Shown piece after piece: positions 1 through 64,000 of a DNA stretch of 64,000 nucleotides (position 1 is its first letter; every line of letters starts with the position of its first letter). The DNA comes from an uncultured Flavobacteriales bacterium (GTDB lineage: Bacteria; Bacteroidota; Bacteroidia; Flavobacteriales_G; Salibacteraceae). The stretch spans positions 1 to 64,000 of the forward strand of contig CAJIZE010000001.1 of NCBI GenBank assembly GCA_905181855.1, in the 5' to 3' direction. The position numbers and the translations under genes were made by a program. The notes beneath the pieces were generated by a model, which did not search any database, was not told where the DNA came from, and saw nothing but the letters and a program-made list of their open reading frames with translations.

Positions 1-859
1 GTGACCCACACAAGCAAATTTGTCCTTGGTTTCTGAAAGATGAATTTACAGTTGTGTTTAACGCATCTTCAAAGTCACAATCATCGAAAATGATATTGGG
101 GTTTTTACCACCTAATTCAAGCGATAACTTTTTGAACATTGGTGCTGCAATTTTCGCTATAGCAGCACCGGTTTGTGTTCCTCCGGTAAAAGAGATAGCT
201 TTAATTTCAGGATGACGAGTAATTGCATCACCTACACGCTCACCTAATCCATGTACAACATTCAATACTCCATCTGGCATTCCTGCTTGTTTGCACAATT
301 TAGAAAGTAAAAAGGCAGTCATTGGAGTTACCTCAGATGGTTTTGCAACAACACAGTTACCAGCAGCTAAGGCAGGAGCAATTTTCCAAGAAAAAAGATA
401 AAGAGGTAAATTCCAGGGCGAAATGCAACCAACAATTCCTATTGGATGTTTTAAAGTATAGTTAATTGCCAACTTTCCCATTGAGTGTGACTCAGAAGCA
501 TGGTGTAAAATAGCAGTAGCATAGAAATGGAAGTTTTCTGCAGCTCTTGGAATATCCACAGTTGTAGCTAGCCAAAGCGGCTTTCCGTTGTCTTTTGATT
601 CAGCTAAAGCAAATTCACTTAGGTTTTTTTCAATTAATGAAGACAACTTCAATAGAATATTAGACCTTTTCTTTGCTGACATTTCACTCCAAATGGGAAA
701 TGCTTTTTTTGCTGCTTCTACGGCTTGTTGAATATCCTCTTTGCCCGAATCAGGAATCATTGAATAGATAGCACCAGTGGCTGGTTCATAGTTTTCAATG
801 TAATTGTTGTTGTGTGGCTCTAAGAGTTTGCCACCAATTAAATTCAGAATTTTTTCCAT
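1..859 (-). CDS. Aldehyde dehydrogenase, probably 2-aminomuconate-semialdehyde type (C-terminus beyond window)
   Basis: NAD-dependent ALDH superfamily enzyme; 286 residues from the start codon are visible and the C-terminal part lies left of the window. Seen: an SPWNLPLY motif around N150, the NAD-binding stretch SFTGGTQTG near 223-231, the general base E248 in LELGGKNP, and the nucleophile in GQICLCGS (C282). The adjacent CLCGS is typical of hydroxymuconic/aminomuconic semialdehyde dehydrogenases. Family knowledge: these oxidise 2-aminomuconate semialdehyde in kynurenine breakdown. A 3-hydroxyanthranilate dioxygenase 5.6 kb away supports that substrate, but the exact substrate is inference; a betaine-aldehyde-type ALDH is the alternative. 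The start ATG at 859 is followed by the usual short N-terminal strand (MEKILNLIGG). Confidence 0.85.
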   Translation of the reverse strand, partial: MEKILNLIGGKLLEPHNNNYIENYEPATGAIYSMIPDSGKEDIQQAVEAAKKAFPIWSEMSAKKRSNILLKLSSLIEKNLSEFALAESKDNGKPLWLATTVDIPRAAENFHFYATAILHHASESHSMGKLAINYTLKHPIGIVGCISPWNLPLYLFSWKIAPALAAGNCVVAKPSEVTPMTAFLLSKLCKQAGMPDGVLNVVHGLGERVGDAITRHPEIKAISFTGGTQTGAAIAKIAAPMFKKLSLELGGKNPNIIFDDCDFEDALNTTVNSSFRNQGQICLCGS

Positions 860-870
860 ACCTCAAAACT

Positions 871-901
871 AAAAAAAAAGGGGCTGTGTAAACCCCCTTT
901 T
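871..901 (-). terminator. Rho-independent terminator
   Basis: An 8-bp stem AAAAGGGG / CCCCTTTT with a loop of about 10 nt lies between the secreted-protein gene that ends at 958 and the ALDH start at 859. Read on the minus strand it is followed by a run of nine T, so it should end the transcript of the upstream gene before the ALDH gene. Confidence 0.7.
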
Positions 902-957
902 AAACCGCCGATTCCTGTGTAAAGTGAAACCGAAATATAGATAGGTAAGAACGACGT

Positions 958-1533
958 TTAATGTTCTATTTCAGCATCAGATTTACTTATTATTATAATT
1001 TTATTCTTCGTTTTATTTTCTTTTGAATTGGTTTTAACTGTTATGCCAATGTCCTCTAAAAAATCTTCAATGTCCAATTCAATATGAACATTGTCATCTT
1101 CATTTTCTTTGTTCACGTCCATTTTTAAATTTCCGTTAAAATCAAGAATTACCTTGTCATCTTTTTCGCTTTTTCTTTCAGCAATGTAATTTTCGGCTTC
1201 TTCACCGAAATATTCTGTTTCTGTTTCGTTTCCGCCTTTATCGGTTTTTTTAACAGTAATTTTAGTTTCATTATTGCGCTCTTCAATTACAATTATTTCG
1301 ATATCGGTAGACTCAATATTGGCTTCTATTTTTTTGCCTATTTTTTCCAATGCTTTCCCTAAGTTTTCTAATCCTTTTTCTAGATCATCAAAATCAAAGG
1401 TTACCGTTTTTGAAACACTATTTTTATTGGTTTCAATTATTAAAGTATTGTCTTCTTCTTTTTTGACTTGAGCAATACAGCTAATGTTAATCAAAGTAAA
1501 GCAGATAAAGAAAAGTGTAGATCTTAGTTTCAT
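958..1533 (-). CDS. Secreted acidic protein of unknown function
   Basis: 191 residues. The N-terminus (MKLRSTLFFICFTLINISC, then IAQ) is a signal peptide; ISC looks like a weak lipobox, but Asn at -3 is atypical, so type I or lipoprotein export are both possible. The mature part is very rich in Glu, Lys, Asp and Asn, with heptad-like Leu/Ile spacing around residues 48-75 (DDLEKGLENLGKALEKIGKK), suggesting a helical segment, then alternating beta-like charged strands. I do not recognise a family. It is divergent from the sensor kinase gene at 1677 across a 143-bp gap, so co-regulation or a role as a sensed envelope component is possible but only inferred. A TAnnTTTA-like -7 element lies at 1540-1547. 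Confidence 0.65.
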   Translation of the reverse strand: MKLRSTLFFICFTLINISCIAQVKKEEDNTLIIETNKNSVSKTVTFDFDDLEKGLENLGKALEKIGKKIEANIESTDIEIIVIEERNNETKITVKKTDKGGNETETEYFGEEAENYIAERKSEKDDKVILDFNGNLKMDVNKENEDDNVHIELDIEDFLEDIGITVKTNSKENKTKNKIIIISKSDAEIEH

Positions 1534-1631
1534 GTTTTGTAAAAGTATTTATATTGTGTTTTAAGGTTGTTAAATTGACGGTAACGCCTGTTAAATAGTG
1601 TTAAAGTAGGTAAGGCGTTATATTCAAAATT

Positions 1632-1639
1632 TACATTTG
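1632..1639 (+). promoter_or_regulatory. Bacteroidota -7 promoter element (TACATTTG)
   Basis: A perfect match to the Bacteroidota consensus TAnnTTTG, 37 nt before the start of the sensor kinase gene. No clear TTG -33 box stands at the usual spacing, so strength is uncertain. Confidence 0.5.
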
Positions 1640-1676
1640 TTATAAGACTAACAACCAAAACTAAAAGTTACAGCAG

Positions 1677-3290
1677 TTGAAAAATAATTTTATTAAATTA
1701 CTTATTGTAGCGATGGCAATGGTTTTGGTTGGATTAATTTCAATTCAATTTTACTGGGTAAATAATGCCGTACAGCTTACCAAAGATGCTTTTTCAAGAG
1801 ACGTTTATGATGGATTACACGACGTTGTTAGTGTTCTAGAAAAAGATGAAGCTCTTCGTAAAATTAGGTCACACCGTCAAGGCCGAATGCTGTTTTTTGA
1901 TACTGACTCGGTTAACATTAAAGATTTATCAAGTGTTGAAGAAGAAATAAGTATTACCAAGCAAGTTGAAAGGATTGGCGAAAAAATAGTTATCGATTAT
2001 GTTGAAAAGAGCGATGATATGCAAAAAGAAGAGCATATTTCTATCGATATTGAGGAACTATTAAAAGGAGACAACACAGGGATTGACCTGAAATTTGAAA
2101 AAAGACAAGGTGAGAAATCATATATAATATCTGATTTAAAAATAGATCTAGATACCATTATGAAAAACCGACTGTTTAATAAAACAATTCTTGTAAGTGA
2201 TATTGTAAAGAGTTTGATGGAGGTCAACCTAAACGAGAAAATTGTAGACCGTATTGATTCAAAACAAGTTCAAGAAATGCTCACCCAAACATTAGAACGA
2301 AAGGGAATTTCAACTGTCTTTGAGTTTGGAGTTTTTAATTCGAATGCTGAATTGGTGCTAACCAACAACCCAAATGGCGAATATGAGTTTTTTCAAACAG
2401 AGTACTCTGCAAGACTCTTTCCAGATGATATCATTCAAGAAGTAAATTATTTGAATGTTCACTTTCCTAATCAAACAGGAGCAATTTTGAAATCCGTTGG
2501 TGGTTTATTGACCCTATCAGCCATTTTGGTTTTAGCGCTCACCTTAATCTTCTATTATGCTATTACAATAATCGTTCGACAGAAAAAGCTATCGGAAATC
2601 AGAAATGATTTTATTAATAACATGACGCACGAATTAAAAACACCAATTTCTACTATTTCGTTGGCGTGTGAAGCGTTATCTGATCCCAATATATCAAAAT
2701 CAGAAAAATTATTTAGTAGATATATTGGGTTGATTAAAGAGGAAAACTCAAGATTGGGCTCTCAAGTTGAGAATGTATTGCAATCGGCGGTTTGGGGTAG
2801 CGAGATTTTTAAGTTGAAACACCAACCGCTTGATTTAAACGCAATTGTGGCTGAGGTAACACGTAAAATCGAATTCCAAGTAACGGAAAAAGGCGGAAGC
2901 GTTTCAGTAAACATCGACACAGCAATACCTGTGTTTTATGGTGATCAAGTGCATATTACAAATGTTCTTTTCAACTTACTTGATAATGCAAACAAATACA
3001 GCAGGCTAGAACCGAAAATTAAAGTAACCACCAGATTAATTAACCATCATATAGAGATTAAAATTATAGACAATGGCATTGGTATTAACAAAGAGAATCA
3101 AAAGAAAATTTTCGATAAATTATACCGTGTTCCAACAGGAAACCGACATGACGTAAAAGGTTTTGGGTTGGGATTAAACTATGTAAAAACAATTATTGAA
3201 AAACACGGAGGTAAAATTCAGGTGCAAAGTGCAATCGGAAAAGGAAGTACCTTTATTATTCAATTGATGGAAAAGCAAAAATCAGAGTAA
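1677..3290 (+). CDS. rprX: Membrane sensor histidine kinase, RprX-like
   Basis: 537 residues, inner-membrane sensor kinase. TM1 is at about 7-28, a sensor domain of about 245 residues faces the periplasm, and TM2 is at about 276-300. HisKA carries H318 in NNMTHELKTPIST. The HATPase_c domain shows the N box (FNLLDNANKYS), G1 (DNGIGI) and G2 (GFGLGLNYVK). The start is a TTG at 1677; the first in-frame ATG would cut into TM1, so TTG is preferred. The response regulator gene follows with only one base between stop and start, so the two are translated together. Architecture and size match the RprX family of Bacteroides; the signal is unknown. Confidence 0.9.
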   Translation: MKNNFIKLLIVAMAMVLVGLISIQFYWVNNAVQLTKDAFSRDVYDGLHDVVSVLEKDEALRKIRSHRQGRMLFFDTDSVNIKDLSSVEEEISITKQVERIGEKIVIDYVEKSDDMQKEEHISIDIEELLKGDNTGIDLKFEKRQGEKSYIISDLKIDLDTIMKNRLFNKTILVSDIVKSLMEVNLNEKIVDRIDSKQVQEMLTQTLERKGISTVFEFGVFNSNAELVLTNNPNGEYEFFQTEYSARLFPDDIIQEVNYLNVHFPNQTGAILKSVGGLLTLSAILVLALTLIFYYAITIIVRQKKLSEIRNDFINNMTHELKTPISTISLACEALSDPNISKSEKLFSRYIGLIKEENSRLGSQVENVLQSAVWGSEIFKLKHQPLDLNAIVAEVTRKIEFQVTEKGGSVSVNIDTAIPVFYGDQVHITNVLFNLLDNANKYSRLEPKIKVTTRLINHHIEIKIIDNGIGINKENQKKIFDKLYRVPTGNRHDVKGFGLGLNYVKTIIEKHGGKIQVQSAIGKGSTFIIQLMEKQKSE

Positions 3291-3291
3291 G

Positions 3292-3984
3292 ATGGAAAAA
3301 GTAAAATTATTATTGGTTGAAGACGACCCGAATTTAGGAACAATTTTGAGCGAATACCTCGAGGCGAAAGGTTTTGATACCACCTTATGTAAAAACGGAG
3401 AAGAAGGGTACGAAGCCTTCACTAAAAACCAATACAGAATTTGCGTTTTAGATGTTATGATGCCTATTAAAGATGGGTTTACTCTTGCAAAAGAGATTAG
3501 AAGAATAAACCAAGAAGTACCAATTGTTTTTCTTACGGCTAAGTCATTGAAAGAAGACACCGTTAAGGGCTTTAATATAGGAGCCGATGATTACATCAAA
3601 AAGCCATTTAGTATGGAAGAGTTGATGTTGAGGTTAAACGCTATCTTAAGAAGAACTGAAGGTCAACATGCCGAATCGCAGAAAGAGGAATATAAAATGG
3701 GGTCTTTCGCTTTTAACAAACAAACACAAATTTTAAAAAGCAATATCTCTGAGAAGAAGCTTACTTCAAAAGAAAACGATTTGCTCTTTCTGCTCTGCCA
3801 AAACATGAACAATGTTTTAGATAGAACTTATGCGCTTAAAAAAGTTTGGGGCGATGATTCATACTTTAACTCAAGAAGTATGGATGTGTACATAACCAAA
3901 TTACGAAAATACTTGCGTGACGATGATAACATTGAAATAATCAATGTGCATGGCAAAGGGTTTAAGCTACTCATCAAGTCATAA
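3292..3984 (+). CDS. rprY: OmpR/PhoB-family response regulator, RprY-like
   Basis: 230 residues. Receiver domain at 1-120 with the acidic pair E10-D11-D12, phosphoacceptor D54 in VLDVMMP, Thr in FLTAKS and Lys in YIKKPF. The C-terminal winged-helix DNA-binding domain (about 130-230) has the typical LTSKENDLL and VHGKGFKL elements. It sits directly behind the kinase gene, which should be its phosphodonor. Family members control envelope and redox genes in Bacteroides; the regulon here is unknown. A strong terminator closes the operon. Confidence 0.92.
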   Translation: MEKVKLLLVEDDPNLGTILSEYLEAKGFDTTLCKNGEEGYEAFTKNQYRICVLDVMMPIKDGFTLAKEIRRINQEVPIVFLTAKSLKEDTVKGFNIGADDYIKKPFSMEELMLRLNAILRRTEGQHAESQKEEYKMGSFAFNKQTQILKSNISEKKLTSKENDLLFLLCQNMNNVLDRTYALKKVWGDDSYFNSRSMDVYITKLRKYLRDDDNIEIINVHGKGFKLLIKS

Positions 3985-4016
3985 AAAAAGGGGAGCCATT
4001 TTGTTCCCCTTTTTTT
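3983..4016 (+). terminator. Bidirectional rho-independent terminator
   Basis: Stem AAAAAAAGGGGA / TCCCCTTTTTTT with a 10-nt loop, between the convergent response regulator gene and the outer-membrane protein gene that ends at 4040. The A and T runs flank both sides, so it can end transcripts from either direction. Confidence 0.85.
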
Positions 4017-4039
4017 ATGTAAAGTTTTGTTAGTTGTAA

Positions 4040-4906
4040 CTAAAAAGCAATTCCAATACTAAAGCTAAAGGCACTGATGCTTGGCATAGATGAAGAAACC
4101 ACAACATTTGAACCTTCACCTGTTTTTTCGGCCTCGATATTAGGCACAAGAAATTGTAATGACTCTGGTAAATCAATGTTTTGGTTCTTTAATTTTTCTG
4201 ATACACCACTCCATGTTGGTGTAAATGAGCTAGTTGGTACAGCGGTTCCGACAGGAAGGTATGCTGCAGCCTCAGTTGCAATATTTTCTTTTATTAAATC
4301 AAGATCAACCAACTTACCATCTACATCAGCATTAATGGTATAGCCTCCCCATCCAATTCCAAACCACTGTATATCAATGGTAATAAATTTTGCAACAATC
4401 CACTGCGAACCTATAGCTATACCAAATCCATTTGATTTCCATTTGCCTTCGTAGTCTAAATCTACGGCATATGGAACCGTTAATAAGGATTGACCAACAG
4501 GAACATCAAATTCAGTACGATACTTGAAACCACCTTCAATACTCATACTTCTTCGTTTATAAAAAGCAGAAAGGTACAAGCCTCTTGGTGTATCTTTAGT
4601 TATTATTGGATAGAAACGTATTTCTGGGCCAAAAACAACGCCACTATTAATGGTAGGTACACCAAAATCTCCAAATGTTAAATTTGGAACATCTAAATCT
4701 GACTTTAACGTATAGCTAAAGTTTATTGAACCGGTTAGCCTTGGAATTAAAACACGTTCATACGTTAAAGGCAGGTTAATCGGTGAGTTAAGAAGTGCGC
4801 CCACTGCAGGAGCAATTGGTTTTATTTTAATCACGTTTTTTTGTGCTGTTAAAATTGAAACAGTAAAAAGTGAGGCTAAAACAAGGAAAAGCATTTTTTT
4901 ATACAT
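4040..4906 (-). CDS. Outer-membrane beta-barrel protein of unknown function
   Basis: 288 residues with a signal peptide (MYKKMLFLVLASLFTVSILTAQ). The mature part shows alternating hydrophobic/polar strands with aromatic girdles (e.g. GLYLSAFYKRR, TIDIQWFGIGWGGY) and ends in SFSIGIAF, a C-terminal strand with a terminal Phe typical of outer-membrane barrels. No enzyme motif seen. It is divergent from another barrel-protein gene at 5008. Exact family not recognised; a DUF3575-like barrel is possible. Confidence 0.7.
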   Translation of the reverse strand: MYKKMLFLVLASLFTVSILTAQKNVIKIKPIAPAVGALLNSPINLPLTYERVLIPRLTGSINFSYTLKSDLDVPNLTFGDFGVPTINSGVVFGPEIRFYPIITKDTPRGLYLSAFYKRRSMSIEGGFKYRTEFDVPVGQSLLTVPYAVDLDYEGKWKSNGFGIAIGSQWIVAKFITIDIQWFGIGWGGYTINADVDGKLVDLDLIKENIATEAAAYLPVGTAVPTSSFTPTWSGVSEKLKNQNIDLPESLQFLVPNIEAEKTGEGSNVVVSSSMPSISAFSFSIGIAF

Positions 4907-4931
4907 GGTCGTGGATTTTAAAATATCCAGA

Positions 4932-4939
4932 CAAAGATA
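4932..4939 (-). promoter_or_regulatory. -7 promoter element (TATCTTTG, minus strand)
   Basis: TAnnTTTG match on the minus strand, 25 nt before the start of the barrel gene at 4906. Part of a divergent promoter region of 101 bp shared with the gene at 5008. Confidence 0.45.
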
Positions 4940-4980
4940 TTAAATGGTCTTAAATCTTTAAATTTTCGTTGTATTTAAAT

Positions 4981-4988
4981 TAGATTTG
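4981..4988 (+). promoter_or_regulatory. -7 promoter element (TAGATTTG)
   Basis: TAnnTTTG match 19 nt before the start of the gene at 5008. A TTA triplet stands 20 nt upstream where a TTG -33 box would be expected. Confidence 0.45.
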
Positions 4989-5007
4989 GCTCTTAAAATT
5001 CTAGAAT

Positions 5008-5646
5008 ATGAAAGCTTTCTTATTATCCATTAGCATATTATTTATTTCGATAATTGGAAAATCTCAAATATCACCTGTAACCTTTGGCCCACAAATGGGT
5101 GTTAATCAAAACTCTCTTTCAGCTAGTGTCATTACATACAAAGAAAGCGCCAAAGTAGGAATGCAGGGAGGATTGTTTTTGAGGTTAACTTTAGGAAAAA
5201 TCATTATTCAGCCTGAAGCTGTAATTGGATTAAAGAGAGGTGAATTGGAATTCGCCTATACCCCTACCGGTTTAGTGCCTGGCATTAATGATGTAAATGC
5301 AACCCAGGAATTAGCGATAACTACTTTAGATGTGCCAATGATGGTGGGGTATCAATTATTAGACATACCAATCGTAAAACTTAGAGCTCTAGCTGGTCCT
5401 GTAGCATCCATTATTATGAATGAAAAGGTGTCCATTTCTAAAAACGAAGGCTTAACAGATGTTCCAGCAACTAATTTAGTTCAACTTCAAGAAGACGCCT
5501 TATGGAGTTTACAAGCAGGCTTGGGTGTGGATGTATGGAAACTTGCTGTTGATGTTCGTTATAACTTCGGGCTCAGCTATATCGATGCTTCATCAAAGCT
5601 GAAAAACAATCTGTTTACGATAAACTTAGGGTTTAAAATTTTATAA
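5008..5646 (+). CDS. Outer-membrane beta-barrel protein (porin-like family)
   Basis: 212 residues with a signal peptide (MKAFLLSISILFISIIGKSQ). The mature part has the layout of the small OmpA-like/PorT-like barrels common in Bacteroidota: GPQMGVNQNS at the N-terminus, several amphipathic strands, then LGVDVWKLAVDVRYNFGLSY and a C-terminal strand INLGFKIL. Its last six bases overlap the end of the convergent SDR gene; the shared TTATAA serves as a stop on both strands. Function unknown. Confidence 0.75.
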   Translation: MKAFLLSISILFISIIGKSQISPVTFGPQMGVNQNSLSASVITYKESAKVGMQGGLFLRLTLGKIIIQPEAVIGLKRGELEFAYTPTGLVPGINDVNATQELAITTLDVPMMVGYQLLDIPIVKLRALAGPVASIIMNEKVSISKNEGLTDVPATNLVQLQEDALWSLQAGLGVDVWKLAVDVRYNFGLSYIDASSKLKNNLFTINLGFKIL

Positions 5647-6429
5647 ACTTCCTGTTCTTCCACCATCTACCGGAAGGTTCGATCCGTTAATGTAACTGGC
5701 AGCAGGAGAGGCTAAAAAGCCTATAGCATTAGCAACCTCTTCAGGTTTACCAACTCTTTTCATCGGCACTATAGAGGCCATTGAGTTAATTACTTCTGCT
5801 TCCGATTGACCAGTTTTAGCCGCTTTATTTTGTGCTATTGAAGCCAAACGCTCCGTGTCGGTTGCACCAGGTAAAACGTTGTTTACGGTGATGTTAAATT
5901 GACCAAGTTCATTGGCTAATGTTTTACTCCAATTTGCTACAGCTCCTCTAATGGTATTTGAAACCCCCAAATTGGCCAGAGGTATTTTTACTGAAGTTGA
6001 TATTACATTAATTATTCTGCCGTAACCAGATTTTTTCATTCCAATTAGTACAGATTGCACCAAAATGTGGTTACAAATAAGATGTTGATTAAAAGCGTTT
6101 CTAAATTCTTGCACCTCCGCATTTTGCGCCAAACCACCCGGAGGGCCACCAGTATTATTTACCAAAATGTTGATGTTGTTTAATTTATCAGCGTTGTTCT
6201 TTAACGCATCTTCAAGGTTGCTTGGGTCGCTAAAGTCGGCAACGATATAGGCGTGTTTTTGATTGTTATTTGTATTTAAATCGGCTACAGCCGATACCAA
6301 CCTTGACTCGTTTCGAGCAACTAAAATTAGAGTAGCTCCATTTAACGCCATCTCTTTAGCGGTAGCTAATCCGATGCCTTGTGTGCTGCCGCAAACAACG
6401 GCTGTTTTTCCATCTAATCTTAAATCCAT
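5641..6429 (-). CDS. SDR-family oxidoreductase lacking the YxxxK pair
   Basis: 262 residues, Rossmann-fold short-chain dehydrogenase/reductase. The cofactor loop GSTQGIG (14-20), the NNTGG motif at 91-95 and the Ser motif VISTS (142-146) are present. Where the catalytic Tyr-xxx-Lys should be, the sequence reads SNTIR (157-161), so Tyr is Ser and Lys is Arg. The C-terminal GRTGSL and SYINGSNLPVDGG are typical. Family knowledge: a 3-oxoacyl-ACP-reductase-like subfamily has such SN..R replacements. It is divergent from the 3-hydroxyanthranilate dioxygenase gene (61 bp between starts), and I infer a role in the same pathway. A TTG-N17-TACTTTTA promoter lies at 6447-6474. Confidence 0.85.
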   Translation of the reverse strand: MDLRLDGKTAVVCGSTQGIGLATAKEMALNGATLILVARNESRLVSAVADLNTNNNQKHAYIVADFSDPSNLEDALKNNADKLNNINILVNNTGGPPGGLAQNAEVQEFRNAFNQHLICNHILVQSVLIGMKKSGYGRIINVISTSVKIPLANLGVSNTIRGAVANWSKTLANELGQFNITVNNVLPGATDTERLASIAQNKAAKTGQSEAEVINSMASIVPMKRVGKPEEVANAIGFLASPAASYINGSNLPVDGGRTGSL

Positions 6430-6490
6430 AAAGTTTTGGTTTTCGGTAAAAGTAACTTTTTATCTTTATCGCAAATTAACATTTGAGCTC

Positions 6491-7018
6491 ATGGAAATAG
6501 CAAAACCTTTTAACCTTAAAAAATGGATTGATAATAACAGAAACCTTTTGAAGCCACCGGTTGGAAACAAAAACCTTTATGTTGATTCAGGCGATTACAT
6601 TGTAATGGTTGTTGGGGGCCCGAATGCTCGAAAAGATTACCACTTTAATGATACCGAAGAATTGTTTTTTCAACTTGAAGGGGATATTTTGGTAACTGTT
6701 CAGCTTGATGGAAAAGCAGTTGAAGTTCCTATAAAAGAAGGAGAGATGTTTTTGTTACCATCAAACATCCCTCATAATCCAGTAAGGCCAGCAAATTCTG
6801 TTGGCTTGGTGGTCGAAATTAAAAGGAAAAAACAACATACCGATGGTCTTTTGTGGTTCTGTGATAATTGCAACAACAAACTTTATGAAAGCTATTTTCC
6901 ATTGTCGAACATAGAGAAAGATTTTCTGCCGGTTTTTAAGAAATTTTATAGTTCTGAAGAGCTAAGAACTTGTAAAAAGTGTAACAATGTAATGGAGGTT
7001 GACAAGCGCTTTGTTTAG
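6491..7018 (+). CDS. 3-Hydroxyanthranilate 3,4-dioxygenase
   Basis: 175 residues, cupin-fold non-haem Fe(II) dioxygenase that opens the ring of 3-hydroxyanthranilate to 2-amino-3-carboxymuconate semialdehyde in kynurenine breakdown or quinolinate/NAD synthesis. All catalytic residues known from the Cupriavidus enzyme are in register: Fe ligands H51, E57 and H95, substrate residues R47, R99 and E109. The C-terminal rubredoxin-like second iron site is present (CDNC near 127-130 and CKKC near 162-165). The frame is open further upstream, but the ATG at 6491 gives the family's normal N-terminus and length. The full name is certain from sequence; whether it feeds catabolism or NAD synthesis depends on neighbours outside the window. 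Confidence 0.95.
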   Translation: MEIAKPFNLKKWIDNNRNLLKPPVGNKNLYVDSGDYIVMVVGGPNARKDYHFNDTEELFFQLEGDILVTVQLDGKAVEVPIKEGEMFLLPSNIPHNPVRPANSVGLVVEIKRKKQHTDGLLWFCDNCNNKLYESYFPLSNIEKDFLPVFKKFYSSEELRTCKKCNNVMEVDKRFV

Positions 7019-7037
7019 AAGAAATACAATAACTTTG
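7012..7037 (+). promoter_or_regulatory. Promoter TTG-N16-TAACTTTG
   Basis: TAACTTTG at 7030-7037 matches TAnnTTTG, with a TTG about 16 nt upstream. It lies 26 nt before the PurF-like gene start at 7064. The -33 box overlaps the end of the dioxygenase gene. Confidence 0.5.
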
Positions 7038-7063
7038 TATCTCTTTTTTGAGGGAAAAATTTC

Positions 7064-8965
7064 ATGAGCGATGCAATAAAACATGAGTGTGGAATAGCGC
7101 TTATCAGATTACTCAAACCACTCCAATATTATCTGGATAAATACAAGACGCCTTTTTACGGCCTAAATAAAATGTATCTCCTTATGGAGAAGCAACACAA
7201 CAGAGGACAAGATGGGGCGGGGTTAGCAAATATTAAGTTGGATGTACCTCCAGGGAGCAGGTACATATCGCGCAAGCGATCAAATTCAAACAAGCCAATT
7301 CAAGATGTTTTTGAAAGTGTGAATAGCTGCTTTGCAGAAGTTAAAAAGGAGCAACCCGAAAAATTAAAAGATGTTGAATGGTTAAAACACAATTTGCCTT
7401 TTACGGGTGAGTTATTTATGGGCCATTTACGTTATGGAACCTTCGGAGGTAATAGCATAGAACAATGCCATCCATTTTTACGACAAAACAACTGGAAAAC
7501 AAGAAACTTAGTGGTTGCTGGCAACTTTAACTTAACCAATGTTGATGAGTTGTTTAAGCTCTTGGTTGAGCTTGGTCAGCACCCAAAAGAATTAGCTGAT
7601 ACTGTTACAGTTCTTGAAAAAATAGGACACTTTACTGATGTAGAAAACGAAGAATTGTTTAGTAAATACAAAGCATTAGGATACAACAATATTGAAATTA
7701 CCCAGAAAATAGTTGAACAAATTAATGTTCAGAAAATCCTTGCAAAATCTGCTGAATCATGGGATGGGGGATACGTAATGGGAGGTCTTTTTGGGCATGG
7801 TGATGCATTTGTCTTACGTGATCCGAATGGAATAAGGCCGGCGTATTATTACAAGGATGATGAAATTGCCGTTGTTACCTCAGAAAGACCTGTAATTCAA
7901 ACAGCATTTAATCTTAAAGCAGAACAAGTAAAAGAACTATCGCCTGGTCACGCTTTAATCATTAAGAAAAACGGTGAAGTTTCTGAACAGATGGTTCGCG
8001 AGCCATTGGAACGAAAAGCATGTTCGTTTGAACGAATTTATTTTTCTCGCGGAAGCGATAAGGACATTTACAAAGAACGTAAGAGCCTTGGAAGAACAAT
8101 TGTTCCAACCATAATGAAAGCTATTGGCAACGACATAGAAAACTCTGTTTTTTCTTTTATTCCGAATACAGCTGAATCGGCGTTTTATGGAATGGTTGAA
8201 GGTGTTGAAGATCAACTGCAAGCTCAGAATTTGATGAAGATTCAAGCTCTAGGAGGCAAGGCTACTGATGCCCAGTTGGCTAAAATATTGGGAACAAGAG
8301 CACGCATTGAAAAGGTTGCAATTAAAGACGCAAAACTGAGAACCTTCATTACTCAAGACTCAGGAAGAAATGATTTTGTTGCTCACGTATATGACATCAC
8401 TTATGGAGCCGTTGTTCCGAACAAGGATAATCTTGTGATAATTGATGATTCTATAGTTAGAGGTACAACTTTACGTGAGAGCATTCTTAGAATTTTAGAC
8501 AGACTTGAACCTAAGAAAATTGTAATTGTATCATCAGCACCACAAATTCGCTATCCAGATTGTTACGGAATAGATATGGCGAAAATAGGTGACTTTGTCG
8601 CCTTTAAGGCAGCCATAGCGTTGCTTAAAGAAACGAAACAAGAGCAGGTTATATCTGATGTTTACGACAAGTGTAAAGCCCAATGGGATTTCCCTAAAGA
8701 AGAGCAGGTAAACTACGTTAAAGAAATTTACGCTCCGTTCACGCCTGAGCAAATTTCAGCTAAAATCGGCCAGTTGTTAAAGCATGATTCTATAAATGCT
8801 GAGGTAGAAGTTATCTATCAAAACATTGAAGCTTTGCACGAAGCATGTCCTCACAACCTTGGAGATTGGTATTTTACAGGTAACTACCCAACTCCTGGAG
8901 GAAACAAAGTGGTGAATAAAGCTTTCGTGTTTTACGTTGAAGGCCGCGACGAAAGAGCATACTAA
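7064..8965 (+). CDS. Amidophosphoribosyltransferase-like protein (PurF family, long Bacteroidota form)
   Basis: 633 residues, longer than the usual 470-500 of PurF. The N-terminal class II glutamine amidotransferase domain has its nucleophile as C9 after a short propeptide (MSDAIKHEC); HNRGQDGAG and GHLRYGT complete the glutaminase site. The C-terminal phosphoribosyltransferase domain has the PRPP loop VIIDDSIVRGTTL at about 458-470. Family knowledge: PurF transfers ammonia from glutamine to PRPP, the first step of purine synthesis. Bacteroidota often carry this longer paralogue beside a normal PurF, so the precise role is less certain. Own promoter upstream; fabH follows 39 bp downstream. 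Confidence 0.85.
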   Translation: MSDAIKHECGIALIRLLKPLQYYLDKYKTPFYGLNKMYLLMEKQHNRGQDGAGLANIKLDVPPGSRYISRKRSNSNKPIQDVFESVNSCFAEVKKEQPEKLKDVEWLKHNLPFTGELFMGHLRYGTFGGNSIEQCHPFLRQNNWKTRNLVVAGNFNLTNVDELFKLLVELGQHPKELADTVTVLEKIGHFTDVENEELFSKYKALGYNNIEITQKIVEQINVQKILAKSAESWDGGYVMGGLFGHGDAFVLRDPNGIRPAYYYKDDEIAVVTSERPVIQTAFNLKAEQVKELSPGHALIIKKNGEVSEQMVREPLERKACSFERIYFSRGSDKDIYKERKSLGRTIVPTIMKAIGNDIENSVFSFIPNTAESAFYGMVEGVEDQLQAQNLMKIQALGGKATDAQLAKILGTRARIEKVAIKDAKLRTFITQDSGRNDFVAHVYDITYGAVVPNKDNLVIIDDSIVRGTTLRESILRILDRLEPKKIVIVSSAPQIRYPDCYGIDMAKIGDFVAFKAAIALLKETKQEQVISDVYDKCKAQWDFPKEEQVNYVKEIYAPFTPEQISAKIGQLLKHDSINAEVEVIYQNIEALHEACPHNLGDWYFTGNYPTPGGNKVVNKAFVFYVEGRDERAY

Positions 8966-9004
8966 GCGTTTTAGTATTTTTACGACTTATCAAGAAACTT
9001 TATT

Positions 9005-9979
9005 ATGAATGCAGCTATCATTGGTGTAGGACATCATGTTCCGGACAACGTTGTTACAAACAAGGATCTAGAAAAAGTAATGGAAACCTCTGATGAGTGG
9101 ATTAAAGAGCGCTCTGGTATAAAGGAAAGAAGGTTTGGTGACGCTATTGAAGAGTCATCTTCGAGAATGGGCTACAAGGCTGCTTTAATGGCGTTACAGA
9201 ACGCTAAAATTGACAAACACGACATTGATTTAATAATTTTTTCTACACTAAACCCTGATTATTTTTTTCCAGGCTGCGGTGTATTGCTCCAACGTGATTT
9301 AGAATTAAAAGAAATTCCAGCCTTAGATATCAGGCAGCAATGTTCGGGGTTTGTTTATGGGCTATCGGTAGCCAAAGCATACATTAACTCTGGAATGTAT
9401 AAAAACATCCTTTTTGTATGTAGCGAGCAACAATCAGCAATGCTTGATTTAACAACAAGAGGACGTAATATTTCAGTGCTTTTTGGAGATGGAGCAGGTG
9501 CTGTTGTTATTAGCGCAACCATTGAAGATAAAGGTATTCTTTCCACCCATTTGTATTCGGAAGGAGCTTTTGCTGAAGAGTTAACCCTAAAATATTTGCA
9601 AGGCAAAGGAACCGTTGAAGAGAAAGATGATAATCTGCCGTTCATGAATGGGCCATTGGTTTTTAAACATGCTGTTCTTCGTTTTTCGCAAGCCATTAAT
9701 GAAGGTTTGATTGTCAACAACCTAAAACCTGAAAACTTGGATTTGTTTATTCCCCATCAAGCCAACTTAAGGATTTCAGAATTCATTCAGAAAAAACTGA
9801 ACCTTACTGATAACCAGGTTTACAACAACATTGAGAAATACGGCAATACAACATCGGCTTCTATTCCTATCGCTTTAAGCGAGGCCAATAAAAAAGGAAA
9901 AGTGAAACCTGGGGATATGGTTTGCTTTGCTGCTTTTGGTAGCGGGTTTACTTGGGGTAGCGCTTTTGTTAAATGGTAG
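9005..9979 (+). CDS. fabH: 3-Oxoacyl-ACP synthase III (KAS III)
   Basis: 324 residues, thiolase-fold condensing enzyme that starts fatty-acid synthesis by joining an acyl-CoA primer to malonyl-ACP. The catalytic triad is clear: C113 in QQCSGF, H251 in IPHQAN and N281 in YGNTTSAS. The C-terminal CFAAFGSGFTWGSAF is typical. It follows the PurF-like gene by 39 bp; a weak TATTTTTA element at 8975-8982 may give it its own promoter. Bacteroidota often have more than one FabH, and a branched-chain or polyunsaturated primer preference cannot be judged here. Confidence 0.92.
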   Translation: MNAAIIGVGHHVPDNVVTNKDLEKVMETSDEWIKERSGIKERRFGDAIEESSSRMGYKAALMALQNAKIDKHDIDLIIFSTLNPDYFFPGCGVLLQRDLELKEIPALDIRQQCSGFVYGLSVAKAYINSGMYKNILFVCSEQQSAMLDLTTRGRNISVLFGDGAGAVVISATIEDKGILSTHLYSEGAFAEELTLKYLQGKGTVEEKDDNLPFMNGPLVFKHAVLRFSQAINEGLIVNNLKPENLDLFIPHQANLRISEFIQKKLNLTDNQVYNNIEKYGNTTSASIPIALSEANKKGKVKPGDMVCFAAFGSGFTWGSAFVKW

Positions 9980-10061
9980 TTTAAATTTGAATAAGCCGAT
10001 TTGAACTTGTTTGCGAATCTATAAACGTTAACTTCTTCAGTATTGTTAAAGAATAGATCAT

Positions 10062-10096
10062 AAAAAACCCTCCAAAAGAGTTAAACTCTTGGAGGG
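10062..10096 (-). terminator. Terminator after sdhB
   Basis: Hairpin CCCTCCAA..GAG / CTCTTGGAGGG with a short loop and a two-base bulge, in the gap between the convergent fabH and sdhB genes. On the minus strand the stem is followed by GGGTTTTTTAT, a U-run suited to end the sdh transcript; a weaker T-rich stretch lies on the other side. Confidence 0.75.
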
Positions 10097-10116
10097 CTCA
10101 ATTAATAATTTTTTAT

Positions 10117-10863
10117 TTATCCTTTTGCGCTAGCACTAAAATACTCTCTATTCATACGAGCAATGTTGTCTAATGAAATTCCTTTAGGACATTCAACTTC
10201 ACAAGCTCCAGTGTTGGTACAATTACCAAAACCTTCTTCGTCCATTTGTTTAACCATACCCATTACACGATCAGTAGCTTCAACTTGACCTTGTGGCAAT
10301 AAAGAAAATTGAGAAACCTTGGCAGATACAAATAACATTGCCGAAGCATTTTTACAGGTTGCAACACAGGCTCCACATCCAATACAAGCTGCAGCATCCA
10401 TTGCTAAATCAGCGTTTTCTTTAGAAATAGGTAATGAGTTAGCATCTTGCGTGTTTCCAGAAGTGTTTACTGAAATATAACCACCAGCTTGTTGTATTCT
10501 ATCAAAAGAGCTCCGGTCAACAACTAAGTCTTTAATAACTGGAAAAGCATTTGCCCTGAAAGGCTCAATGTAAATAGTGTCTCCATTCTTAAAAGTGCGC
10601 ATATGCAATTGGCAGGTAGTAATACCCCGATTAGGCCCATGAGCTTCTCCATTGATGTACATTGAGCACATTCCACAAATACCTTCACGACAATCGTGAT
10701 CGAAAGCAACAGGCTCTTCACCTTTGTTAACTAACTGCTCATTAAGAACGTCCATCATTTCAAGAAACGACATGTGTTCTGAAATATCAGAAACTTTATA
10801 ATCAACAATTCCACCTTTATCTTGTGGTCCTTTTTGTCTCCAGATTTTTAATGTTAAATTCAT
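10117..10863 (-). CDS. sdhB: Succinate dehydrogenase/fumarate reductase iron-sulfur subunit
   Basis: 248 residues. N-terminal [2Fe-2S] ferredoxin domain with CREGICGMC and a later Cys in TCQLHM; C-terminal domain with two cluster motifs, [11 protein letters not shown] for [4Fe-4S] and [15 protein letters not shown] for the [3Fe-4S]/[4Fe-4S] pair. It passes electrons from the FAD of SdhA to the haems and quinone at SdhC on the inner face of the membrane. Last gene of sdhCAB, 9 bp behind sdhA, followed by a terminator. Confidence 0.95.
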
Positions 10864-10872
10864 GGTTTATAA

Positions 10873-12876
10873 TTATTTATATGACCTCGTTTTCAATTCA
10901 ATATCTTCAAATACAAGCTCTTCTTTGTGAAGAACCGCCTCACTAGGTTTCCCTCTATATTCCCACGCGGCTACATAAGCAAAGTTTTTATCGTCACGTT
11001 TTGCTTCACCATCTTCAGTTTGATATTCTTCACGGAAATGACCTCCAGCAGACTCTTCTCTTACTAAAGCATCTTTTGCAAACAACTCTCCTAATTCAAG
11101 GAAATCTGCCACTCTACCTGCTTTTGCTAATTGCTCATTATATTCTGTAGCTGTTCCTGGTACATTTACATTTTGCCAGAAATCTTCTCTAAGTGCAGTA
11201 ATTTCTATAATCGCTGTTTTTAAACCTTCAGCGTTTCTGGACATTCCACACTTGTCCCACATAATTTTACCTAATTTCTTGTGGTAATAATCTACAGAAT
11301 GGGTTCCTTCATTATTAATAAAGAGTTCAATTCTGTTTGTTACATCTTTTTCTGCAGCTTCAAATTCTGGACCATCAGTTGAAATTTTTCCAGTTCTAAT
11401 ATCATCTGCTAAGTAGTCTCCAATAGTATATGGCAACACAAAATAACCATCTGCTAAGCCTTGCATTAATGCAGATGCTCCTAATCTATTTGCTCCGTGA
11501 TCAGAAAAGTTTGCCTCTCCAATTGCATAACAACCAGGAATTGTTGTCATCAAATTATAATCTACCCAAACCCCCCCCATTGTATAATGAACAGCAGGAT
11601 AAATCATCATTGGCGTTTTATACGGATTCTCGTCTACAATTTTCTCGTACATCTGAAATAAATTTCCATATTTAGCCTTTACAATTTCTTGCCCTAATTC
11701 CATTATTTTTGCTTCGGAAGGGTTTGAAATATTATGAATCTTTGCTTGCTCTTTTCCATAACGCTCAAAAGATGTGGCAAAATCTAAATATACTGCTTCA
11801 CCAGTTGCATTTACCCCATAGCCAGCATCACAGCGTTCTTTTGCCGCTCTAGATGCAACGTCTCGCGGCACGAGGTTACCAAATGCAGGATACCTTCTTT
11901 CTAAATAATAATCTCTTTGATCTTCTGTTAAATCCAGAGGCTTTTTCCTTCCCTCTCTAATCGCTTTTACATCATCTAAATTCTTTGGAACCCAGATTCT
12001 ACCATCATTTCTCAACGACTCTGACATTAAAGTTAATTTAGACTGATAATCACCACTTCGAGGAATACAGGTAGGGTGAATTTGTGTGTAACAAGGATTA
12101 GCGAAATAAGCTCCTTTTTTGTGTATTTTCCAAGCGGCCGTGGTGTTAGACCCCATTGCATTGGTAGATAAGAAATAAACGTTTCCGTAACCACCACTTG
12201 CAATAACTACTGCATGAGCAGAGTGCCTTTCAATTTCGCCTGTAATTAAGTTACGAGCAATAATACCTCTCGCTTTACCTTCAACTTTAACCACATCGAG
12301 CATTTCGTGGCGGTTGTGCATGGTGATTTTTCCACGAGCAATTTGTCGGTTCATGGCTGAATAGGCACCAAGTAAAAGCTGTTGACCTGTTTGACCTTTA
12401 GCATAAAAAGTTCTCGAAACAAGAACACCGCCAAACGACCTATTGTCTAACAACCCTCCGTAATCTCTTGCAAAAGGAACACCTTGAGCAACGCATTGGT
12501 CAATAATGTTTCCTGACACTTCAGCCAATCTATGAACGTTGGCTTCGCGCGACCGGTAATCACCACCCTTTACGGTATCGTAGAACAAACGGTAATTTGA
12601 ATCACCATCTCCTTGATAGTTTTTTGAAGCATTAATACCACCTTGTGCCGCAATTGAGTGTGCTCTACGAGGTGAATCTTGATAACAAAAGGATTTTACG
12701 TTATATCCTAATTCTGCAAGTGTTGCTGCAGCTGACCCACCTGCTAATCCAGTTCCAACAACGATAATATCAATGTTTCTTTTGTTAGCTGGGTTTACCA
12801 AATCAATGTGCTCTTTATATTTTGACCATTTATCGGCTAAAGGGCCATGAGGTACTTTTGAACTTATTGTAGACAT
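10873..12876 (-). CDS. sdhA: Succinate dehydrogenase/fumarate reductase flavoprotein subunit
   Basis: 667 residues, the size of the class with a single cytochrome b558 anchor. FAD-binding [18 protein letters not shown] near residues 42-59, the covalent-FAD His in [15 protein letters not shown], and the substrate motif HPTCIPRSG with [10 protein letters not shown]. It oxidises succinate to fumarate in the citric-acid cycle. It sits between sdhC (9 bp upstream) and sdhB (9 bp downstream) in one transcript. Confidence 0.96.
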
Positions 12877-12885
12877 ACCTAAATT

Positions 12886-13551
12886 TTAATGATTAAAATA
12901 ATGAAATAGAGCAATAACGATGAACCCAACAGGTACACCAATGGCATAAACTTTTCCAAACCCCTTTATGGCTCTAGTATATTTGTTGTTTGCTCCTAGC
13001 GATTGAAAAGCTGAGCTGAAACCATGTAACAGATGCATAATTAACAAGGCAAAAGCAACAATATAAGCTCCAACTCTTAGTGGGTTTGCAAATTTGTGTT
13101 GCAACTCAGTAAAATACCTGTATCCCTCAACCCCTTCAATAGCGCCACTCCAATCACCTTGAATAAATTTTGTGTTGATTTCAGGAAACCAAAAGTCTAC
13201 AAAATGGAGAGCGATAAAAGCTAGAATAACCAACCCGCTCCAAATCATGTTTCGTGACGCCCAAGTTGAGTTAGCCGCTCCATTGTTCATAGCGTACCCA
13301 ATTTTTCTTGCGTTCTTATTGTCGAGCTCTAAAACAAAGCCCATTATAAAGTGAACCACAACACCAATTATTAATATTGGTTGAATCGCGAATTGAACCA
13401 AAGGATTGGTTCCCATAAAATGTGAAATGTTATTGAACAAATCAGAACTGAACAATGAGGTTGCGTTGATACAAAAATGTTGAAATAGAAACAACATTAA
13501 AAACAGCCCAGACAAGGCCATCACATACTTTTTTACAATCGAAGATTTCAT
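12886..13551 (-). CDS. sdhC: Succinate dehydrogenase cytochrome b558 membrane subunit
   Basis: 221 residues with five membrane helices, the single-anchor type (class B) that carries two b haems. His residues suited as ligands stand in the helices (LFQHFCIN, VVVHFIMG, IALHFVDF, LLIMHLLHGF). It anchors SdhAB and reduces menaquinone. First gene of the operon; a TACATTTG -7 element lies 30 nt upstream. Confidence 0.93.
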   Translation of the reverse strand: MKSSIVKKYVMALSGLFLMLFLFQHFCINATSLFSSDLFNNISHFMGTNPLVQFAIQPILIIGVVVHFIMGFVLELDNKNARKIGYAMNNGAANSTWASRNMIWSGLVILAFIALHFVDFWFPEINTKFIQGDWSGAIEGVEGYRYFTELQHKFANPLRVGAYIVAFALLIMHLLHGFSSAFQSLGANNKYTRAIKGFGKVYAIGVPVGFIVIALFHYFNH

Positions 13552-13581
13552 GCTGCGGTTTTAATTCTTATAAATAGAGCA

Positions 13582-13589
13582 CAAATGTA
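13582..13589 (-). promoter_or_regulatory. -7 element of the sdh promoter (TACATTTG, minus strand)
   Basis: Perfect TAnnTTTG match on the minus strand about 30 nt before sdhC. No TTG at the usual spacing, so the -33 box is unclear. The 168-bp gap to the aminopeptidase gene is the only place for the sdh promoter. Confidence 0.5.
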
Positions 13590-13719
13590 ATGGCTATATT
13601 GCTTTGTTGCTTTAATAATCATCTAAATAAACACCTAATCAAGTCAAATGTTTATTAAAACTACACCTTCCTGATTAAATAATAATTGCTATCATTACAA
13701 TCCTAAAGTAAAAAATGGA

Positions 13720-15009
13720 ATGAAATATCATCAAATTGACAAAACACTATTTGAAGAAAACAGGTCAAGATTCAGAAAACATTTAAAGCCAAATTCAATA
13801 GCGATATTTCACTCTAACGATATTTACCCGACCAATGCAGATGGCGCAATGCCATTCAGGCAAAACAATGATGTTCTTCATTTGTCAGGAGTTGATCAAG
13901 AAGAAAGTGTATTGGTTTTGTCCCCTGATAGTTTTAATGCAGACCACAAAGAAATTCTATTTCTAAAAGAAACAAGTGACCTTATAGCTATTTGGGAAGG
14001 CGCAAAACTTAACAAAAAACAAGCCACAGCAACCTCAGGCATTAGAACTGTTTATTGGCTGAGCCAGATGAAAAAGGTTTTGTTTCCTTTAATTATTGAG
14101 GCCGAAAACATTTACCTAAATTCAAATGAGCATTTAAGAGCATCTATAAAATTAGAAACAAGAACCGATCGATTTACAAAAGATTGTAAGGAAAGGTTTC
14201 CGCTTCACAACTATGAACGTGCATCGAAGATCATGCACCTAATTAGAGCAGAAAAACATCCAATAGAAGTAGATTTAATTCGACAAGCATGTGATATTAC
14301 CCGAAAGGGGATGGATAGAGTTTTAGGTTTTGTGAAGCCAGGTGTTTGGGAATATGAAATTGAAGCAGAAATTATTCATGAATTTGTAAGAAACAGATCA
14401 AGAGGCTTTGCTTACGAGCCCATCATTGGCTCAGGCCTTAACGCTTGTGTTTTGCATTACATTGATAATAACGCACAATGTAATGATGGTGATGTAATAT
14501 TAATGGATTTTGGCGCTGAGTATGCCAATTATGCGTCCGATTTAACAAGATGTGTTCCTGTAAATGGAAAGTTTACTTCGCGTCAACGCGATGTTTATAA
14601 TGCTGTGCTGCGAGTACATAATGAATGTGCTCAAATGTTAAAGCCTGGTGTTTTGGTGACAGAATACCAAGTTGAAGTTGGCAAAATAATGGAGAATGAA
14701 TTGTTAGGTCTTAATCTATTAGATAAGACTGATATTAAGAATGAAGACCCAAATTGGCCTGCATATAAAAAGTATTTCATGCATGGAACCTCTCACTATA
14801 TGGGATTGGATGTTCATGATGTAGGGACTTGGGTGAAACCAATACCAGAAAACTCAGTATTTACCATTGAACCAGGAATTTATATTCAAGAAGAAAAACT
14901 GGGAATAAGACTTGAAAACGACTACTTAATAACCAATGATGGCGCTGTTAATTTGATGTATAACATTCCGATTGAAGTAGAAGAAATTGAAAATAAAATG
15001 AACAGATAA
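13720..15009 (+). CDS. pepP: Aminopeptidase P (Xaa-Pro aminopeptidase)
   Basis: 429 residues, M24 'pita-bread' metallopeptidase that removes N-terminal residues before proline. An N-terminal AMP_N domain (about 1-150) is followed by the catalytic domain. Metal ligands are visible: two Asp in LMDFGAEYANYASDLTRC, His in MHGTSHYMGLDVHD, Glu in FTIEPGIYI and Glu in IRLENDYL. An earlier ATG at 13715 reads M-E-stop, so 13720 is the start; that minimal two-codon ORF overlaps the true start and could couple or dampen initiation. Confidence 0.93.
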   Translation: MKYHQIDKTLFEENRSRFRKHLKPNSIAIFHSNDIYPTNADGAMPFRQNNDVLHLSGVDQEESVLVLSPDSFNADHKEILFLKETSDLIAIWEGAKLNKKQATATSGIRTVYWLSQMKKVLFPLIIEAENIYLNSNEHLRASIKLETRTDRFTKDCKERFPLHNYERASKIMHLIRAEKHPIEVDLIRQACDITRKGMDRVLGFVKPGVWEYEIEAEIIHEFVRNRSRGFAYEPIIGSGLNACVLHYIDNNAQCNDGDVILMDFGAEYANYASDLTRCVPVNGKFTSRQRDVYNAVLRVHNECAQMLKPGVLVTEYQVEVGKIMENELLGLNLLDKTDIKNEDPNWPAYKKYFMHGTSHYMGLDVHDVGTWVKPIPENSVFTIEPGIYIQEEKLGIRLENDYLITNDGAVNLMYNIPIEVEEIENKMNR

Positions 15010-15015
15010 TAAAGC

Positions 15016-15023
15016 TACTTTTG
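15016..15023 (+). promoter_or_regulatory. -7 promoter element (TACTTTTG)
   Basis: TAnnTTTG match in the gap between the aminopeptidase gene and rpoD, giving a leader of roughly 55 nt. No good TTG at the usual distance. Confidence 0.4.
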
Positions 15024-15082
15024 CCCGCCCGCTGAAAGGAGTAGTATTTTTAATAAACATTAATAATTGAACTAGAAACCGT

Positions 15083-15943
15083 ATGAGACAACTCAAAATT
15101 TCAAAGCAGCTAACTAACCGCGACAGTAAATCAATTGACAAGTATTTAAGCGACGTTTCGAAAGAGCTAATGATTACCGCTGAGGTCGAAGTAGAATTAG
15201 CAAAAAGGATTAAACAAGGTGATCAATTTGCGCTAAACAAATTGGTAAACGCCAACTTAAGGTTTGTTATTAGTGTTGCTAAACAATATCAAGGACATGG
15301 CTTAACGCTTGAAGATTTGATCGCAGAAGGAAACATTGGGTTAATTACTGCTGCAAAAAGATTTGATGAAACGAAAGGGTTCAAGTTTATTTCATACGCG
15401 GTATGGTGGATACGTCAAAGCATTATGCAAGCAATTGCTGAAAACTCAAGAGTTGTTAGGTTGCCTTTAAACAAGGTTTCTGCAATTCAAAAAGTTTCTA
15501 ATGCATTTGCTAAGTTAGAACAGCAGTACGAAAGAGCTCCTTCGAACGAAGAAATAAGCGAGCTATTGGAAACAAATGCTGATAGTGTTGGTGATTTGGT
15601 GACTTATGCTCAAAAACAAGTATCAGTTGATGCACCGTTAATTGAAGGGGAAGAAAACAGCTTGTTAAATGTACTTTCAAACAGCAACTCTAAAAACCCT
15701 GCTGATCAAATGATGCGTGAGTCTTTATGTAAAGACATTGAGCGTGTTTTGGTTTCGTTGAAACAAAGAGAAGCAGATGTTGTTCGTCTTTCTTTTGGTT
15801 TAAATGGTGAAACGCCAATGACGCTTGAAGAAATAGCAAATAGCTTAGGTTTAACGAGAGAAAGAATTAGACAAATAAGAGAAAAAGCATTGAGAAGCTT
15901 ACGTAAAAAAGCAAACTCAAACTTTTTGAAGCATTATTTATAG
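15083..15943 (+). CDS. rpoD: Primary RNA polymerase sigma factor
   Basis: 286 residues, the short primary sigma factor of Bacteroidota, lacking region 1.1 and the long non-conserved region. It begins with the lineage's MRQLKISKQLTNRDS. Region 2 carries the -7-element and melting residues in KGFKFISYAVWWIRQSIMQA; region 4 ends with TLEEIANSLGLTRERIRQIREKA, the helix-turn-helix for the -33 box. It directs recognition of the TTG/TAnnTTTG promoters listed in this window. Confidence 0.96.
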   Translation: MRQLKISKQLTNRDSKSIDKYLSDVSKELMITAEVEVELAKRIKQGDQFALNKLVNANLRFVISVAKQYQGHGLTLEDLIAEGNIGLITAAKRFDETKGFKFISYAVWWIRQSIMQAIAENSRVVRLPLNKVSAIQKVSNAFAKLEQQYERAPSNEEISELLETNADSVGDLVTYAQKQVSVDAPLIEGEENSLLNVLSNSNSKNPADQMMRESLCKDIERVLVSLKQREADVVRLSFGLNGETPMTLEEIANSLGLTRERIRQIREKALRSLRKKANSNFLKHYL

Positions 15944-15967
15944 GCTTCTGTCAATATATTAAAGGTT

Positions 15968-15997
15968 AAAAAAAGGGGTGAAAATCACCCTTTTTTT
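15968..15997 (+). terminator. Rho-independent terminator after rpoD
   Basis: Stem AAAAAAAGGGGTGA / TCACCCTTTTTTT with one bulged G and a tiny loop, ending in a T-run. Between the convergent rpoD and SPOR genes, so usable from both sides. Confidence 0.85.
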
Positions 15998-16047
15998 GTG
16001 TCTTAAAGTTGATGAGATGAATTTGTTATTATAGGCTGTAAAGGCCT

Positions 16048-17133
16048 TTACTTCCTAACAATCCAAGCTCCAGGGTTTTGGTTATCACGAACCGCGTTAA
16101 GCTCATTAATTGCTTCTTGCTTGCCAGAATAAACGCTTTTACTTACTCTAAATAGCCCGTTCCAATAATCGATTATTGAAGCGTTGAATCCTTGTTTTTC
16201 TAAATTCAAAACCAGGTTTTCAGCGTTTGCTTTTATACTAAAACAGCCAACTACTATATGGTAACCTTTAGCTGGTAGTCCGGAGGATTTAACTTTGGTG
16301 GTTGCCGCTGCAGCAATGTTGTATTTAGGTTTTATCCTTACCCATTTGGTTTTTAAGCCAAGCTCTGATTCACTTTCGTTTCCTAAATCAAAGGAGATGT
16401 ATTCTTTTGATTCATCTACAAGGGTTAATTTATTATTCTCTGAGTCAATCAATGGAACAGAACTTTTGCGCGGAGCATAAACTTCACAAATTTTACTTCC
16501 GAAAGGATTTAATTCTGAATAATGAAACTTACCACCTTTAACTAAGTTTGTTTGAGTAGATAAATATAAGGCGTAAAATATAAAAGGAAGCATTATCGCT
16601 GCTGCTGCAATTTTCTTCCATTGGTTTGGTTTTCTCTCAACCTCCTTTAATATAGGTTCTGGCACAATTGAAACTGCTGGGCTTAATATTGGTTCAATTT
16701 TTATGACTTTAGTTTTATCAACCGGAATAGCATAAACAGATTCTAATCCAAACGACTCTTTAAGAAGGTTAAAATCTTTAGTCGGTTCAAAGCGAAGAAC
16801 ATTCAATGTATCTTTAAAAAGGTTCCCAACCCTATAGAACTCAACTACTTTATTTTGGTTTAAATTGGAAGTAATGACTTGAATTTGTTTGGATACAAGA
16901 ATTTCTGCTTCACTAAAACTGATATTTGTTTTAACCGCATAGCTGTTAATCAATAGCCCATCGTTATTGATAAGGTTTTTATTAAAACCAATTTGCTTCG
17001 ATGGCGGATAAATGCGCTGTTTTAACTTGTTGATTTCCGCAGGCTTATAATTACCAACAAAAGCTCCAAATTCAGGAATGATAACACAATTGTGTTCCAT
17101 TAATAAATCCCATATGAGCCCAGTAATTTGCAT
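16048..17133 (-). CDS. HU-like/SPOR fusion membrane protein
   Basis: 361 residues. The N-terminal 1-135 matches the prokaryotic HU/CCDC81-type domain pair known from Bacteroidota (LLMEHNCVIIPEFGAFVGNY at the start). One membrane helix follows at about 176-194 (IAAAAIMLPFIFYALYLS). The C-terminal SPOR domain is at about 288-361 (YHIVVGCFSIKANAENLV, then LFRVSKSVYSG), the fold that binds denuded peptidoglycan at the division site. The HU part should lie in the cytoplasm and SPOR in the periplasm, so the protein could link nucleoid and septum; that is inference. It ends 29 bp before kdsB begins upstream in the same direction. Confidence 0.85.
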   Translation of the reverse strand: MQITGLIWDLLMEHNCVIIPEFGAFVGNYKPAEINKLKQRIYPPSKQIGFNKNLINNDGLLINSYAVKTNISFSEAEILVSKQIQVITSNLNQNKVVEFYRVGNLFKDTLNVLRFEPTKDFNLLKESFGLESVYAIPVDKTKVIKIEPILSPAVSIVPEPILKEVERKPNQWKKIAAAAIMLPFIFYALYLSTQTNLVKGGKFHYSELNPFGSKICEVYAPRKSSVPLIDSENNKLTLVDESKEYISFDLGNESESELGLKTKWVRIKPKYNIAAAATTKVKSSGLPAKGYHIVVGCFSIKANAENLVLNLEKQGFNASIIDYWNGLFRVSKSVYSGKQEAINELNAVRDNQNPGAWIVRK

Positions 17134-17162
17134 ATAAAGCGAAAGTAACTATTGCAGTTTGA

Positions 17163-17894
17163 TTAGCTATTCTGTTTTAGGAAAATCTCTGCTTTTACAA
17201 TGTCCTCAGGTGTATCAATAGCAATTCCAACATCATTGCAACTATAAGCGTAAATCGAAAATCCATTTTGCAGCCACTTCAACTGTTCAAGTTTTTCTAG
17301 TTTTTCTAAACTGCTTATCTTCAGCTTTTTAATTTGTTTTAAAACAGATGTTTTGTAACCATAAAGCCCGATATGTTTTTTGTAAACGGACACATCTGCT
17401 TGAGGGTTTTGATGAGGAATAACGCTCCTTGAAAAATAAAGGACACTGTCGTTTTTGTCAATAACCATTTTTACTCTGTTTGCCGATTCTACATCTTCAA
17501 ATTTTGCAAAATGTGTATAAAGTGTTGCAATTTCTGCGTTAGGGTTGGAAAATGAATCAATCAACATATTTATAGTTGATGGATCTATAAAGGGTTCATC
17601 ACCTTGAATGTTAATTACAATGTCGGCGTTTGTTTCTATTTTATCCAAGGTTTCAGCACAACGGTCCGTGCCGCTTTGTAATTCAGAATCTGTCATGCAA
17701 AATCGACCACCAAAACCTACAACAACATCGGCAATGCGTTGGTCGTCAGTGGCAACAATTACTTCCGTTAGATTTGACTTGGTAGCTTGTTCGTAAACCC
17801 GTTGAATCATGCATTTACCCCCAATATTAACCAATGGCTTCCCTGGAAAACGGGTTGAATCAAACCGAGCAGGAATTATACCTATTGATTTCAA
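17163..17894 (-). CDS. kdsB: 3-Deoxy-manno-octulosonate cytidylyltransferase
   Basis: 243 residues. Activates KDO with CTP to CMP-KDO for lipid A inner-core synthesis. Motifs: IPARFDSTRFPGKPL at the N-terminus (nucleotide-binding), ATDDQRI, SGTDRCAE, and VINIQGDEPFI. Length is normal for KdsB. Transcribed divergently from the DUF1571/LysM gene with about 50 bp between. Confidence 0.95.
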   Translation of the reverse strand: MKSIGIIPARFDSTRFPGKPLVNIGGKCMIQRVYEQATKSNLTEVIVATDDQRIADVVVGFGGRFCMTDSELQSGTDRCAETLDKIETNADIVINIQGDEPFIDPSTINMLIDSFSNPNAEIATLYTHFAKFEDVESANRVKMVIDKNDSVLYFSRSVIPHQNPQADVSVYKKHIGLYGYKTSVLKQIKKLKISSLEKLEKLEQLKWLQNGFSIYAYSCNDVGIAIDTPEDIVKAEIFLKQNS

Positions 17895-17944
17895 AATTCA
17901 GATTGATTTTTTTCGTTCATTTGGAGATAGCTAAAATTTTCTGT

Positions 17945-18805
17945 TTGTCAAAGGTAAACCTACTCACCACTTTCTTATTACTCTTAACCCAAGTTTTTGC
18001 TTTTGGGCAGGATGGCGGTCAAATACTTCTAAAATCAGTTGAAGAAATTCAAAGGTTGACATCGCTTCAATTCGAAATGGTTTCAAATGAGCGTATTGAA
18101 GGTGAATTACTGCAATCTAAGTCGTTAACAAAAACTGAAATGAACCCTTACAGAAGCTATTTGAAGGGAATTTTAGGTGATGGGACAAGAGGGCCAGAGT
18201 TACTGTATGCAAAAGATAAAAACAACAACGAAGTATTGGTTTCTCCAAACAAATTCCCCTTTTTCAATATCAAAACCAAACCAAATTCTTGGATCCTAAG
18301 AAAAGGACACCATTATACGGTTGAGGAAAATATTTATACTTTCATTTCTAAGGTAATGGTTAACGAGTTTAAAAAACTGGGACACGATAACTTAGACCAA
18401 TATGTATCAATGCAAGATGATGTTTTGTACAACAACAAAAAGTGCTATCATATTACAACGAATTGGACTGAATTTGAGTGGATCCGTTATAAGGTGAAAA
18501 ACGGAGAAACGTTAACCAGCATAGCTCAAAGCAAACGCATTTGCGATACTCAAGTATTATTCAAAAATGATGACGTTGACAGTTATGAAGATGTTGAAAC
18601 AGGTGATGACATTCTAATTCCAAACCATTACGCTAAACAAGTAATATTTTACATCGAAAAAACGTCACTTTTACCTTTATATATCAAAATTTCAGATGAG
18701 AAAGGTGTATTTGCGATTTATGAAATATCGGAATTAATCATTAATCCGGAATTCAATGAATTGGACTTTTCAACAGAAAACGAGGATTATAATTTTAAGT
18801 ATTAA
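17945..18805 (+). CDS. Secreted DUF1571-like protein with an embedded LysM domain
   Basis: About 286 residues from a TTG start at 17945, giving the signal peptide MSKVNLLTTFLLLLTQVFAFGQ; a TTG at 17921 is an alternative, and no ATG is usable. The frame is open further upstream but would overlap kdsB. The mature part looks like DUF1571 (PYRSYLKG, PNSWILRKGHHYTVEENIY, then IEKTSLLPLYIKISDEKG), a LolA-like fold. Between the two halves sits a LysM module, YKVKNGETLTSIAQ to GDDILIPNHY, at about 180-225. LysM binds peptidoglycan, so a periplasmic wall-associated role is likely. The exact function is unknown. Confidence 0.75.
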   Translation: MSKVNLLTTFLLLLTQVFAFGQDGGQILLKSVEEIQRLTSLQFEMVSNERIEGELLQSKSLTKTEMNPYRSYLKGILGDGTRGPELLYAKDKNNNEVLVSPNKFPFFNIKTKPNSWILRKGHHYTVEENIYTFISKVMVNEFKKLGHDNLDQYVSMQDDVLYNNKKCYHITTNWTEFEWIRYKVKNGETLTSIAQSKRICDTQVLFKNDDVDSYEDVETGDDILIPNHYAKQVIFYIEKTSLLPLYIKISDEKGVFAIYEISELIINPEFNELDFSTENEDYNFKY

Positions 18806-18856
18806 ATTGCGAATTGAGGTTGACATAGCGCGGGTTTTGCTTAAGCATCTGCATAG

Positions 18857-18876
18857 AATACCTACCAAAAGGTATT
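18857..18876. repeat. Inverted repeat AATACCT-N6-AGGTATT
   Basis: Perfect 7-bp arms with a 6-nt loop, 17 bp before the -33 box of the suf promoter. No T-run follows, so an operator is as likely as a weak terminator for the DUF1571 gene. Confidence 0.4.
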
Positions 18877-18892
18877 TATTGTTGTTAATAAG

Positions 18893-18923
18893 TTGTTATT
18901 TAGAACTATTCTAAATAAATTTG
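18893..18923 (+). promoter_or_regulatory. suf promoter overlapped by a perfect 23-bp palindrome
   Basis: TTG at 18893-18895, 20-nt spacer, TAAATTTG at 18916-18923: a textbook Bacteroidota promoter. A perfect inverted repeat TTATTTAGAA-CTA-TTCTAAATAA covers 18896-18918, filling the spacer and entering the -7 box. A bound dimeric repressor here would block sigma. The symmetry resembles metal-dependent repressor boxes (DtxR or Fur class) but I cannot assign the regulator. Confidence 0.65.
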
Positions 18924-18965
18924 CACCTACAATAAACATCCAACAACATTAACTGTTCTACAACT

Positions 18966-19292
18966 ATGATAACTGTTTCTAAATCGGCAAAAGATGAAGT
19001 ACTTAGACTTATGCAAAATGGCGAAGTAAGTACGGATAAGTTTATAAGAGTAGGGGTAAAAGGCGGCGGATGCTCAGGTCTATCTTACGATATGGACTTT
19101 GATAGCAACCTTACTGAACAAGACAAAATTTTTGAAGACCAAGGTGTAAAAGTCGTGGTCGACAAAAAAAGTTTTCTATACCTAGTAGGAACTGAGCTTG
19201 ATTTTTCTGGAGGATTGAATGGTAATGGCTTTACTTTTAAAAATCCAAACGCTTCACGAACTTGTGGTTGTGGTGAAAGTTTCTCCATTTAA
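18966..19292 (+). CDS. sufA: Iron-sulfur cluster assembly A-type carrier
   Basis: 108 residues, HesB/IscA fold. The three conserved Cys are C36 (GGGCSG) and C100/C102 (TCGCGES). It receives clusters from SufBCD and hands them to apo-proteins. First gene of the suf operon, 43 nt downstream of the -7 element; sufB follows 11 bp later. IscA and SufA cannot be told apart by sequence alone, but the operon makes SufA the fitting name. Confidence 0.92.
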
Positions 19293-19303
19293 TTTTAAAT
19301 AAG

Positions 19304-20752
19304 ATGGCTACCACAGAAAAAGAATTGCTTGAAAAGGTTACTAAAACTGAGTATAAATACGGTTTTACTACCAATATTGAGTCAGATAAAGCACCCAAAG
19401 GCTTAAATGAAGATATCATCAGACTGATATCGTCAAAAAAGGAAGAGCCGCAATGGCTTCTTGATTTTAGATTAAAATCATTCGAAATTTGGAAAACGAT
19501 GAAAGAGCCAAATTGGGCTCACGTTAAATATCCAAAAATTGATTTTCAAGATTTATATTATTATGCCGCACCAAAACCTAAAAAGAACTTAGAAAGTTTA
19601 GATGAGGTTGATCCTGAATTATTGGATACTTTTAAAAAGTTAGGTATTTCAATCGAAGAGCAAAAACGCCTTTCAGGAGTTGCTGTTGATATTGTTATGG
19701 ATAGCGTTTCAGTGGCCACAACATTTACAAAAACCTTAAAAGAAAAAGGAATCATTTTCTGCTCAATGGGCGAGGCGGTTAAAAACTACCCTGAATTAAT
19801 TCAAGAGCATTTGGCTTCGGTTGTGCCGGTTAAAGACAATTTTTATGCAGCATTAAACTCAGCAGTTTTCACTGATGGTTCTTTTTGCTACATCCCAAAA
19901 GGGGTTCGTTGCCCAATGGAACTTTCAACTTATTTTAGAATCAACGAATCAAACACAGGTCAGTTTGAAAGAACACTTGTAATTGCTGATGAAGATAGCT
20001 ATGTAAGTTACCTTGAAGGCTGCACTGCGCCAATGCGTGATGAAAATCAATTGCATGCAGCAGTTGTAGAATTGAAAGCGGCTAAAGGAGCAGAAATAAA
20101 ATATTCTACAGTTCAAAACTGGTATCCTGGCGACAAAAATGGCAAAGGTGGGATCTACAATTTTGTAACAAAACGCGGCATTTGCGAAGGTGACCATTCA
20201 AAAATATCTTGGACACAAGTAGAAACTGGTTCAGCTATTACTTGGAAATACCCAAGTTGTATTTTAAAAGGAAATCATTCAATTGGTGAATTTTACTCTG
20301 TTGCAGTAACTAATAACCATCAGCAAGCTGATACAGGGACCAAGATGATACATATTGGTAAAAACACCAAGAGTACAATCATATCAAAAGGTGTATCAGC
20401 TGGTTTTAGCAACAACAGTTACCGAGGATTGGTTAGGATCAACAAATCAGCAACCAATGCACGTAACTTTTCTCAATGCGATTCTTTACTAATGGGCGAT
20501 CAATGTGGAGCGCATACTTTTCCATACATAGAGACAGAAAATAGTTCAGCGCAAGTAGAACACGAAGCAACAACTTCAAAAATTGGCGAAGACCAAATAT
20601 TTTATTGCAACCAAAGAGGAATTGCAACTGAAAAGGCAATCAATTTAATTGTGAACGGATACGCCAAAGAGGTGCTCAACAAACTACCAATGGAGTTTGC
20701 CGTTGAAGCCCAAAAATTATTAGAAATAAGTTTAGAAGGAAGTGTTGGTTAA
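19304..20752 (+). CDS. sufB: SufB scaffold subunit
   Basis: 482 residues. Beta-helix scaffold that, with SufC and SufD, builds Fe-S clusters. Typical stretches: [41 protein letters not shown] and [22 protein letters not shown], the last carrying the conserved Cys near the C-terminus. Full length. sufC follows after 35 bp. Confidence 0.96.
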
Positions 20753-20787
20753 CGCCACATTATTTATTCAAATAAAAACACAAAGCA

Positions 20788-21543
20788 TTGTTACAAATAA
20801 AAAACCTAGAAGCATCCATAGAAGAAAAACAAATTCTTAAAGGGATTAACCTAGAGATAAAACGAGGTGAGGTTCATGCTATTATGGGGCCAAATGGATC
20901 TGGAAAAAGCACCTTGGCGTCAGTTTTAGCAGGTAAAGAAGATTATGAAGTGACCAATGGTTCGGTACTTTTTGAAGGTAAAGAATTACTTGAATTAGCT
21001 CCTGAAGATAGAGCAGCTGAAGGTCTTTTCTTGGCCTTTCAATACCCAGTGGAAATTCCTGGAGTTAGCAACATTAACTTTCTTAAAACCGCCATTAATT
21101 CTATAAGGGAGTACAAAGGAATGCAACCGATTCCTGCTAAAGAATTTTTAGCTAAAGTGAAAGAGAAAAAAGAACTGGTTGAGTTGCAATCTACCTTAAC
21201 CAATCGTTCAGTAAATGAAGGTTTTTCAGGTGGTGAAAAAAAGCGGAATGAAATATTTCAAATGGCAATGTTAAATCCTAAATTGGCCATTTTAGATGAA
21301 ACCGATTCGGGTCTTGATATTGATGCTTTAAGAATTGTTGCCAATGGCGTAAATAAACTTAAAACAAAAGACAACGCAGTACTTCTAATTACACATTACC
21401 AGCGGTTGCTCGATTACATTGTTCCAGATTTTGTTCATGTTTTGTACCAAGGCAGAATCATAAAAACAGGCGGTAAAGAACTAGCTCTTGAGTTAGAAGA
21501 AAAGGGCTACGATTGGATTCAAGAAACTGAAGTATCAGCTTAA
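20788..21543 (+). CDS. sufC: SufC ABC-type ATPase
   Basis: 251 residues. Walker [10 protein letters not shown], signature [10 protein letters not shown], Walker [15 protein letters not shown] and switch His in ITHYQR. It drives conformational change of SufBD. Start is a TTG at 20788, giving [11 protein letters not shown], which matches family N-termini; no ATG fits. Its stop overlaps the sufD start by one base (TAATG). Confidence 0.95.
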
Positions 21544-22751
21544 TGGAATTAACTCAAACCACCATAGTTGCTAAGCCTTTACCTTTCGCTGATTTTGTTT
21601 TACCAGAAAGTAAACAAGGTCAAAACTTCCTTAATCTTAGCTTTCCAACTACCCGAAACGAATACTGGAAATACACCAGACTCGGTAAGCTAAAAACTGC
21701 AAAACTTAAGATATCTCAAACAAGCAATATTACAGTTGAAACAATTAACAATATTGTAGCTATTGATAGGTATCAGCTGGTTGTTTTTGAAAACGGATTT
21801 TTACGAAACGACTTAAGTGATTTAACCGGAATAGAAGAAAACAACACGCTTTCGAATAAACTAAGCAACGAATATTTTACCGCTTTGAGCGATGCCAGTT
21901 TTACATCTGGAATAAATTTAAAAGTTAAGGCAAATACGGTGCTAACAAAACCATTGTTGTTGGTTAATAGCAGCTCTGACCCAGAAAGTATTTCTAACAT
22001 TAACCACAACATTACCACTCAGCAAGGATCAGAAGCAATGGTTTGTATGCTTGATTTGGCTGCAGCTGAGGGTTCTGGTTTTTTAAATTCGGTTACACGA
22101 ATTAACGCTGAAAGCTCTTCAAACTTAGAGATAGTTAACCTTCAGGTTTTGGGTAAAGCTACGGCGATTCAAAACATTTATGTTGATGTAGCTGAAGATG
22201 CAAGTTTCAAGCATTTTGGGTTTTCATTAATCGGACAACTTACCCGGAACAACATTAACGTCAACCTGAATAAAACAGGTGCTTATGCCGAGTTAAATGG
22301 GGTTTATGTTCCTTCGGGGTCACAGCACATTGACAACCACACATACATTGATCACATTGCGCCAAATTGCAACAGCAGTGAACTTTACAGAGGTATTTTA
22401 TCAAATACTGCAACTGGGGTTTTCAATGGTAAGGTTATGGTGCGGCAAGCCGCTCAAAAAACGAATGCTTTTCAGGCCAACAACAACATTTTGTTGTCTG
22501 ATAAGGCAACAATGAACAGTAAACCAGAGCTCGAAATTTATGCAGATGACGTAAAATGTTCGCATGGTTCTACCACAGGTCAAATGGATAAAGACGCGCT
22601 CTTTTATTTGCAAGCTAGGGGCATTAAAAAAACAGCTGCAGTTAAACTTTTGGTTACTGCTTTCGCTGATGATGTTGTTTCAAGGGTATCTGACGAGCAC
22701 CTAGCAGAACTAATCAATGCAATGATTGAAAAACAAATTTCTGAAAATTGA
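21543..22751 (+). CDS. sufD: SufD scaffold subunit
   Basis: 402 residues, paralogue of SufB with the same right-handed beta-helix core. Family landmarks: RNEYWKYT near the N-terminus, SGSQHIDNHTYIDH, YRGILSNTATGVFNGKV and VKCSHGSTTGQMD near the C-terminus. Coupled to sufC by a one-base overlap and to sufS by a four-base overlap. Confidence 0.95.
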   Translation: MELTQTTIVAKPLPFADFVLPESKQGQNFLNLSFPTTRNEYWKYTRLGKLKTAKLKISQTSNITVETINNIVAIDRYQLVVFENGFLRNDLSDLTGIEENNTLSNKLSNEYFTALSDASFTSGINLKVKANTVLTKPLLLVNSSSDPESISNINHNITTQQGSEAMVCMLDLAAAEGSGFLNSVTRINAESSSNLEIVNLQVLGKATAIQNIYVDVAEDASFKHFGFSLIGQLTRNNINVNLNKTGAYAELNGVYVPSGSQHIDNHTYIDHIAPNCNSSELYRGILSNTATGVFNGKVMVRQAAQKTNAFQANNNILLSDKATMNSKPELEIYADDVKCSHGSTTGQMDKDALFYLQARGIKKTAAVKLLVTAFADDVVSRVSDEHLAELINAMIEKQISEN

Positions 22752-23974
22752 CGAATCTAGATCCATATAAAACACGTGCTGATTTTCCAATCCTTCATCA
22801 GGATATCAACGGGAAGCCTTTGGTATATTTTGATAACGGAGCATCATCGCAAAAGCCAAAAGTTGTAATCGATGCCGTATCGAATTACTATTCAAAATCT
22901 CATGCAAATGTACATAGAGGCGTTCATACGTTAAGCCAAGAGGCTACCAATATGTATGAGGACGCACGTAGAAAATTAAAGACTTTTGTAAACGCACGAT
23001 TCGAAGAAGAAATCGTTTTCACCTCTGGTACAACACAAAGCATAAATTTATTAGCCTTTTCGATTGGTGAAAAATACATCCAAAAGGGCGATGAAATTTT
23101 AATCACTGAAATGGAGCACCACTCCAACATTGTGCCCTGGCAAATGTTGTGTGAAAGAAAAGGCGCAACCTTAAAGGTTGCACCAATATTTGACAATGGC
23201 GAACTGAATGTTGATGCATTCAAACAGCTGTTGAGTTACAAAACTAAATTAGCGGCGTTTATACACGTTTCAAACACATTGGGAACCGTAAACCCTGTAA
23301 AGGAATTGATCAACGCTTGCAATGCAAACGGCACAAAAGTTTTTATTGATGGAGCCCAATCAGCGCCTCATCTTAAAATTGATGTTCAAGATCTAAACTG
23401 CGACTTTTATGCTTTTTCGGGGCATAAATTGTGCGGCCCAACTGGCATCGGAATTATATACGGACGAAAGGATTTACTTGAAGAAATGCCACCTTATCAA
23501 GGAGGTGGTGAGATGATTAAAACCGTAACGTTTGAGAAAACAACGTACAATGAATTGCCACATAAATTTGAGGCGGGAACGCCAAATATTGCAGGTGTTA
23601 TTGGGTTAGGGGTAGCCATTGATTACATTAATAATTTAGGATTATTGAATATTGAAAAGTATGAAAACGAACTTTTGCAATACGCTACAAAACAACTGAT
23701 AGAAAACATTCCGGAAATTAAAATTTACGGAAATGCGAAACACAAAGCATCGCTTATTTCGTTTTTAATTGGCAATCATCATCCTTACGATGTTGGTGCG
23801 CTTTTAGATCAAATGGGTATCGCAGTTAGAACAGGACACCATTGTACTGAACCTTTAATGAGCCGATATGGAATACCAGGAACAATAAGAGCTTCTTTCT
23901 CGTTTTACAATACAAAAGAGGAGATTGACAAAATGATTTCCGGGCTACAGAAAGCATTAAATATTTTATCGTAA
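22748..23974 (+). CDS. sufS: Cysteine desulfurase SufS
   Basis: 408 residues, PLP-dependent class V aminotransferase fold. The PLP Lys is K227 in SGHKLCGPTG; the persulfide Cys is C366 in RTGHHCTEP. It mobilises sulfur from cysteine for SufE. The start is a TTG at 22748 inside the sufD stop (TTGA, overlapping four bases), giving MTNLDPYKTRADFP; the next ATG would remove the N-terminal segment. Confidence 0.96.
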   Translation: MTNLDPYKTRADFPILHQDINGKPLVYFDNGASSQKPKVVIDAVSNYYSKSHANVHRGVHTLSQEATNMYEDARRKLKTFVNARFEEEIVFTSGTTQSINLLAFSIGEKYIQKGDEILITEMEHHSNIVPWQMLCERKGATLKVAPIFDNGELNVDAFKQLLSYKTKLAAFIHVSNTLGTVNPVKELINACNANGTKVFIDGAQSAPHLKIDVQDLNCDFYAFSGHKLCGPTGIGIIYGRKDLLEEMPPYQGGGEMIKTVTFEKTTYNELPHKFEAGTPNIAGVIGLGVAIDYINNLGLLNIEKYENELLQYATKQLIENIPEIKIYGNAKHKASLISFLIGNHHPYDVGALLDQMGIAVRTGHHCTEPLMSRYGIPGTIRASFSFYNTKEEIDKMISGLQKALNILS

Positions 23975-24396
23975 TGGACATTAATTCAATTCAAGACGAA
24001 ATCGTAGAAGAGTTTACGCTTTTTGAAGACTGGCTTGATAAATACGAGCACATCATTAACCTTGGTAAAGAATTAACTGAACTTGATACCTCACACCGAG
24101 TAGATGAAAACCTTGTAAAGGGATGCCAATCGCAGGTGTGGTTAAACGCAAACCACAACAAAGGAAAATTACTTTTTGAAGCCGATAGTGATGCGTTGAT
24201 CACCAAAGGATTGATAGCGCTTTTGATAAGAGTATTATCAAATAATTCATCGAAAGAAATTATGGATGCCGAACTTTATTTTATTGATAAAATCGGTTTA
24301 GGAAACCATCTTTCACCAAACAGAGCAAATGGATTAGCATCGATGGTGAAAAAAATTAAAACATATGCAATTGCTTATAGCGCAATCAACAACTAA
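23974..24396 (+). CDS. sufE: SufE sulfur acceptor
   Basis: 140 residues. The sulfur-accepting Cys is C51 in VKGCQSQVWL. It takes persulfide from SufS and passes it to SufB. ATG overlaps the sufS stop by one base (TAATG), so the two partner proteins are made together. Confidence 0.95.
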   Translation: MDINSIQDEIVEEFTLFEDWLDKYEHIINLGKELTELDTSHRVDENLVKGCQSQVWLNANHNKGKLLFEADSDALITKGLIALLIRVLSNNSSKEIMDAELYFIDKIGLGNHLSPNRANGLASMVKKIKTYAIAYSAINN

Positions 24397-24398
24397 CC

Positions 24399-24725
24399 AT
24401 GGATAAAAAAGAACTTGAAAATAGAGTTATTGAAGCAATCAAAACGTGCTACGACCCTGAAATTCCAGTAGATGTATACGAGTTGGGATTGATTTACGAC
24501 GTGTCGTTAAAAAGCATTGATGGTTCAGAATTGAGCTTTGTTGATGTTTTGATGACCCTAACTTCACCAAACTGTCCTGTTGCTGAAAGCTTACCTATGG
24601 AAGTGGAAAATAAAGTCAGACACTTGACAGAAGTTGAAGATGCCAAAGTTGAAATAACATTTGAGCCACCTTGGACTAAGGATATGATGAGTGAAGAAGC
24701 TCAGTATGAGCTTGGGTTTATGTAG
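24399..24725 (+). CDS. sufT: DUF59/MIP18-family Fe-S assembly protein (SufT-like)
   Basis: 108 residues. Typical MIP18/PaaD-like features: CYDPEIPVDVYELGLIYDV at 17-35 and TLTSPNCPVAESLP around 53-66 with the reactive Cys, then FEPPWTKDMMSEEAQ. Family members help mature Fe-S proteins. Two bases after sufE in the same operon, which supports the role. Confidence 0.9.
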   Translation: MDKKELENRVIEAIKTCYDPEIPVDVYELGLIYDVSLKSIDGSELSFVDVLMTLTSPNCPVAESLPMEVENKVRHLTEVEDAKVEITFEPPWTKDMMSEEAQYELGFM

Positions 24726-24739
24726 AATTACTCCTTTAA

Positions 24740-25234
24740 ATGATTGAAAATAAGATAACGAAAAGTGGATTAATAACGCTCGATGCAGAAGAAATGCTTC
24801 AGTCGGCTGATCTTGCTAGCGTTGATATTAAGCAGTTTTTATGGCAAGAATTAGTTGTAAAAGAAAAAGAATTCAGACAACAAACTACAGAATTTAACTG
24901 GGCACAATTTAAAAACAAGTACGTTGCTGTTTTCTTGTCTGTAGATGCCATTATACCGCATTGGGCCTACATGCTGATTGCTTCTTACCTTGGTGAGGCG
25001 AAACAATGCTATTTCATACAGCCAGAACATCTGCAAGAAGCAGCTGTATTAAATATGATAGATGCCCTAAAACAGGAAGAATTTGAAGGCCAACGAGTGA
25101 TCATAAAAGGTTGCGGGAATGTTGATTTATCGCCAGCTGTTTACATTCGGTTTACCCAAAAATTGAAACCGGTAGTGAAGTCGTTAATGTTTGGAGAGCC
25201 TTGTTCAACGGTTCCTATTTATAAGAAAAAGTAA
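24740..25234 (+). CDS. DUF2480 family protein
   Basis: 164 residues. Recognised as the Bacteroidota-specific DUF2480 family by its start (MIENKITKSGLITLDAEEM), FLWQELVVKEKEFR, the DAIIPHWAYMLIASYL segment and the C-terminal FGEPCSTVPIYKKK with a single conserved Cys. No known function. Last gene of the suf transcript, 14 bp behind sufT, and convergent with the M23 peptidase gene 3 bp away. Its position suggests a link to Fe-S assembly or repair, but that is inference. Confidence 0.88.
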   Translation: MIENKITKSGLITLDAEEMLQSADLASVDIKQFLWQELVVKEKEFRQQTTEFNWAQFKNKYVAVFLSVDAIIPHWAYMLIASYLGEAKQCYFIQPEHLQEAAVLNMIDALKQEEFEGQRVIIKGCGNVDLSPAVYIRFTQKLKPVVKSLMFGEPCSTVPIYKKK

Positions 25235-25237
25235 AAA

Positions 25238-26515
25238 TCAGCTTACTACATTTCCCGATTCTAAAGAATCTAGCTTAGTCTGAATAGGCTTAATAAACTC
25301 ATAAAAGGCCGGTTGGTTCTTTTTAAGAACGGGCTTACTTGGCGGAAACTTTTCTCTTCTGTGATCAATTTGAGCACCGTGTTTCCAAAATCGGTAACAA
25401 ACATGAGGTCCGGTCGCAAGCCCTGTAGCACCAACATAACCAATGGTTTGCCCTTGCCTTACTTTTGCACCTGACTTTATACCTTTTCCTATTTTACTCA
25501 TGTGTAAGTACTGCGTTGTATAGGTAGAGTTGTGTCTAACTTTTACATAATTACCGTTATATTTTTTGTATCGAGCCTCAATTACAACACCGTCGCTGGT
25601 TGACATAATTGGCGTTCCGTGGGGCGCTGCATAATCAGTTCCTTTATGCGCTTTCCACCTTTTTTGAACCGGATGGTATCTGCTGCTGGTGTAGGCCGAG
25701 CTCATTCTTCCAAACTTTAAAGGAGACTTTAAAAAGGCTTTCCTTAAGCTGTTGGCTTGATCATCAAAATAATCTACAAAACCATCTTGCTCAAAAGCAA
25801 ATGCATAATAGTCGTCTTTAAAGTGAGTAAACACAGCCGATTTAATTTCATCAATACCAATTCTTTTACCGTCAACAAATTTCTCAGTGTAAACAACTTT
25901 AAATTTATCACCTTTTTGAATTCGGTAAAAATCAATTGTCCAGGCGTATATGTTCGCCATTTCCATCGCTAATGCTGGCGATGAACCAATATCAGCTAGT
26001 GTTTGGTACAATGACGAATTAATTGTTCCGTAGCTAACCTTCTCCCTAATTTCAACTGGTTTCGTGCCTCTAAATACATTGATAGTATCCCGCATATCGA
26101 ATACTATAAACTCAGTTGCATTTGGCTCATAAACAAAACACAAGGCTTTACCTAGCGAGTCTTTGTTGCAAAATACAGCATAGCTTTTACCCGATACAAT
26201 GTAACGAACATCAAAAATATCAGAGGCTTTTTTTACCAACCTGTCAATTTCATTATAAGGTACATGGTAACTTAAAAGGATATCTGCTAAAAACTGATTT
26301 GGCTTTATTACGCCCTTGTGGATATCAAATGAATCAACCGGAAGGTTGTACAATTTAATTATTTGTACAGTTGAGTCGATTCCTTCTTCTGAAGTTACAG
26401 ACAAGACACCTGATGGCTTTTCGTTACAACTAACCAGGCAAGCTAGGCAGAGTATTAAACCGGCAAAACATTTAATAAGTCTCAATTTTAATTTTTTACA
26501 AATAAACGCAATCAA
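25238..26515 (-). CDS. Lipoprotein M23-family peptidoglycan peptidase with HxC site
   Basis: 425 residues. Lipobox LVSC after a hydrophobic stretch, so an exported lipoprotein. An alternative TTG start at 26485 would give a shorter N-terminus (MRLIKCFAGLIL). The C-terminal LytM/M23 domain has zinc ligands H290 and D294 (HKGTD), catalytic H338 (YLHMSK) and H371. The last position of the usual HxH pair is Cys (HVCYRF, C373). Cys can bind zinc and this variant is, as far as I recall, common in a Bacteroidota subfamily, so activity as a cross-link endopeptidase is plausible. The N-terminal 220 residues are a region without clear domains. Confidence 0.88.
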   Translation of the reverse strand: MIAFICKKLKLRLIKCFAGLILCLACLVSCNEKPSGVLSVTSEEGIDSTVQIIKLYNLPVDSFDIHKGVIKPNQFLADILLSYHVPYNEIDRLVKKASDIFDVRYIVSGKSYAVFCNKDSLGKALCFVYEPNATEFIVFDMRDTINVFRGTKPVEIREKVSYGTINSSLYQTLADIGSSPALAMEMANIYAWTIDFYRIQKGDKFKVVYTEKFVDGKRIGIDEIKSAVFTHFKDDYYAFAFEQDGFVDYFDDQANSLRKAFLKSPLKFGRMSSAYTSSRYHPVQKRWKAHKGTDYAAPHGTPIMSTSDGVVIEARYKKYNGNYVKVRHNSTYTTQYLHMSKIGKGIKSGAKVRQGQTIGYVGATGLATGPHVCYRFWKHGAQIDHRREKFPPSKPVLKKNQPAFYEFIKPIQTKLDSLESGNVVS

Positions 26516-26519
26516 ACAC

Positions 26520-26621
26520 TTGAAAACCGCAGAGTTTACTTATGATTTAAACACTGCTTTGTGGACGCAATTGCTAAAATACGCGAAACCAAAAACCCAC
26601 GAAAAATGGAAAAAACAATAG
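26520..26621 (+). CDS. Possible 33-residue small protein
   Basis: TTG start at 26520; the product is basic and aromatic-rich (KTAEFTYDL, ALWTQLLKYAKPK, HEKWKKQ). The frame stays open upstream, but that part is antisense to the M23 gene. The sequence reads like protein rather than noise (few rare residues, helical KYAKPKTHEKWKK), and its end overlaps the ATG of the next small ORF by 16 bases. No family recognised; an untranslated spacer is the alternative. Confidence 0.35.
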   Translation: MKTAEFTYDLNTALWTQLLKYAKPKTHEKWKKQ

Positions 26622-26710
26622 TACTCGGAGCACTGCTTTTACTAATCGCATTTTGCTCAACAACCACCAGTTTAGCGATGGTTTACAAGTTTAACAAAAA
26701 ACCAAAGTGA
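26606..26710 (+). CDS. Possible 34-residue membrane peptide
   Basis: ATG at 26606, inside the preceding small ORF in another frame. The product is a single predicted membrane helix (IVLGALLLLIAFCSTTTSLAMVY) with a lysine-rich tail KFNKKPK, i.e. N-out/C-in topology by the positive-inside rule. The stop is 15 bp from the end of convergent alr. Too short for a family match by eye; the composition is that of real small membrane proteins. Confidence 0.4.
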   Translation: MEKTIVLGALLLLIAFCSTTTSLAMVYKFNKKPK

Positions 26711-26724
26711 GTTGATCGTTGATT

Positions 26725-27858
26725 TTAACTGTAGATTCGTCTTACTCTCGATGAAATATCGGTAAGCACTTCGTAAGGAATAGTTCCTGCCATTTCAGAA
26801 AATTGGGCTAGCGTAAAATGTTCTCCAAAAACTTCAACTGCATCTCCAACCTTACAGGTAATATTGGAGATGTCTAACACGGTAATATCCATGCTTATAT
26901 TGCCAACAATTGGCGCCATGCCTCCATTTAAATAAAGCCCCCCTTTGTTACTTAAACTGCGAGAAAGGCCATCGGCATAACCTAAAAACACGATGGCTAT
27001 TTCCATATCGTTTTCGGCAATTTTAGATCGGTTGTAACCGATGGCTTCCCCCTTTTTAACTTTTTTAATTTGCGCAATGTGGCTAAACAACGAACACACC
27101 ATTTGGAGTTTTCCTTCGGTTATTTGGTTTGGTGAAAAACCGTACAAACCAATTCCTAACCTTACCATATCCATCTGGTAATCACCAAAACGCTCAATAC
27201 CCGATGAGTTTAATACATGCTTCATAGGTTGGTGCACAAAACCTACAACCAGCTTTTGGTACAACAATTCAAACTTTTCAATTTGGGATAGCGTAAAGTT
27301 ATCCATGCTTTCGTCATCGGCTGCAGCCAAATGAGTGAAAACAGACTCAACTTTAAGCTGGTTGTTTTCTTTAATAAGTTTTGAAGCTTCATTTAAATCC
27401 TCTTCCATCATTCCCAATCGATGCATTCCAGTATCAATCTTGATATGAATTGGTAATTCGCCCAAAAGTTGATAAGCACCATTGCTTTGAAGTACTTCTA
27501 GGTAATCTTTCAGAAGCGACAAACTATAAACTTCAGGTTCGATTTGATACCGAATAATGTTGTCGAAACAGTGTGGTTCAGGATTAAAAACCATCAGCTT
27601 ACCTTCATATCCTGCACGGCGCAACTCAACGGCTTCATCTGTGTAAGCTACCGCTAAGTAGTCTACTTTTTCCTCATTTAAAACTTCCGACATTTTTGAT
27701 AAACCCAAGCCATATGCAAAAGCTTTTACCATCACAATAAGTTTGGTTTTGGGTTTAAGCAAACTTTTGTAATAGTTTAAGTTGTGCTTAAAAGCGGATA
27801 GGTTTATTTTAAATAAAGTTTTATGTGTTTTAGGAGAGAGAAACCGAATGTTTTTCAT
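26725..27858 (-). CDS. alr: Alanine racemase
   Basis: 377 residues, fold-type III PLP enzyme making D-alanine for peptidoglycan. PLP Lys is K45 in MVKAFAYG; the second catalytic residue (Tyr in GYNRSK) is present, as are IKIDTGMHRLGM and MDITVLDIS. Starts 6 bp after tdk ends, forming a tdk-alr operon. Length normal. Confidence 0.95.
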   Translation of the reverse strand: MKNIRFLSPKTHKTLFKINLSAFKHNLNYYKSLLKPKTKLIVMVKAFAYGLGLSKMSEVLNEEKVDYLAVAYTDEAVELRRAGYEGKLMVFNPEPHCFDNIIRYQIEPEVYSLSLLKDYLEVLQSNGAYQLLGELPIHIKIDTGMHRLGMMEEDLNEASKLIKENNQLKVESVFTHLAAADDESMDNFTLSQIEKFELLYQKLVVGFVHQPMKHVLNSSGIERFGDYQMDMVRLGIGLYGFSPNQITEGKLQMVCSLFSHIAQIKKVKKGEAIGYNRSKIAENDMEIAIVFLGYADGLSRSLSNKGGLYLNGGMAPIVGNISMDITVLDISNITCKVGDAVEVFGEHFTLAQFSEMAGTIPYEVLTDISSRVRRIYS

Positions 27859-27864
27859 GTAGCC

Positions 27865-28470
27865 TTAGCTCTGTTTTTTAATCTCCTCTTCTTCTTGATT
27901 TATGGCTTCTAAATAAGCATCTCTTGACAACGGAACGTACGATTCTTTTTCGCCCAACTTAACCACTCCTTGATCTGCATTTAATCGATGCGAATAATGT
28001 GCAAGTTTACCTGTATTTACGCAAATGGCGTGCACCTTGGTTACGTATTCGGCAATAGCTAACAACTGAGGCATTGGCCCAAAAGGTCGTCCTTTAAAAT
28101 CCATATCAAGCCCAGCAACGATTACACGAATTCCACTATTTGCCAACTGATTGCAAACTTCGGGTAGGTTATCATCAAAAAATTGCGCTTCGTCAATACC
28201 AACAACTTCTACGTCGTTTGCCAATAAAAGAATATTGCTTGAAGTAGATACCGGTGTTGAGTTTATTGCATTTGAATCGTGCGAAACAACTTCATCTTCA
28301 GAGTAGCGGGTATCAATTTTTGGCTTAAAAATTTCTACCTTTTGTTTGGCTATTATAGAGCGTTTTAACCGGCGAATAAGTTCTTCGGTTTTACCCGAGA
28401 ACATTGAACCACAAATGACCTCAATCCACCCTGAGCTTTTATGTTTATTTACTTTATTTTCTAAAAACAT
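27865..28470 (-). CDS. tdk: Thymidine kinase (type II)
   Basis: 201 residues. Walker A GSMFSGKT (21-28), catalytic D93-E94 in GIDEAQFF. The usual four-Cys zinc site is degraded: CVNTG in place of CxxCG and PLSRDAY where a Cys pair would stand. I recall that Bacteroidota enzymes commonly lack this site, so loss of function is not implied. Salvages thymidine to dTMP. First gene of the tdk-alr operon; divergent from the gene at 28547. Confidence 0.93.
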
Positions 28471-28513
28471 ACGTTGTCATTCAAATCATCGTTCGGTATT
28501 AGGCAAAACTACA

Positions 28514-28521
28514 TAAATTTG
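28514..28521 (+). promoter_or_regulatory. -7 promoter element (TAAATTTG)
   Basis: Perfect TAnnTTTG match 25 nt before the gene at 28547, in the 76-bp gap shared with divergent tdk. No clear TTG at the usual spacing. Confidence 0.45.
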
Positions 28522-28546
28522 CCGCTAACAAAGTGCAAAACCCCTA

Positions 28547-29233
28547 ATGGAAAGTTTAAAAGATATCAAGCTTGAAATAATTCGTTTAAGCGAGGCGATT
28601 GGTCAATTAGCTACCCGCTCAGATAGCTTCGTGGAGCTTCAAAACGAATTGAAGGCATTGTCAAGCGATCTTTTAGAAAAAGTGCATTTGTTGAAATTTG
28701 CAAGCCATATTTTAGATGATGTTAAGCCATTGGTTGATGTCCCAGCTGCTGTTGAGCCAATAATAGAGCCCCCGCAAGAGCTGGAGCCAGTTGAAGAGGT
28801 TGTTGAAGAAATAACTGTTGAGGCAATGGAGGAAGAATCAATTATAGAAGTTGAAGAAACGCCAATTGAGGAACCAACTGTAGAGCCAGAAGTTAACGTT
28901 TTGAAAGACGACGTTTCGTTAAACGATAAAATTTCTAACCTCAGTAAATCTGATAGTCTTGCCAGTAGATTACAACAGCAACCAATTAAAAATTTAAAAA
29001 CTGCCATTGGATTAAACGAGCGTTTTTTGTTTGCTAACGAACTTTTTAGAGGCGATGGCATTGAGTACCAAAGAGCCATTGAAGAGTTCAACCATCTTGA
29101 GTCAATGGATTCGGCAATGAAACTGATTACTCACAAATATGGCAAAGTATACTCTTGGGATTTTGAAGACCGAACCGTACTTTCTTTCTTGGAGTATCTT
29201 GAAAGGCGCTACCGTTATAAAGATTCAGCCTAA
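28547..29233 (+). CDS. Uncharacterised Bacteroidota protein with acidic linker
   Basis: 228 residues, no signal peptide. N-terminal helical segment (1-62), then a Glu/Val/Pro-rich linker at about 65-125 (repeated PVEEVVEE-like units), then a C-terminal domain from about 130 with AIGLNERFLFANELFRGD and AIEEFNHLESMDSAMKLI. I have seen that C-terminal pattern in other unannotated Bacteroidota proteins, but no function is known to me. It is 2 bp upstream of rsmI in the same direction. Confidence 0.8.
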   Translation: MESLKDIKLEIIRLSEAIGQLATRSDSFVELQNELKALSSDLLEKVHLLKFASHILDDVKPLVDVPAAVEPIIEPPQELEPVEEVVEEITVEAMEEESIIEVEETPIEEPTVEPEVNVLKDDVSLNDKISNLSKSDSLASRLQQQPIKNLKTAIGLNERFLFANELFRGDGIEYQRAIEEFNHLESMDSAMKLITHKYGKVYSWDFEDRTVLSFLEYLERRYRYKDSA

Positions 29234-29235
29234 TT

Positions 29236-29904
29236 ATGGGTGATTTAATTATAGTTCCAACGCCTGTTGGCAATTTGGGCGACATTACCTTGCGTGCACT
29301 TGAAACATTTAAATCGTGCGATTTGATTTTAGCTGAAGACACCCGTGTGTCAAGCAAGCTGTTGAACCACTACGACATCAAAAAACCTTTGCAAGCTTTT
29401 CATCTCGCCAACGAACACAAAGTGGTGGGTAGAGTAGTTGAAACTATTGAAAACAACGAAATTACGGTGTTGATTTCTGATGCCGGAACGCCGGCCATTT
29501 CAGATCCTGGTTATTTGTTGGTTAGGGCTTGTATTGAAAAAGGAATTAGAGTAGAATGTTTGCCTGGCGCAACAGCTTTTGTGCCTGCTTTGGTTACTTC
29601 AGGCTTGCCGTGCGACGCTTTTGTGTTTGATGGTTTTTTGCCTCATAAAAAAGGGCGAATGAAAAAGTTAGAGCACTTAAAAAGCATTGGCAAAACCATT
29701 GTGCTTTATGAATCGCCGCACAGACTAATGAAATTACTTGGCGAGCTAAAAGAATATTTTGATGATGACACACCAGTTGTGGTTTCAAGAGAAATATCAA
29801 AAAAGTTTGAAGAAACAATACGAGGCACAGCTGCTGAACTCGAACAACACTTCACCACCAAACCACCAAAAGGCGAGTTTGTTGTAGTCATCGGAAGCAA
29901 GTAA
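29236..29904 (+). CDS. rsmI: 16S rRNA (cytidine-1402-2'-O)-methyltransferase
   Basis: 222 residues, tetrapyrrole-methylase fold. Motifs: PTPVGNLGDITLRALE at the N-terminus, AEDTRVSSKLLNHY, SDAGTPAISDPGY, and LPGATAFVPALVTSGLP. Methylates C1402 of 16S rRNA in the decoding centre. Slightly shorter than the E. coli enzyme, lacking part of the C-terminal extension, as usual for this lineage. Confidence 0.94.
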   Translation: MGDLIIVPTPVGNLGDITLRALETFKSCDLILAEDTRVSSKLLNHYDIKKPLQAFHLANEHKVVGRVVETIENNEITVLISDAGTPAISDPGYLLVRACIEKGIRVECLPGATAFVPALVTSGLPCDAFVFDGFLPHKKGRMKKLEHLKSIGKTIVLYESPHRLMKLLGELKEYFDDDTPVVVSREISKKFEETIRGTAAELEQHFTTKPPKGEFVVVIGSK

Positions 29905-30168
29905 TCTTTGTTCCTATTAATTAGCTTTCTTTAGTCCGGTTGGTTAACACTAGGTCACCCTGAAGAACCCTTAGTGTTTCGCTTTTTCGAAATGTATCGA
30001 AGGGTCGAAGGACCATGCTTTTTGACGCACCCGTCATTGCGATAGCAGTGCAGCGGAAAGAACAATATCAAAGGTGGTTGAGCTTGTCGAAATCCTGGCA
30101 TAGTGTTCAAACCCTCTTTCACCTTGTTACAAAGATTTTCATCAGGCATCAAAATTTATTTTTCATAG
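29905..30168. other. Gene-free stretch holding fragments of dispersed repeats
   Basis: No convincing gene in the gap between rsmI and the next CDS. It contains an imperfect hairpin element (29968-30005), a CCGTCATTGCGA motif (30031-30042) and TTGAGCTTGTCGAAAT (30078-30093), all of a kind scattered in Bacteroidota intergenic DNA. Frames here are broken and low in coding character. Confidence 0.6.
29968..30005. repeat. Dispersed hairpin repeat, copy 1
   Basis: Imperfect hairpin CCCTT..TTTCG-loop-CGAAA..AAGGG. The core AGTGTTTCGCTTTTT-CGAAATG and the closing CGAAGGGT recur at 36603-36640, 6.6 kb away. Confidence 0.6.
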
Positions 30169-30176
30169 TACATTTG
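30169..30176 (+). promoter_or_regulatory. -7 promoter element (TACATTTG)
   Basis: Perfect TAnnTTTG match, 47 nt before the start of the oxidoreductase gene at 30224. Confidence 0.45.
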
Positions 30177-30223
30177 GAATCTCATCATCAATAAATAGAA
30201 CAGAAGTCAATCCACAATAAAAA

Positions 30224-31240
30224 ATGAAAGCTATTTTCTTAACCAAAAACGGAGGCGCTGAAACAGCCTTTAAAATTAAAGAAACAGACAAACCAACCAT
30301 TAAGCCAGATCAGGTTTTAATAAAAATAGATGCCTTTGGATTAAACTATGCTGATGTTTTGGCCCGCAAAGGGTTGTATGGCGACGCACCACCATTGCCA
30401 AGTATACTTGGTTACGAATGTGTTGGAACCGTCGAAGAAGTAGGTTCGGAGGTAACAAATATTGAAACAGGGAAAAAGGTTTTGGCTTTTACCAGATTTG
30501 GAAGTTATGCTGAATATGTTGCATCAAGTCATTTAGCGGTAGTAGAATTACCTGATGGAATTGACAACGGCTCTGCAGTAGCATTAGGCACTCAATACAC
30601 TACCGCCTACTATGCTGCTTACGAAGCCATTAATTTAACCGAAAAAGACATTGTTTTAGTACTTTCAGCTGCAGGCGGAGTTGGTACAGGCTTAATTCAA
30701 CTTGCTAAAGCAAAAGGCTGTAGAGTAATTGCCGGTATTGGTAATGAAAACAAAACAGAGTATGTAAAAAATATTGGTGCTGATGATGTTGTAGTTTATG
30801 GAAACAACGATTTAAACGAAGAAATAAAGAAAACTTTAGGTACTCGCCGTGTTGATGTCATCTTTGATCCAATTGGCGGAGCATTCTTTAAAAAAGGATT
30901 AAAATCATTAAACTTTGGAGGTAAAATAATAAGCTTTGGTGCAGCATCAAGATCAGGTAAAGGCGCCATTTCGCTGCTTAAATTACTGTTTGGTTATGGC
31001 TTTTTTACACCGGTTAAATTCTTAATGAAATCGCAAAGTTTGGTAGGTGTTAATATGCTCCGCATAGCCGATCATCGTACCGACATACTTTCGATTTGTT
31101 TAAAAAATGTGGTTTCGTTGTTTGAACAAGAGGTAATTACTCCGTATGTTGGTGGGGTATACAAAGCCAACGAAATAGCAACGGCTCATGCGTTTTTAGA
31201 AAGCAGAAAATCGAAAGGTAAAATAGTTGTAGAATGGTAA
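30224..31240 (+). CDS. Zinc-independent MDR oxidoreductase (quinone reductase-like)
   Basis: 338 residues, medium-chain dehydrogenase/reductase. N-terminal GroES-like domain (QVLIKIDAFGLNYADVLARKG, GYECVGTVEEVG) without the zinc-binding Cys set, then a Rossmann domain with SAAGGVGTGLIQLAKAKG for NADPH. It resembles quinone oxidoreductase and VAT-1-like proteins; substrate unknown. The final bases overlap the start of the secreted protease gene by 7 nt. Confidence 0.88.
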   Translation: MKAIFLTKNGGAETAFKIKETDKPTIKPDQVLIKIDAFGLNYADVLARKGLYGDAPPLPSILGYECVGTVEEVGSEVTNIETGKKVLAFTRFGSYAEYVASSHLAVVELPDGIDNGSAVALGTQYTTAYYAAYEAINLTEKDIVLVLSAAGGVGTGLIQLAKAKGCRVIAGIGNENKTEYVKNIGADDVVVYGNNDLNEEIKKTLGTRRVDVIFDPIGGAFFKKGLKSLNFGGKIISFGAASRSGKGAISLLKLLFGYGFFTPVKFLMKSQSLVGVNMLRIADHRTDILSICLKNVVSLFEQEVITPYVGGVYKANEIATAHAFLESRKSKGKIVVEW

Positions 31241-33324
31241 AGGCACGATTAATTGGAACCTTAATTTTAGTGTTTTTAGCACAATTTAGTTTTGGGCAAG
31301 AATCAGAATCAAAGAACGGATGGAACTTACCCGCCAGCGGAACCATCAGAATATTAATGGTTTTTGTTGAAATTGATTACGACAACACCCCGAGTCTCCA
31401 AAAGTATGAGGCTTGGCCAAAAGGAGAATTACCTCCTGATGCAGATCAGGTTTTCGACCCTCAGTATAGCGATAACTTAAAAGGAAGAATATCGCAGTAT
31501 TTTGATGAATCATCGTTTGGGCAATACAAAGTGCTTGGCGATTATTTTCATGAACCAATTACAATAAAAGAGTCCGAATTAGGCAGCAGAGTGAGCAGGT
31601 ATGGCGTAATGCAATATGTATCGAATTACATGACCGAAAAAGGAGTAAAATCGGGCAGCGGATTGGGCTTTAATGATTTCGATTTATGGACAAACAATGA
31701 AAGAGCAGGTAAATTAAAAATTGCCGAACCAGATGGAGGTATTGATCACATTATGATGGTAGTTCGTAATTTTCATGGCGTGGGTTTAAGCACTGGGTTT
31801 GCAAGCCAAGGTTCGTTTGGAAAAATAAACGGTAAAAAATCAGATTCACATTCGGTATTTGCCGGAACCGATTTTCAGATTATGCGCCACGAGTACAGTC
31901 ATTTGGTTTTTGGAGGTAATAATTTTCACTGCGGCGGAGGTCAGCACAACGGCGGTGGCACCAACTATTTTATTCCGCTTCAAGGCGGATGGAGCACCAT
32001 GGGCAATTACAACAGTATGTTTATGACTTGCAATGCTTGGGATAGAGACCGGTTAAATTGGATTCATCCCGAAAAGGAGTTCACCATTTCGGCAATAGAA
32101 CAAAGTTCCGTTAAAGAAGTAAACGCCGATTTATCATTGGAAAAAGCAGCTAAACCAATCACTTTTATTCTGCGCGATTTTGTAACATCTGGTGATGCAA
32201 TTCGAGTTAAGTTGCCTTATTTAGACAGCACTGAATACGAACAATGGATTTGGATTGAGAATCACCAAACAGAAGCATTCAACAAGAGTCCTTTTGATCA
32301 ATTTCTATATACCAATGAGCCATGCAAACCAAAAGCAAAGCCCGGTATATACATGTATTTACAGGTGGATAAAAACATCAAAAAGGGACAAAAAACATTT
32401 AAAGGCTACGGTGATTACCTACGAGTAATGCCCGCCAATGGTTTTTATGATGCGTTTACTGAAACAGAAAAAACCAAAACCAATTGTGTAAACAACATGC
32501 CTGTAAATGCTTTTTACAAAAAACGAAATTTTATGAATCCGTTAACCGGAACTAGCGATGTAGAAAACACGGTAACCGATAAAATGGGTAAAGAGAAAGG
32601 ATCAGAACCCGATGGTAAAATAACCAGGGACGAAACAGACTTTAAATGGGTGGAGAAAAGAAACGGAACCTACCAAAGTGAGTTGCAACATATGGGAACG
32701 CCAGCTCATGCTTTTGGTCTTGGTTCAAACGATGAAGTATCAATGGGTACAAACCCACCTTCATCAAGCGTGATGACCTTGGTTAGTTTGGATACCGATA
32801 TGTTAAAATCGCGAAAGCCAAACAACCGTAAAGTGGTTTTAAACGGAATTAAAATAAAGGTGCTTTCTGAAAACCAAGATGGAAGTATTACGGTTGAGGT
32901 AGGTTACAACAACACCACGATTAACGAAAACCAAAGATGGTGTGCTGATAGTATTGTGCTGCCCAACATAAAGCAAAACGAGCCTAGTTTAGTGTTGGTC
33001 GAAGGCAAAACCATTCGAATAGATAGAGGGTTTACGCCTACCAGAGTATCAAATCCGGATACGCTTAACCACCAAACCCTTTTTACCTTGCCAACCACTT
33101 TTACAATTGCTGAAAACAGCACGGTTCAGTTGAATAAAAAAGCAGGGTTAGAGTTGAGGAATAAATCAACAATGATTTTAAAAAGTGGAAGCACTTTGAA
33201 TCTTCACCGAAGAGCAAACCTTATAGTATCTGATGACTCCAGAATAATTCTTGAAGATGGAGCAAACATCAACCATAAATCAAGACGGAAAGCTAAAAAG
33301 CTTGCCTTCTTATTTGAACTGTAG
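31234..33324 (+). CDS. Secreted zinc metalloprotease, M6-like
   Basis: 696 residues with a signal peptide (MVKARLIGTLILVFLAQFSFGQ). HEYSH zinc motif with H219, E220 and H223, followed by a Gly/His-rich segment (FHCGGGQHNGGG) and GGWSTMGNYNSMF, resembling the M6 (immune inhibitor A) layout. The last 75 residues show a short repeating strand pattern (LELRNKSTMILKSGSTLNLH, then DSRIILEDGANI) like a small beta-helix. No T9SS sorting domain is visible, so it may stay in the periplasm or leave by another route. The start overlaps the preceding gene. Confidence 0.8.
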   Translation: MVKARLIGTLILVFLAQFSFGQESESKNGWNLPASGTIRILMVFVEIDYDNTPSLQKYEAWPKGELPPDADQVFDPQYSDNLKGRISQYFDESSFGQYKVLGDYFHEPITIKESELGSRVSRYGVMQYVSNYMTEKGVKSGSGLGFNDFDLWTNNERAGKLKIAEPDGGIDHIMMVVRNFHGVGLSTGFASQGSFGKINGKKSDSHSVFAGTDFQIMRHEYSHLVFGGNNFHCGGGQHNGGGTNYFIPLQGGWSTMGNYNSMFMTCNAWDRDRLNWIHPEKEFTISAIEQSSVKEVNADLSLEKAAKPITFILRDFVTSGDAIRVKLPYLDSTEYEQWIWIENHQTEAFNKSPFDQFLYTNEPCKPKAKPGIYMYLQVDKNIKKGQKTFKGYGDYLRVMPANGFYDAFTETEKTKTNCVNNMPVNAFYKKRNFMNPLTGTSDVENTVTDKMGKEKGSEPDGKITRDETDFKWVEKRNGTYQSELQHMGTPAHAFGLGSNDEVSMGTNPPSSSVMTLVSLDTDMLKSRKPNNRKVVLNGIKIKVLSENQDGSITVEVGYNNTTINENQRWCADSIVLPNIKQNEPSLVLVEGKTIRIDRGFTPTRVSNPDTLNHQTLFTLPTTFTIAENSTVQLNKKAGLELRNKSTMILKSGSTLNLHRRANLIVSDDSRIILEDGANINHKSRRKAKKLAFLFEL

Positions 33325-33338
33325 TTTCTCTTTTGGGG

Positions 33339-34679
33339 TTATTTAAACAACCTAAACAAGTCGTTTCCGTTGGCAAACAACAACAACGAAATCAACAATA
33401 CAAAGCCTGCTAATTGAGCGTACTCCATAAATTTATCGCCCGGTTTACGGCCCGAAATCATTTCGTAGAGTAAGAACATTACATGACCGCCATCCAAAGC
33501 CGGAATAGGTAAAATGTTCATGAACGCTAATATGATGGAAAGAAAAGCTGTGATTTCCCAGAAGGCTTGCCAGTTCCATGATGAAGGAAACAAACCACCC
33601 AAAGCACCAAAACCACCCAAGCCTTTGTAAGCGCCGGTGTCGGGGTTCAGAATCAATTTAAATTGACGAACATAAGAACCTAGTTTATCAAGAGCTTTGT
33701 TTATTCCCGCAGGAAAAGAAGCTAATAAACCGTATTTTAAACTCGCAAATTCGTAAATACCTAATCTTTCTAAATTCTTATAGTTTACAAATCCAGTGTT
33801 GAAACCAATTTGATTTAGATCATTAATAAACAAATCCAGCTCAACATTTTCACTATCTCTGATCACCCCAACCATAGCATTTTCATTGGTGTAATTTTTT
33901 AACTCCATCTGAAGCTGATCGTAGTATTTCACCTCTTTACCATTTACTGAAACAATTTGATCTTTCGGTAAAATCAAACCAACGTTTTCTGACTCAGGAG
34001 ATACTTGAGCAACAATAGTTGGAATACGAGCATATACTATTTGACGTGCATCGTTGTCGATTAAATTTTCGATGAAATCTTCAGGAACATCAATAGAAAT
34101 TATTGAGCCGTTTCGTTCAATTTCCATTGCTCCACCATAAAGCATTTCGGGCATAACATCGCCTAGCTTTTCAATTTTGGTGTTGTTGATTGATAAAATT
34201 TTATCGCCGTTCATTAAACCTACTTCATAAGCCATGCTGTCAACACACCAAATTCCGTCGGTTAGGTTTTCATTAGGTAAATATTTTTCGCCCCAAACAA
34301 ACAAAGTCATTGAGTAAATAAACATAGCTAAAAGCAAGTTTACTGTAACTCCACCAACCATAATAATTAGTCGTTGCCAAGTAGGTTTTGATCTAAATTC
34401 ATCTGGTTTTGGAGGTAAAGCCATTTGCTCTTTGTCCATGCTCTCATCAATCATTCCGGCAATTTTTACATAGCCTCCAAGTGGCAACCATCCAATACCG
34501 TATTCGGTATCGCCTCGTTTAAATTTAAATAGCGAAAACCAAGGATCAAAAAATAAGTAAAATTTTTCTACTCGGGTTTTAAAAAGCTTAGCAGGTATAA
34601 AGTGCCCAAGTTCGTGCAGAACCACCAATATTGATAAACTAGCAATTAGCTGAACTGCTTTTATAAAAAAATCTTCCAT
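33339..34679 (-). CDS. rseP: RIP intramembrane zinc protease (site-2 protease)
   Basis: 446 residues, M50 family. Active-site LHELGH (H22, E23, H26) in the first helix, the second site NILPIPALDGGH in a late helix, and PDZ-like regions between (MNGDKILSINNTK; DQIVSVNGKEV). It cuts membrane-bound anti-sigma factors or signal peptides. Starts 3 bp after dxr ends; the dxr-rseP pairing is common in bacteria. Confidence 0.93.
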   Translation of the reverse strand: MEDFFIKAVQLIASLSILVVLHELGHFIPAKLFKTRVEKFYLFFDPWFSLFKFKRGDTEYGIGWLPLGGYVKIAGMIDESMDKEQMALPPKPDEFRSKPTWQRLIIMVGGVTVNLLLAMFIYSMTLFVWGEKYLPNENLTDGIWCVDSMAYEVGLMNGDKILSINNTKIEKLGDVMPEMLYGGAMEIERNGSIISIDVPEDFIENLIDNDARQIVYARIPTIVAQVSPESENVGLILPKDQIVSVNGKEVKYYDQLQMELKNYTNENAMVGVIRDSENVELDLFINDLNQIGFNTGFVNYKNLERLGIYEFASLKYGLLASFPAGINKALDKLGSYVRQFKLILNPDTGAYKGLGGFGALGGLFPSSWNWQAFWEITAFLSIILAFMNILPIPALDGGHVMFLLYEMISGRKPGDKFMEYAQLAGFVLLISLLLFANGNDLFRLFK

Positions 34680-34682
34680 TAC

Positions 34683-35861
34683 TTATATTAAATCGTTTGC
34701 AATTTTACGAGCCTCTGTGTCGGTTTCAACATATTGCTCGTAGGTAGGTTTGTTGATAAATACAACTTTGTCCATTGTTTGTTCAATTACTTCTGGCATC
34801 CTTAAAAACGATATTTTATCGTGTAAAAAAGCATCAACTACAACTTCGTTGGCAGCATTTAAAACACAGGCGCTATTGCCTCCTTTGATCAATGCATCAA
34901 ACGCCAATTGTAAATTTTTAAACGTTTTTATATCTGGTTTTTCGAACGATAAATTCGGATAATCCATAAAGTTAAAACGTGCGAAACTCGATTTCATTCT
35001 ATCTGGATAAGCCATAGCGTATTGAATAGGTAATTTCATATCAGGCAAACCCATCTGAGCTTTCATAGATCCATCTTCAAACTGAACAATTGAATGAATT
35101 ATACTTTGCGGATGAACGATAATATCGATTTGCTCGGTTTTTAAACCGAACAACCACTTTGCCTCAATTACCTCAAGCCCTTTGTTCATTAACGATGCTG
35201 AATCAATAGTGATTTTTGCACCCATATCCCAATTGGGATGTTTTAAAGCTTGTGCTTTAGTAACTTGCGATAATTGCTCCATTGAATAACCTCTAAAAGG
35301 GCCTCCTGAAGCAGTTAAATATATTTTTTCAATGGGATTGTGAAACTCACCTGCTAAGCATTGAAAAATGGCTGAATGTTCTGAATCAACAGGGTAAAGA
35401 TTAACCGCTTTTTCTTTAGCTAATTTGGTGATTAAGTCGCCGGCAACAACTAAAGTTTCTTTATTGGCTAAAGCAATTTGCTTGCCTGCATTAATGGCAG
35501 AAATGGCAGGCTTTAGGCCTGCATAACCAACCATTGCGGTGAGAACAGTGTTGATGCTTTCCATCTCAACACATTGTGATACAGCCTCGGCTCCTGCATA
35601 AACCTTAATTCCTGCACCCCAAAGTGCATCGCTAACCTCTTGGTATTTGGTTTCGTCTCCAATTACCACAGCATTTGGCTTAAACTTTAAACTTTGTTCA
35701 ATAAGTAGCTTATGGCTTGTATTAGCTGTTAAAAGCTCAACTGAAAAACTTTCAGATTGTTCTTCTAAAACCTCCAATGCTTGAGTTCCGATAGACCCAG
35801 TAGATCCTAGAATAGCTATTCCTCTTTTGGTATTTTCCTCCACGTTTTTCAAAGTCGGCAA
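34683..35861 (-). CDS. dxr: 1-Deoxy-D-xylulose-5-phosphate reductoisomerase
   Basis: 392 residues. Converts DXP to MEP in the non-mevalonate isoprenoid pathway. NADPH loop GSTGSIGTQALEV near 18-30, ANKETLVVAG, metal/substrate motif PVDSEHSAIFQCL and SLMNKGLEVIEA are all present. The start at 35861 gives about 14 extra residues before the fold; a later start is possible. First gene of the dxr-rseP pair. Confidence 0.95.
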   Translation of the reverse strand: MPTLKNVEENTKRGIAILGSTGSIGTQALEVLEEQSESFSVELLTANTSHKLLIEQSLKFKPNAVVIGDETKYQEVSDALWGAGIKVYAGAEAVSQCVEMESINTVLTAMVGYAGLKPAISAINAGKQIALANKETLVVAGDLITKLAKEKAVNLYPVDSEHSAIFQCLAGEFHNPIEKIYLTASGGPFRGYSMEQLSQVTKAQALKHPNWDMGAKITIDSASLMNKGLEVIEAKWLFGLKTEQIDIIVHPQSIIHSIVQFEDGSMKAQMGLPDMKLPIQYAMAYPDRMKSSFARFNFMDYPNLSFEKPDIKTFKNLQLAFDALIKGGNSACVLNAANEVVVDAFLHDKISFLRMPEVIEQTMDKVVFINKPTYEQYVETDTEARKIANDLI

Positions 35862-36371
35862 AGGTACGGTATTAACCGTAAGACTTTTTGTCGATTATTT
35901 ATAGGAAACAAATTGATTTGTGAAGGTTTGTTAATTGCCTTCTAAGCTATTCAAATAAACTCCGTCATTGCGAATTTACAACTAGAAGGACGGGAAATGA
36001 AGTAATCTAACCCTGGCTTATACCGTTCAATAGCGGATAAGGCAAAACTAAGGTTGTAAGTAGTTTTGGAAAAGAAATAATTTGTGTTTTCATATTGATA
36101 AGGCAAAGATTGAGTTTCAATTTAGTTTAAAAAAGTGTAGAACTATGCTTTTTGTTTTTTTGAAATTTGTCGTACCTTGATACAACTCTTTACAATCCCG
36201 AAACTTCGGGTCAGGTCACTCAGCAGACCAAATTTATTAAATTGATAGGATCACAATATTAACCCAGAAACGCATCAACCCATTAACCTCATAGAAATTA
36301 ACAATTCACACTTAACATCTTATTAAACAAGTAGTTTAAAGGCTCAGCTTATACCATCACTTTTGTTATAG
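35862..36371. other. 510-bp gene-free stretch with repeat fragments and hairpins
   Basis: No convincing ORF. It holds CCGTCATTGCGA at 35962-35973 followed by GAAGTAATCTAACC near 36000 (a dispersed-repeat remnant also seen at 30031), a CCCGAA-AC-TTCGGG hairpin at 36197-36210, and an adjacent GGTC..GACC hairpin at 36214-36229. The stretch 36180-36371 could be a leader for the small ORF at 36372. Confidence 0.55.
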
Positions 36372-36566
36372 ATGAGTAGAACACAAAAACCTACGTTAGG
36401 AAATTTTTTTGGAATTGGGTTAATTGCCTTGATAACTGCCTTGTTTATGGCTATTTCAGTAGCAGCGTTTTCACAAAGCTCAATGTTTGATGTTGATCAA
36501 GATGAAGTTTTTATAAGTCAGCAAACCAACAACTCACCACAGGTCATTACCGATTTGGCTTATTAA
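36372..36566 (+). CDS. Small secreted peptide of unknown function
   Basis: 64 residues. A convincing signal peptide or membrane helix (FGIGLIALITALFMAISVAAFSQ) leads to a mature part of about 30 residues, acidic and Asn/Gln-rich (MFDVDQDEVFISQQTNNS). No Cys and no known family. It lies 180 bp upstream of the giant secreted-protein gene in the same direction, with a dispersed repeat between. A chance ORF cannot be excluded. Confidence 0.45.
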   Translation: MSRTQKPTLGNFFGIGLIALITALFMAISVAAFSQSSMFDVDQDEVFISQQTNNSPQVITDLAY

Positions 36567-36602
36567 CTTTCATTTAAATAATATTGAAATTTATGCCGTC
36601 AG

Positions 36603-36640
36603 CCTGAGTGTTTCGCTTTTTGCGAAATGGACCGAAGGGT
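36603..36640. repeat. Dispersed hairpin repeat, copy 2
   Basis: Shares AGTGTTTCGCTTTTT, CGAAATG and CGAAGGGT with 29968-30005. TTTCG/CGAAA arms form the core hairpin. Sits between the small secreted peptide gene and the giant gene. Confidence 0.6.
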
Positions 36641-36700
36641 AAAGACAAATTCTTCTCAATTTGGTAATGGAAACCTTTTAAAACTTTCCTGTTAATTTTT

Positions 36701-36708
36701 TAAGTTTG
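36701..36708 (+). promoter_or_regulatory. -7 promoter element (TAAGTTTG)
   Basis: TAnnTTTG match 37 nt before the giant gene. It indicates the giant gene is transcribed on its own. No good TTG -33 box is seen. Confidence 0.45.
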
Positions 36709-36745
36709 TTTAGTGTAATCAATACACGTAACAACCTCATTTAGT

Positions 36746-39700
36746 ATGAAAAAATTATTTTTTACACTTACCCTTTTTCTGTTTACCAATCTGCTCTTTA
36801 GTCAAGTTTTTTACGATCCTGACGGTGTTCGAATTCCTGGTGATTGGAATGCATGGACCAACTCCAATGGCATGGGAGGTAATTTTGATTTAACCAAAAT
36901 ATCCACGGGAACGGTGCGCTGGCAGTCTACCTTTCAATATACAGGTACTACAGGTTTTCAAGGATTTAAATTTGTAAGTGGCGGTATTAATCCTTGGGGC
37001 AACGAATGGAGAGATCAAAATTTTGTAGTTGATTCATTGATGAGCATGTGTTGGAGTGGCGCAACATGTGGAAGCCAAAACGATTCTATCTCCGTAACCA
37101 ACAACAAATACTACACGGTGAATTTTAAACATAATGATTACACTTCAACCGATGCCATTTTTATGGAGACCAGTAGTTTGCCGGTAACAATGACCAAAGT
37201 GGAGCAGACTCTAACTACAGGTATTACACCAGCTGATTCAGTGTTTGTTGGGGTTAAACTATCAGCTAATCCGTCTACAGAAGAGAAGTTTTATTTACGC
37301 TACACAACTAATGGTTTTTCTACTTCTATTTTAAAAGAAATTACCATTGCTTCTGACTCAGGCTTTACCTTTATTCCAGCTCAAGGTAATGGAGTAACAG
37401 TAAATTACTACGTTTTTTCTACGACCACTTCTAACCTTGGTGGCGATATCGACATGAAAACCATCAACTTAATAAACAATGGTGGCAGCAATTATTCGTA
37501 CCAGTCATTTCAAGTGCCAAAAATTTTTATTACTGAAATTGCAGACCCATTAAACAGCGCAGCTTCAAGATATGTTGAGCTCTACAACGATGAAGATACA
37601 ACGGTTAATTTGGGTTCAGGATGGAAACTAGGTCGATATACAAATGGAAATACGTCTCCTCAAACACCAAAAGCACTAACTGGAAGTATTCCTTCAAAAG
37701 GCCATTATTTAATTTGTGCGAATACCACAACCTTTAATACAACTTATGGTATTAGTGCAGATCAAAATATTGGCACGGGCGGTCCAGCTGACAGCAATGG
37801 TGATGATAATATTTATTTAGAAGCGCCAAATGGAAGTGTTGTTGACTTTTTTGGAAGACCAGGTGAACAGGGCAACAGTTCAAATGGCCATTATTTTGCC
37901 GATGGCCGTGCAGAAAGAGACACCGCTGTTTCCATGCCTACAGATACTTTTATTGCGACACAATGGATCATCGCGTTAAATCAAAACGCACCATCTGATT
38001 TTGACCCAGGAGCTTGGATAGGAAACCCTACAACTGCAACACCGGAACCAACCAACCATGTTACAGGATTGTCGGTTGATTCGATTTCGTTTACAAACGC
38101 AACACTTACCTGGATTGATGCAGATACAGGGTCGCAACAACCTGATGGATATTTATTGATAGGTGCAAGTAGCGTCAACACTTTACCAACTGTGGTTGAT
38201 GCAACACCTATTATCAATGATTTAGATTTTTCGGATGGACTTTACGCCACTAACATCACTCACATTGGCGATACCCAAAGTGTTGTAATTACAGGATTAG
38301 ATGCAGCTACAACATATAATTTTGAAATGTATTCGTACACAAATTTTGGGAACGATATCGATTACAAAACAACTACGCCACCAACCCTTCAAGCAAATAC
38401 GCCATCGTTAGTTTATGATACCATTCATTACGAAGGTTTTAATAATTGTTCGGTAAACTCATTTACTACTTATGATGTTTTGGATGCCTCTGACGTATGG
38501 ACATGCAACAGTTCAGGGTATATGGATATGAATGGTTTTGGAGGTTCAGATGATGAAGATTGGTTAATCTCTCCATTTTTACCGCTCTCAAATTACGATT
38601 CGGTTGTGGTTGGTTTTGCTACCAATGAAAGGTACGATGGAGCAGATTTAGAGCTTTATTTTTCATCTGACTACAACGGGTCGGCTGCCCCTGCTTCTGC
38701 AAATTGGAAAAAAATTAACATTACGTTTAACGATCAAAGCACCAGTTCTAGTTATTCAGGATGGCACAATTATGGCATAAATGATCTAGATTCATTATCA
38801 GGAACCAGTGGTTATCTAGCTTTTAAATATACTGGCACAGCTTCAAGCTCAGAAAACTGGCAAGTGGATGATTTCTTTGTAGGTGGAACATTTCAGGCGG
38901 ACTTAACGTCACCAATAGTATCAAGTGTTTACGCTGATACTTTAACAGAAATAATGGTAGTTTTTAACGAGCAGGTTTCTTCTGCTACTGCAACAAACAC
39001 GTCAAATTATTCTGGAGTTCCAACTATTTCATCCGCCACTTTAAATACCCTTGGTGATAGCGTAAAATTGAATTTATCAGTTGCTTTAACGAGAGACGAT
39101 TCGCTTATTGTAGCCAACATTGCTGATGTTGCTGGTAACGTAATGGCCAAAACAGATACCATACCTTTTGTTGCTCCTATTTATATTCCTAAAACAAGGT
39201 TGTTTTTTACCGAATTAGCTGATCCGAAAAATGTATATCAGGCAAGGTTTATTGAGATTTTCAATAATGAAGATACTAGTTTAACCTTAACCGGATGGAA
39301 GATTAGATATTATTCAAATGCAAACACAAATTTTAGTAATGTATCTCTCACTGGAACTTTGACTTCAAAGGCTATTTATACTATTGCATCTAGTAGTTCT
39401 GATTTTTTAACTCAATTTGGCTTTTCTCCAAATAGGAGCTCTGGGACTATTAATGGAAACGGAAACGATAATTATCAACTAGTAAACCCAGAAGGTGATG
39501 TAGTTGACGCATTCGGAGTTCCTGGTGAACTAGGCACCAGTTCAAATGGCCACTTATTCACAGATGGTCGAGCAGAAAGAAAGTCAACTGTTGTGAAAGG
39601 AAAAGAGATATACGATGCAAATCAATGGACCATAACCACAAATCAAAATGCACCGGCTGATTTTGACCCAAACCTGTGGATTGGAAACCTAAGTGCTACA

Positions 39701-42700
39701 TCTTTTGTTTTGGTTACAAACGTTAACGTAATTGATGATAAAACAATTGGAATTAGGTATTCAAAACCAGTAGATCAAACAAGTGCTGAAACCATGGCAA
39801 ATTACGCTGGTCTCCCTAACTTAACTAGCGCAACAAGAGCAGCTGCATTAGATTCCGTAACCTTGATTTACGCAACATCAATTAACGGAAATTTTGACAC
39901 CCTTTTTATTGTAGGAATCATTGATACATCAGCAGCTCAAGATACATTAGTACCTTACCAAGAAATCATAGAGTTTAACGGAATTACAGATAGTTTAATA
40001 ATTACTGAAATAATGTACAACAACGCCGGTACTGATACCATCGAGTTTGTTGAGCTTTACAACAACAATTCTACGAGTGTTAATTTACAAGGGTTAGCTT
40101 TTGCTGATGCTTTTGACTTTACTTTTCCGAATTTCGTTTTATCATCTGGAGGTTATGTTGCTGTTGCTGTTGACACGGCAAAATTCAAAAAGCTTTTTAC
40201 AGTAAGTAATTTGTTTCAATGGGACAATCCTTCTGCAAGTGGAAGTTTATCCAACACTTCAGAAACAATTTCATTTATAAACACCAACAATCAGGTAATT
40301 GATAGTGTTAGGTACGACGATGGTTCTCCTTGGGACAATCGTGCCGATGGAGGTGGTTTTTCATTAGCATTATGTAATGTTAACGGCGACAACACATTAG
40401 CGGCTAGTTGGAAAATTTCAACCACTTATGTTGATAGCGTAACCTTTGCGAGTCCTGGGGCTGTGAACAGTTGCCCAGTTCCGATTACCTACAACCTAAC
40501 TTATAGTCCAACTAATGTTTGCGTTGGTGATAGCATTACGTTGTTCTCGAACGCAAGTGGAGGAAGCGATACCATAACATACGATTGGGGTCCTTCTTCA
40601 AACATCAGCAGCACCATTGATAATTTTGCTAACCCTAAAGTTCGAATCAATTCAGATACAACCACATTTACCCTTGAAATTACCGATGGAATCACCATAA
40701 TTAATGAAACAATTTCAGTGTATGCTGGTAATGTAAAAACAACCTATTTGGCCGATACGGTTTGCTTTGGTACAGGAGTTTTGCTTGCTGATGGCAGTTA
40801 TGCTATTCAAGCCGGAACGTACAGCAATACTTTAAATTCTGCTGCTGGCTGCGACAGTATCATTATACACACGGTTGAAGTCAAAGAATCGTCTTTTGCT
40901 GTAATTCAAAATGCATCAACACCGACCATTGACACCATTTTTGATGGTGAATCGGTTTGGGGAGCCCCTGCCGCTGTTGCTGATGGAGTTGTCGGCTGGC
41001 AAGGAGTAAACACTCATAATTTATACCTATTACAAGATGCTAATTTCTACTATTTGGCTTCTACCGCACAAGTTGCTGATTGGCAATCCTGGGCTTTTAT
41101 CGTTAACAGCAAACCGGGAGGAGGTAGTGCTGATTCTTGGTCAAGAGACATTACTTATACCCACAATAATTTACCTGATTTTGTTTTTAGAGGTAACTAC
41201 AATAAAACGGCAAATTATGCTGAATTTCATGAGTGGAACGGAATAAGTTGGAGCGGTGTAGGGACACAAGCAAGTTCAACCACCTATGGCATATTAAGCA
41301 ATGGCACTATCGAACTTAAAATCGCAAAAGCGAGCATTGGAAACCCCGATAATATTGAAGTTCAATTTTACATTACAGGCGACCAAAACAGCCATGCTTC
41401 ATTTGATGCCATTCCAGATGACCAAAATGCAACAGCTTGGACCAACTCAACAACAACGTTATCGCATTATGCTCGAGCAAACAGAAAAATAACCGACTTA
41501 TGTTCAAGCAGCGCCGTACAAACTTTTAATGCTTATCCTGCAGGTGGAGTTTGGTCAGGTCGAGGAATAACCAACACTACTGCTGGAACCTATAATGGTT
41601 CGGGGTTAACCAATCAATTGGATACTATAAGCTACTCAGTAACTGGTGGCAATGGTTGCTCAATTTCATTTACTGATACTATTTCTGTTATTGCTTCACC
41701 TATCGCCAACGCAGGTATTAATGTTACGCTTTGCAGTGCAGATTTACCATTAACTTTAGTAGCATCAGGTGGCAACTCGTTTACTTGGAACGATGGCTCA
41801 ACCAACGATTCATTAATCTACATCCTAACCAGCGATTCCATTTTTATTGTTGAAGTATTGAATGGTGGCTCATGTATTGATTTTGATACCGTAATGGTTA
41901 CCATTAACAACTCACCAACTGTAGAATTAGGCAACACCATTGAAATTTGTCTTGGTGATTCAGCAGAATTAAACATCGCTGCAGCTTCTAACACTGTGCT
42001 TTGGAGTACAACTTCCACAGATACTAGCTTGGTTGTTTCGCCAACAACAAGCACTGAATATTGGGTAAACATTATGACCGCGGACAATTGTGTTGCTAGC
42101 GACACCATACAGGTAAACGTAAATGCACTGCCAACGCTTACCTTACCAAACGACACTGCAGTTTGTAGCGGGGTAATTTTTGGGTTTACAGCAGCATCAA
42201 ATGGATCCGTTATTTGGAGTACAGGAAATCAAGCCTTGTTTAGCGGAAACAGCCTATTTACGGAAGATACAACTTACTACGCAACTGCATCAAATGTAAA
42301 AAATTGTACCGTTCAGGATTCAATTCAAGTTGTTGTTTCACCAAATCCCGTAATTCAAATCACTGGTAAAGGAACCATACCTTATTCTGAAATAGATACC
42401 ATTCAAGCAACTGTATCGAACGGAAGCGGAAGCTACAGTTATGATTGGACACCAGGAGCCCTTTTGAATGATTCAACAACGGCATTGGTTATAACGGTTG
42501 CCTTAACTTCTATCAGCAACTTTAATCTTTTGGTTACTGACAGTAGCAGCAACTGCTCAACACCGGCAAGCTATACAACTAATATTAGCGGAGGCCCGCT
42601 GCAAATTAACCCACAAGCAAGTCCGGGGGCTATTTGTTTAGGTGACACAACACAACTAATGGCAAACATTTCTGGCGGTTCAGGAACATATTCAATAAGC

Positions 42701-45700
42701 TGGTCGCCATCAACCAATTTAGCATCTACAAACACTGGCAACCCACAGGCGAGCCCCACACAAACAACCAATTATTACGTTACAGTAACTGATGGAATTA
42801 TCTCCTTAACCGATTCGATTGCGGTAACCATAAACAGCAACCCAAGTATTTCTTTCACTGTTCAAGATGAAACGTATTGTTTTAGTCAAGATGGAGTAAT
42901 AATTCCAACGGTAACAGGCGGTTTACCTCCATACAACTACTCTTGGTTAAGTATGGGTAATGTAGACACTATAGTTGGCCTGTTTAGCGGCACCTATTAT
43001 TTAACAGTCCTTGACCAAAATGGCTGTGTAGACCACGATTCAGAAAGTGTAGCAAGCGTAGGTGTTTACCCAAGAGCCATTCAATCTGCATCAAATGCAA
43101 TATGTCAAGGAGACTCCACTTTACTGTTTGTAAACGACCAATTGGGGGGCACAAATTACGAGTGGTACACAGATACAGGTCAAGTTAACAATGCTTTTGA
43201 TACAACTCTTTGGGTTTTTGATAATGCAAATTACCATGTGAAAATTTTCAATAGTTGCGGTACTCAATATTCCGATACCGTTTCAATTTCAATCATTCAA
43301 AACAAATTGGCGAATGTTTACGATACTATTTGCAATGGCGATAGCTTGTTATTTAATGGTAGTTACTACTTAATGTCGGGCAATTACTCAAGTATGACTG
43401 CATCAATCGATGGTTGTGACAGCACGACGACTTTAAACCTAGTCGTTAAGTCCGCACCAAGTGTTACGTTTATTCCATTCTCGACCCCACCAATAGATGG
43501 TGTTTTTGAAGGAAATACAGACTGGAATTTATTAGCATCAAGCGATGGAGTTGCAGGTTGGTCGGGTGTAAATACAGGCAATTTGTACTTTGCGGAAGAC
43601 TCTAACTATATATACTTAGCCAATACTTCTGCCATATCAAGCTGGCAATCGTGGGCATTTGCTATTAACACTAAAAGTGGTGGCGGTAGTTCAGATTCTT
43701 GGAGCCGTAACATTACAAATACGCACAACGATTTACCCGATTACGTTTTTAGAGGCAACTATTCAGTATCAGCAAATTACGCTGAGTTTCACTCTTGGAA
43801 CGGAACAAGTTGGGCCAATGTTGGAACTCAAACCTTAACCACGGATTATAAAATTAATTCGTCTGGTTTTGTAGAAATCAGAATCATAAAATCAGCTATT
43901 AGCTATTCTTCCAGTTTTGGCGTTCAATTTTATGTGACCGGCGATAACAATGGTCATTCAACGTTTGATGCCGTTCCTAATGATCAAATTGCAACGGCTT
44001 GGACTAGCTCACCAACAACTCTATCAAACTTCGCTAACCACAGACAAGGTGTTTTGCATTTTGATTTTTGCTCAACCGATACCATTCAGCAACTACCCGG
44101 ATTACCTTCTGGTGGAACGTGGGGGGGCACTGGCATTTTAAGCGGAAGTTTAGGCGCTTATAATCCCGCATTAGGAGGTTTAGTTGATACAGTAACGTAT
44201 CAAATTGTAGATGCTTTTGGGTGTTCAAATTCAGCAAATATCTACATTGAGAACCATCAAAACTCTAGTGGTTCAACTCAAGTTGCCATTTGCAATGGGG
44301 ATAGCATAATGTTGGGTGGGTTTCACCAATTTACTGCCGGCAGTTACCTTGATACTTTAACCAACTCTAATGGTTGCGACAGTATATTAACAACTGTATT
44401 GAGTATCATTCCTGGTAAATTGGATTCAGTAAACATTTACATCTGTCAAGGTGATTCAATTATGTTAGGTTGGGTATACCGAACAATACCTGGGTTTTAT
44501 GTTGATTCATTTACTACGAACCAGTTTTGTGATAGTATTGTAATTACCAATTTATCAATTTTAACTTTAGATCATGATACCGCGGTTATGTCTGTTTGTC
44601 AAGGTGATTCAGCTTTTCTGGCTGGAGCTTGGCAAAGTGGAGCAGGGCTGCATACCGATACTTTAGGTAATGTTTTTGGATGCGATAGTTTAGCTATCAC
44701 CAACTTGATCATTTTAACTCCAACAATCACCAACTTAAATCAAGAAAGATGTACTGGCGACAGCCTTTTCATCAACGGAAGTTGGAAGCACAATTCAGGC
44801 GTATTTTACGATACCTTAAGTTCTATAGTTGGCTGTGATTCATTTGTGGTAACAAACTTAATAGTGTCATCACAAATAGTAGTTAATCAAAGTTTTGATG
44901 TTTGTTTTGGCGACAGCATTCAGATAAATGGCATGTATCAGAACTTCGCAGGAGCCTATACTGATACTGCAATATCCATTTTTGGTTGCGATTCAATTAC
45001 TAATACGCAGCTTTTAATTAATCCTATTAAAATCGATTCAACATCAATTTCAATTTGTTCTGGTCAGTCCTATTTTGTTGGTGGAGCGAATCAACCGGTT
45101 GCGGGCTGGTATTTAGATACCCTATCCACATCAAACGGTTGCGACTCGTTGGTTTATTGCAACTTGATGGTAAACCCAATTTTTAACGATACCACGTTAA
45201 TTGCCATCTGTTTTGGTGATAGTATTTTGTTGGGCGGAAAACACCAGATCACGGCAGGTCTTTATGTTGATAGTATGTTAAGCAACTCAGGTTGCGATAG
45301 CCTTAGGTTTACCAACCTATTTGTAAATCCAATAAAACTGCTAAACGATACAGCTAAAATTTGCTTTGGCGACAGCCTGTTTGTTGGTGGTTCATACCAA
45401 ACAACAGCTGGTAGTTATTCAGACACCTATTCTACTGTTTTAAGCTGCGATTCTGCAGTGAGCACTTGGTTGTTAATTGATGCGGCTCAGAACGTAACTT
45501 TGGGGTCAATAATGGCAGTTTGCGCTGATGATACTGCGTTTCAAATTACGCAAGGCTTGCCATTGGGAGGATACTACATTGGAAATTTTGTCGACAGTTC
45601 AGGCTGGTTTAATGTTCAAGGAGCAGGCACCGGTAATTTTAGTGTAACTTACATCGTGAACAATCCTTCGCTCTGTAACAACAGTGCCTCGAGTATGGTT

Positions 45701-46660
45701 ACAATTGATTCTTTACCAGCCGTTTTGCTGCCCTTGATAGCCAACATTTGCGGTAATATCGATTCAATTATTTTAAATGGAGGAAGACCTGTTGGTGGAG
45801 TTTATTCGGGCTATGGAGTGGTTGACGATTCTATTTTTAAATCTTCGTTGGTTGTGTTTGGTAGCCACGTAATTACCTACACTTTTGTGGATGGAAAGGG
45901 CTGTTCAAATAAGGCCATGCAAACCATTAATGTTGATACATTACCATTGGTTGATATTGGCCCTGATTCAACAGGTATTTGTGATGGCGCTTCAATAACC
46001 TTATCAGCTGCAGCCGGATTTTCCTCTTACCAATGGAATAACGGCAGCAGCAATGCTTCAATTACAGTTTCACAATTGGGTGTTTATGGCGTTGTAGTTT
46101 TTGATGCACTCGGCTGTTCGGGCTCTGATGTTGTAGTAGTCAAAGAATTTTATTCTGCAGCGTTACCTTTAATCGCGCCAAGCGATACCTCTATTTGTGC
46201 AGGCGATACTATTATGGTTTCGGTTACAGAAAATTTCAGCACCTATTTATGGAATATTGGAGCAACAGCTCAAACAATTGAAGTTACCCAAGCAAACAAC
46301 TATACTGTAACAGTCACCAATACGAACGGCTGCGCTGGTAATTCAAGTTCAATTGTTACATTTTTACCAAGCTCGGTTTGTAATGTTTCTGTAAATGAAA
46401 CTGGAACTAAAAACACTGCAGTAAACCTGTACCCTAATCCTACTTTTAATGAAGTAAGCATTGAAATACTAGGCGTGAAAGGCCTAACGGGGCTAACCAT
46501 TACCGACATGGAGGGGTCGGTTTATTATCAAAGTAAAATCATCTTGGAACAAATCAACAACACCATTAATTTGGATGTATCCACCCTAGCTTCTGGTGTG
46601 TACTTTGTTCGTTTAAGCAACAACGCTTTGGTTAAAGTTGAAAGATTGATTGTGAAGTAG
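36746..46660 (+). CDS. Giant multidomain secreted protein with T9SS type A sorting domain
   Basis: 3304 residues. Signal peptide MKKLFFTLTLFLFTNLLFSQ. In order: a carbohydrate-binding-like region (about 21-170); lamin-tail domain 1 (259-400); FN3-like (437-550); choice-of-anchor-J-like (558-718, EDWLISPFLPL); SbsA/Big-like (719-815); lamin-tail 2 (817-985); second SbsA-like (985-1078); lamin-tail 3 (1082-1245); PKD/Ig-like; cassette 1 (1337-1650); several Ig/PKD-like domains; cassette 2 (2193-2504); eight tandem CxGDS..GCDS repeats (2513-2915); Ig-like domains; and a C-terminal sorting domain (3227-3304, NLYPNPTFNEV, LASGVYFVRLSN). The last directs export by the type IX system and anchoring at the cell surface. 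No protease or glycosidase motif seen; an adhesin or extracellular-matrix role is inferred. Confidence 0.9.
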   Translation: MKKLFFTLTLFLFTNLLFSQVFYDPDGVRIPGDWNAWTNSNGMGGNFDLTKISTGTVRWQSTFQYTGTTGFQGFKFVSGGINPWGNEWRDQNFVVDSLMSMCWSGATCGSQNDSISVTNNKYYTVNFKHNDYTSTDAIFMETSSLPVTMTKVEQTLTTGITPADSVFVGVKLSANPSTEEKFYLRYTTNGFSTSILKEITIASDSGFTFIPAQGNGVTVNYYVFSTTTSNLGGDIDMKTINLINNGGSNYSYQSFQVPKIFITEIADPLNSAASRYVELYNDEDTTVNLGSGWKLGRYTNGNTSPQTPKALTGSIPSKGHYLICANTTTFNTTYGISADQNIGTGGPADSNGDDNIYLEAPNGSVVDFFGRPGEQGNSSNGHYFADGRAERDTAVSMPTDTFIATQWIIALNQNAPSDFDPGAWIGNPTTATPEPTNHVTGLSVDSISFTNATLTWIDADTGSQQPDGYLLIGASSVNTLPTVVDATPIINDLDFSDGLYATNITHIGDTQSVVITGLDAATTYNFEMYSYTNFGNDIDYKTTTPPTLQANTPSLVYDTIHYEGFNNCSVNSFTTYDVLDASDVWTCNSSGYMDMNGFGGSDDEDWLISPFLPLSNYDSVVVGFATNERYDGADLELYFSSDYNGSAAPASANWKKINITFNDQSTSSSYSGWHNYGINDLDSLSGTSGYLAFKYTGTASSSENWQVDDFFVGGTFQADLTSPIVSSVYADTLTEIMVVFNEQVSSATATNTSNYSGVPTISSATLNTLGDSVKLNLSVALTRDDSLIVANIADVAGNVMAKTDTIPFVAPIYIPKTRLFFTELADPKNVYQARFIEIFNNEDTSLTLTGWKIRYYSNANTNFSNVSLTGTLTSKAIYTIASSSSDFLTQFGFSPNRSSGTINGNGNDNYQLVNPEGDVVDAFGVPGELGTSSNGHLFTDGRAERKSTVVKGKEIYDANQWTITTNQNAPADFDPNLWIGNLSATSFVLVTNVNVIDDKTIGIRYSKPVDQTSAETMANYAGLPNLTSATRAAALDSVTLIYATSINGNFDTLFIVGIIDTSAAQDTLVPYQEIIEFNGITDSLIITEIMYNNAGTDTIEFVELYNNNSTSVNLQGLAFADAFDFTFPNFVLSSGGYVAVAVDTAKFKKLFTVSNLFQWDNPSASGSLSNTSETISFINTNNQVIDSVRYDDGSPWDNRADGGGFSLALCNVNGDNTLAASWKISTTYVDSVTFASPGAVNSCPVPITYNLTYSPTNVCVGDSITLFSNASGGSDTITYDWGPSSNISSTIDNFANPKVRINSDTTTFTLEITDGITIINETISVYAGNVKTTYLADTVCFGTGVLLADGSYAIQAGTYSNTLNSAAGCDSIIIHTVEVKESSFAVIQNASTPTIDTIFDGESVWGAPAAVADGVVGWQGVNTHNLYLLQDANFYYLASTAQVADWQSWAFIVNSKPGGGSADSWSRDITYTHNNLPDFVFRGNYNKTANYAEFHEWNGISWSGVGTQASSTTYGILSNGTIELKIAKASIGNPDNIEVQFYITGDQNSHASFDAIPDDQNATAWTNSTTTLSHYARANRKITDLCSSSAVQTFNAYPAGGVWSGRGITNTTAGTYNGSGLTNQLDTISYSVTGGNGCSISFTDTISVIASPIANAGINVTLCSADLPLTLVASGGNSFTWNDGSTNDSLIYILTSDSIFIVEVLNGGSCIDFDTVMVTINNSPTVELGNTIEICLGDSAELNIAAASNTVLWSTTSTDTSLVVSPTTSTEYWVNIMTADNCVASDTIQVNVNALPTLTLPNDTAVCSGVIFGFTAASNGSVIWSTGNQALFSGNSLFTEDTTYYATASNVKNCTVQDSIQVVVSPNPVIQITGKGTIPYSEIDTIQATVSNGSGSYSYDWTPGALLNDSTTALVITVALTSISNFNLLVTDSSSNCSTPASYTTNISGGPLQINPQASPGAICLGDTTQLMANISGGSGTYSISWSPSTNLASTNTGNPQASPTQTTNYYVTVTDGIISLTDSIAVTINSNPSISFTVQDETYCFSQDGVIIPTVTGGLPPYNYSWLSMGNVDTIVGLFSGTYYLTVLDQNGCVDHDSESVASVGVYPRAIQSASNAICQGDSTLLFVNDQLGGTNYEWYTDTGQVNNAFDTTLWVFDNANYHVKIFNSCGTQYSDTVSISIIQNKLANVYDTICNGDSLLFNGSYYLMSGNYSSMTASIDGCDSTTTLNLVVKSAPSVTFIPFSTPPIDGVFEGNTDWNLLASSDGVAGWSGVNTGNLYFAEDSNYIYLANTSAISSWQSWAFAINTKSGGGSSDSWSRNITNTHNDLPDYVFRGNYSVSANYAEFHSWNGTSWANVGTQTLTTDYKINSSGFVEIRIIKSAISYSSSFGVQFYVTGDNNGHSTFDAVPNDQIATAWTSSPTTLSNFANHRQGVLHFDFCSTDTIQQLPGLPSGGTWGGTGILSGSLGAYNPALGGLVDTVTYQIVDAFGCSNSANIYIENHQNSSGSTQVAICNGDSIMLGGFHQFTAGSYLDTLTNSNGCDSILTTVLSIIPGKLDSVNIYICQGDSIMLGWVYRTIPGFYVDSFTTNQFCDSIVITNLSILTLDHDTAVMSVCQGDSAFLAGAWQSGAGLHTDTLGNVFGCDSLAITNLIILTPTITNLNQERCTGDSLFINGSWKHNSGVFYDTLSSIVGCDSFVVTNLIVSSQIVVNQSFDVCFGDSIQINGMYQNFAGAYTDTAISIFGCDSITNTQLLINPIKIDSTSISICSGQSYFVGGANQPVAGWYLDTLSTSNGCDSLVYCNLMVNPIFNDTTLIAICFGDSILLGGKHQITAGLYVDSMLSNSGCDSLRFTNLFVNPIKLLNDTAKICFGDSLFVGGSYQTTAGSYSDTYSTVLSCDSAVSTWLLIDAAQNVTLGSIMAVCADDTAFQITQGLPLGGYYIGNFVDSSGWFNVQGAGTGNFSVTYIVNNPSLCNNSASSMVTIDSLPAVLLPLIANICGNIDSIILNGGRPVGGVYSGYGVVDDSIFKSSLVVFGSHVITYTFVDGKGCSNKAMQTINVDTLPLVDIGPDSTGICDGASITLSAAAGFSSYQWNNGSSNASITVSQLGVYGVVVFDALGCSGSDVVVVKEFYSAALPLIAPSDTSICAGDTIMVSVTENFSTYLWNIGATAQTIEVTQANNYTVTVTNTNGCAGNSSSIVTFLPSSVCNVSVNETGTKNTAVNLYPNPTFNEVSIEILGVKGLTGLTITDMEGSVYYQSKIILEQINNTINLDVSTLASGVYFVRLSNNALVKVERLIVK
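40754..41695 (+). repeat. Intragenic cassette, copy 1
   Basis: A protein-level duplication inside the giant gene: one CDS-type repeat unit (DTVCFGTG..GCDSIII), then a module of about 190 residues (IDTIFDGESVW to SHYARA) that looks like a CBM9-type fold, then a Gly-rich unit (GGVWSGRGI). The same order recurs about 2.57 kb later. Confidence 0.8.
43322..44256 (+). repeat. Intragenic cassette, copy 2
   Basis: Same three-part order as copy 1: DTICNGDS..GCDSTTT, then IDGVFEGNTDW to LSNFANH, then GGTWGGTGI. Shared blocks include WQSWAF, GGGS.DSWSR, LPD.VFRGNY, ANYAEFH.WNG and QFY.TGD. The copies have clearly diverged, so the duplication is not recent. Confidence 0.8.
44282..45489 (+). repeat. Eight tandem repeats of about 50 residues
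   Basis: Pattern CxGDSxxxxGxxxxxxGxYxDTxxxxxGCDSxxxTxLxV. The units begin CNGDS, CQGDS, CQGDS, CTGDS, CFGDS, CSGQS, CFGDS and CFGDS; the second Cys is in CDS near the end of each unit. The two Cys per unit could form a disulfide. Two more isolated units open the cassettes at 40754 and 43322. Confidence 0.85.
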
Positions 46661-46719
46661 AAAGAATACAACCCAAACCACTATTTATTATCTTAAACTG
46701 GTGATAGTGATTAGGCTAG

Positions 46720-47424
46720 CTATTCTTTAATCCAAAGTTTAGCTAAATAGGCTTTATAGTCATTTTCGAGCATGATTTCACACCCAAAGCCGTTGGCCTC
46801 AGCTATATAAGAAAGCATTTTTTTATCTATGAACAACCATTGAAAAGGAGGATCGTTGTTTTTATCATCGCTAACATGGTATTCAATCTCACCATAGTAC
46901 TCAACCTCCTCCTCGTAATATTTCAAATCTTCGGGAGTATCGAACATATAAATAATGTCAGCTGAATCAATATACGCTACTCCGTCTTTGTTCAATAGTT
47001 CCTTTAGTTTATTAAGAAGTTTTATGAAACCATCTATTGTTTTGGAGATTCCAATGCCATTCATCATGAAGATGGCGGTATCGAATTTTAAACCTTTTAA
47101 AGTATAATAGTCTTGACATAAGACACTTTTCACCCCTCTTTCAATCAATACTTCGCAAAACGATTCCGATATTTCAATAGCAGTAACATCGAAACCTTTT
47201 TCTTGTAGGTACAAACTATGCGATCCTGTTCCTGCTCCAACGTCAAGAATTTTCCCTTTACAATTGTCAAGAGCAAGTTGCTCAATGTCAGGCATAACCT
47301 CATAACTACGGTAAAAATATGAGGCATAGTAAGTTTGGTCATCCCCAAAATTGGTCCTAACAGAAAAAGGAAACTCCGTTTTAGAAAGATGATATTTGAT
47401 AATTGATTGCTCGAATACGCTCAT
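46720..47424 (-). CDS. Class I SAM-dependent methyltransferase
   Basis: 234 residues. SAM-binding motif I ILDVGAGTGSHSLYL near 56-70, motif II-like FDVTAIEIS, and IFMMNGIGI as motif IV. The C-terminal part is acidic and aromatic. The substrate cannot be told. Divergent from the sulfide:quinone oxidoreductase gene with a palindromic site in the 98-bp gap. Confidence 0.85.
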   Translation of the reverse strand: MSVFEQSIIKYHLSKTEFPFSVRTNFGDDQTYYASYFYRSYEVMPDIEQLALDNCKGKILDVGAGTGSHSLYLQEKGFDVTAIEISESFCEVLIERGVKSVLCQDYYTLKGLKFDTAIFMMNGIGISKTIDGFIKLLNKLKELLNKDGVAYIDSADIIYMFDTPEDLKYYEEEVEYYGEIEYHVSDDKNNDPPFQWLFIDKKMLSYIAEANGFGCEIMLENDYKAYLAKLWIKE

Positions 47425-47450
47425 TTAGAAGATAGATGTCACTTTTTATC

Positions 47451-47471
47451 GGTGATAATTGTCACAATTAT
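47451..47471. promoter_or_regulatory. Palindromic operator candidate between methyltransferase and sqr
   Basis: Two overlapping symmetries: ATAATTGT-C-ACAATTAT (47455-47471, perfect 8-bp arms) and GTGA-TAATTG-TCAC (47452-47465), the latter close to the Crp/Fnr consensus TGTGA-N6-TCACA. Lies between divergent starts at 47424 and 47523. Confidence 0.45.
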
Positions 47472-47522
47472 AAAGCATTAACAAATTTAAATTAGTCTCA
47501 GGATCAATTAAATTAAAAGATT

Positions 47523-48806
47523 ATGAAAGATAAACAATATCAAGTAGTTATAATCGGCGGCGGAACCGCTGGTATTACTGTAGCATCAAAGCTGAAAAGA
47601 AAAAAGCTAAACTTAAAAGTCGCTATAATTGATCCAACAGAGCATCATTATTATCAACCAGTCTGGACATTGGTTGGAGCAGGCGCATTTAATATGCAGG
47701 ACACCATACGTCCGGAAAAAGATTACATACCTAAAGGTGTTGATTGGATTAAAGAATATGCTGAAGATATAGACCCTGAAAATAATCTTGTGACCATTAA
47801 GAATGGCGACAAGTATTCATACGATTATTTAGTAGTTGCTCCAGGTATAAAAATCGATTTAAGCCTCTTGGATGGTTTAACTGAAACAATGGATAAAAAC
47901 AACGTATGTTCAAACTACACCAATCCGGAATATACTTGGGAGGTTCTGCAAAAAACCAAAAAAGGAGTAGCCTTATTTACTCAAGCGCCAACACCAATAA
48001 AATGCGGAGGGGCACCACAAAAAACAGCCTACTTATCAGCAGATTATTTTAGAAAAAATGGGTTAGCTAAAGATGTTAAAACAGTATTAGCACTGCCAGG
48101 TTCAGTAATATTTGGAGTTAAAGAATTTGCCGACACCTTAATGCAGGTTGTATACAGATATGGTATGATTCTAAAGTTTTACCATAAACTAACCAAAATC
48201 GATGCTGTTAATAAGGTGGCACACTTTACACTTACCGCAACCGATGAAAGCAATTGCATCATTACAGTAAATGACGACGATAATGTAATACATGAAGAAA
48301 TTGTAGGTGAAGCTAAAGTTACCATACCTTATGATATGCTTCATTTAGCACCACCGCAAACAGCACCTGATCTTGTAAGTAAATCTTTGTTAGCACATAA
48401 AGAAGGAGTAAACAAAGGCTGGATGAAGGTAAATCAGTTTACAATGCAGAGTCCAGATTATTTTAATGTTTTTGGACTAGGCGATTCAGCAGCTTTGCCA
48501 ACAGCAAAAACTGGTGCTGCGGTAAGAAAACAAGCACCGGTTATTGTAGAAAACATTTTGAGGTTAATGGATTCAAAAGACATTTTACCTGAATCAAAAG
48601 GGTACAATGGTTACAGCTCGTGTCCTTTAGTTACGGGATATGGAAAAATGTTATTAGCAGAATTTGGATACGGAAACAAACGTATGAGTGATTCTTTGCT
48701 GTCTACTTTTGTTGACACTACAAAAGAACAATACAGTATGTGGTTACTTAAAAAATACGGGTTACCAATTCTATATTGGAACTTTATGCTGAGAGGAAAA
48801 GCATAA
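47523..48806 (+). CDS. sqr: Sulfide:quinone oxidoreductase-like flavoprotein
   Basis: 427 residues. FAD-binding VVIIGGGTAGITVASKL at the N-terminus and a second FAD/quinone motif FNVFGLGDSAALPTAKTGAAVRKQAP. Redox Cys candidates are in NVCSNYTNP and PIKCGGAPQK, in the right places for the SQR disulfide; HHYYQPVWTLVGAG is characteristic. It oxidises sulfide and reduces quinone at the membrane. Closest in layout to the type II/mitochondrial-like group. A single gene with its own terminator. Confidence 0.9.
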   Translation: MKDKQYQVVIIGGGTAGITVASKLKRKKLNLKVAIIDPTEHHYYQPVWTLVGAGAFNMQDTIRPEKDYIPKGVDWIKEYAEDIDPENNLVTIKNGDKYSYDYLVVAPGIKIDLSLLDGLTETMDKNNVCSNYTNPEYTWEVLQKTKKGVALFTQAPTPIKCGGAPQKTAYLSADYFRKNGLAKDVKTVLALPGSVIFGVKEFADTLMQVVYRYGMILKFYHKLTKIDAVNKVAHFTLTATDESNCIITVNDDDNVIHEEIVGEAKVTIPYDMLHLAPPQTAPDLVSKSLLAHKEGVNKGWMKVNQFTMQSPDYFNVFGLGDSAALPTAKTGAAVRKQAPVIVENILRLMDSKDILPESKGYNGYSSCPLVTGYGKMLLAEFGYGNKRMSDSLLSTFVDTTKEQYSMWLLKKYGLPILYWNFMLRGKA

Positions 48807-48832
48807 TCATAAAAGCTAAATACGCATTAAAT

Positions 48833-48871
48833 GGCAAGCACAAAGATCTCCACCTAACTTGCCGTTTTTGT
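48833..48871 (+). terminator. Terminator after sqr
   Basis: GGCAAG / CTTGCC stem with a long loop of about 19 nt, followed by GTTTTTGTTTT. The long loop makes it only moderately convincing. Confidence 0.5.
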
Positions 48872-48981
48872 TTTCTAAAGAGTACTAATTAACAATATTT
48901 GCCGCCGTAAGTAGCTATAACTAAATGAGCGACTTAATTTTAGAACTTAATTGTATTGCTTATAATTCTTTTATTCAACTG

Positions 48982-49012
48982 TTGCTCATAAATAAAATTA
49001 ATCCTACATTTG
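48982..49012 (+). promoter_or_regulatory. Promoter TTG-N20-TACATTTG
   Basis: TTG at 48982-48984 and TACATTTG at 49005-49012 with a 20-nt spacer, the same spacing as the suf promoter. Leads the rplM-rpsI-rpsB-tsf block. A small CCCC/GGGG hairpin lies right after the expected start site. Confidence 0.65.
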
Positions 49013-49066
49013 CGCCCCCGTTAGTTGAGGGGTTATTATTATCAATCCATAAAATACTTTATAAAA

Positions 49067-49522
49067 GTGGATACATTAAGTTATAAAACAGTTTCGGTAA
49101 ACAAAGCAAACGCTGACAAAAAGTGGTTTACAGTTGATGCCGAAGGAGAAAATTTAGGAAGATTAGCATCTAGAGTTGCTATGGTTATTAGAGGGAAGCA
49201 CAAACCATCTTACACACCACACGCAGACTGCGGAGATTTTGTAATCATTCTTAATGCCGATAAAGTTGAAGTTACCGGCAAAAAAGCAGATCAAAAAGAA
49301 TACATACGTCATACCAACTATCCTGGTGGTCAACGTAAAACTTCTTACAGAGAAATGATGGAGAAACACCCTGAACGTGTTCTTGAAAAAGCAGTTAGAG
49401 GAATGTTACCTAAAAATAAATTAGGCGATGCGTTATACAGAAACCTATATGTTTATCTAGGTACTGAGCATCCACATGTTGGGCAACAACCAGCAGCATT
49501 AAACATTAATACAATAAAATAA
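49067..49522 (+). CDS. rplM: 50S ribosomal protein L13
   Basis: 151 residues from a GTG start at 49067 (MDTLSYKTVSVNKANADKKW), matching the family's N-terminus and length; the frame is open 14 codons further up, but that part is not conserved. Typical GENLGRLASRVAMVIRGKHK and VRGMLPKNKLG motifs. rpsI follows 2 bp later. Confidence 0.95.
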   Translation: MDTLSYKTVSVNKANADKKWFTVDAEGENLGRLASRVAMVIRGKHKPSYTPHADCGDFVIILNADKVEVTGKKADQKEYIRHTNYPGGQRKTSYREMMEKHPERVLEKAVRGMLPKNKLGDALYRNLYVYLGTEHPHVGQQPAALNINTIK

Positions 49523-49524
49523 GC

Positions 49525-49911
49525 ATGGAAATAATCAATACACTTGGTAGAAGAAAAACCTCAGTAGTGAGGTTGTACATGCAAAAGGGTAAAGGTAATG
49601 TTATTGTTAATAACAAAGATTTAGCTGTATATTTTCCTACTCCTGAACTACAAAAAAGAGCTGTTAAGCCGTTTGCGGTAACCGAAACGATGGGTCAATA
49701 CGATCTAAAAGTTATTGCTAGTGGTGGAGGAATATCAGGTCAGTGTGAAGCGTTAAGCTTAGCTATTGCTAGAGCATTAGTTAAAATTGACGAAGAAATG
49801 AAACCAGCACTTCGTGCGGAAGGCCTGATGACTCGTGACCCTAGAATGGTTGAACGAAAAAAACCAGGACAGAAGAAAGCGCGTAAGAAATTCCAATTCT
49901 CTAAACGTTAA
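49525..49911 (+). CDS. rpsI: 30S ribosomal protein S9
   Basis: 128 residues. N-terminal GRRKTSVVRLYM and C-terminal KKPGQKKARKKFQFSKR, the tail that reaches the P-site tRNA. Translationally linked to rplM, as in most bacteria. Confidence 0.96.
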   Translation: MEIINTLGRRKTSVVRLYMQKGKGNVIVNNKDLAVYFPTPELQKRAVKPFAVTETMGQYDLKVIASGGGISGQCEALSLAIARALVKIDEEMKPALRAEGLMTRDPRMVERKKPGQKKARKKFQFSKR

Positions 49912-49920
49912 TATTTATCA

Positions 49921-50057
49921 GTGTTTAGCATCCAAATTACCGAGGCTTTTAGCAATAAAAGCCGAGGTGGTAATTGTCTCCTACTTGCTGGGGATCCGAG
50001 GAAAGTGAACACGCTGCGCCGACAGTTTTTCGGTAATACTATATAATACAATATATC
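49921..50057 (+). ncRNA. Structured 5' leader of rpsB (candidate autoregulatory RNA)
   Basis: The 146-bp gap is packed with complementary segments. Hairpin 1: AATTACC (49935-49941) with GGTAATT (49969-49975), enclosing GGCTTTT/AAAAGCC. Hairpin 2: TCTCC (49977-49981) with GGGGA (49990-49994). Alternatively ATTACCGA (49936-49943) pairs perfectly with TCGGTAAT (50030-50037), ending 20 nt before the rpsB ATG; CCGA at 49996-49999 can also pair with TCGG. The two long pairings exclude each other. I cannot match it to a named RNA family. Confidence 0.6.
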
Positions 50058-50921
50058 ATGGAACAACCTAGTTTTGAGGAACTATTGCAAGCAGGTGTAC
50101 ACTTCGGTCACCTAAAAAGAAAGTGGAACCCTAATATGGCACCATACATTTTTATGGAGCGTAACGGTATTCACATTATTGACTTACACAAAACCAGCGC
50201 AAAGCTTGAAGAAGCTTGTAATGCCCTTAAACAAATTGCTTACTCAGGTAAACGAATTTTGTTTGTTGCAACAAAAAAACAAGCGCGTAACATCGTTACA
50301 GAAACCATAAAGGAGACTGGCATGCCGTTTATTACGGAACGCTGGACAGGTGGTATGTTAACCAACTTTGTTACTATTCGTAAGGCAGTGCGCAAAATGG
50401 AACTTATCGATAAATTATTAGCAGACAAAGAAGCTAGTAACTTATCAAAAAAAGAAAAATTAACTTTAGCACGTCAAAGAGCTAAATTAGAAAAGAATTT
50501 AGGTTCTATTGCTGATTTAACTCGTTTGCCAGCTGCTTTGTTTATTGTTGATATTCATAAAGAGCACATTGCTATTCAAGAAGCTAAGAGATTAAACATC
50601 CCTACTTTTGCGATGGTTGACACCAATTCAGATCCTAGATTGGTTGACTTTGCTATTCCTTCTAATGATGATGCCTCTATTTCGATTGAAAAAATATTGA
50701 GCTATGTTGCTGCGTCAATTACAGAGGGCCTTAAAGAGAGACAAGGTATGAAAGATAAAGCGAAAGAAGCAAAAGACACTAAAGACAAAGAAGCTAAGGA
50801 AGCAGATGAAGCTAAAGTGGTGAGTGATAAATTAGCTAAGGAGGCAAAAGATAACGAAGCTAAGAAAGCGAAAGAAGAAGCTACTGCTACTGCTGCTTCT
50901 CCGGCAGAAGAAACAAAATAA
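50058..50921 (+). CDS. rpsB: 30S ribosomal protein S2 with long charged tail
   Basis: 287 residues. The S2 core ends near 230 (LSYVAASITEGLKERQG), with GVHFGHLKRKWNPNMAPYI, GKRILFVATKKQA, and FAMVDTNSDPRLVDFAIPSNDDA all present. The last 55 residues are Lys/Ala/Glu-rich with repeated KEAKD-like units, probably a charged helix. Preceded by the structured leader, followed by tsf after 28 bp. Confidence 0.96.
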   Translation: MEQPSFEELLQAGVHFGHLKRKWNPNMAPYIFMERNGIHIIDLHKTSAKLEEACNALKQIAYSGKRILFVATKKQARNIVTETIKETGMPFITERWTGGMLTNFVTIRKAVRKMELIDKLLADKEASNLSKKEKLTLARQRAKLEKNLGSIADLTRLPAALFIVDIHKEHIAIQEAKRLNIPTFAMVDTNSDPRLVDFAIPSNDDASISIEKILSYVAASITEGLKERQGMKDKAKEAKDTKDKEAKEADEAKVVSDKLAKEAKDNEAKKAKEEATATAASPAEETK

Positions 50922-50949
50922 TTTTTAAAAACAGAAATTTTATACTACA

Positions 50950-51786
50950 ATGGCAACAATAACTGCTGCAGAAGTAAATAAGTTACGTAAGCAAACAGGC
51001 TTAGGTATGATGGATTGTAAAAAGGCTCTTGTTGAAGCAGAAGGTGACTTCGATCAAGCAATTGATATCCTTAGAAAAAAAGGACAAAAAGTAGCTGAAA
51101 AAAGAGGTGATCGCTCTACTTCTGAAGGTCACTCAATGGCTAAAGTTAATGCTGAAGGAAACAAAGGTGTTATTATAGCGCTTAGCTGTGAAACTGATTT
51201 CGTTGCAATTAACGATGCGTTTATAGCTTTCGCTACTGAAATAGTTGACACTGCATTAAACAACAACATTGCTGATGCCACTTCTTTATTAGCTGCTAAT
51301 TTAGCTGATGGTAGATCAATTCAAGAAAACATTATTGATCAGATTGGTAAAATTGGAGAGAAAATTGAAGTTTCAGATTTTGCTCTAGTATCAGCTGATA
51401 CAGTTATAGCTTACAATCACCCAGGAAATAACATTGCTTCAATGGTAGGTTTAAACAAAGCTGGCGAAATGATTAGTGCTGCAGGTAAAGATGTTGCAAT
51501 GCAAATTGCTGCAATGGCACCAGTTGCTCTTGATGAGTCAAGTGTTTCGGAAGAAATAAAAGCAAAAGAACTAGAAATAGGAAGAGACCAAGCTATACAA
51601 GAAGGTAAGCCAGAGCAAATCGTTGATAAAATTGCAATGGGAAGACTAAAAAAATTCTTGAAAGAGAATACGTTAGTGGAACAAGCATATATTAAAGACA
51701 ATAAAATGTCGGTTGGTCAATATCTCAAAACTGTCGATAAAGATTTGGAGGTTATGGAATTTAAAAGAGTTACTACAACAAATTAA
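50950..51786 (+). CDS. tsf: Elongation factor Ts
   Basis: 278 residues. UBA-like N-terminal domain (EVNKLRKQTGLGMMDCKKAL), core with CETDFVA, and C-terminal EFKR. Nucleotide-exchange factor of EF-Tu. Same transcript as rpsB, closed by a strong terminator. Confidence 0.96.
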   Translation: MATITAAEVNKLRKQTGLGMMDCKKALVEAEGDFDQAIDILRKKGQKVAEKRGDRSTSEGHSMAKVNAEGNKGVIIALSCETDFVAINDAFIAFATEIVDTALNNNIADATSLLAANLADGRSIQENIIDQIGKIGEKIEVSDFALVSADTVIAYNHPGNNIASMVGLNKAGEMISAAGKDVAMQIAAMAPVALDESSVSEEIKAKELEIGRDQAIQEGKPEQIVDKIAMGRLKKFLKENTLVEQAYIKDNKMSVGQYLKTVDKDLEVMEFKRVTTTN

Positions 51787-51790
51787 TTTT

Positions 51791-51820
51791 AAATAGAGAA
51801 GCATTGCTTCTCTATTTTTT
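51791..51820 (+). terminator. Rho-independent terminator after tsf
   Basis: Perfect 12-bp stem AAATAGAGAAGC / GCTTCTCTATTT with a 3-nt loop, merging into a T-run. Confidence 0.9.
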
Positions 51821-51852
51821 TGTCTTAACTTTCAGCACAAATTGATTGCCAA

Positions 51853-52560
51853 ATGAAATATAAAAGAGTTCTTTTAAAAATAAGTGGCGAGGCCCTTATG
51901 GGAAATAAGTCGTTTGGAATTGATAACGAAAGGTTACTTCAGTATTCATTAGAGATTAAATCTGCCCTTGATGCCGGAATTGAATTAGCAATTGTAATCG
52001 GTGGTGGTAATATTTTTAGAGGTATTCAAGCCGAACACGGCAATATAGATAGAGTACAAGGTGATCAAATGGGTATGCTTGCAACCATGATAAACAGCAT
52101 GGCACTTCAATCATCATTAGAGAATCAGGGAATTTATACTAGATTAATGTCTGCCATTAAAATGGAGCAAATTGCTGAACCATTTATAAGAAGAAGAGCA
52201 GTAAGACATCTTGAAAAGAAAAGAGTAGTGATTTTTGGTGCCGGTACCGGCAATCCATACTTTACGACAGATACAGCGGCATCATTACGTGCAATCGAAA
52301 TTGAGGCCGATATTATTTTAAAGGGCACTAGAGTAGATGGAATTTATACCAAAGATCCTGAAAAGAATCCAGATGCTAAGAAGTACGATAACATTTCGTT
52401 TACTGAAGTGTACGAAAAAGGCTTAAACGTAATGGATATGACTGCCATTACTCTTTGCAATGAAAACAAACTACCAATTATTGTTTTTGATATGAATAAA
52501 CCAGGTAATTTAACCAAGATTATGAATGGTGAGAATGTGGGCACTGTTGTAGGGTTGTAA
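51853..52560 (+). CDS. pyrH: UMP kinase
   Basis: 235 residues, amino-acid-kinase fold. [13 protein letters not shown] at the N-terminus, [10 protein letters not shown], and [13 protein letters not shown] for nucleotide binding. Makes UDP from UMP. A TAACTTTC -7-like element at 51826-51833 suggests its own promoter after the tsf terminator. Confidence 0.96.
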
Positions 52561-52632
52561 AACTTGCGACCTTGAATTACTAATTTATCCTATTTTTCAT
52601 TTCATTTGTAACGTTGTATTAAATTTAGCACG

Positions 52633-53196
52633 ATGAACGAAGAGTTGAATATGATTTTTGACATGGCAAAAGAATCCATGTTGGAATCAATAAGTCATTT
52701 AAACAAAGAACTTCTTAAAATTAGAGCAGGTAAGGCTACCCCAGCCATGCTTGGTGGTGTAAGAGTAGATTACTATGGTTCATCTACCCCTTTGGGACAA
52801 GTTGCTAACGTAAACACGCCCGATGCAAGAACACTTACTGTTCAGCCTTGGGAAAAATCGATGTTGCAAGAAATTGAAAAAGCAATTGTAAATGCCAATT
52901 TGGGTTTGAACCCACAGAACAATGGTGATGTAATTATTATTAACGTTCCGGCTTTAACCGAAGAAAGAAGACGTGATTTGCTGAAACAAGCTAAGGCAGT
53001 AGGTGAACACGCAAAAGTTGGAATCCGAAATTCACGAAAAGAAGCAAACAGTGAAATAAAAAACCTTCAAAAAGAGGGTTTACCTGAAGACAACTCAAAA
53101 GATGCTGAAGCAGAAATTCAGAAAATAACCAATATGTATAACACTAAAATTGATTCGGTGCTTGATGAAAAAGAGATCGATATCATGACGGTGTAA
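52633..53196 (+). CDS. frr: Ribosome recycling factor
   Basis: 187 residues. HLNKELLKIRAGKATPAML, YGSSTPLGQVANV, and VRNSRKEANSEI-like helices are typical; with EF-G it splits post-termination ribosomes. A TAAATTTA element at 52620-52627 ends only 5 nt before the ATG, so the mRNA may be leaderless if that element is used; otherwise it is read through from pyrH. Confidence 0.96.
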   Translation: MNEELNMIFDMAKESMLESISHLNKELLKIRAGKATPAMLGGVRVDYYGSSTPLGQVANVNTPDARTLTVQPWEKSMLQEIEKAIVNANLGLNPQNNGDVIIINVPALTEERRRDLLKQAKAVGEHAKVGIRNSRKEANSEIKNLQKEGLPEDNSKDAEAEIQKITNMYNTKIDSVLDEKEIDIMTV

Positions 53197-53382
53197 TCAG
53201 CGTAACTAAGAACATCAAACAATTATCCTCAAAGCCAATCTCCCAAATCCGTTTTATTTGCTGAATAACTATAATCAAAAGTAGAATTGTAGCTTTTAGA
53301 CAGTTACGGATAATAATGTATTCGTGCTAAGGTGAGGTTCGTGGTTTGCCCTTGGTGTTGCAATAAAACCTATTTTAGTGAA

Positions 53383-54051
53383 GTGAACAGCTACGTAAAA
53401 AAAGTAACCACCGTATTCAAGCTTAACGCTGATGATACAAACGCAAACTACATGCGTGCTTACATGAAAAGCAATGCCGACTTTTTAGGAATTAAAACAC
53501 CACTAAGAGAAGAGCTTTCGAAGCCATTTTTATTAAAAGATAAATTACCTAGCCTTAATGAAACAATAGATGTGGTTTCGGAGCTTTGGGAGTACCCTTA
53601 CCGGGAAATTAAATACTTTGCACTAACAATACTCGAAAAAAAGGTCAAAGAGCTTGGAGCACATCACTTGGTGCTATGCGAAAACTTGGTACAAGATGAA
53701 TCGTGGTGGGATACGGTTGATTTTATTGCGGCAAGAATTACGGGTCGTGTTCTTTATAGACTTGATCATTTACAAGATAAATATAGCACCGCCTGGAACA
53801 ACCACCCTGATAAGTGGATGAACCGAATGGGCATTATTTATCAATTAAAATTTAAAGACAAAACAAACCAACACACTTTGTTTCACAACTGCGAAACGCA
53901 CGCTGATTCTAAAGAGTTTTTTATTCAGAAAGCTATAGGTTGGGCATTGCGAGAATACACCAAAACAAACCCAACCGCAGTGCAACAATTTGTTGCCGAA
54001 ACCCGGCTGAAACCACTCAGTAAAAGAGAAGCTCTAAGGTTGGTTAAATAA
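53383..54051 (+). CDS. DNA alkylation repair protein (AlkD-like HEAT-repeat glycosylase)
   Basis: About 222 residues from a GTG at 53383 (MNSYVKKVTTVFKLN), which matches the family's start; the frame stays open to 53332, but the extra part (VVCPWCCNKTYF) does not look conserved. AlkD motif DESWWDTVDFIAARITG with the catalytic Trp and Asp, and the N-terminal YMRAYMKSNADFLGIKTPLREEL. Removes 3- and 7-alkylated purines. A monocistronic unit after frr. Confidence 0.88.
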   Translation: MNSYVKKVTTVFKLNADDTNANYMRAYMKSNADFLGIKTPLREELSKPFLLKDKLPSLNETIDVVSELWEYPYREIKYFALTILEKKVKELGAHHLVLCENLVQDESWWDTVDFIAARITGRVLYRLDHLQDKYSTAWNNHPDKWMNRMGIIYQLKFKDKTNQHTLFHNCETHADSKEFFIQKAIGWALREYTKTNPTAVQQFVAETRLKPLSKREALRLVK

Positions 54052-54116
54052 AAATTATTATTGAAGATTTTTTGTTGACCAAACAATCATAAAATCAAAT
54101 TTCGTAAACTTGTTGC

Positions 54117-54782
54117 ATGAACAAGGTTTTTATATTTTTGGCCGCAATTATTCTAATTTCTTCCTGCACGGCAACCCGTTATGTTGAGCCATTAGAAAAA
54201 AACAAACAAGCCGTAGGTTTCAATTTTGGCGGAGCGTTAATTGAATATTCAGGGCTAACAATTCCTATTCCGTTAACAGCTGTTTCTTACGCAAGAGGTT
54301 TATCCGATAACCTAACAGTTTTTGGTAGCCTGCACCTCACGAGTATGTACTACAAAAACTTTCAAACCGATTTAGGTGTAACGTATAAATTGCTCGAACA
54401 AAACAAATATATACCTGCGTTATCAGTAACTCCATCAGTCAATTTTATTAAACACAAAGGTGAAGGCAACAGCAATCTATGGCCGTCAATCGATTTAAAT
54501 GGCTACTGGAATTATGGTAAAAAGAACCACTATTTTTATGCAGGCATAATGAATTGGTTTGAATTATCAAAAACACGAGCGCACAACGAACCAAGTTTAA
54601 GACGAGTTGTATGGAACCCTCAAGTGGGCCACGTTTTTAAGCTAGGCACGTTTCAATTGGCAACAGAACTTAAGTTTTTAGCTCCCTATGAAAAAACGGA
54701 TTTCATTTTTATTCCATACAAGGGGATATTCGGAAGCAATGGCGCAACAGGTGTATTCATTAACCTTTCAAAAACATTTTAA
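54117..54782 (+). CDS. Outer-membrane beta-barrel lipoprotein, unknown function
   Basis: 221 residues. Lipobox ISSC after MNKVFIFLAAIILISSC. Mature strands with aromatic residues (FNFGGALIEY, TVFGSLHLTSMYY, GVFINLSKTF at the end) point to an outer-membrane barrel. Stop and next start overlap by one base, so it is coupled to the hydrolase gene. Family not recognised. Confidence 0.72.
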   Translation: MNKVFIFLAAIILISSCTATRYVEPLEKNKQAVGFNFGGALIEYSGLTIPIPLTAVSYARGLSDNLTVFGSLHLTSMYYKNFQTDLGVTYKLLEQNKYIPALSVTPSVNFIKHKGEGNSNLWPSIDLNGYWNYGKKNHYFYAGIMNWFELSKTRAHNEPSLRRVVWNPQVGHVFKLGTFQLATELKFLAPYEKTDFIFIPYKGIFGSNGATGVFINLSKTF

Positions 54783-55681
54783 TGATGAGAAAATTAATAG
54801 CCCTATTCAGTATAGCTTTTGTGGTTTCATCTTGCGGTAGACTGGACGACATTGCTTATTACAACGACAATACAATTGATCAATATTATTTTGATGGATG
54901 GAGTGAAGAAGGTGAATTTGTACTAAATGATCCAGCTTATTTTATTGACAACAACATGATAAATGAGGTGGTACTTAGTTCACAAGGGCCTGATGAATCC
55001 ACAGCAACCCCAATTTATGCTTTTTACATTGGTGATTTAGCAACTATCGGCTCAGATACAATAATTGTTTATTGCCATGGCCAAAGCGCTCATATGGACG
55101 CGTATTGGTCACGCGTTAAATTACTAGCAAATTGCGGTGGCAAAAACCGCTTTGGCGTTTTAGAAATGGACTATCGCGGTTTTGGTTTATCTGAGGGTAA
55201 GCCTTCAGAAAAAGGCATGTATGCTGACGTTCAAGCCTGCTTGGATTGGTTAAAATCAATGAATGTAGAAGCGTCTAATGCAGTGATGTATGGTTTTAGT
55301 TTGGGTTCAGTTCCTGCCACTGAAATGGCTGCAAATTCAGATTACAAGGTTTCAAAATTAATTCTTGAAACGCCAATGGCTTCTGCCGATAATATTGGGC
55401 AAGAATCGTTATTGATAAATTTCAACACCCATTACATTGTTGACCTAGAATTTAACAACGCTGAGAAAATTAAAAAAATAGACCAACCCTTTTTATGGAT
55501 GCACGGCACAGCCGATGATTATTTAAAAATATCGAATGGTGAGATAATTTACCGAAATTATGATGGTGCTTATGGCGAAGCTCATAAAGTTGAAGGAGCA
55601 AGACATGGATCTGGTGGCGTACCAGAAACATTAGGTTTTGATGAATATCTTAAAATAGTTGAGGAATTTATTGTAAGATAA
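54782..55681 (+). CDS. Lipoprotein alpha/beta hydrolase
   Basis: 299 residues. Lipobox VSSCG near residue 19. Hydrolase motifs: oxyanion-hole YCHGQSAHM, nucleophile elbow GFSLGS, acid in GTADDYL, and catalytic His in ARHGSGG. BEM46/serine-esterase-like layout; substrate unknown. Coupled to the upstream barrel lipoprotein. Confidence 0.85.
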   Translation: MMRKLIALFSIAFVVSSCGRLDDIAYYNDNTIDQYYFDGWSEEGEFVLNDPAYFIDNNMINEVVLSSQGPDESTATPIYAFYIGDLATIGSDTIIVYCHGQSAHMDAYWSRVKLLANCGGKNRFGVLEMDYRGFGLSEGKPSEKGMYADVQACLDWLKSMNVEASNAVMYGFSLGSVPATEMAANSDYKVSKLILETPMASADNIGQESLLINFNTHYIVDLEFNNAEKIKKIDQPFLWMHGTADDYLKISNGEIIYRNYDGAYGEAHKVEGARHGSGGVPETLGFDEYLKIVEEFIVR

Positions 55682-55766
55682 ACTCTTGCAGAGATGAAAG
55701 GAATTAAGTTGAAGCAATTTGCTGCGTTTATTCAATCAACTGTTATATAATTCTATTTTTGAGCTT

Positions 55767-58211
55767 ATGACCAAGCAATACATTGCTGTATTAATTTCCT
55801 TGTTGGTTTTGATTTCTGGGAACATTGTTTTTGCTCAAACACAATTCGTTTCAGGAAAAGTAATTGATGCTGCTACTGGTAAAGTGATTCCTGGGGTTAA
55901 TGTATTCGAGAGTAACTTTAATGGAGCAACAACAAATTCATCGGGTAAATTCAAAATTGAATTAGATACTGGTTTAACTCAGTTAAAATTTTCATTTATT
56001 GGTTACCAATTTAAATCTGTAAAACTTAAAGTTGATGAGGAAAATGATGACTTATTAGTAAGGTTAATCCCAAAAGACTTTGACCTAAAAACAGTTGTTG
56101 TTTCGGCTTCAAAACGATCACAGGATATATATGAAGTACCTGTTTCAATCGAGATACTACCTGCTAAACTGATTGAAACAAAGAATACAGCAAACATCGA
56201 AGACGCACTACAGCAAGTACCATCAGTAAATATTTTGGATGGTCAGGCCAACATCAGAGGAGGTAGCGGTTTTAGTTATGGAGCCGGTAGTAGAGTATTG
56301 GTTTTAGTCGACGATATGCCGATGTTATCAGGTGATGCAAGTGATGTAAAATGGAACTATTTACCGGTTGAAAACATCAATCAAATAGAAGTATTAAAAG
56401 GGGCTTCTTCAGCTCTGTATGGTTCAGCAGCTTTAAACGGAATTATAAATATTCGAACAAAGCAACCAACTGAAACCCCTCAAAGCGACATTAATTTTTA
56501 CAGTGGTGTTTATAGCAGTTTCGGTGATACAGATTCAGAGGGGAACAAAAAAGATACAGCAGGTAATTATTACCGGCCTTTAAAATGGAAAGAAGGAGGC
56601 AGCTCTACGTTTTCTGGTTTTCATATTTCGCATCTTCAAAAAATAAAGAAAACGGGTGTAGGTATTCAAGTAGTAGGTTTTAATGATGAAGGCTACAGGC
56701 AAGGAGAAACAGAGCAGCGTTTACGTGCTAATTTTCAATTAAACCGATTCTTTAACAACAACCTTAAATTGTCGTTAAGTGGAGGTTCAATGGCAACTAG
56801 GGGAGGGTTGTTTTTTCTTTGGGATTCAGATTCAACCGCTTTGCAACCAAGAGGAGGAATTGATACTAGCACAACTTCATTAAGCTATTATACAAATTAT
56901 CGATTTCACCTGGATCCCCGAATAACAGTTTACAGCTCCAAAGGTGATATACATGAATTAAAATCTAGAATTTATTTAACCGACAACAATTCGATAACCC
57001 AGCCAAGTTCACAAGCCAAAAGTTATTATGTTGAATACCAATACCAACATCAAATAGACTCTAGTGCCACTGTTACAGCGGGGTTGAGTTTTTACCGAAA
57101 TGTAATTAACTCAACTCTTTATAACGACCATACTGGGCTAAATGTGGCGCCTTATATTCAATACGACAAGACATGGAAAAAACTCACTTTTAATGCAGGG
57201 TTAAGAGTTGAGTATTTTAAAGTAGACTCCAACGTTTCTTATGTAGATTATTTAATACCAACTGGCATTAAATATACCGATAGCTCAACCACTTGGAACG
57301 ATACCATAGTTTTAGCCAAAAAAGTACCTTGGAAACCGATTGCGCGTATCGGTTTACGATATGAACTAACAAAATCAACATCTTTAAGAGCTTCAGTAGG
57401 ACAAGGCTATCGTTTTCCTTCAATTGCTGAAATGTTTGTTTCTACTAACATTGATTTGCTAAACGTATTTCCTAATCCTGAACTTTCTGCTGAAAGAGGT
57501 TATTCTGCTGAAATTGGCATTAAGCAGGGGTTTCAGTTTGGTAACTTTCAGGGGTATGTTGATGGTGCTGTTTTTTTGACAGAATACACCAACATGATGG
57601 AGTTTAGTTTTGGATTTTACGCACCTGATTCATTAAGCCCACCATATCAACTCGCTGAGTTTTTTAGCTATACTGGGTTTAAATCAATCAACGTTGGCAA
57701 AGCAAGAGTTTCGGGTTTTGACCTTTCTATGGCAGGGTCAGGAAATATTGGTCAAATTGGTGTTTCCGTTTTGGCAGGTTATACCTTCATGAATCCAATA
57801 AGCCTAAATAGAGATTCAGCATATATTTCAACGTATTCTGACACAACAGCAAATGCGCCACTTAAATATCGTTTTAGACATCTTGCGAAAGCAGATTTTC
57901 TATTAGAATACAAACGGTTTTACTTTGGTCTAAGCGGCAGGTACAACTCCTTCATGCAAAATATCGACCGCAGTTTTGAAGAACCGTTGATTCCGCCATT
58001 TGTTGTAACCACTATTTTACCTGGATTAAAAGAATACAGGCAAGGCTACCTTAAAGGCGACTTAGTTGTTGATGCCAGATTGGGCTATCAATTTAACACC
58101 AGTACTATTGCCATTGTCATTAATAACTTTGCCAACAAACTCTACATGGGTCGCCCAGGTGATTTTCAACCACCAAGAACAGTTCAAATACAATACAGAA
58201 TTAAATTTTAA
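55767..58211 (+). CDS. TonB-dependent receptor with carboxypeptidase-like N-terminal domain
   Basis: 814 residues from the ATG at 55767, which gives a clean signal peptide (MTKQYIAVLISLLVLISGNIVFAQ); the open frame further up is not needed. N-terminal CarboxypepD_reg-like domain (FVSGKVIDAATGKVIPGVNVFE) at about 26-108; plug domain with NIRGGSGFSYGAGSRVLVLVDDMPM and GASSALYGSAALNGIINI; then a 22-strand barrel ending in QIQYRIKF. Imports a siderophore, vitamin or saccharide; the substrate is unknown. No SusD partner follows, so a SUS-type glycan importer is unlikely. A TATTTTTG element ends 5 nt before the ATG. Confidence 0.92.
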   Translation: MTKQYIAVLISLLVLISGNIVFAQTQFVSGKVIDAATGKVIPGVNVFESNFNGATTNSSGKFKIELDTGLTQLKFSFIGYQFKSVKLKVDEENDDLLVRLIPKDFDLKTVVVSASKRSQDIYEVPVSIEILPAKLIETKNTANIEDALQQVPSVNILDGQANIRGGSGFSYGAGSRVLVLVDDMPMLSGDASDVKWNYLPVENINQIEVLKGASSALYGSAALNGIINIRTKQPTETPQSDINFYSGVYSSFGDTDSEGNKKDTAGNYYRPLKWKEGGSSTFSGFHISHLQKIKKTGVGIQVVGFNDEGYRQGETEQRLRANFQLNRFFNNNLKLSLSGGSMATRGGLFFLWDSDSTALQPRGGIDTSTTSLSYYTNYRFHLDPRITVYSSKGDIHELKSRIYLTDNNSITQPSSQAKSYYVEYQYQHQIDSSATVTAGLSFYRNVINSTLYNDHTGLNVAPYIQYDKTWKKLTFNAGLRVEYFKVDSNVSYVDYLIPTGIKYTDSSTTWNDTIVLAKKVPWKPIARIGLRYELTKSTSLRASVGQGYRFPSIAEMFVSTNIDLLNVFPNPELSAERGYSAEIGIKQGFQFGNFQGYVDGAVFLTEYTNMMEFSFGFYAPDSLSPPYQLAEFFSYTGFKSINVGKARVSGFDLSMAGSGNIGQIGVSVLAGYTFMNPISLNRDSAYISTYSDTTANAPLKYRFRHLAKADFLLEYKRFYFGLSGRYNSFMQNIDRSFEEPLIPPFVVTTILPGLKEYRQGYLKGDLVVDARLGYQFNTSTIAIVINNFANKLYMGRPGDFQPPRTVQIQYRIKF

Positions 58212-58216
58212 TAAAA

Positions 58217-58747
58217 TTGAAAAAATCGCTTGTTACTGTTACCGCACTCTTATGTCTTACTTTTTTTTATTCTGGCAAGGTTAAGCAGGTAGTTTATGGG
58301 TACTGTAAAAAAGACTACTCTTTAGAGAAGTGTAAAAAAGATATTTTCCCTTATCGATACGATGGGTTTAAACACGTTAACGTAGTCCCAAAACCTTACG
58401 ATCAAATTAAAGAAGTTGCCATTCCTATATATGAAGAAGTTAAATACCGAATTGTTTTTAATCAAGAAGGACTAGAAGAAGGGAGCCCCATTACCACGGT
58501 TCAAGTCTACGATAAGCCTATGGCAGATAAAACTAAAAATTTAATCTACGAATCGAAAGAAAAACATTTTACGTTTGATGTACCTGATGATGTAAACTCA
58601 ACCCGAATTTTCGTAAACTACCTTCTACCTTCTACCAAAGTAGAGTTCCTTGACGTAGAAGACGAAAAGGGAAAAAAAATAGAAGGCCTAAAACGCGAAA
58701 TCGACAAAAAAGGATGTATGATTTTTGTTGTAGCTTTTGAGAATTAA
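58217..58747 (+). CDS. Small exported protein of unknown function
   Basis: 176 residues from a TTG start 5 bp after the receptor gene. MKKSLVTVTALLCLTFFYSG is a signal peptide. The mature part has three Cys near its N-terminus and C-terminus (YGYCKKDYSLEKC and KKGCMIFVV), many Lys/Asp residues, and beta-strand patterns. No family recognised. Position suggests a partner of the receptor. Confidence 0.7.
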   Translation: MKKSLVTVTALLCLTFFYSGKVKQVVYGYCKKDYSLEKCKKDIFPYRYDGFKHVNVVPKPYDQIKEVAIPIYEEVKYRIVFNQEGLEEGSPITTVQVYDKPMADKTKNLIYESKEKHFTFDVPDDVNSTRIFVNYLLPSTKVEFLDVEDEKGKKIEGLKREIDKKGCMIFVVAFEN

Positions 58748-59007
58748 CCCATCTTAAATCTAATTTTCTATTTTAAAGTCTCGGTATGAATTCAATTCAG
58801 ACTAACAGTCTGCACCTGATAATGTTACAATTACAGTGTTAACTTTACTCAATGTATTGTTGGCTGGGTTGGAAAAATATGCTGGACAAAAAGTAAGGAA
58901 AAGGGCTTCTTTACCAAAACATCAATTACACAACAGCGTCTTTTCGAGTACTATTAACTCATCCACTAAAGTACTTAGCAACCAATGAGCCCACAAACCT
59001 CTTAAAC

Positions 59008-60543
59008 TTAGAGCCTCCTTAAAACCTCACTAACATTCACTTTCTTAGCAATCAATGTTTCTAATGCATTTATCGAAACGCGTTCCTGTTGCATAGTATC
59101 ACGATCACGTAAAGTTACGGTGTTATCTTCCAATGACTGATGATCAATAGTAACGCAATATGGAGTTCCTAAAGCATCGTTTCTACGGTAACGTTTACCG
59201 ATAGAATCTTTTTCATCATACGAACATTGAAAACTGTATTTCAAGGTGTTTAATATTTCGTGTCCTTTTTCAGGCAAGCCATCTTTTTTAATTAATGGTA
59301 AGATGGCCAATTTGGACGGCGCTAAAAAGGCAGGAAGCTTTAATACTACTCTTGAACTTCCATCTTCCAATTTTTCTTCTTCCAATGATTTTGAAAGTAC
59401 GCCCAAAAACAATCTATCCAAACCAATCGATGTTTCAACAACATAAGGAACGTAGCTTTTGTTCTCTTCAGGATCAAAGTATTGCAACTTTTTACCAGAA
59501 TGCTCTTCGTGTTGTTTTAAATCAAAGTCAGTACGTGAATGTATTCCTTCTAACTCTTTAAACCCAAACGGAAAGTCAAATTCAATATCGGCAGCAGCAT
59601 TAGCGTAATGGGCCATTTTGATGTGGTCGTGAAAACGATACGATTCAGAACCAAAACCAAGCGCCTCATGCCATTTCATACGAGTGGCTTTCCAGGTTTC
59701 GTACCATTCCATTTCAGTGCCTGGTTTTACAAAAAACTGCATTTCCATTTGTTCAAACTCGCGCATTCTAAAAATAAACTGTCGTGCAACAATTTCATTT
59801 CTAAAAGCTTTACCAGTTTGAGCAATCCCGAAAGGAATCTTCATTCTACCAGTTTTTTGAACGTTTAGGTAGTTCACGAAAATACCTTGAGCTGTTTCTG
59901 GTCGTAAATATATTTTGCTCGAATCATCAGTAACCGAACCCATATCGGTATCAAACATCAAGTTAAACTGACGTACATCCGTCCAATTGCGTGAACCTGA
60001 AATAGGACAAGCAATTTCTAAATCTTCGATCAGCGTTTTGATATCGCCAAGGTTACCATCATCTAATCCAACACGCATTCTGTCTTCAATAGATTTAATT
60101 TTTTCATAGTACTCAACAACTCTTCCGTTGGTTGATATAAACTCAGCTTCATTAAAAGAATCACCAAATCGTTTGGTTGCCTTTTTAACTTCTTTGGCAA
60201 TTTTCCCTCTTACTTTTTCAATATAATCTTCAATCAGAACATCAGCTCTGTATCTTTTTTTAGAATCTTTATTATCGATTAATGGATCGCTAAAAGCATC
60301 AACATGACCTGAAGCTTTCCAGATAGTTGGGTGCATGAAAATCGCGGTATCAATACCAACAATATTCTCATTCATTTGGGTCATTGCTTTCCACCAATAA
60401 TCTCTTAGGTTGTTTTTTAAAGCAACCCCTTGTTGTCCGTAGTCGTAAACAGCACTTAATCCATCGTAAATTTCGGATGATTGAAAAACAAAACCGTACT
60501 CTTTTGAGTGAGATATTACTTGTTTAAAAAGGTCTTCGGCCAT
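59008..60543 (-). CDS. glyQS: Glycine-tRNA ligase (homodimeric class II)
   Basis: 511 residues from the ATG at 60543 (MAEDLFKQVISHSKEYGFVFQ), the usual start; the frame is open 15 codons further. Class II motifs: LRPETAQGIFVNYLN, FRNEIVARQFIFRMREFEQMEMQ-like motif 2 (in parts), and YVVETSIGLDRLFLGVL motif 3, with a C-terminal anticodon-binding domain (APSKLAILPLIKK). Divergent from the DUF3109 gene. Confidence 0.95.
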   Translation of the reverse strand: MAEDLFKQVISHSKEYGFVFQSSEIYDGLSAVYDYGQQGVALKNNLRDYWWKAMTQMNENIVGIDTAIFMHPTIWKASGHVDAFSDPLIDNKDSKKRYRADVLIEDYIEKVRGKIAKEVKKATKRFGDSFNEAEFISTNGRVVEYYEKIKSIEDRMRVGLDDGNLGDIKTLIEDLEIACPISGSRNWTDVRQFNLMFDTDMGSVTDDSSKIYLRPETAQGIFVNYLNVQKTGRMKIPFGIAQTGKAFRNEIVARQFIFRMREFEQMEMQFFVKPGTEMEWYETWKATRMKWHEALGFGSESYRFHDHIKMAHYANAAADIEFDFPFGFKELEGIHSRTDFDLKQHEEHSGKKLQYFDPEENKSYVPYVVETSIGLDRLFLGVLSKSLEEEKLEDGSSRVVLKLPAFLAPSKLAILPLIKKDGLPEKGHEILNTLKYSFQCSYDEKDSIGKRYRRNDALGTPYCVTIDHQSLEDNTVTLRDRDTMQQERVSINALETLIAKKVNVSEVLRRL

Positions 60544-60622
60544 AATGATTTCGTTAGTGGCTGCAAGTTTAGCACTTAAAAACTTCATTTTTAAACCTTA
60601 TCGATTAAACTTTGATGTTGAT

Positions 60623-60630
60623 TAGTTTTG
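60623..60630 (+). promoter_or_regulatory. -7 promoter element (TAGTTTTG), leaderless-type position
   Basis: TAnnTTTG match ending 4 nt before the ATG of the DUF3109 gene, so transcription would start at or next to the start codon. Confidence 0.5.
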
Positions 60631-60634
60631 CCGC

Positions 60635-61216
60635 ATGATCGACATCGACAACAAGGTTTTGTCAAGAGAACTTTTTACCAAAAAATTTGTTTGTGAGTTA
60701 AGCAGCTGCAAAGGTGCTTGTTGTGTTGAAGGAGACTCTGGTGCACCGCTTGAAAAAGGAGAACCAGAAATTTTAGAAACTGAGTTACCCAACATTTTAC
60801 CTTACTTAAATGAGGCAGGCATAAAAGCAATAAAAGAACAAGGACCTTATGTTACAGATAAGCTGGATGGAGAACTGGTAACACCTTTAGTAAACAATAA
60901 GGAATGTGCCTATACCATTTTTGATGACGACGGAACAGCAAAATGTGGCATTGAAAAAGCGTATCGCGATGGAAAAACTACTTTCCACAAACCAATATCG
61001 TGTCACCTTTACCCTATTAGAGTTACTAAGTTTCAAAAATTTGAGGCAGTTAATTACAACCATTGGGATATCTGTTCGCCTGCCAGGACTTGTGGGGCAA
61101 ACCTAAACGTGAAAGTATTCCGTTTTCTCAAGGAGCCTATAATCAGAAAATATGGAAAAGAATTTTATGAAAAAATGGAAATTATAGACAAAGAATTCTT
61201 TGTTGACCAGATTTAA
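60635..61216 (+). CDS. DUF3109 family Cys-rich protein
   Basis: 193 residues. Typical start MIDIDNKVLSRELFTKKFVC and a dense Cys set: CELSSCKGACC at 20-30, then NNKECAYT, AKCGIE, SCHLYPIR, DICSPA and CGANL. These are suited to bind an Fe-S cluster or zinc. Family known from Bacteroidota; function unknown. Confidence 0.88.
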   Translation: MIDIDNKVLSRELFTKKFVCELSSCKGACCVEGDSGAPLEKGEPEILETELPNILPYLNEAGIKAIKEQGPYVTDKLDGELVTPLVNNKECAYTIFDDDGTAKCGIEKAYRDGKTTFHKPISCHLYPIRVTKFQKFEAVNYNHWDICSPARTCGANLNVKVFRFLKEPIIRKYGKEFYEKMEIIDKEFFVDQI

Positions 61217-61636
61217 AATAAATTTAAAAGTAAAGCGAAAGCACTTTAAGATCAAATTATAACTGAAAAAAATCTTTTTACGCCAAATAAAAACCGAGCC
61301 AAAACGTCATCGTTAATAATTGATTTTTGACTAAAAAAAATCAAAATCAACAGGGTCAACACTTTGCGAATCATAATTTATTTAATAACACCAATTTGTT
61401 AATTGCAGATGTTGAAAACTTCATCATTTTGTGAATTTGTTTTGATTGCATGAGAAATCCTTTTTCGCAAGATTTGCTTAAGAAAATCAATAGGTAGTAT
61501 TTCGACCTAGTTTCAAATTATTTTCGCCGTATTAGTTTAAGTGTCTGTTTTGCAGGTAATTAAAGAATTATTTAAAAATGGGCGGGAAGCTTTGTTGCTT
61601 GAATTTCAAGAAGTTAATAAAAATAAAGAACATAAA
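61217..61636 (+). other. 420-bp gap before nrdB
   Basis: The frame of nrdB is open back to 61541, but nothing there looks conserved. The gap has an imperfect inverted repeat TTGATTTT..AAAATCAA around 61319-61351 and a possible TATTTTCG -7 element at 61519-61526. I see no clear NrdR box and no gene. Confidence 0.5.
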
Positions 61637-62701
61637 ATGGACAACAAAAACATCACTGAAAAGGAGCTAAACATTGAGGAGGCTTTACCTGGTGGAGCAA
61701 ATACAACAAACAAGCTATCTCAACAAGAAATTTTGAGTGAACCTATTTTACAAGAGAATCCAAACCGTTTTGTTCTCTTCCCAATCATCCACAACGACAT
61801 TTGGCAGATGTACAAAAAGCAGCAAGCTTCCTTTTGGACTGCTGAAGAAATCGACCTGCAACAAGATACAGTAGATTGGGAAGAAAAATTAAATGATAAC
61901 GAAAGATATTTCATCAAAAACATTTTAGCCTTTTTTGCTGCTTCTGATGGAATCGTAAACGAGAATTTAGCAGAAAACTTCTTATCGGAAGTTCAATACA
62001 CCGAAGCCAAATTTTATTATGGTTTTCAAATCGCAATTGAAAACATCCACTCTGAAACGTATTCTCTATTAATAGACACTTACATTAAGGATCAAAAAGA
62101 AAAAGATCATTTGTTTAATGCAATTGAAACATTGCCTCCTGTAAAGAAAAAAGCTGAATGGGCACTTGACTGGATTGAGAATGGATCGTTTGCTGAAAGA
62201 CTAGTTGCTTTTGCAGCGGTTGAAGGAATTTTCTTCTCAGGAAGCTTCTGCTCAATCTTCTGGCTTAAGAAAAGAGGATTAATGCCGGGTCTCAGCTTCT
62301 CTAACGAGCTTATCTCAAGAGATGAAGGATTGCACTGTGATTTCGCAGTAATGCTTTACAACAACCACCTTAAAAATCAATTACCAAAATCAAAGGTTAC
62401 TGAAATTATTTCAGTTGCGGTTGATATCGAAAAAGAATTTATCTGTGAATCATTACCCGTTAAATTGATTGGAATGAATTCAGACTTGATGAGCCAATAT
62501 ATTGAGTTCGTAGCCGACAGATTGTTAGCTGAGTTTGGGTGTAAGAAAATATACAATGCTGAAAATCCTTTCGATTTTATGGAAATGATTTCGTTGGAAG
62601 GCAAAACCAATTTCTTTGAAAAACGAGTAGGTGATTACCAAAAAATGGGACTTACAAGTGGAAAAAACTCACATGAAATCTCGTTTAACGAAGAATTTTA
62701 A
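61637..62701 (+). CDS. nrdB: Ribonucleotide reductase class I small subunit
   Basis: 354 residues from the ATG at 61637. Ferritin-like subunit that holds the di-metal/tyrosyl-radical site: ENIHSETY supplies metal ligands E135 and H138 and the radical Tyr Y142; other ligands in [11 protein letters not shown] and [10 protein letters not shown]. The N-terminal 40 residues are polar, without an ATP-cone. C-terminal [10 protein letters not shown] should contact NrdA. nrdA follows after 22 bp. Confidence 0.95.
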
Positions 62702-62723
62702 AACCAAAAACTGATTACACACT

Positions 62724-64000
62724 ATGTTTGTTATTAAAAGAGACGGTCGTAAAGAAGCAGTAAGATTTGATAAGATCACTGCTCGTATTAAAAAATTGTG
62801 TTACGGTTTTAACCCTGCTAGAGTTGATTCAGTAAAAATATCGATGAAGGTTATTGAAGGTATTTACGATGGTGTATCTACTTCACAATTAGACAACCTT
62901 GCTGCTGAAGTTGCTGCATCTTTCACAACTCAGCACCCGGATTATGCATTACTTGCTTCAAGAATTGCGGTATCCAACTTACACAAAAGCACCAAAAAAT
63001 TATTTTCAGACACCATGTCTGACTTGTACCATTACGTCGATCCTAAAACCGACCAACCAGCTCCACTTTTAGCAGACGACGTATATGAAATAATCCAAAA
63101 AAATTCTGAGCTATTAGATTCATCAATCATTTATGATCGTGATTTTGGATACGATTATTTCGGATTTAAAACACTTGAGAGATCTTACTTGTTAAAGTTA
63201 AATGGTGAAGTAGCTGAGCGTCCTCAACAAATGTTGATGAGAGTATCAATTGGTATTCACAAAGAGGATATTGCAGCTGCAATTGAGACTTACGACTTAA
63301 TGAGTGAAAGATGGTTTACACATGCAACACCAACGTTGTTTAATGCCGGTACACCGAAACCTCAAATGTCGTCTTGTTTTCTTTTAACTGTTCAAGATGA
63401 TAGTATAGACGGAATTTACGATACACTTAAACAAACTGCATCAATATCACAATCAGCTGGAGGTATTGGTCTTTCAATTCACGATATTAGAGCAACTGGT
63501 TCTTACATTAAAGGAACCAATGGTACATCAAATGGAATTGTACCAATGCTTAAAGTATTTAACGATACCGCTCGCTATGTAGATCAAGGTGGAGGAAAAA
63601 GAAAAGGTTCGTTTGCTATTTATTTAGAGCCTTGGCATGCTGATGTTTTTGATTTTCTTGATTTAAAGAAAAACCATGGTAAAGAGGAGCAACGTGCACG
63701 TGATTTATTTTACGCCATGTGGATTCCGGATTTATTCATGAAAAGAGTAGAAGAAAACGGCAATTGGACTTTGATGTGTCCTAACGAATGCCCTGGTTTA
63801 TCTGATACTTATGGTGCTGGATTCATGAAACTTTACGAAAGCTATGAAAAAGCGGGGAAAGGAAGAAAAACCATTCCTGCTCAAAAATTATGGCACAAAA
63901 TAGTAGAATCGCAAATTGAAACTGGTACACCTTACATGTTGTACAAAGATGCGGCTAACGAAAAATCAAATCAAAAGAATTTAGGCACGATCAAATCAAG
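62724..64000 (+). CDS. nrdA: Ribonucleotide reductase class I large subunit (cut by window edge)
   Basis: The first 425 residues are visible. N-terminal ATP-cone ([22 protein letters not shown], about 1-95) for allosteric activity control; then the reductase barrel with [16 protein letters not shown] (redox Cys), [11 protein letters not shown], and CPNECPGL, where the active-site NECxxL motif is seen as NECPGL. The rest lies beyond the right edge. Confidence 0.95.

Follow-up and report, generated by a model that had tools for sequence, protein, structure and literature searches.

Gene context of the rpsI-rpsB gap

The window, by which we mean the entire 64,000-nt stretch that was analysed (all coordinates are on its forward strand), carries rpsI, rpsB and tsf in succession. 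rpsI ends at 49911 and the ATG of rpsB starts at 50058, which leaves an intergenic gap of 146 nt. This gap carries a conserved folded leader RNA that is common to many Bacteroidota. The elements of the leader and the surrounding genes are listed in Table 1.

Table 1. Genes, promoter-like site and leader elements around rpsB in the window
Feature	Position	Strand	Basis
Bacteroidota-type promoter-like site, TTG-N20-TACATTTG, before rplM	48982..49012	+	Pattern match
rpsI (ribosomal protein S9), upstream gene	49525..49911	+	rpsI end upstream in 80/80 named relatives
P1 5′ strand, GTGTTTA	49921..49927	+	Covariation; pairs in nine window-subtype relatives
Mismatch loop 5′ side, GNA (GCA in the window) with invariant G and A	49928..49930	+	Alignment
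UCC, pairs with GGA 50000-50002	49931..49933	+	Covariation
P2 base 5′ strand, ATTACC	49936..49941	+	Both-sided changes in all P2 pairs
P2 distal stem 5′ strand, GGCTTTTA	49944..49951	+	Pair probability 0.96-1.0
P2 distal stem 3′ strand, TAAAAGCC	49956..49963	+	Folding, pair probabilities
P2 base 3′ strand, GGTAAT	49969..49974	+	Covariation, model R2
UUG closing P2	49974..49976	+	Second U and G invariant, 48/48 in alignment A5
P3 5′ strand, UCUCC; P3 is an optional stem of the window's close relatives	49977..49981	+	
P3 3′ strand, GGGGA	49990..49994	+	
GGA, inner part of P1	50000..50002	+	Covariation
Mismatch loop 3′ side, ANG (here AAG)	50003..50005	+	Alignment
P1 3′ strand, TGAACAC	50006..50012	+	Covariation; pairing in close relatives
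P4 hairpin, CCGA-CAGUUUU-UCGG, window subtype only	50019..50033	+	Both-sided changes in 3/5 pairs
rpsB (ribosomal protein S2)	50058..50921	+	ORF and protein search
tsf (elongation factor Ts), next gene	50950..51786	+	tsf within reach in 78/80 named relatives

The promoter-like site before rplM is probably the start of an rplM-rpsI-rpsB-tsf transcript. A pattern scan of the rpsI-rpsB gap gave no Bacteroidota promoter pattern. A sigma-70-like match at 50019-50047 was discarded as an internal promoter, being at chance level and not of the Bacteroidota type. Since no terminator-like site was found in the gap either, transcription attenuation was rejected and control is more likely translational. 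With a promoter pattern only before rplM, rpsI upstream and tsf downstream, the leader is probably an intercistronic element of this transcript that acts on translation.

Structure and covariation of the leader

The rpsB upstream regions of 100 related genomes and 80 named Bacteroidota were compared. They shared a common pattern in which GUUUAGNAUCYAAA is followed by a hairpin, RUUG, a linker, RGAANGURAAC and the AUG. In stem P1, GUUYA pairs with URAAC and then UC with GA, these two parts flanking a symmetric GNA/ANG mismatch loop; P2 sits on top, and the stems P3 and P4 are added in the close relatives of the window. The closing frame of P2 is AAAY...RUUG across relatives. Within the mismatch loop the outer G.G and inner A.A were invariant in 55 of 55 sequences, the middle position being mostly U.U or C.C. 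This middle position (columns 11/109 of alignment A2 and 11/88 of A5) seldom held a standard pair, which may reflect either shared lineage or a real constraint.

In the 55-sequence alignment 87.6% of the cells were paired and 18 of 22 pairs showed both-sided changes, counts that are partly selected for P1 because its 3′ strands had been picked by complementarity, which was not the case for P2 and the outer P1 pairs. The covariation score was 0.453, compared to 0.178 for shuffled alignments and 0.138 or less for slid structures. In a cleaner alignment (A5), whose 48 sequences included none of the window subtype, 90.6% of the cells were paired, both-sided changes occurred in 17 of 23 pairs, and covariation was 0.523 against 0.189 when shuffled and at most 0.15 for slid structures. 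All 13 P2 pairs of A5 showed both-sided changes, and a change from A-U to G-C was seen within the conserved P2 loop. Among the close relatives of the window, P1 kept its pairing while its sequence varied (GTGTTTA/TGAACAC, AGGTTCT/AGAACCT, TACCA/TGGTA).

Folding of 49912-50090 gave -45.2 kcal/mol (z -2.15 against dinucleotide shuffles). For the P2 base, the single-sequence fold favoured the neighbouring GGTGGT at 49966-49971 over GGTAAT; the GGTAAT register was set by homology through the conserved AAAY...RUUG frame. The P4 equivalent in the nine members of the subtype had 95.6% of its cells paired and both-sided changes in three of five pairs, a count lowered by a one-base shift of the window row in the MAFFT alignment.

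Distribution of the leader and linkage to rpsB

A covariance model (R2) was built without the window or any member of its subtype. With it, the window leader was the sole match in the 64 kb (35.7 bits, E 3.9e-5) and also the sole match in the whole genome of the window. With filters off, seven of the other eight subtype members reached E < 0.01 (24-29 bits), and L005 matched weakly (15.5 bits). The searches gave 40 matches among the 100 relatives, 39 of them real, as well as matches in 58 of 392 genomes of a phylum sample and in 84 of 395 genomes of a class sample searched with R2. Weak chance matches aside, each positive genome (39, 58 and 84, respectively) held one strong match.

The matches among the 100 relatives adjoined the rpsB positions obtained by protein search. 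When the hit loci L171-L239 were fetched, the S2 signature GVHFG was found downstream in 67 of 69; of the other two, L180 adjoins rpsB according to the protein search and L239 represents a weak chance match. At every locus checked, the leader was thus tied exclusively to rpsB. A structured leader linked to rpsB had been proposed by a sequence-only reading of this DNA. Both the covariation and the rpsB-adjacent matches bear this out and show the leader to be conserved.

In named Bacteroidota the leader was found at 66 of 80 rpsB loci (E 1.3e-5 or better), including records of Bacteroides, Prevotella, Muribaculaceae, Dysgonamonadaceae, Prolixibacteraceae and Winogradskyella, as well as Salegentibacter, Dokdonia, Mesonia, Cloacibacterium and Salibacter. 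Between the 3′ end of P1 and the rpsB AUG there are 0-48 nt (median 12); in the window subtype the distance is 45-48 nt and P4 is located in between.

Several Bacteroidia families have no leader and a short rpsI-rpsB gap instead. In four Bacteroidia loci without the leader (L077, L079, L082 and L085) a GGAGG-like Shine-Dalgarno sequence lies directly 5′ of rpsB, in agreement with the Shine-Dalgarno cases that PMC9976891 reports. In GC-rich Bacteroidia of family f10 (L055, L059, L194, L198) the leader is retained, P2 is long and the UUG has been lost. The Rikenellaceae/Alistipes-like loci L097, L132, L133, L139, L157 and L168 show no clear P1 upstream of rpsB and have weak P2-like matches just 5′ of the gene. 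At L133 (1365-1471) two such matches are adjacent, as if P2 modules were repeated.

A putative S2-sensing translational leader

In E. coli, S2 autoregulates rpsB-tsf via a structure in the 5′-UTR, and this repression is effective only with S1 (PMC10931766). PMC6847099 and PMC9976891 describe the Bacteroidota as a phylum without Shine-Dalgarno use, and the former describes how mRNA structure tunes initiation in Flavobacterium johnsoniae. Because of the E. coli analogy and the position of P1 near the AUG in such a phylum, we consider it fairly likely that the leader is a cis-acting element that senses S2, throttles rpsB translation via P1 and lowers the coupled tsf. S2 autoregulation was also among the simplest functions that the sequence-only reading had suggested. 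S2 as the ligand, the direction of control, the block of initiation and the effect on tsf are all inferred here. S2 in excess over 16S rRNA would bind the leader, most likely at the GNA/ANG mismatch loop of P1 and the base of P2, and would keep P1 closed. A closed P1, with its 3′ end a median of 12 nt from the AUG, would then block 30S loading on an mRNA that has no help from a Shine-Dalgarno sequence, so that rpsB and the coupled tsf would fall. In the window subtype P4 is placed between P1 and the AUG, and given the 45-48 nt that separate them, a block would need P4 or action at a distance, which weighs against this reading, as does the existence of several Bacteroidia families that do without the leader. 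A crude motif scan for 16S rRNA mimicry gave no P1-like match inside the 16S of three Bacteroidia.

Another product of the operon, namely EF-Ts, S9 or an S2-S1 complex, could be sensed rather than S2 alone. Since tsf nearly always follows rpsB (78 of 80 loci), EF-Ts as a ligand is compatible with synteny; rpsI is upstream in 80 of 80, and the need for S1 in E. coli (PMC10931766) would fit a complex. We regard such a ligand as rather unlikely, because the element adjoins rpsB and because the autoregulator known for this operon in E. coli is S2. The location within an operon whose rpsI-rpsB gap gave no promoter pattern would also suit a site of mRNA stability or processing that sets the ratio of the transcript halves without any protein sensing. 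However, the invariant unpaired GNA/ANG and UUG suit a binding site better than a plain stem, as does the proximity to the AUG, which makes this explanation quite improbable.

Relation to known ribosomal protein leaders

The sequence-only reading could place the leader in no named family, and a search of Rfam 15 agreed: no match was found for the window leader (E up to 10) or for the leader in 23 relatives (E up to 5). The proteobacterial rpsB motif t44 (RF00127) is among the closest known counterparts. Like the Bacteroidia leader it lies directly 5′ of rpsB-tsf, has a P1 with two variable stems and is presumed to serve S2 feedback. A distant relationship could be argued from the shared gene and a layout that is alike as worded, with a long P1, two variable stems and a 3′ extension available (PMC2704228). 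However, the conserved letters differ and P1 of the Bacteroidia leader is interrupted by the GNA/ANG mismatch loop. RF00127 was over the cut-off in none of 41 Bacteroidia genomes while matching the E. coli positive control, and our models R1 and R2 did not match the E. coli leader. Membership was therefore rejected by covariance models in both directions.

The defining J2/3 pseudoknot of t44 had no clear support in the Bacteroidia leader. For pairing between J2/3 and the 3′ extension, own sequences were about equal to swapped partners: with 6 nt the value was 3.63 compared to 3.58 for shuffled partners, and with 4 nt it was 3.46 compared to 3.37, a slight, lineage-confounded excess reached in 1 of 200 shuffles. 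The window-subtype candidates for such a pairing, UGUC/GACA and UGCU/AGCA, overlap P3 and P4. Taken with the differing models and letters, distant membership in t44 seems highly improbable. Bacteroidetes are also not among the lineages reported for the rpsB motif (Meyer 2009, PMC2704228).

L13-Bacteroidia (RF03127), also a ribosomal leader, belongs to this very operon of Bacteroidia, which comprises rplM, rpsI and rpsB. Unlike the rpsB leader, it heads the rplM transcript according to the table of Eckert and Weinberg 2020 (PMC7247131), which has no S2 entry. As a positive control, RF03127 was found in Prevotella L150 at 283-357, far upstream of the rpsB leader of that locus. It gave no match over the cut-off in the genome of the window and 59 relatives, and none was found before rplM at 48800-49120 of the window. 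The S4 and S16 leaders of Bacteroidia/Flavobacteria are likewise lineage-specific and upstream of their own ribosomal protein genes (PMC7247131); they differ from the rpsB leader in gene, and no Rfam family matches the latter. In the literature searched the leader is undescribed, and a machine-numbered candidate may exist in the large human-microbiome list of PMC8040213. With its conserved structure and its linkage to rpsB, the Bacteroidia rpsB leader adds a new family to the ribosomal protein leaders, a kind that is already known.

As Bacteroidota do without Shine-Dalgarno pairing at most genes, little is known about how their ribosomal proteins keep themselves in balance, and a widespread rpsB-tsf leader offers a concrete, testable case. 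Many gut and marine genomes also gain an RNA family that can be annotated. A broader proposal, which we make tentatively and at slightly less than even confidence, is that of a class-wide, Shine-Dalgarno-free S2 leader, unrelated to t44 in sequence and model and independently evolved, which would act by keeping a GNA/ANG stem near the AUG shut, and with P2-like modules replacing P1 in Rikenellaceae. If true, this would be a second, independent RNA route to S2 autoregulation and would bear on the recognition of extra-ribosomal RNA by S2.

Alternative pairings in the leader

The sequence-only reading had proposed a switch in which ATTACCGA (49936-49943) pairs either with the nearby GGTAAT (49969-49974) or with TCGGTAAT (50030-50037), opening or closing initiation. 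These letters and coordinates are correct, and the local ATTACC/GGTAAT hairpin proved to be the base of the conserved P2. The distal helix is an exact 8-bp complementarity in the genome of the window, but it is at chance level and unconserved. Among 400 dinucleotide shuffles of the gap, 6% held a helix of at least 8 bp with a loop of more than 40 nt. Forcing the ATTACCGA/TCGGTAAT helix gave -36.1 instead of -45.2 kcal/mol, a cost of 9 kcal/mol, and its ensemble probability was about 1e-5. The eight relatives of the same subtype have 3-5 complementary nt at these segments (3 in a genome of the same genus), with a mean of 4.6 nt for own pairs and 4.2 nt for swapped pairs. Comparison across rpsB upstream regions, which had been suggested as a check on both helices, thus supported the local one and not the long-range one.

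The two pairings do exclude each other geometrically, as had been stated, but as a switch this is unsupported: the helix is at chance level, only 3-5 nt are complementary in relatives, and the distal TCGG forms the 3′ side of the covarying hairpin P4. For all its perfect complementarity in this genome, the switch is scarcely credible; it is refuted as a conserved mechanism, and only a species-specific version could remain. The element controlling access to the AUG is probably the P1 stem, which was absent from that description.

A different alternative that would exclude P1, a pairing of J2/3 back to the P1 5′ strand (UAGC/GCUA or AUC/GAU), is possible judging from complementarity and is lineage-confounded. 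It beat swapped partners, yet we did not adopt it because the excess may reflect lineage only. Such complementarity is seen in Flavobacteriaceae-type loci (L119, L166), where GCUA after P2 matches UAGC of the P1 5′ strand; Bacteroidales-type leaders show it likewise, with GAU complementary to AUC.
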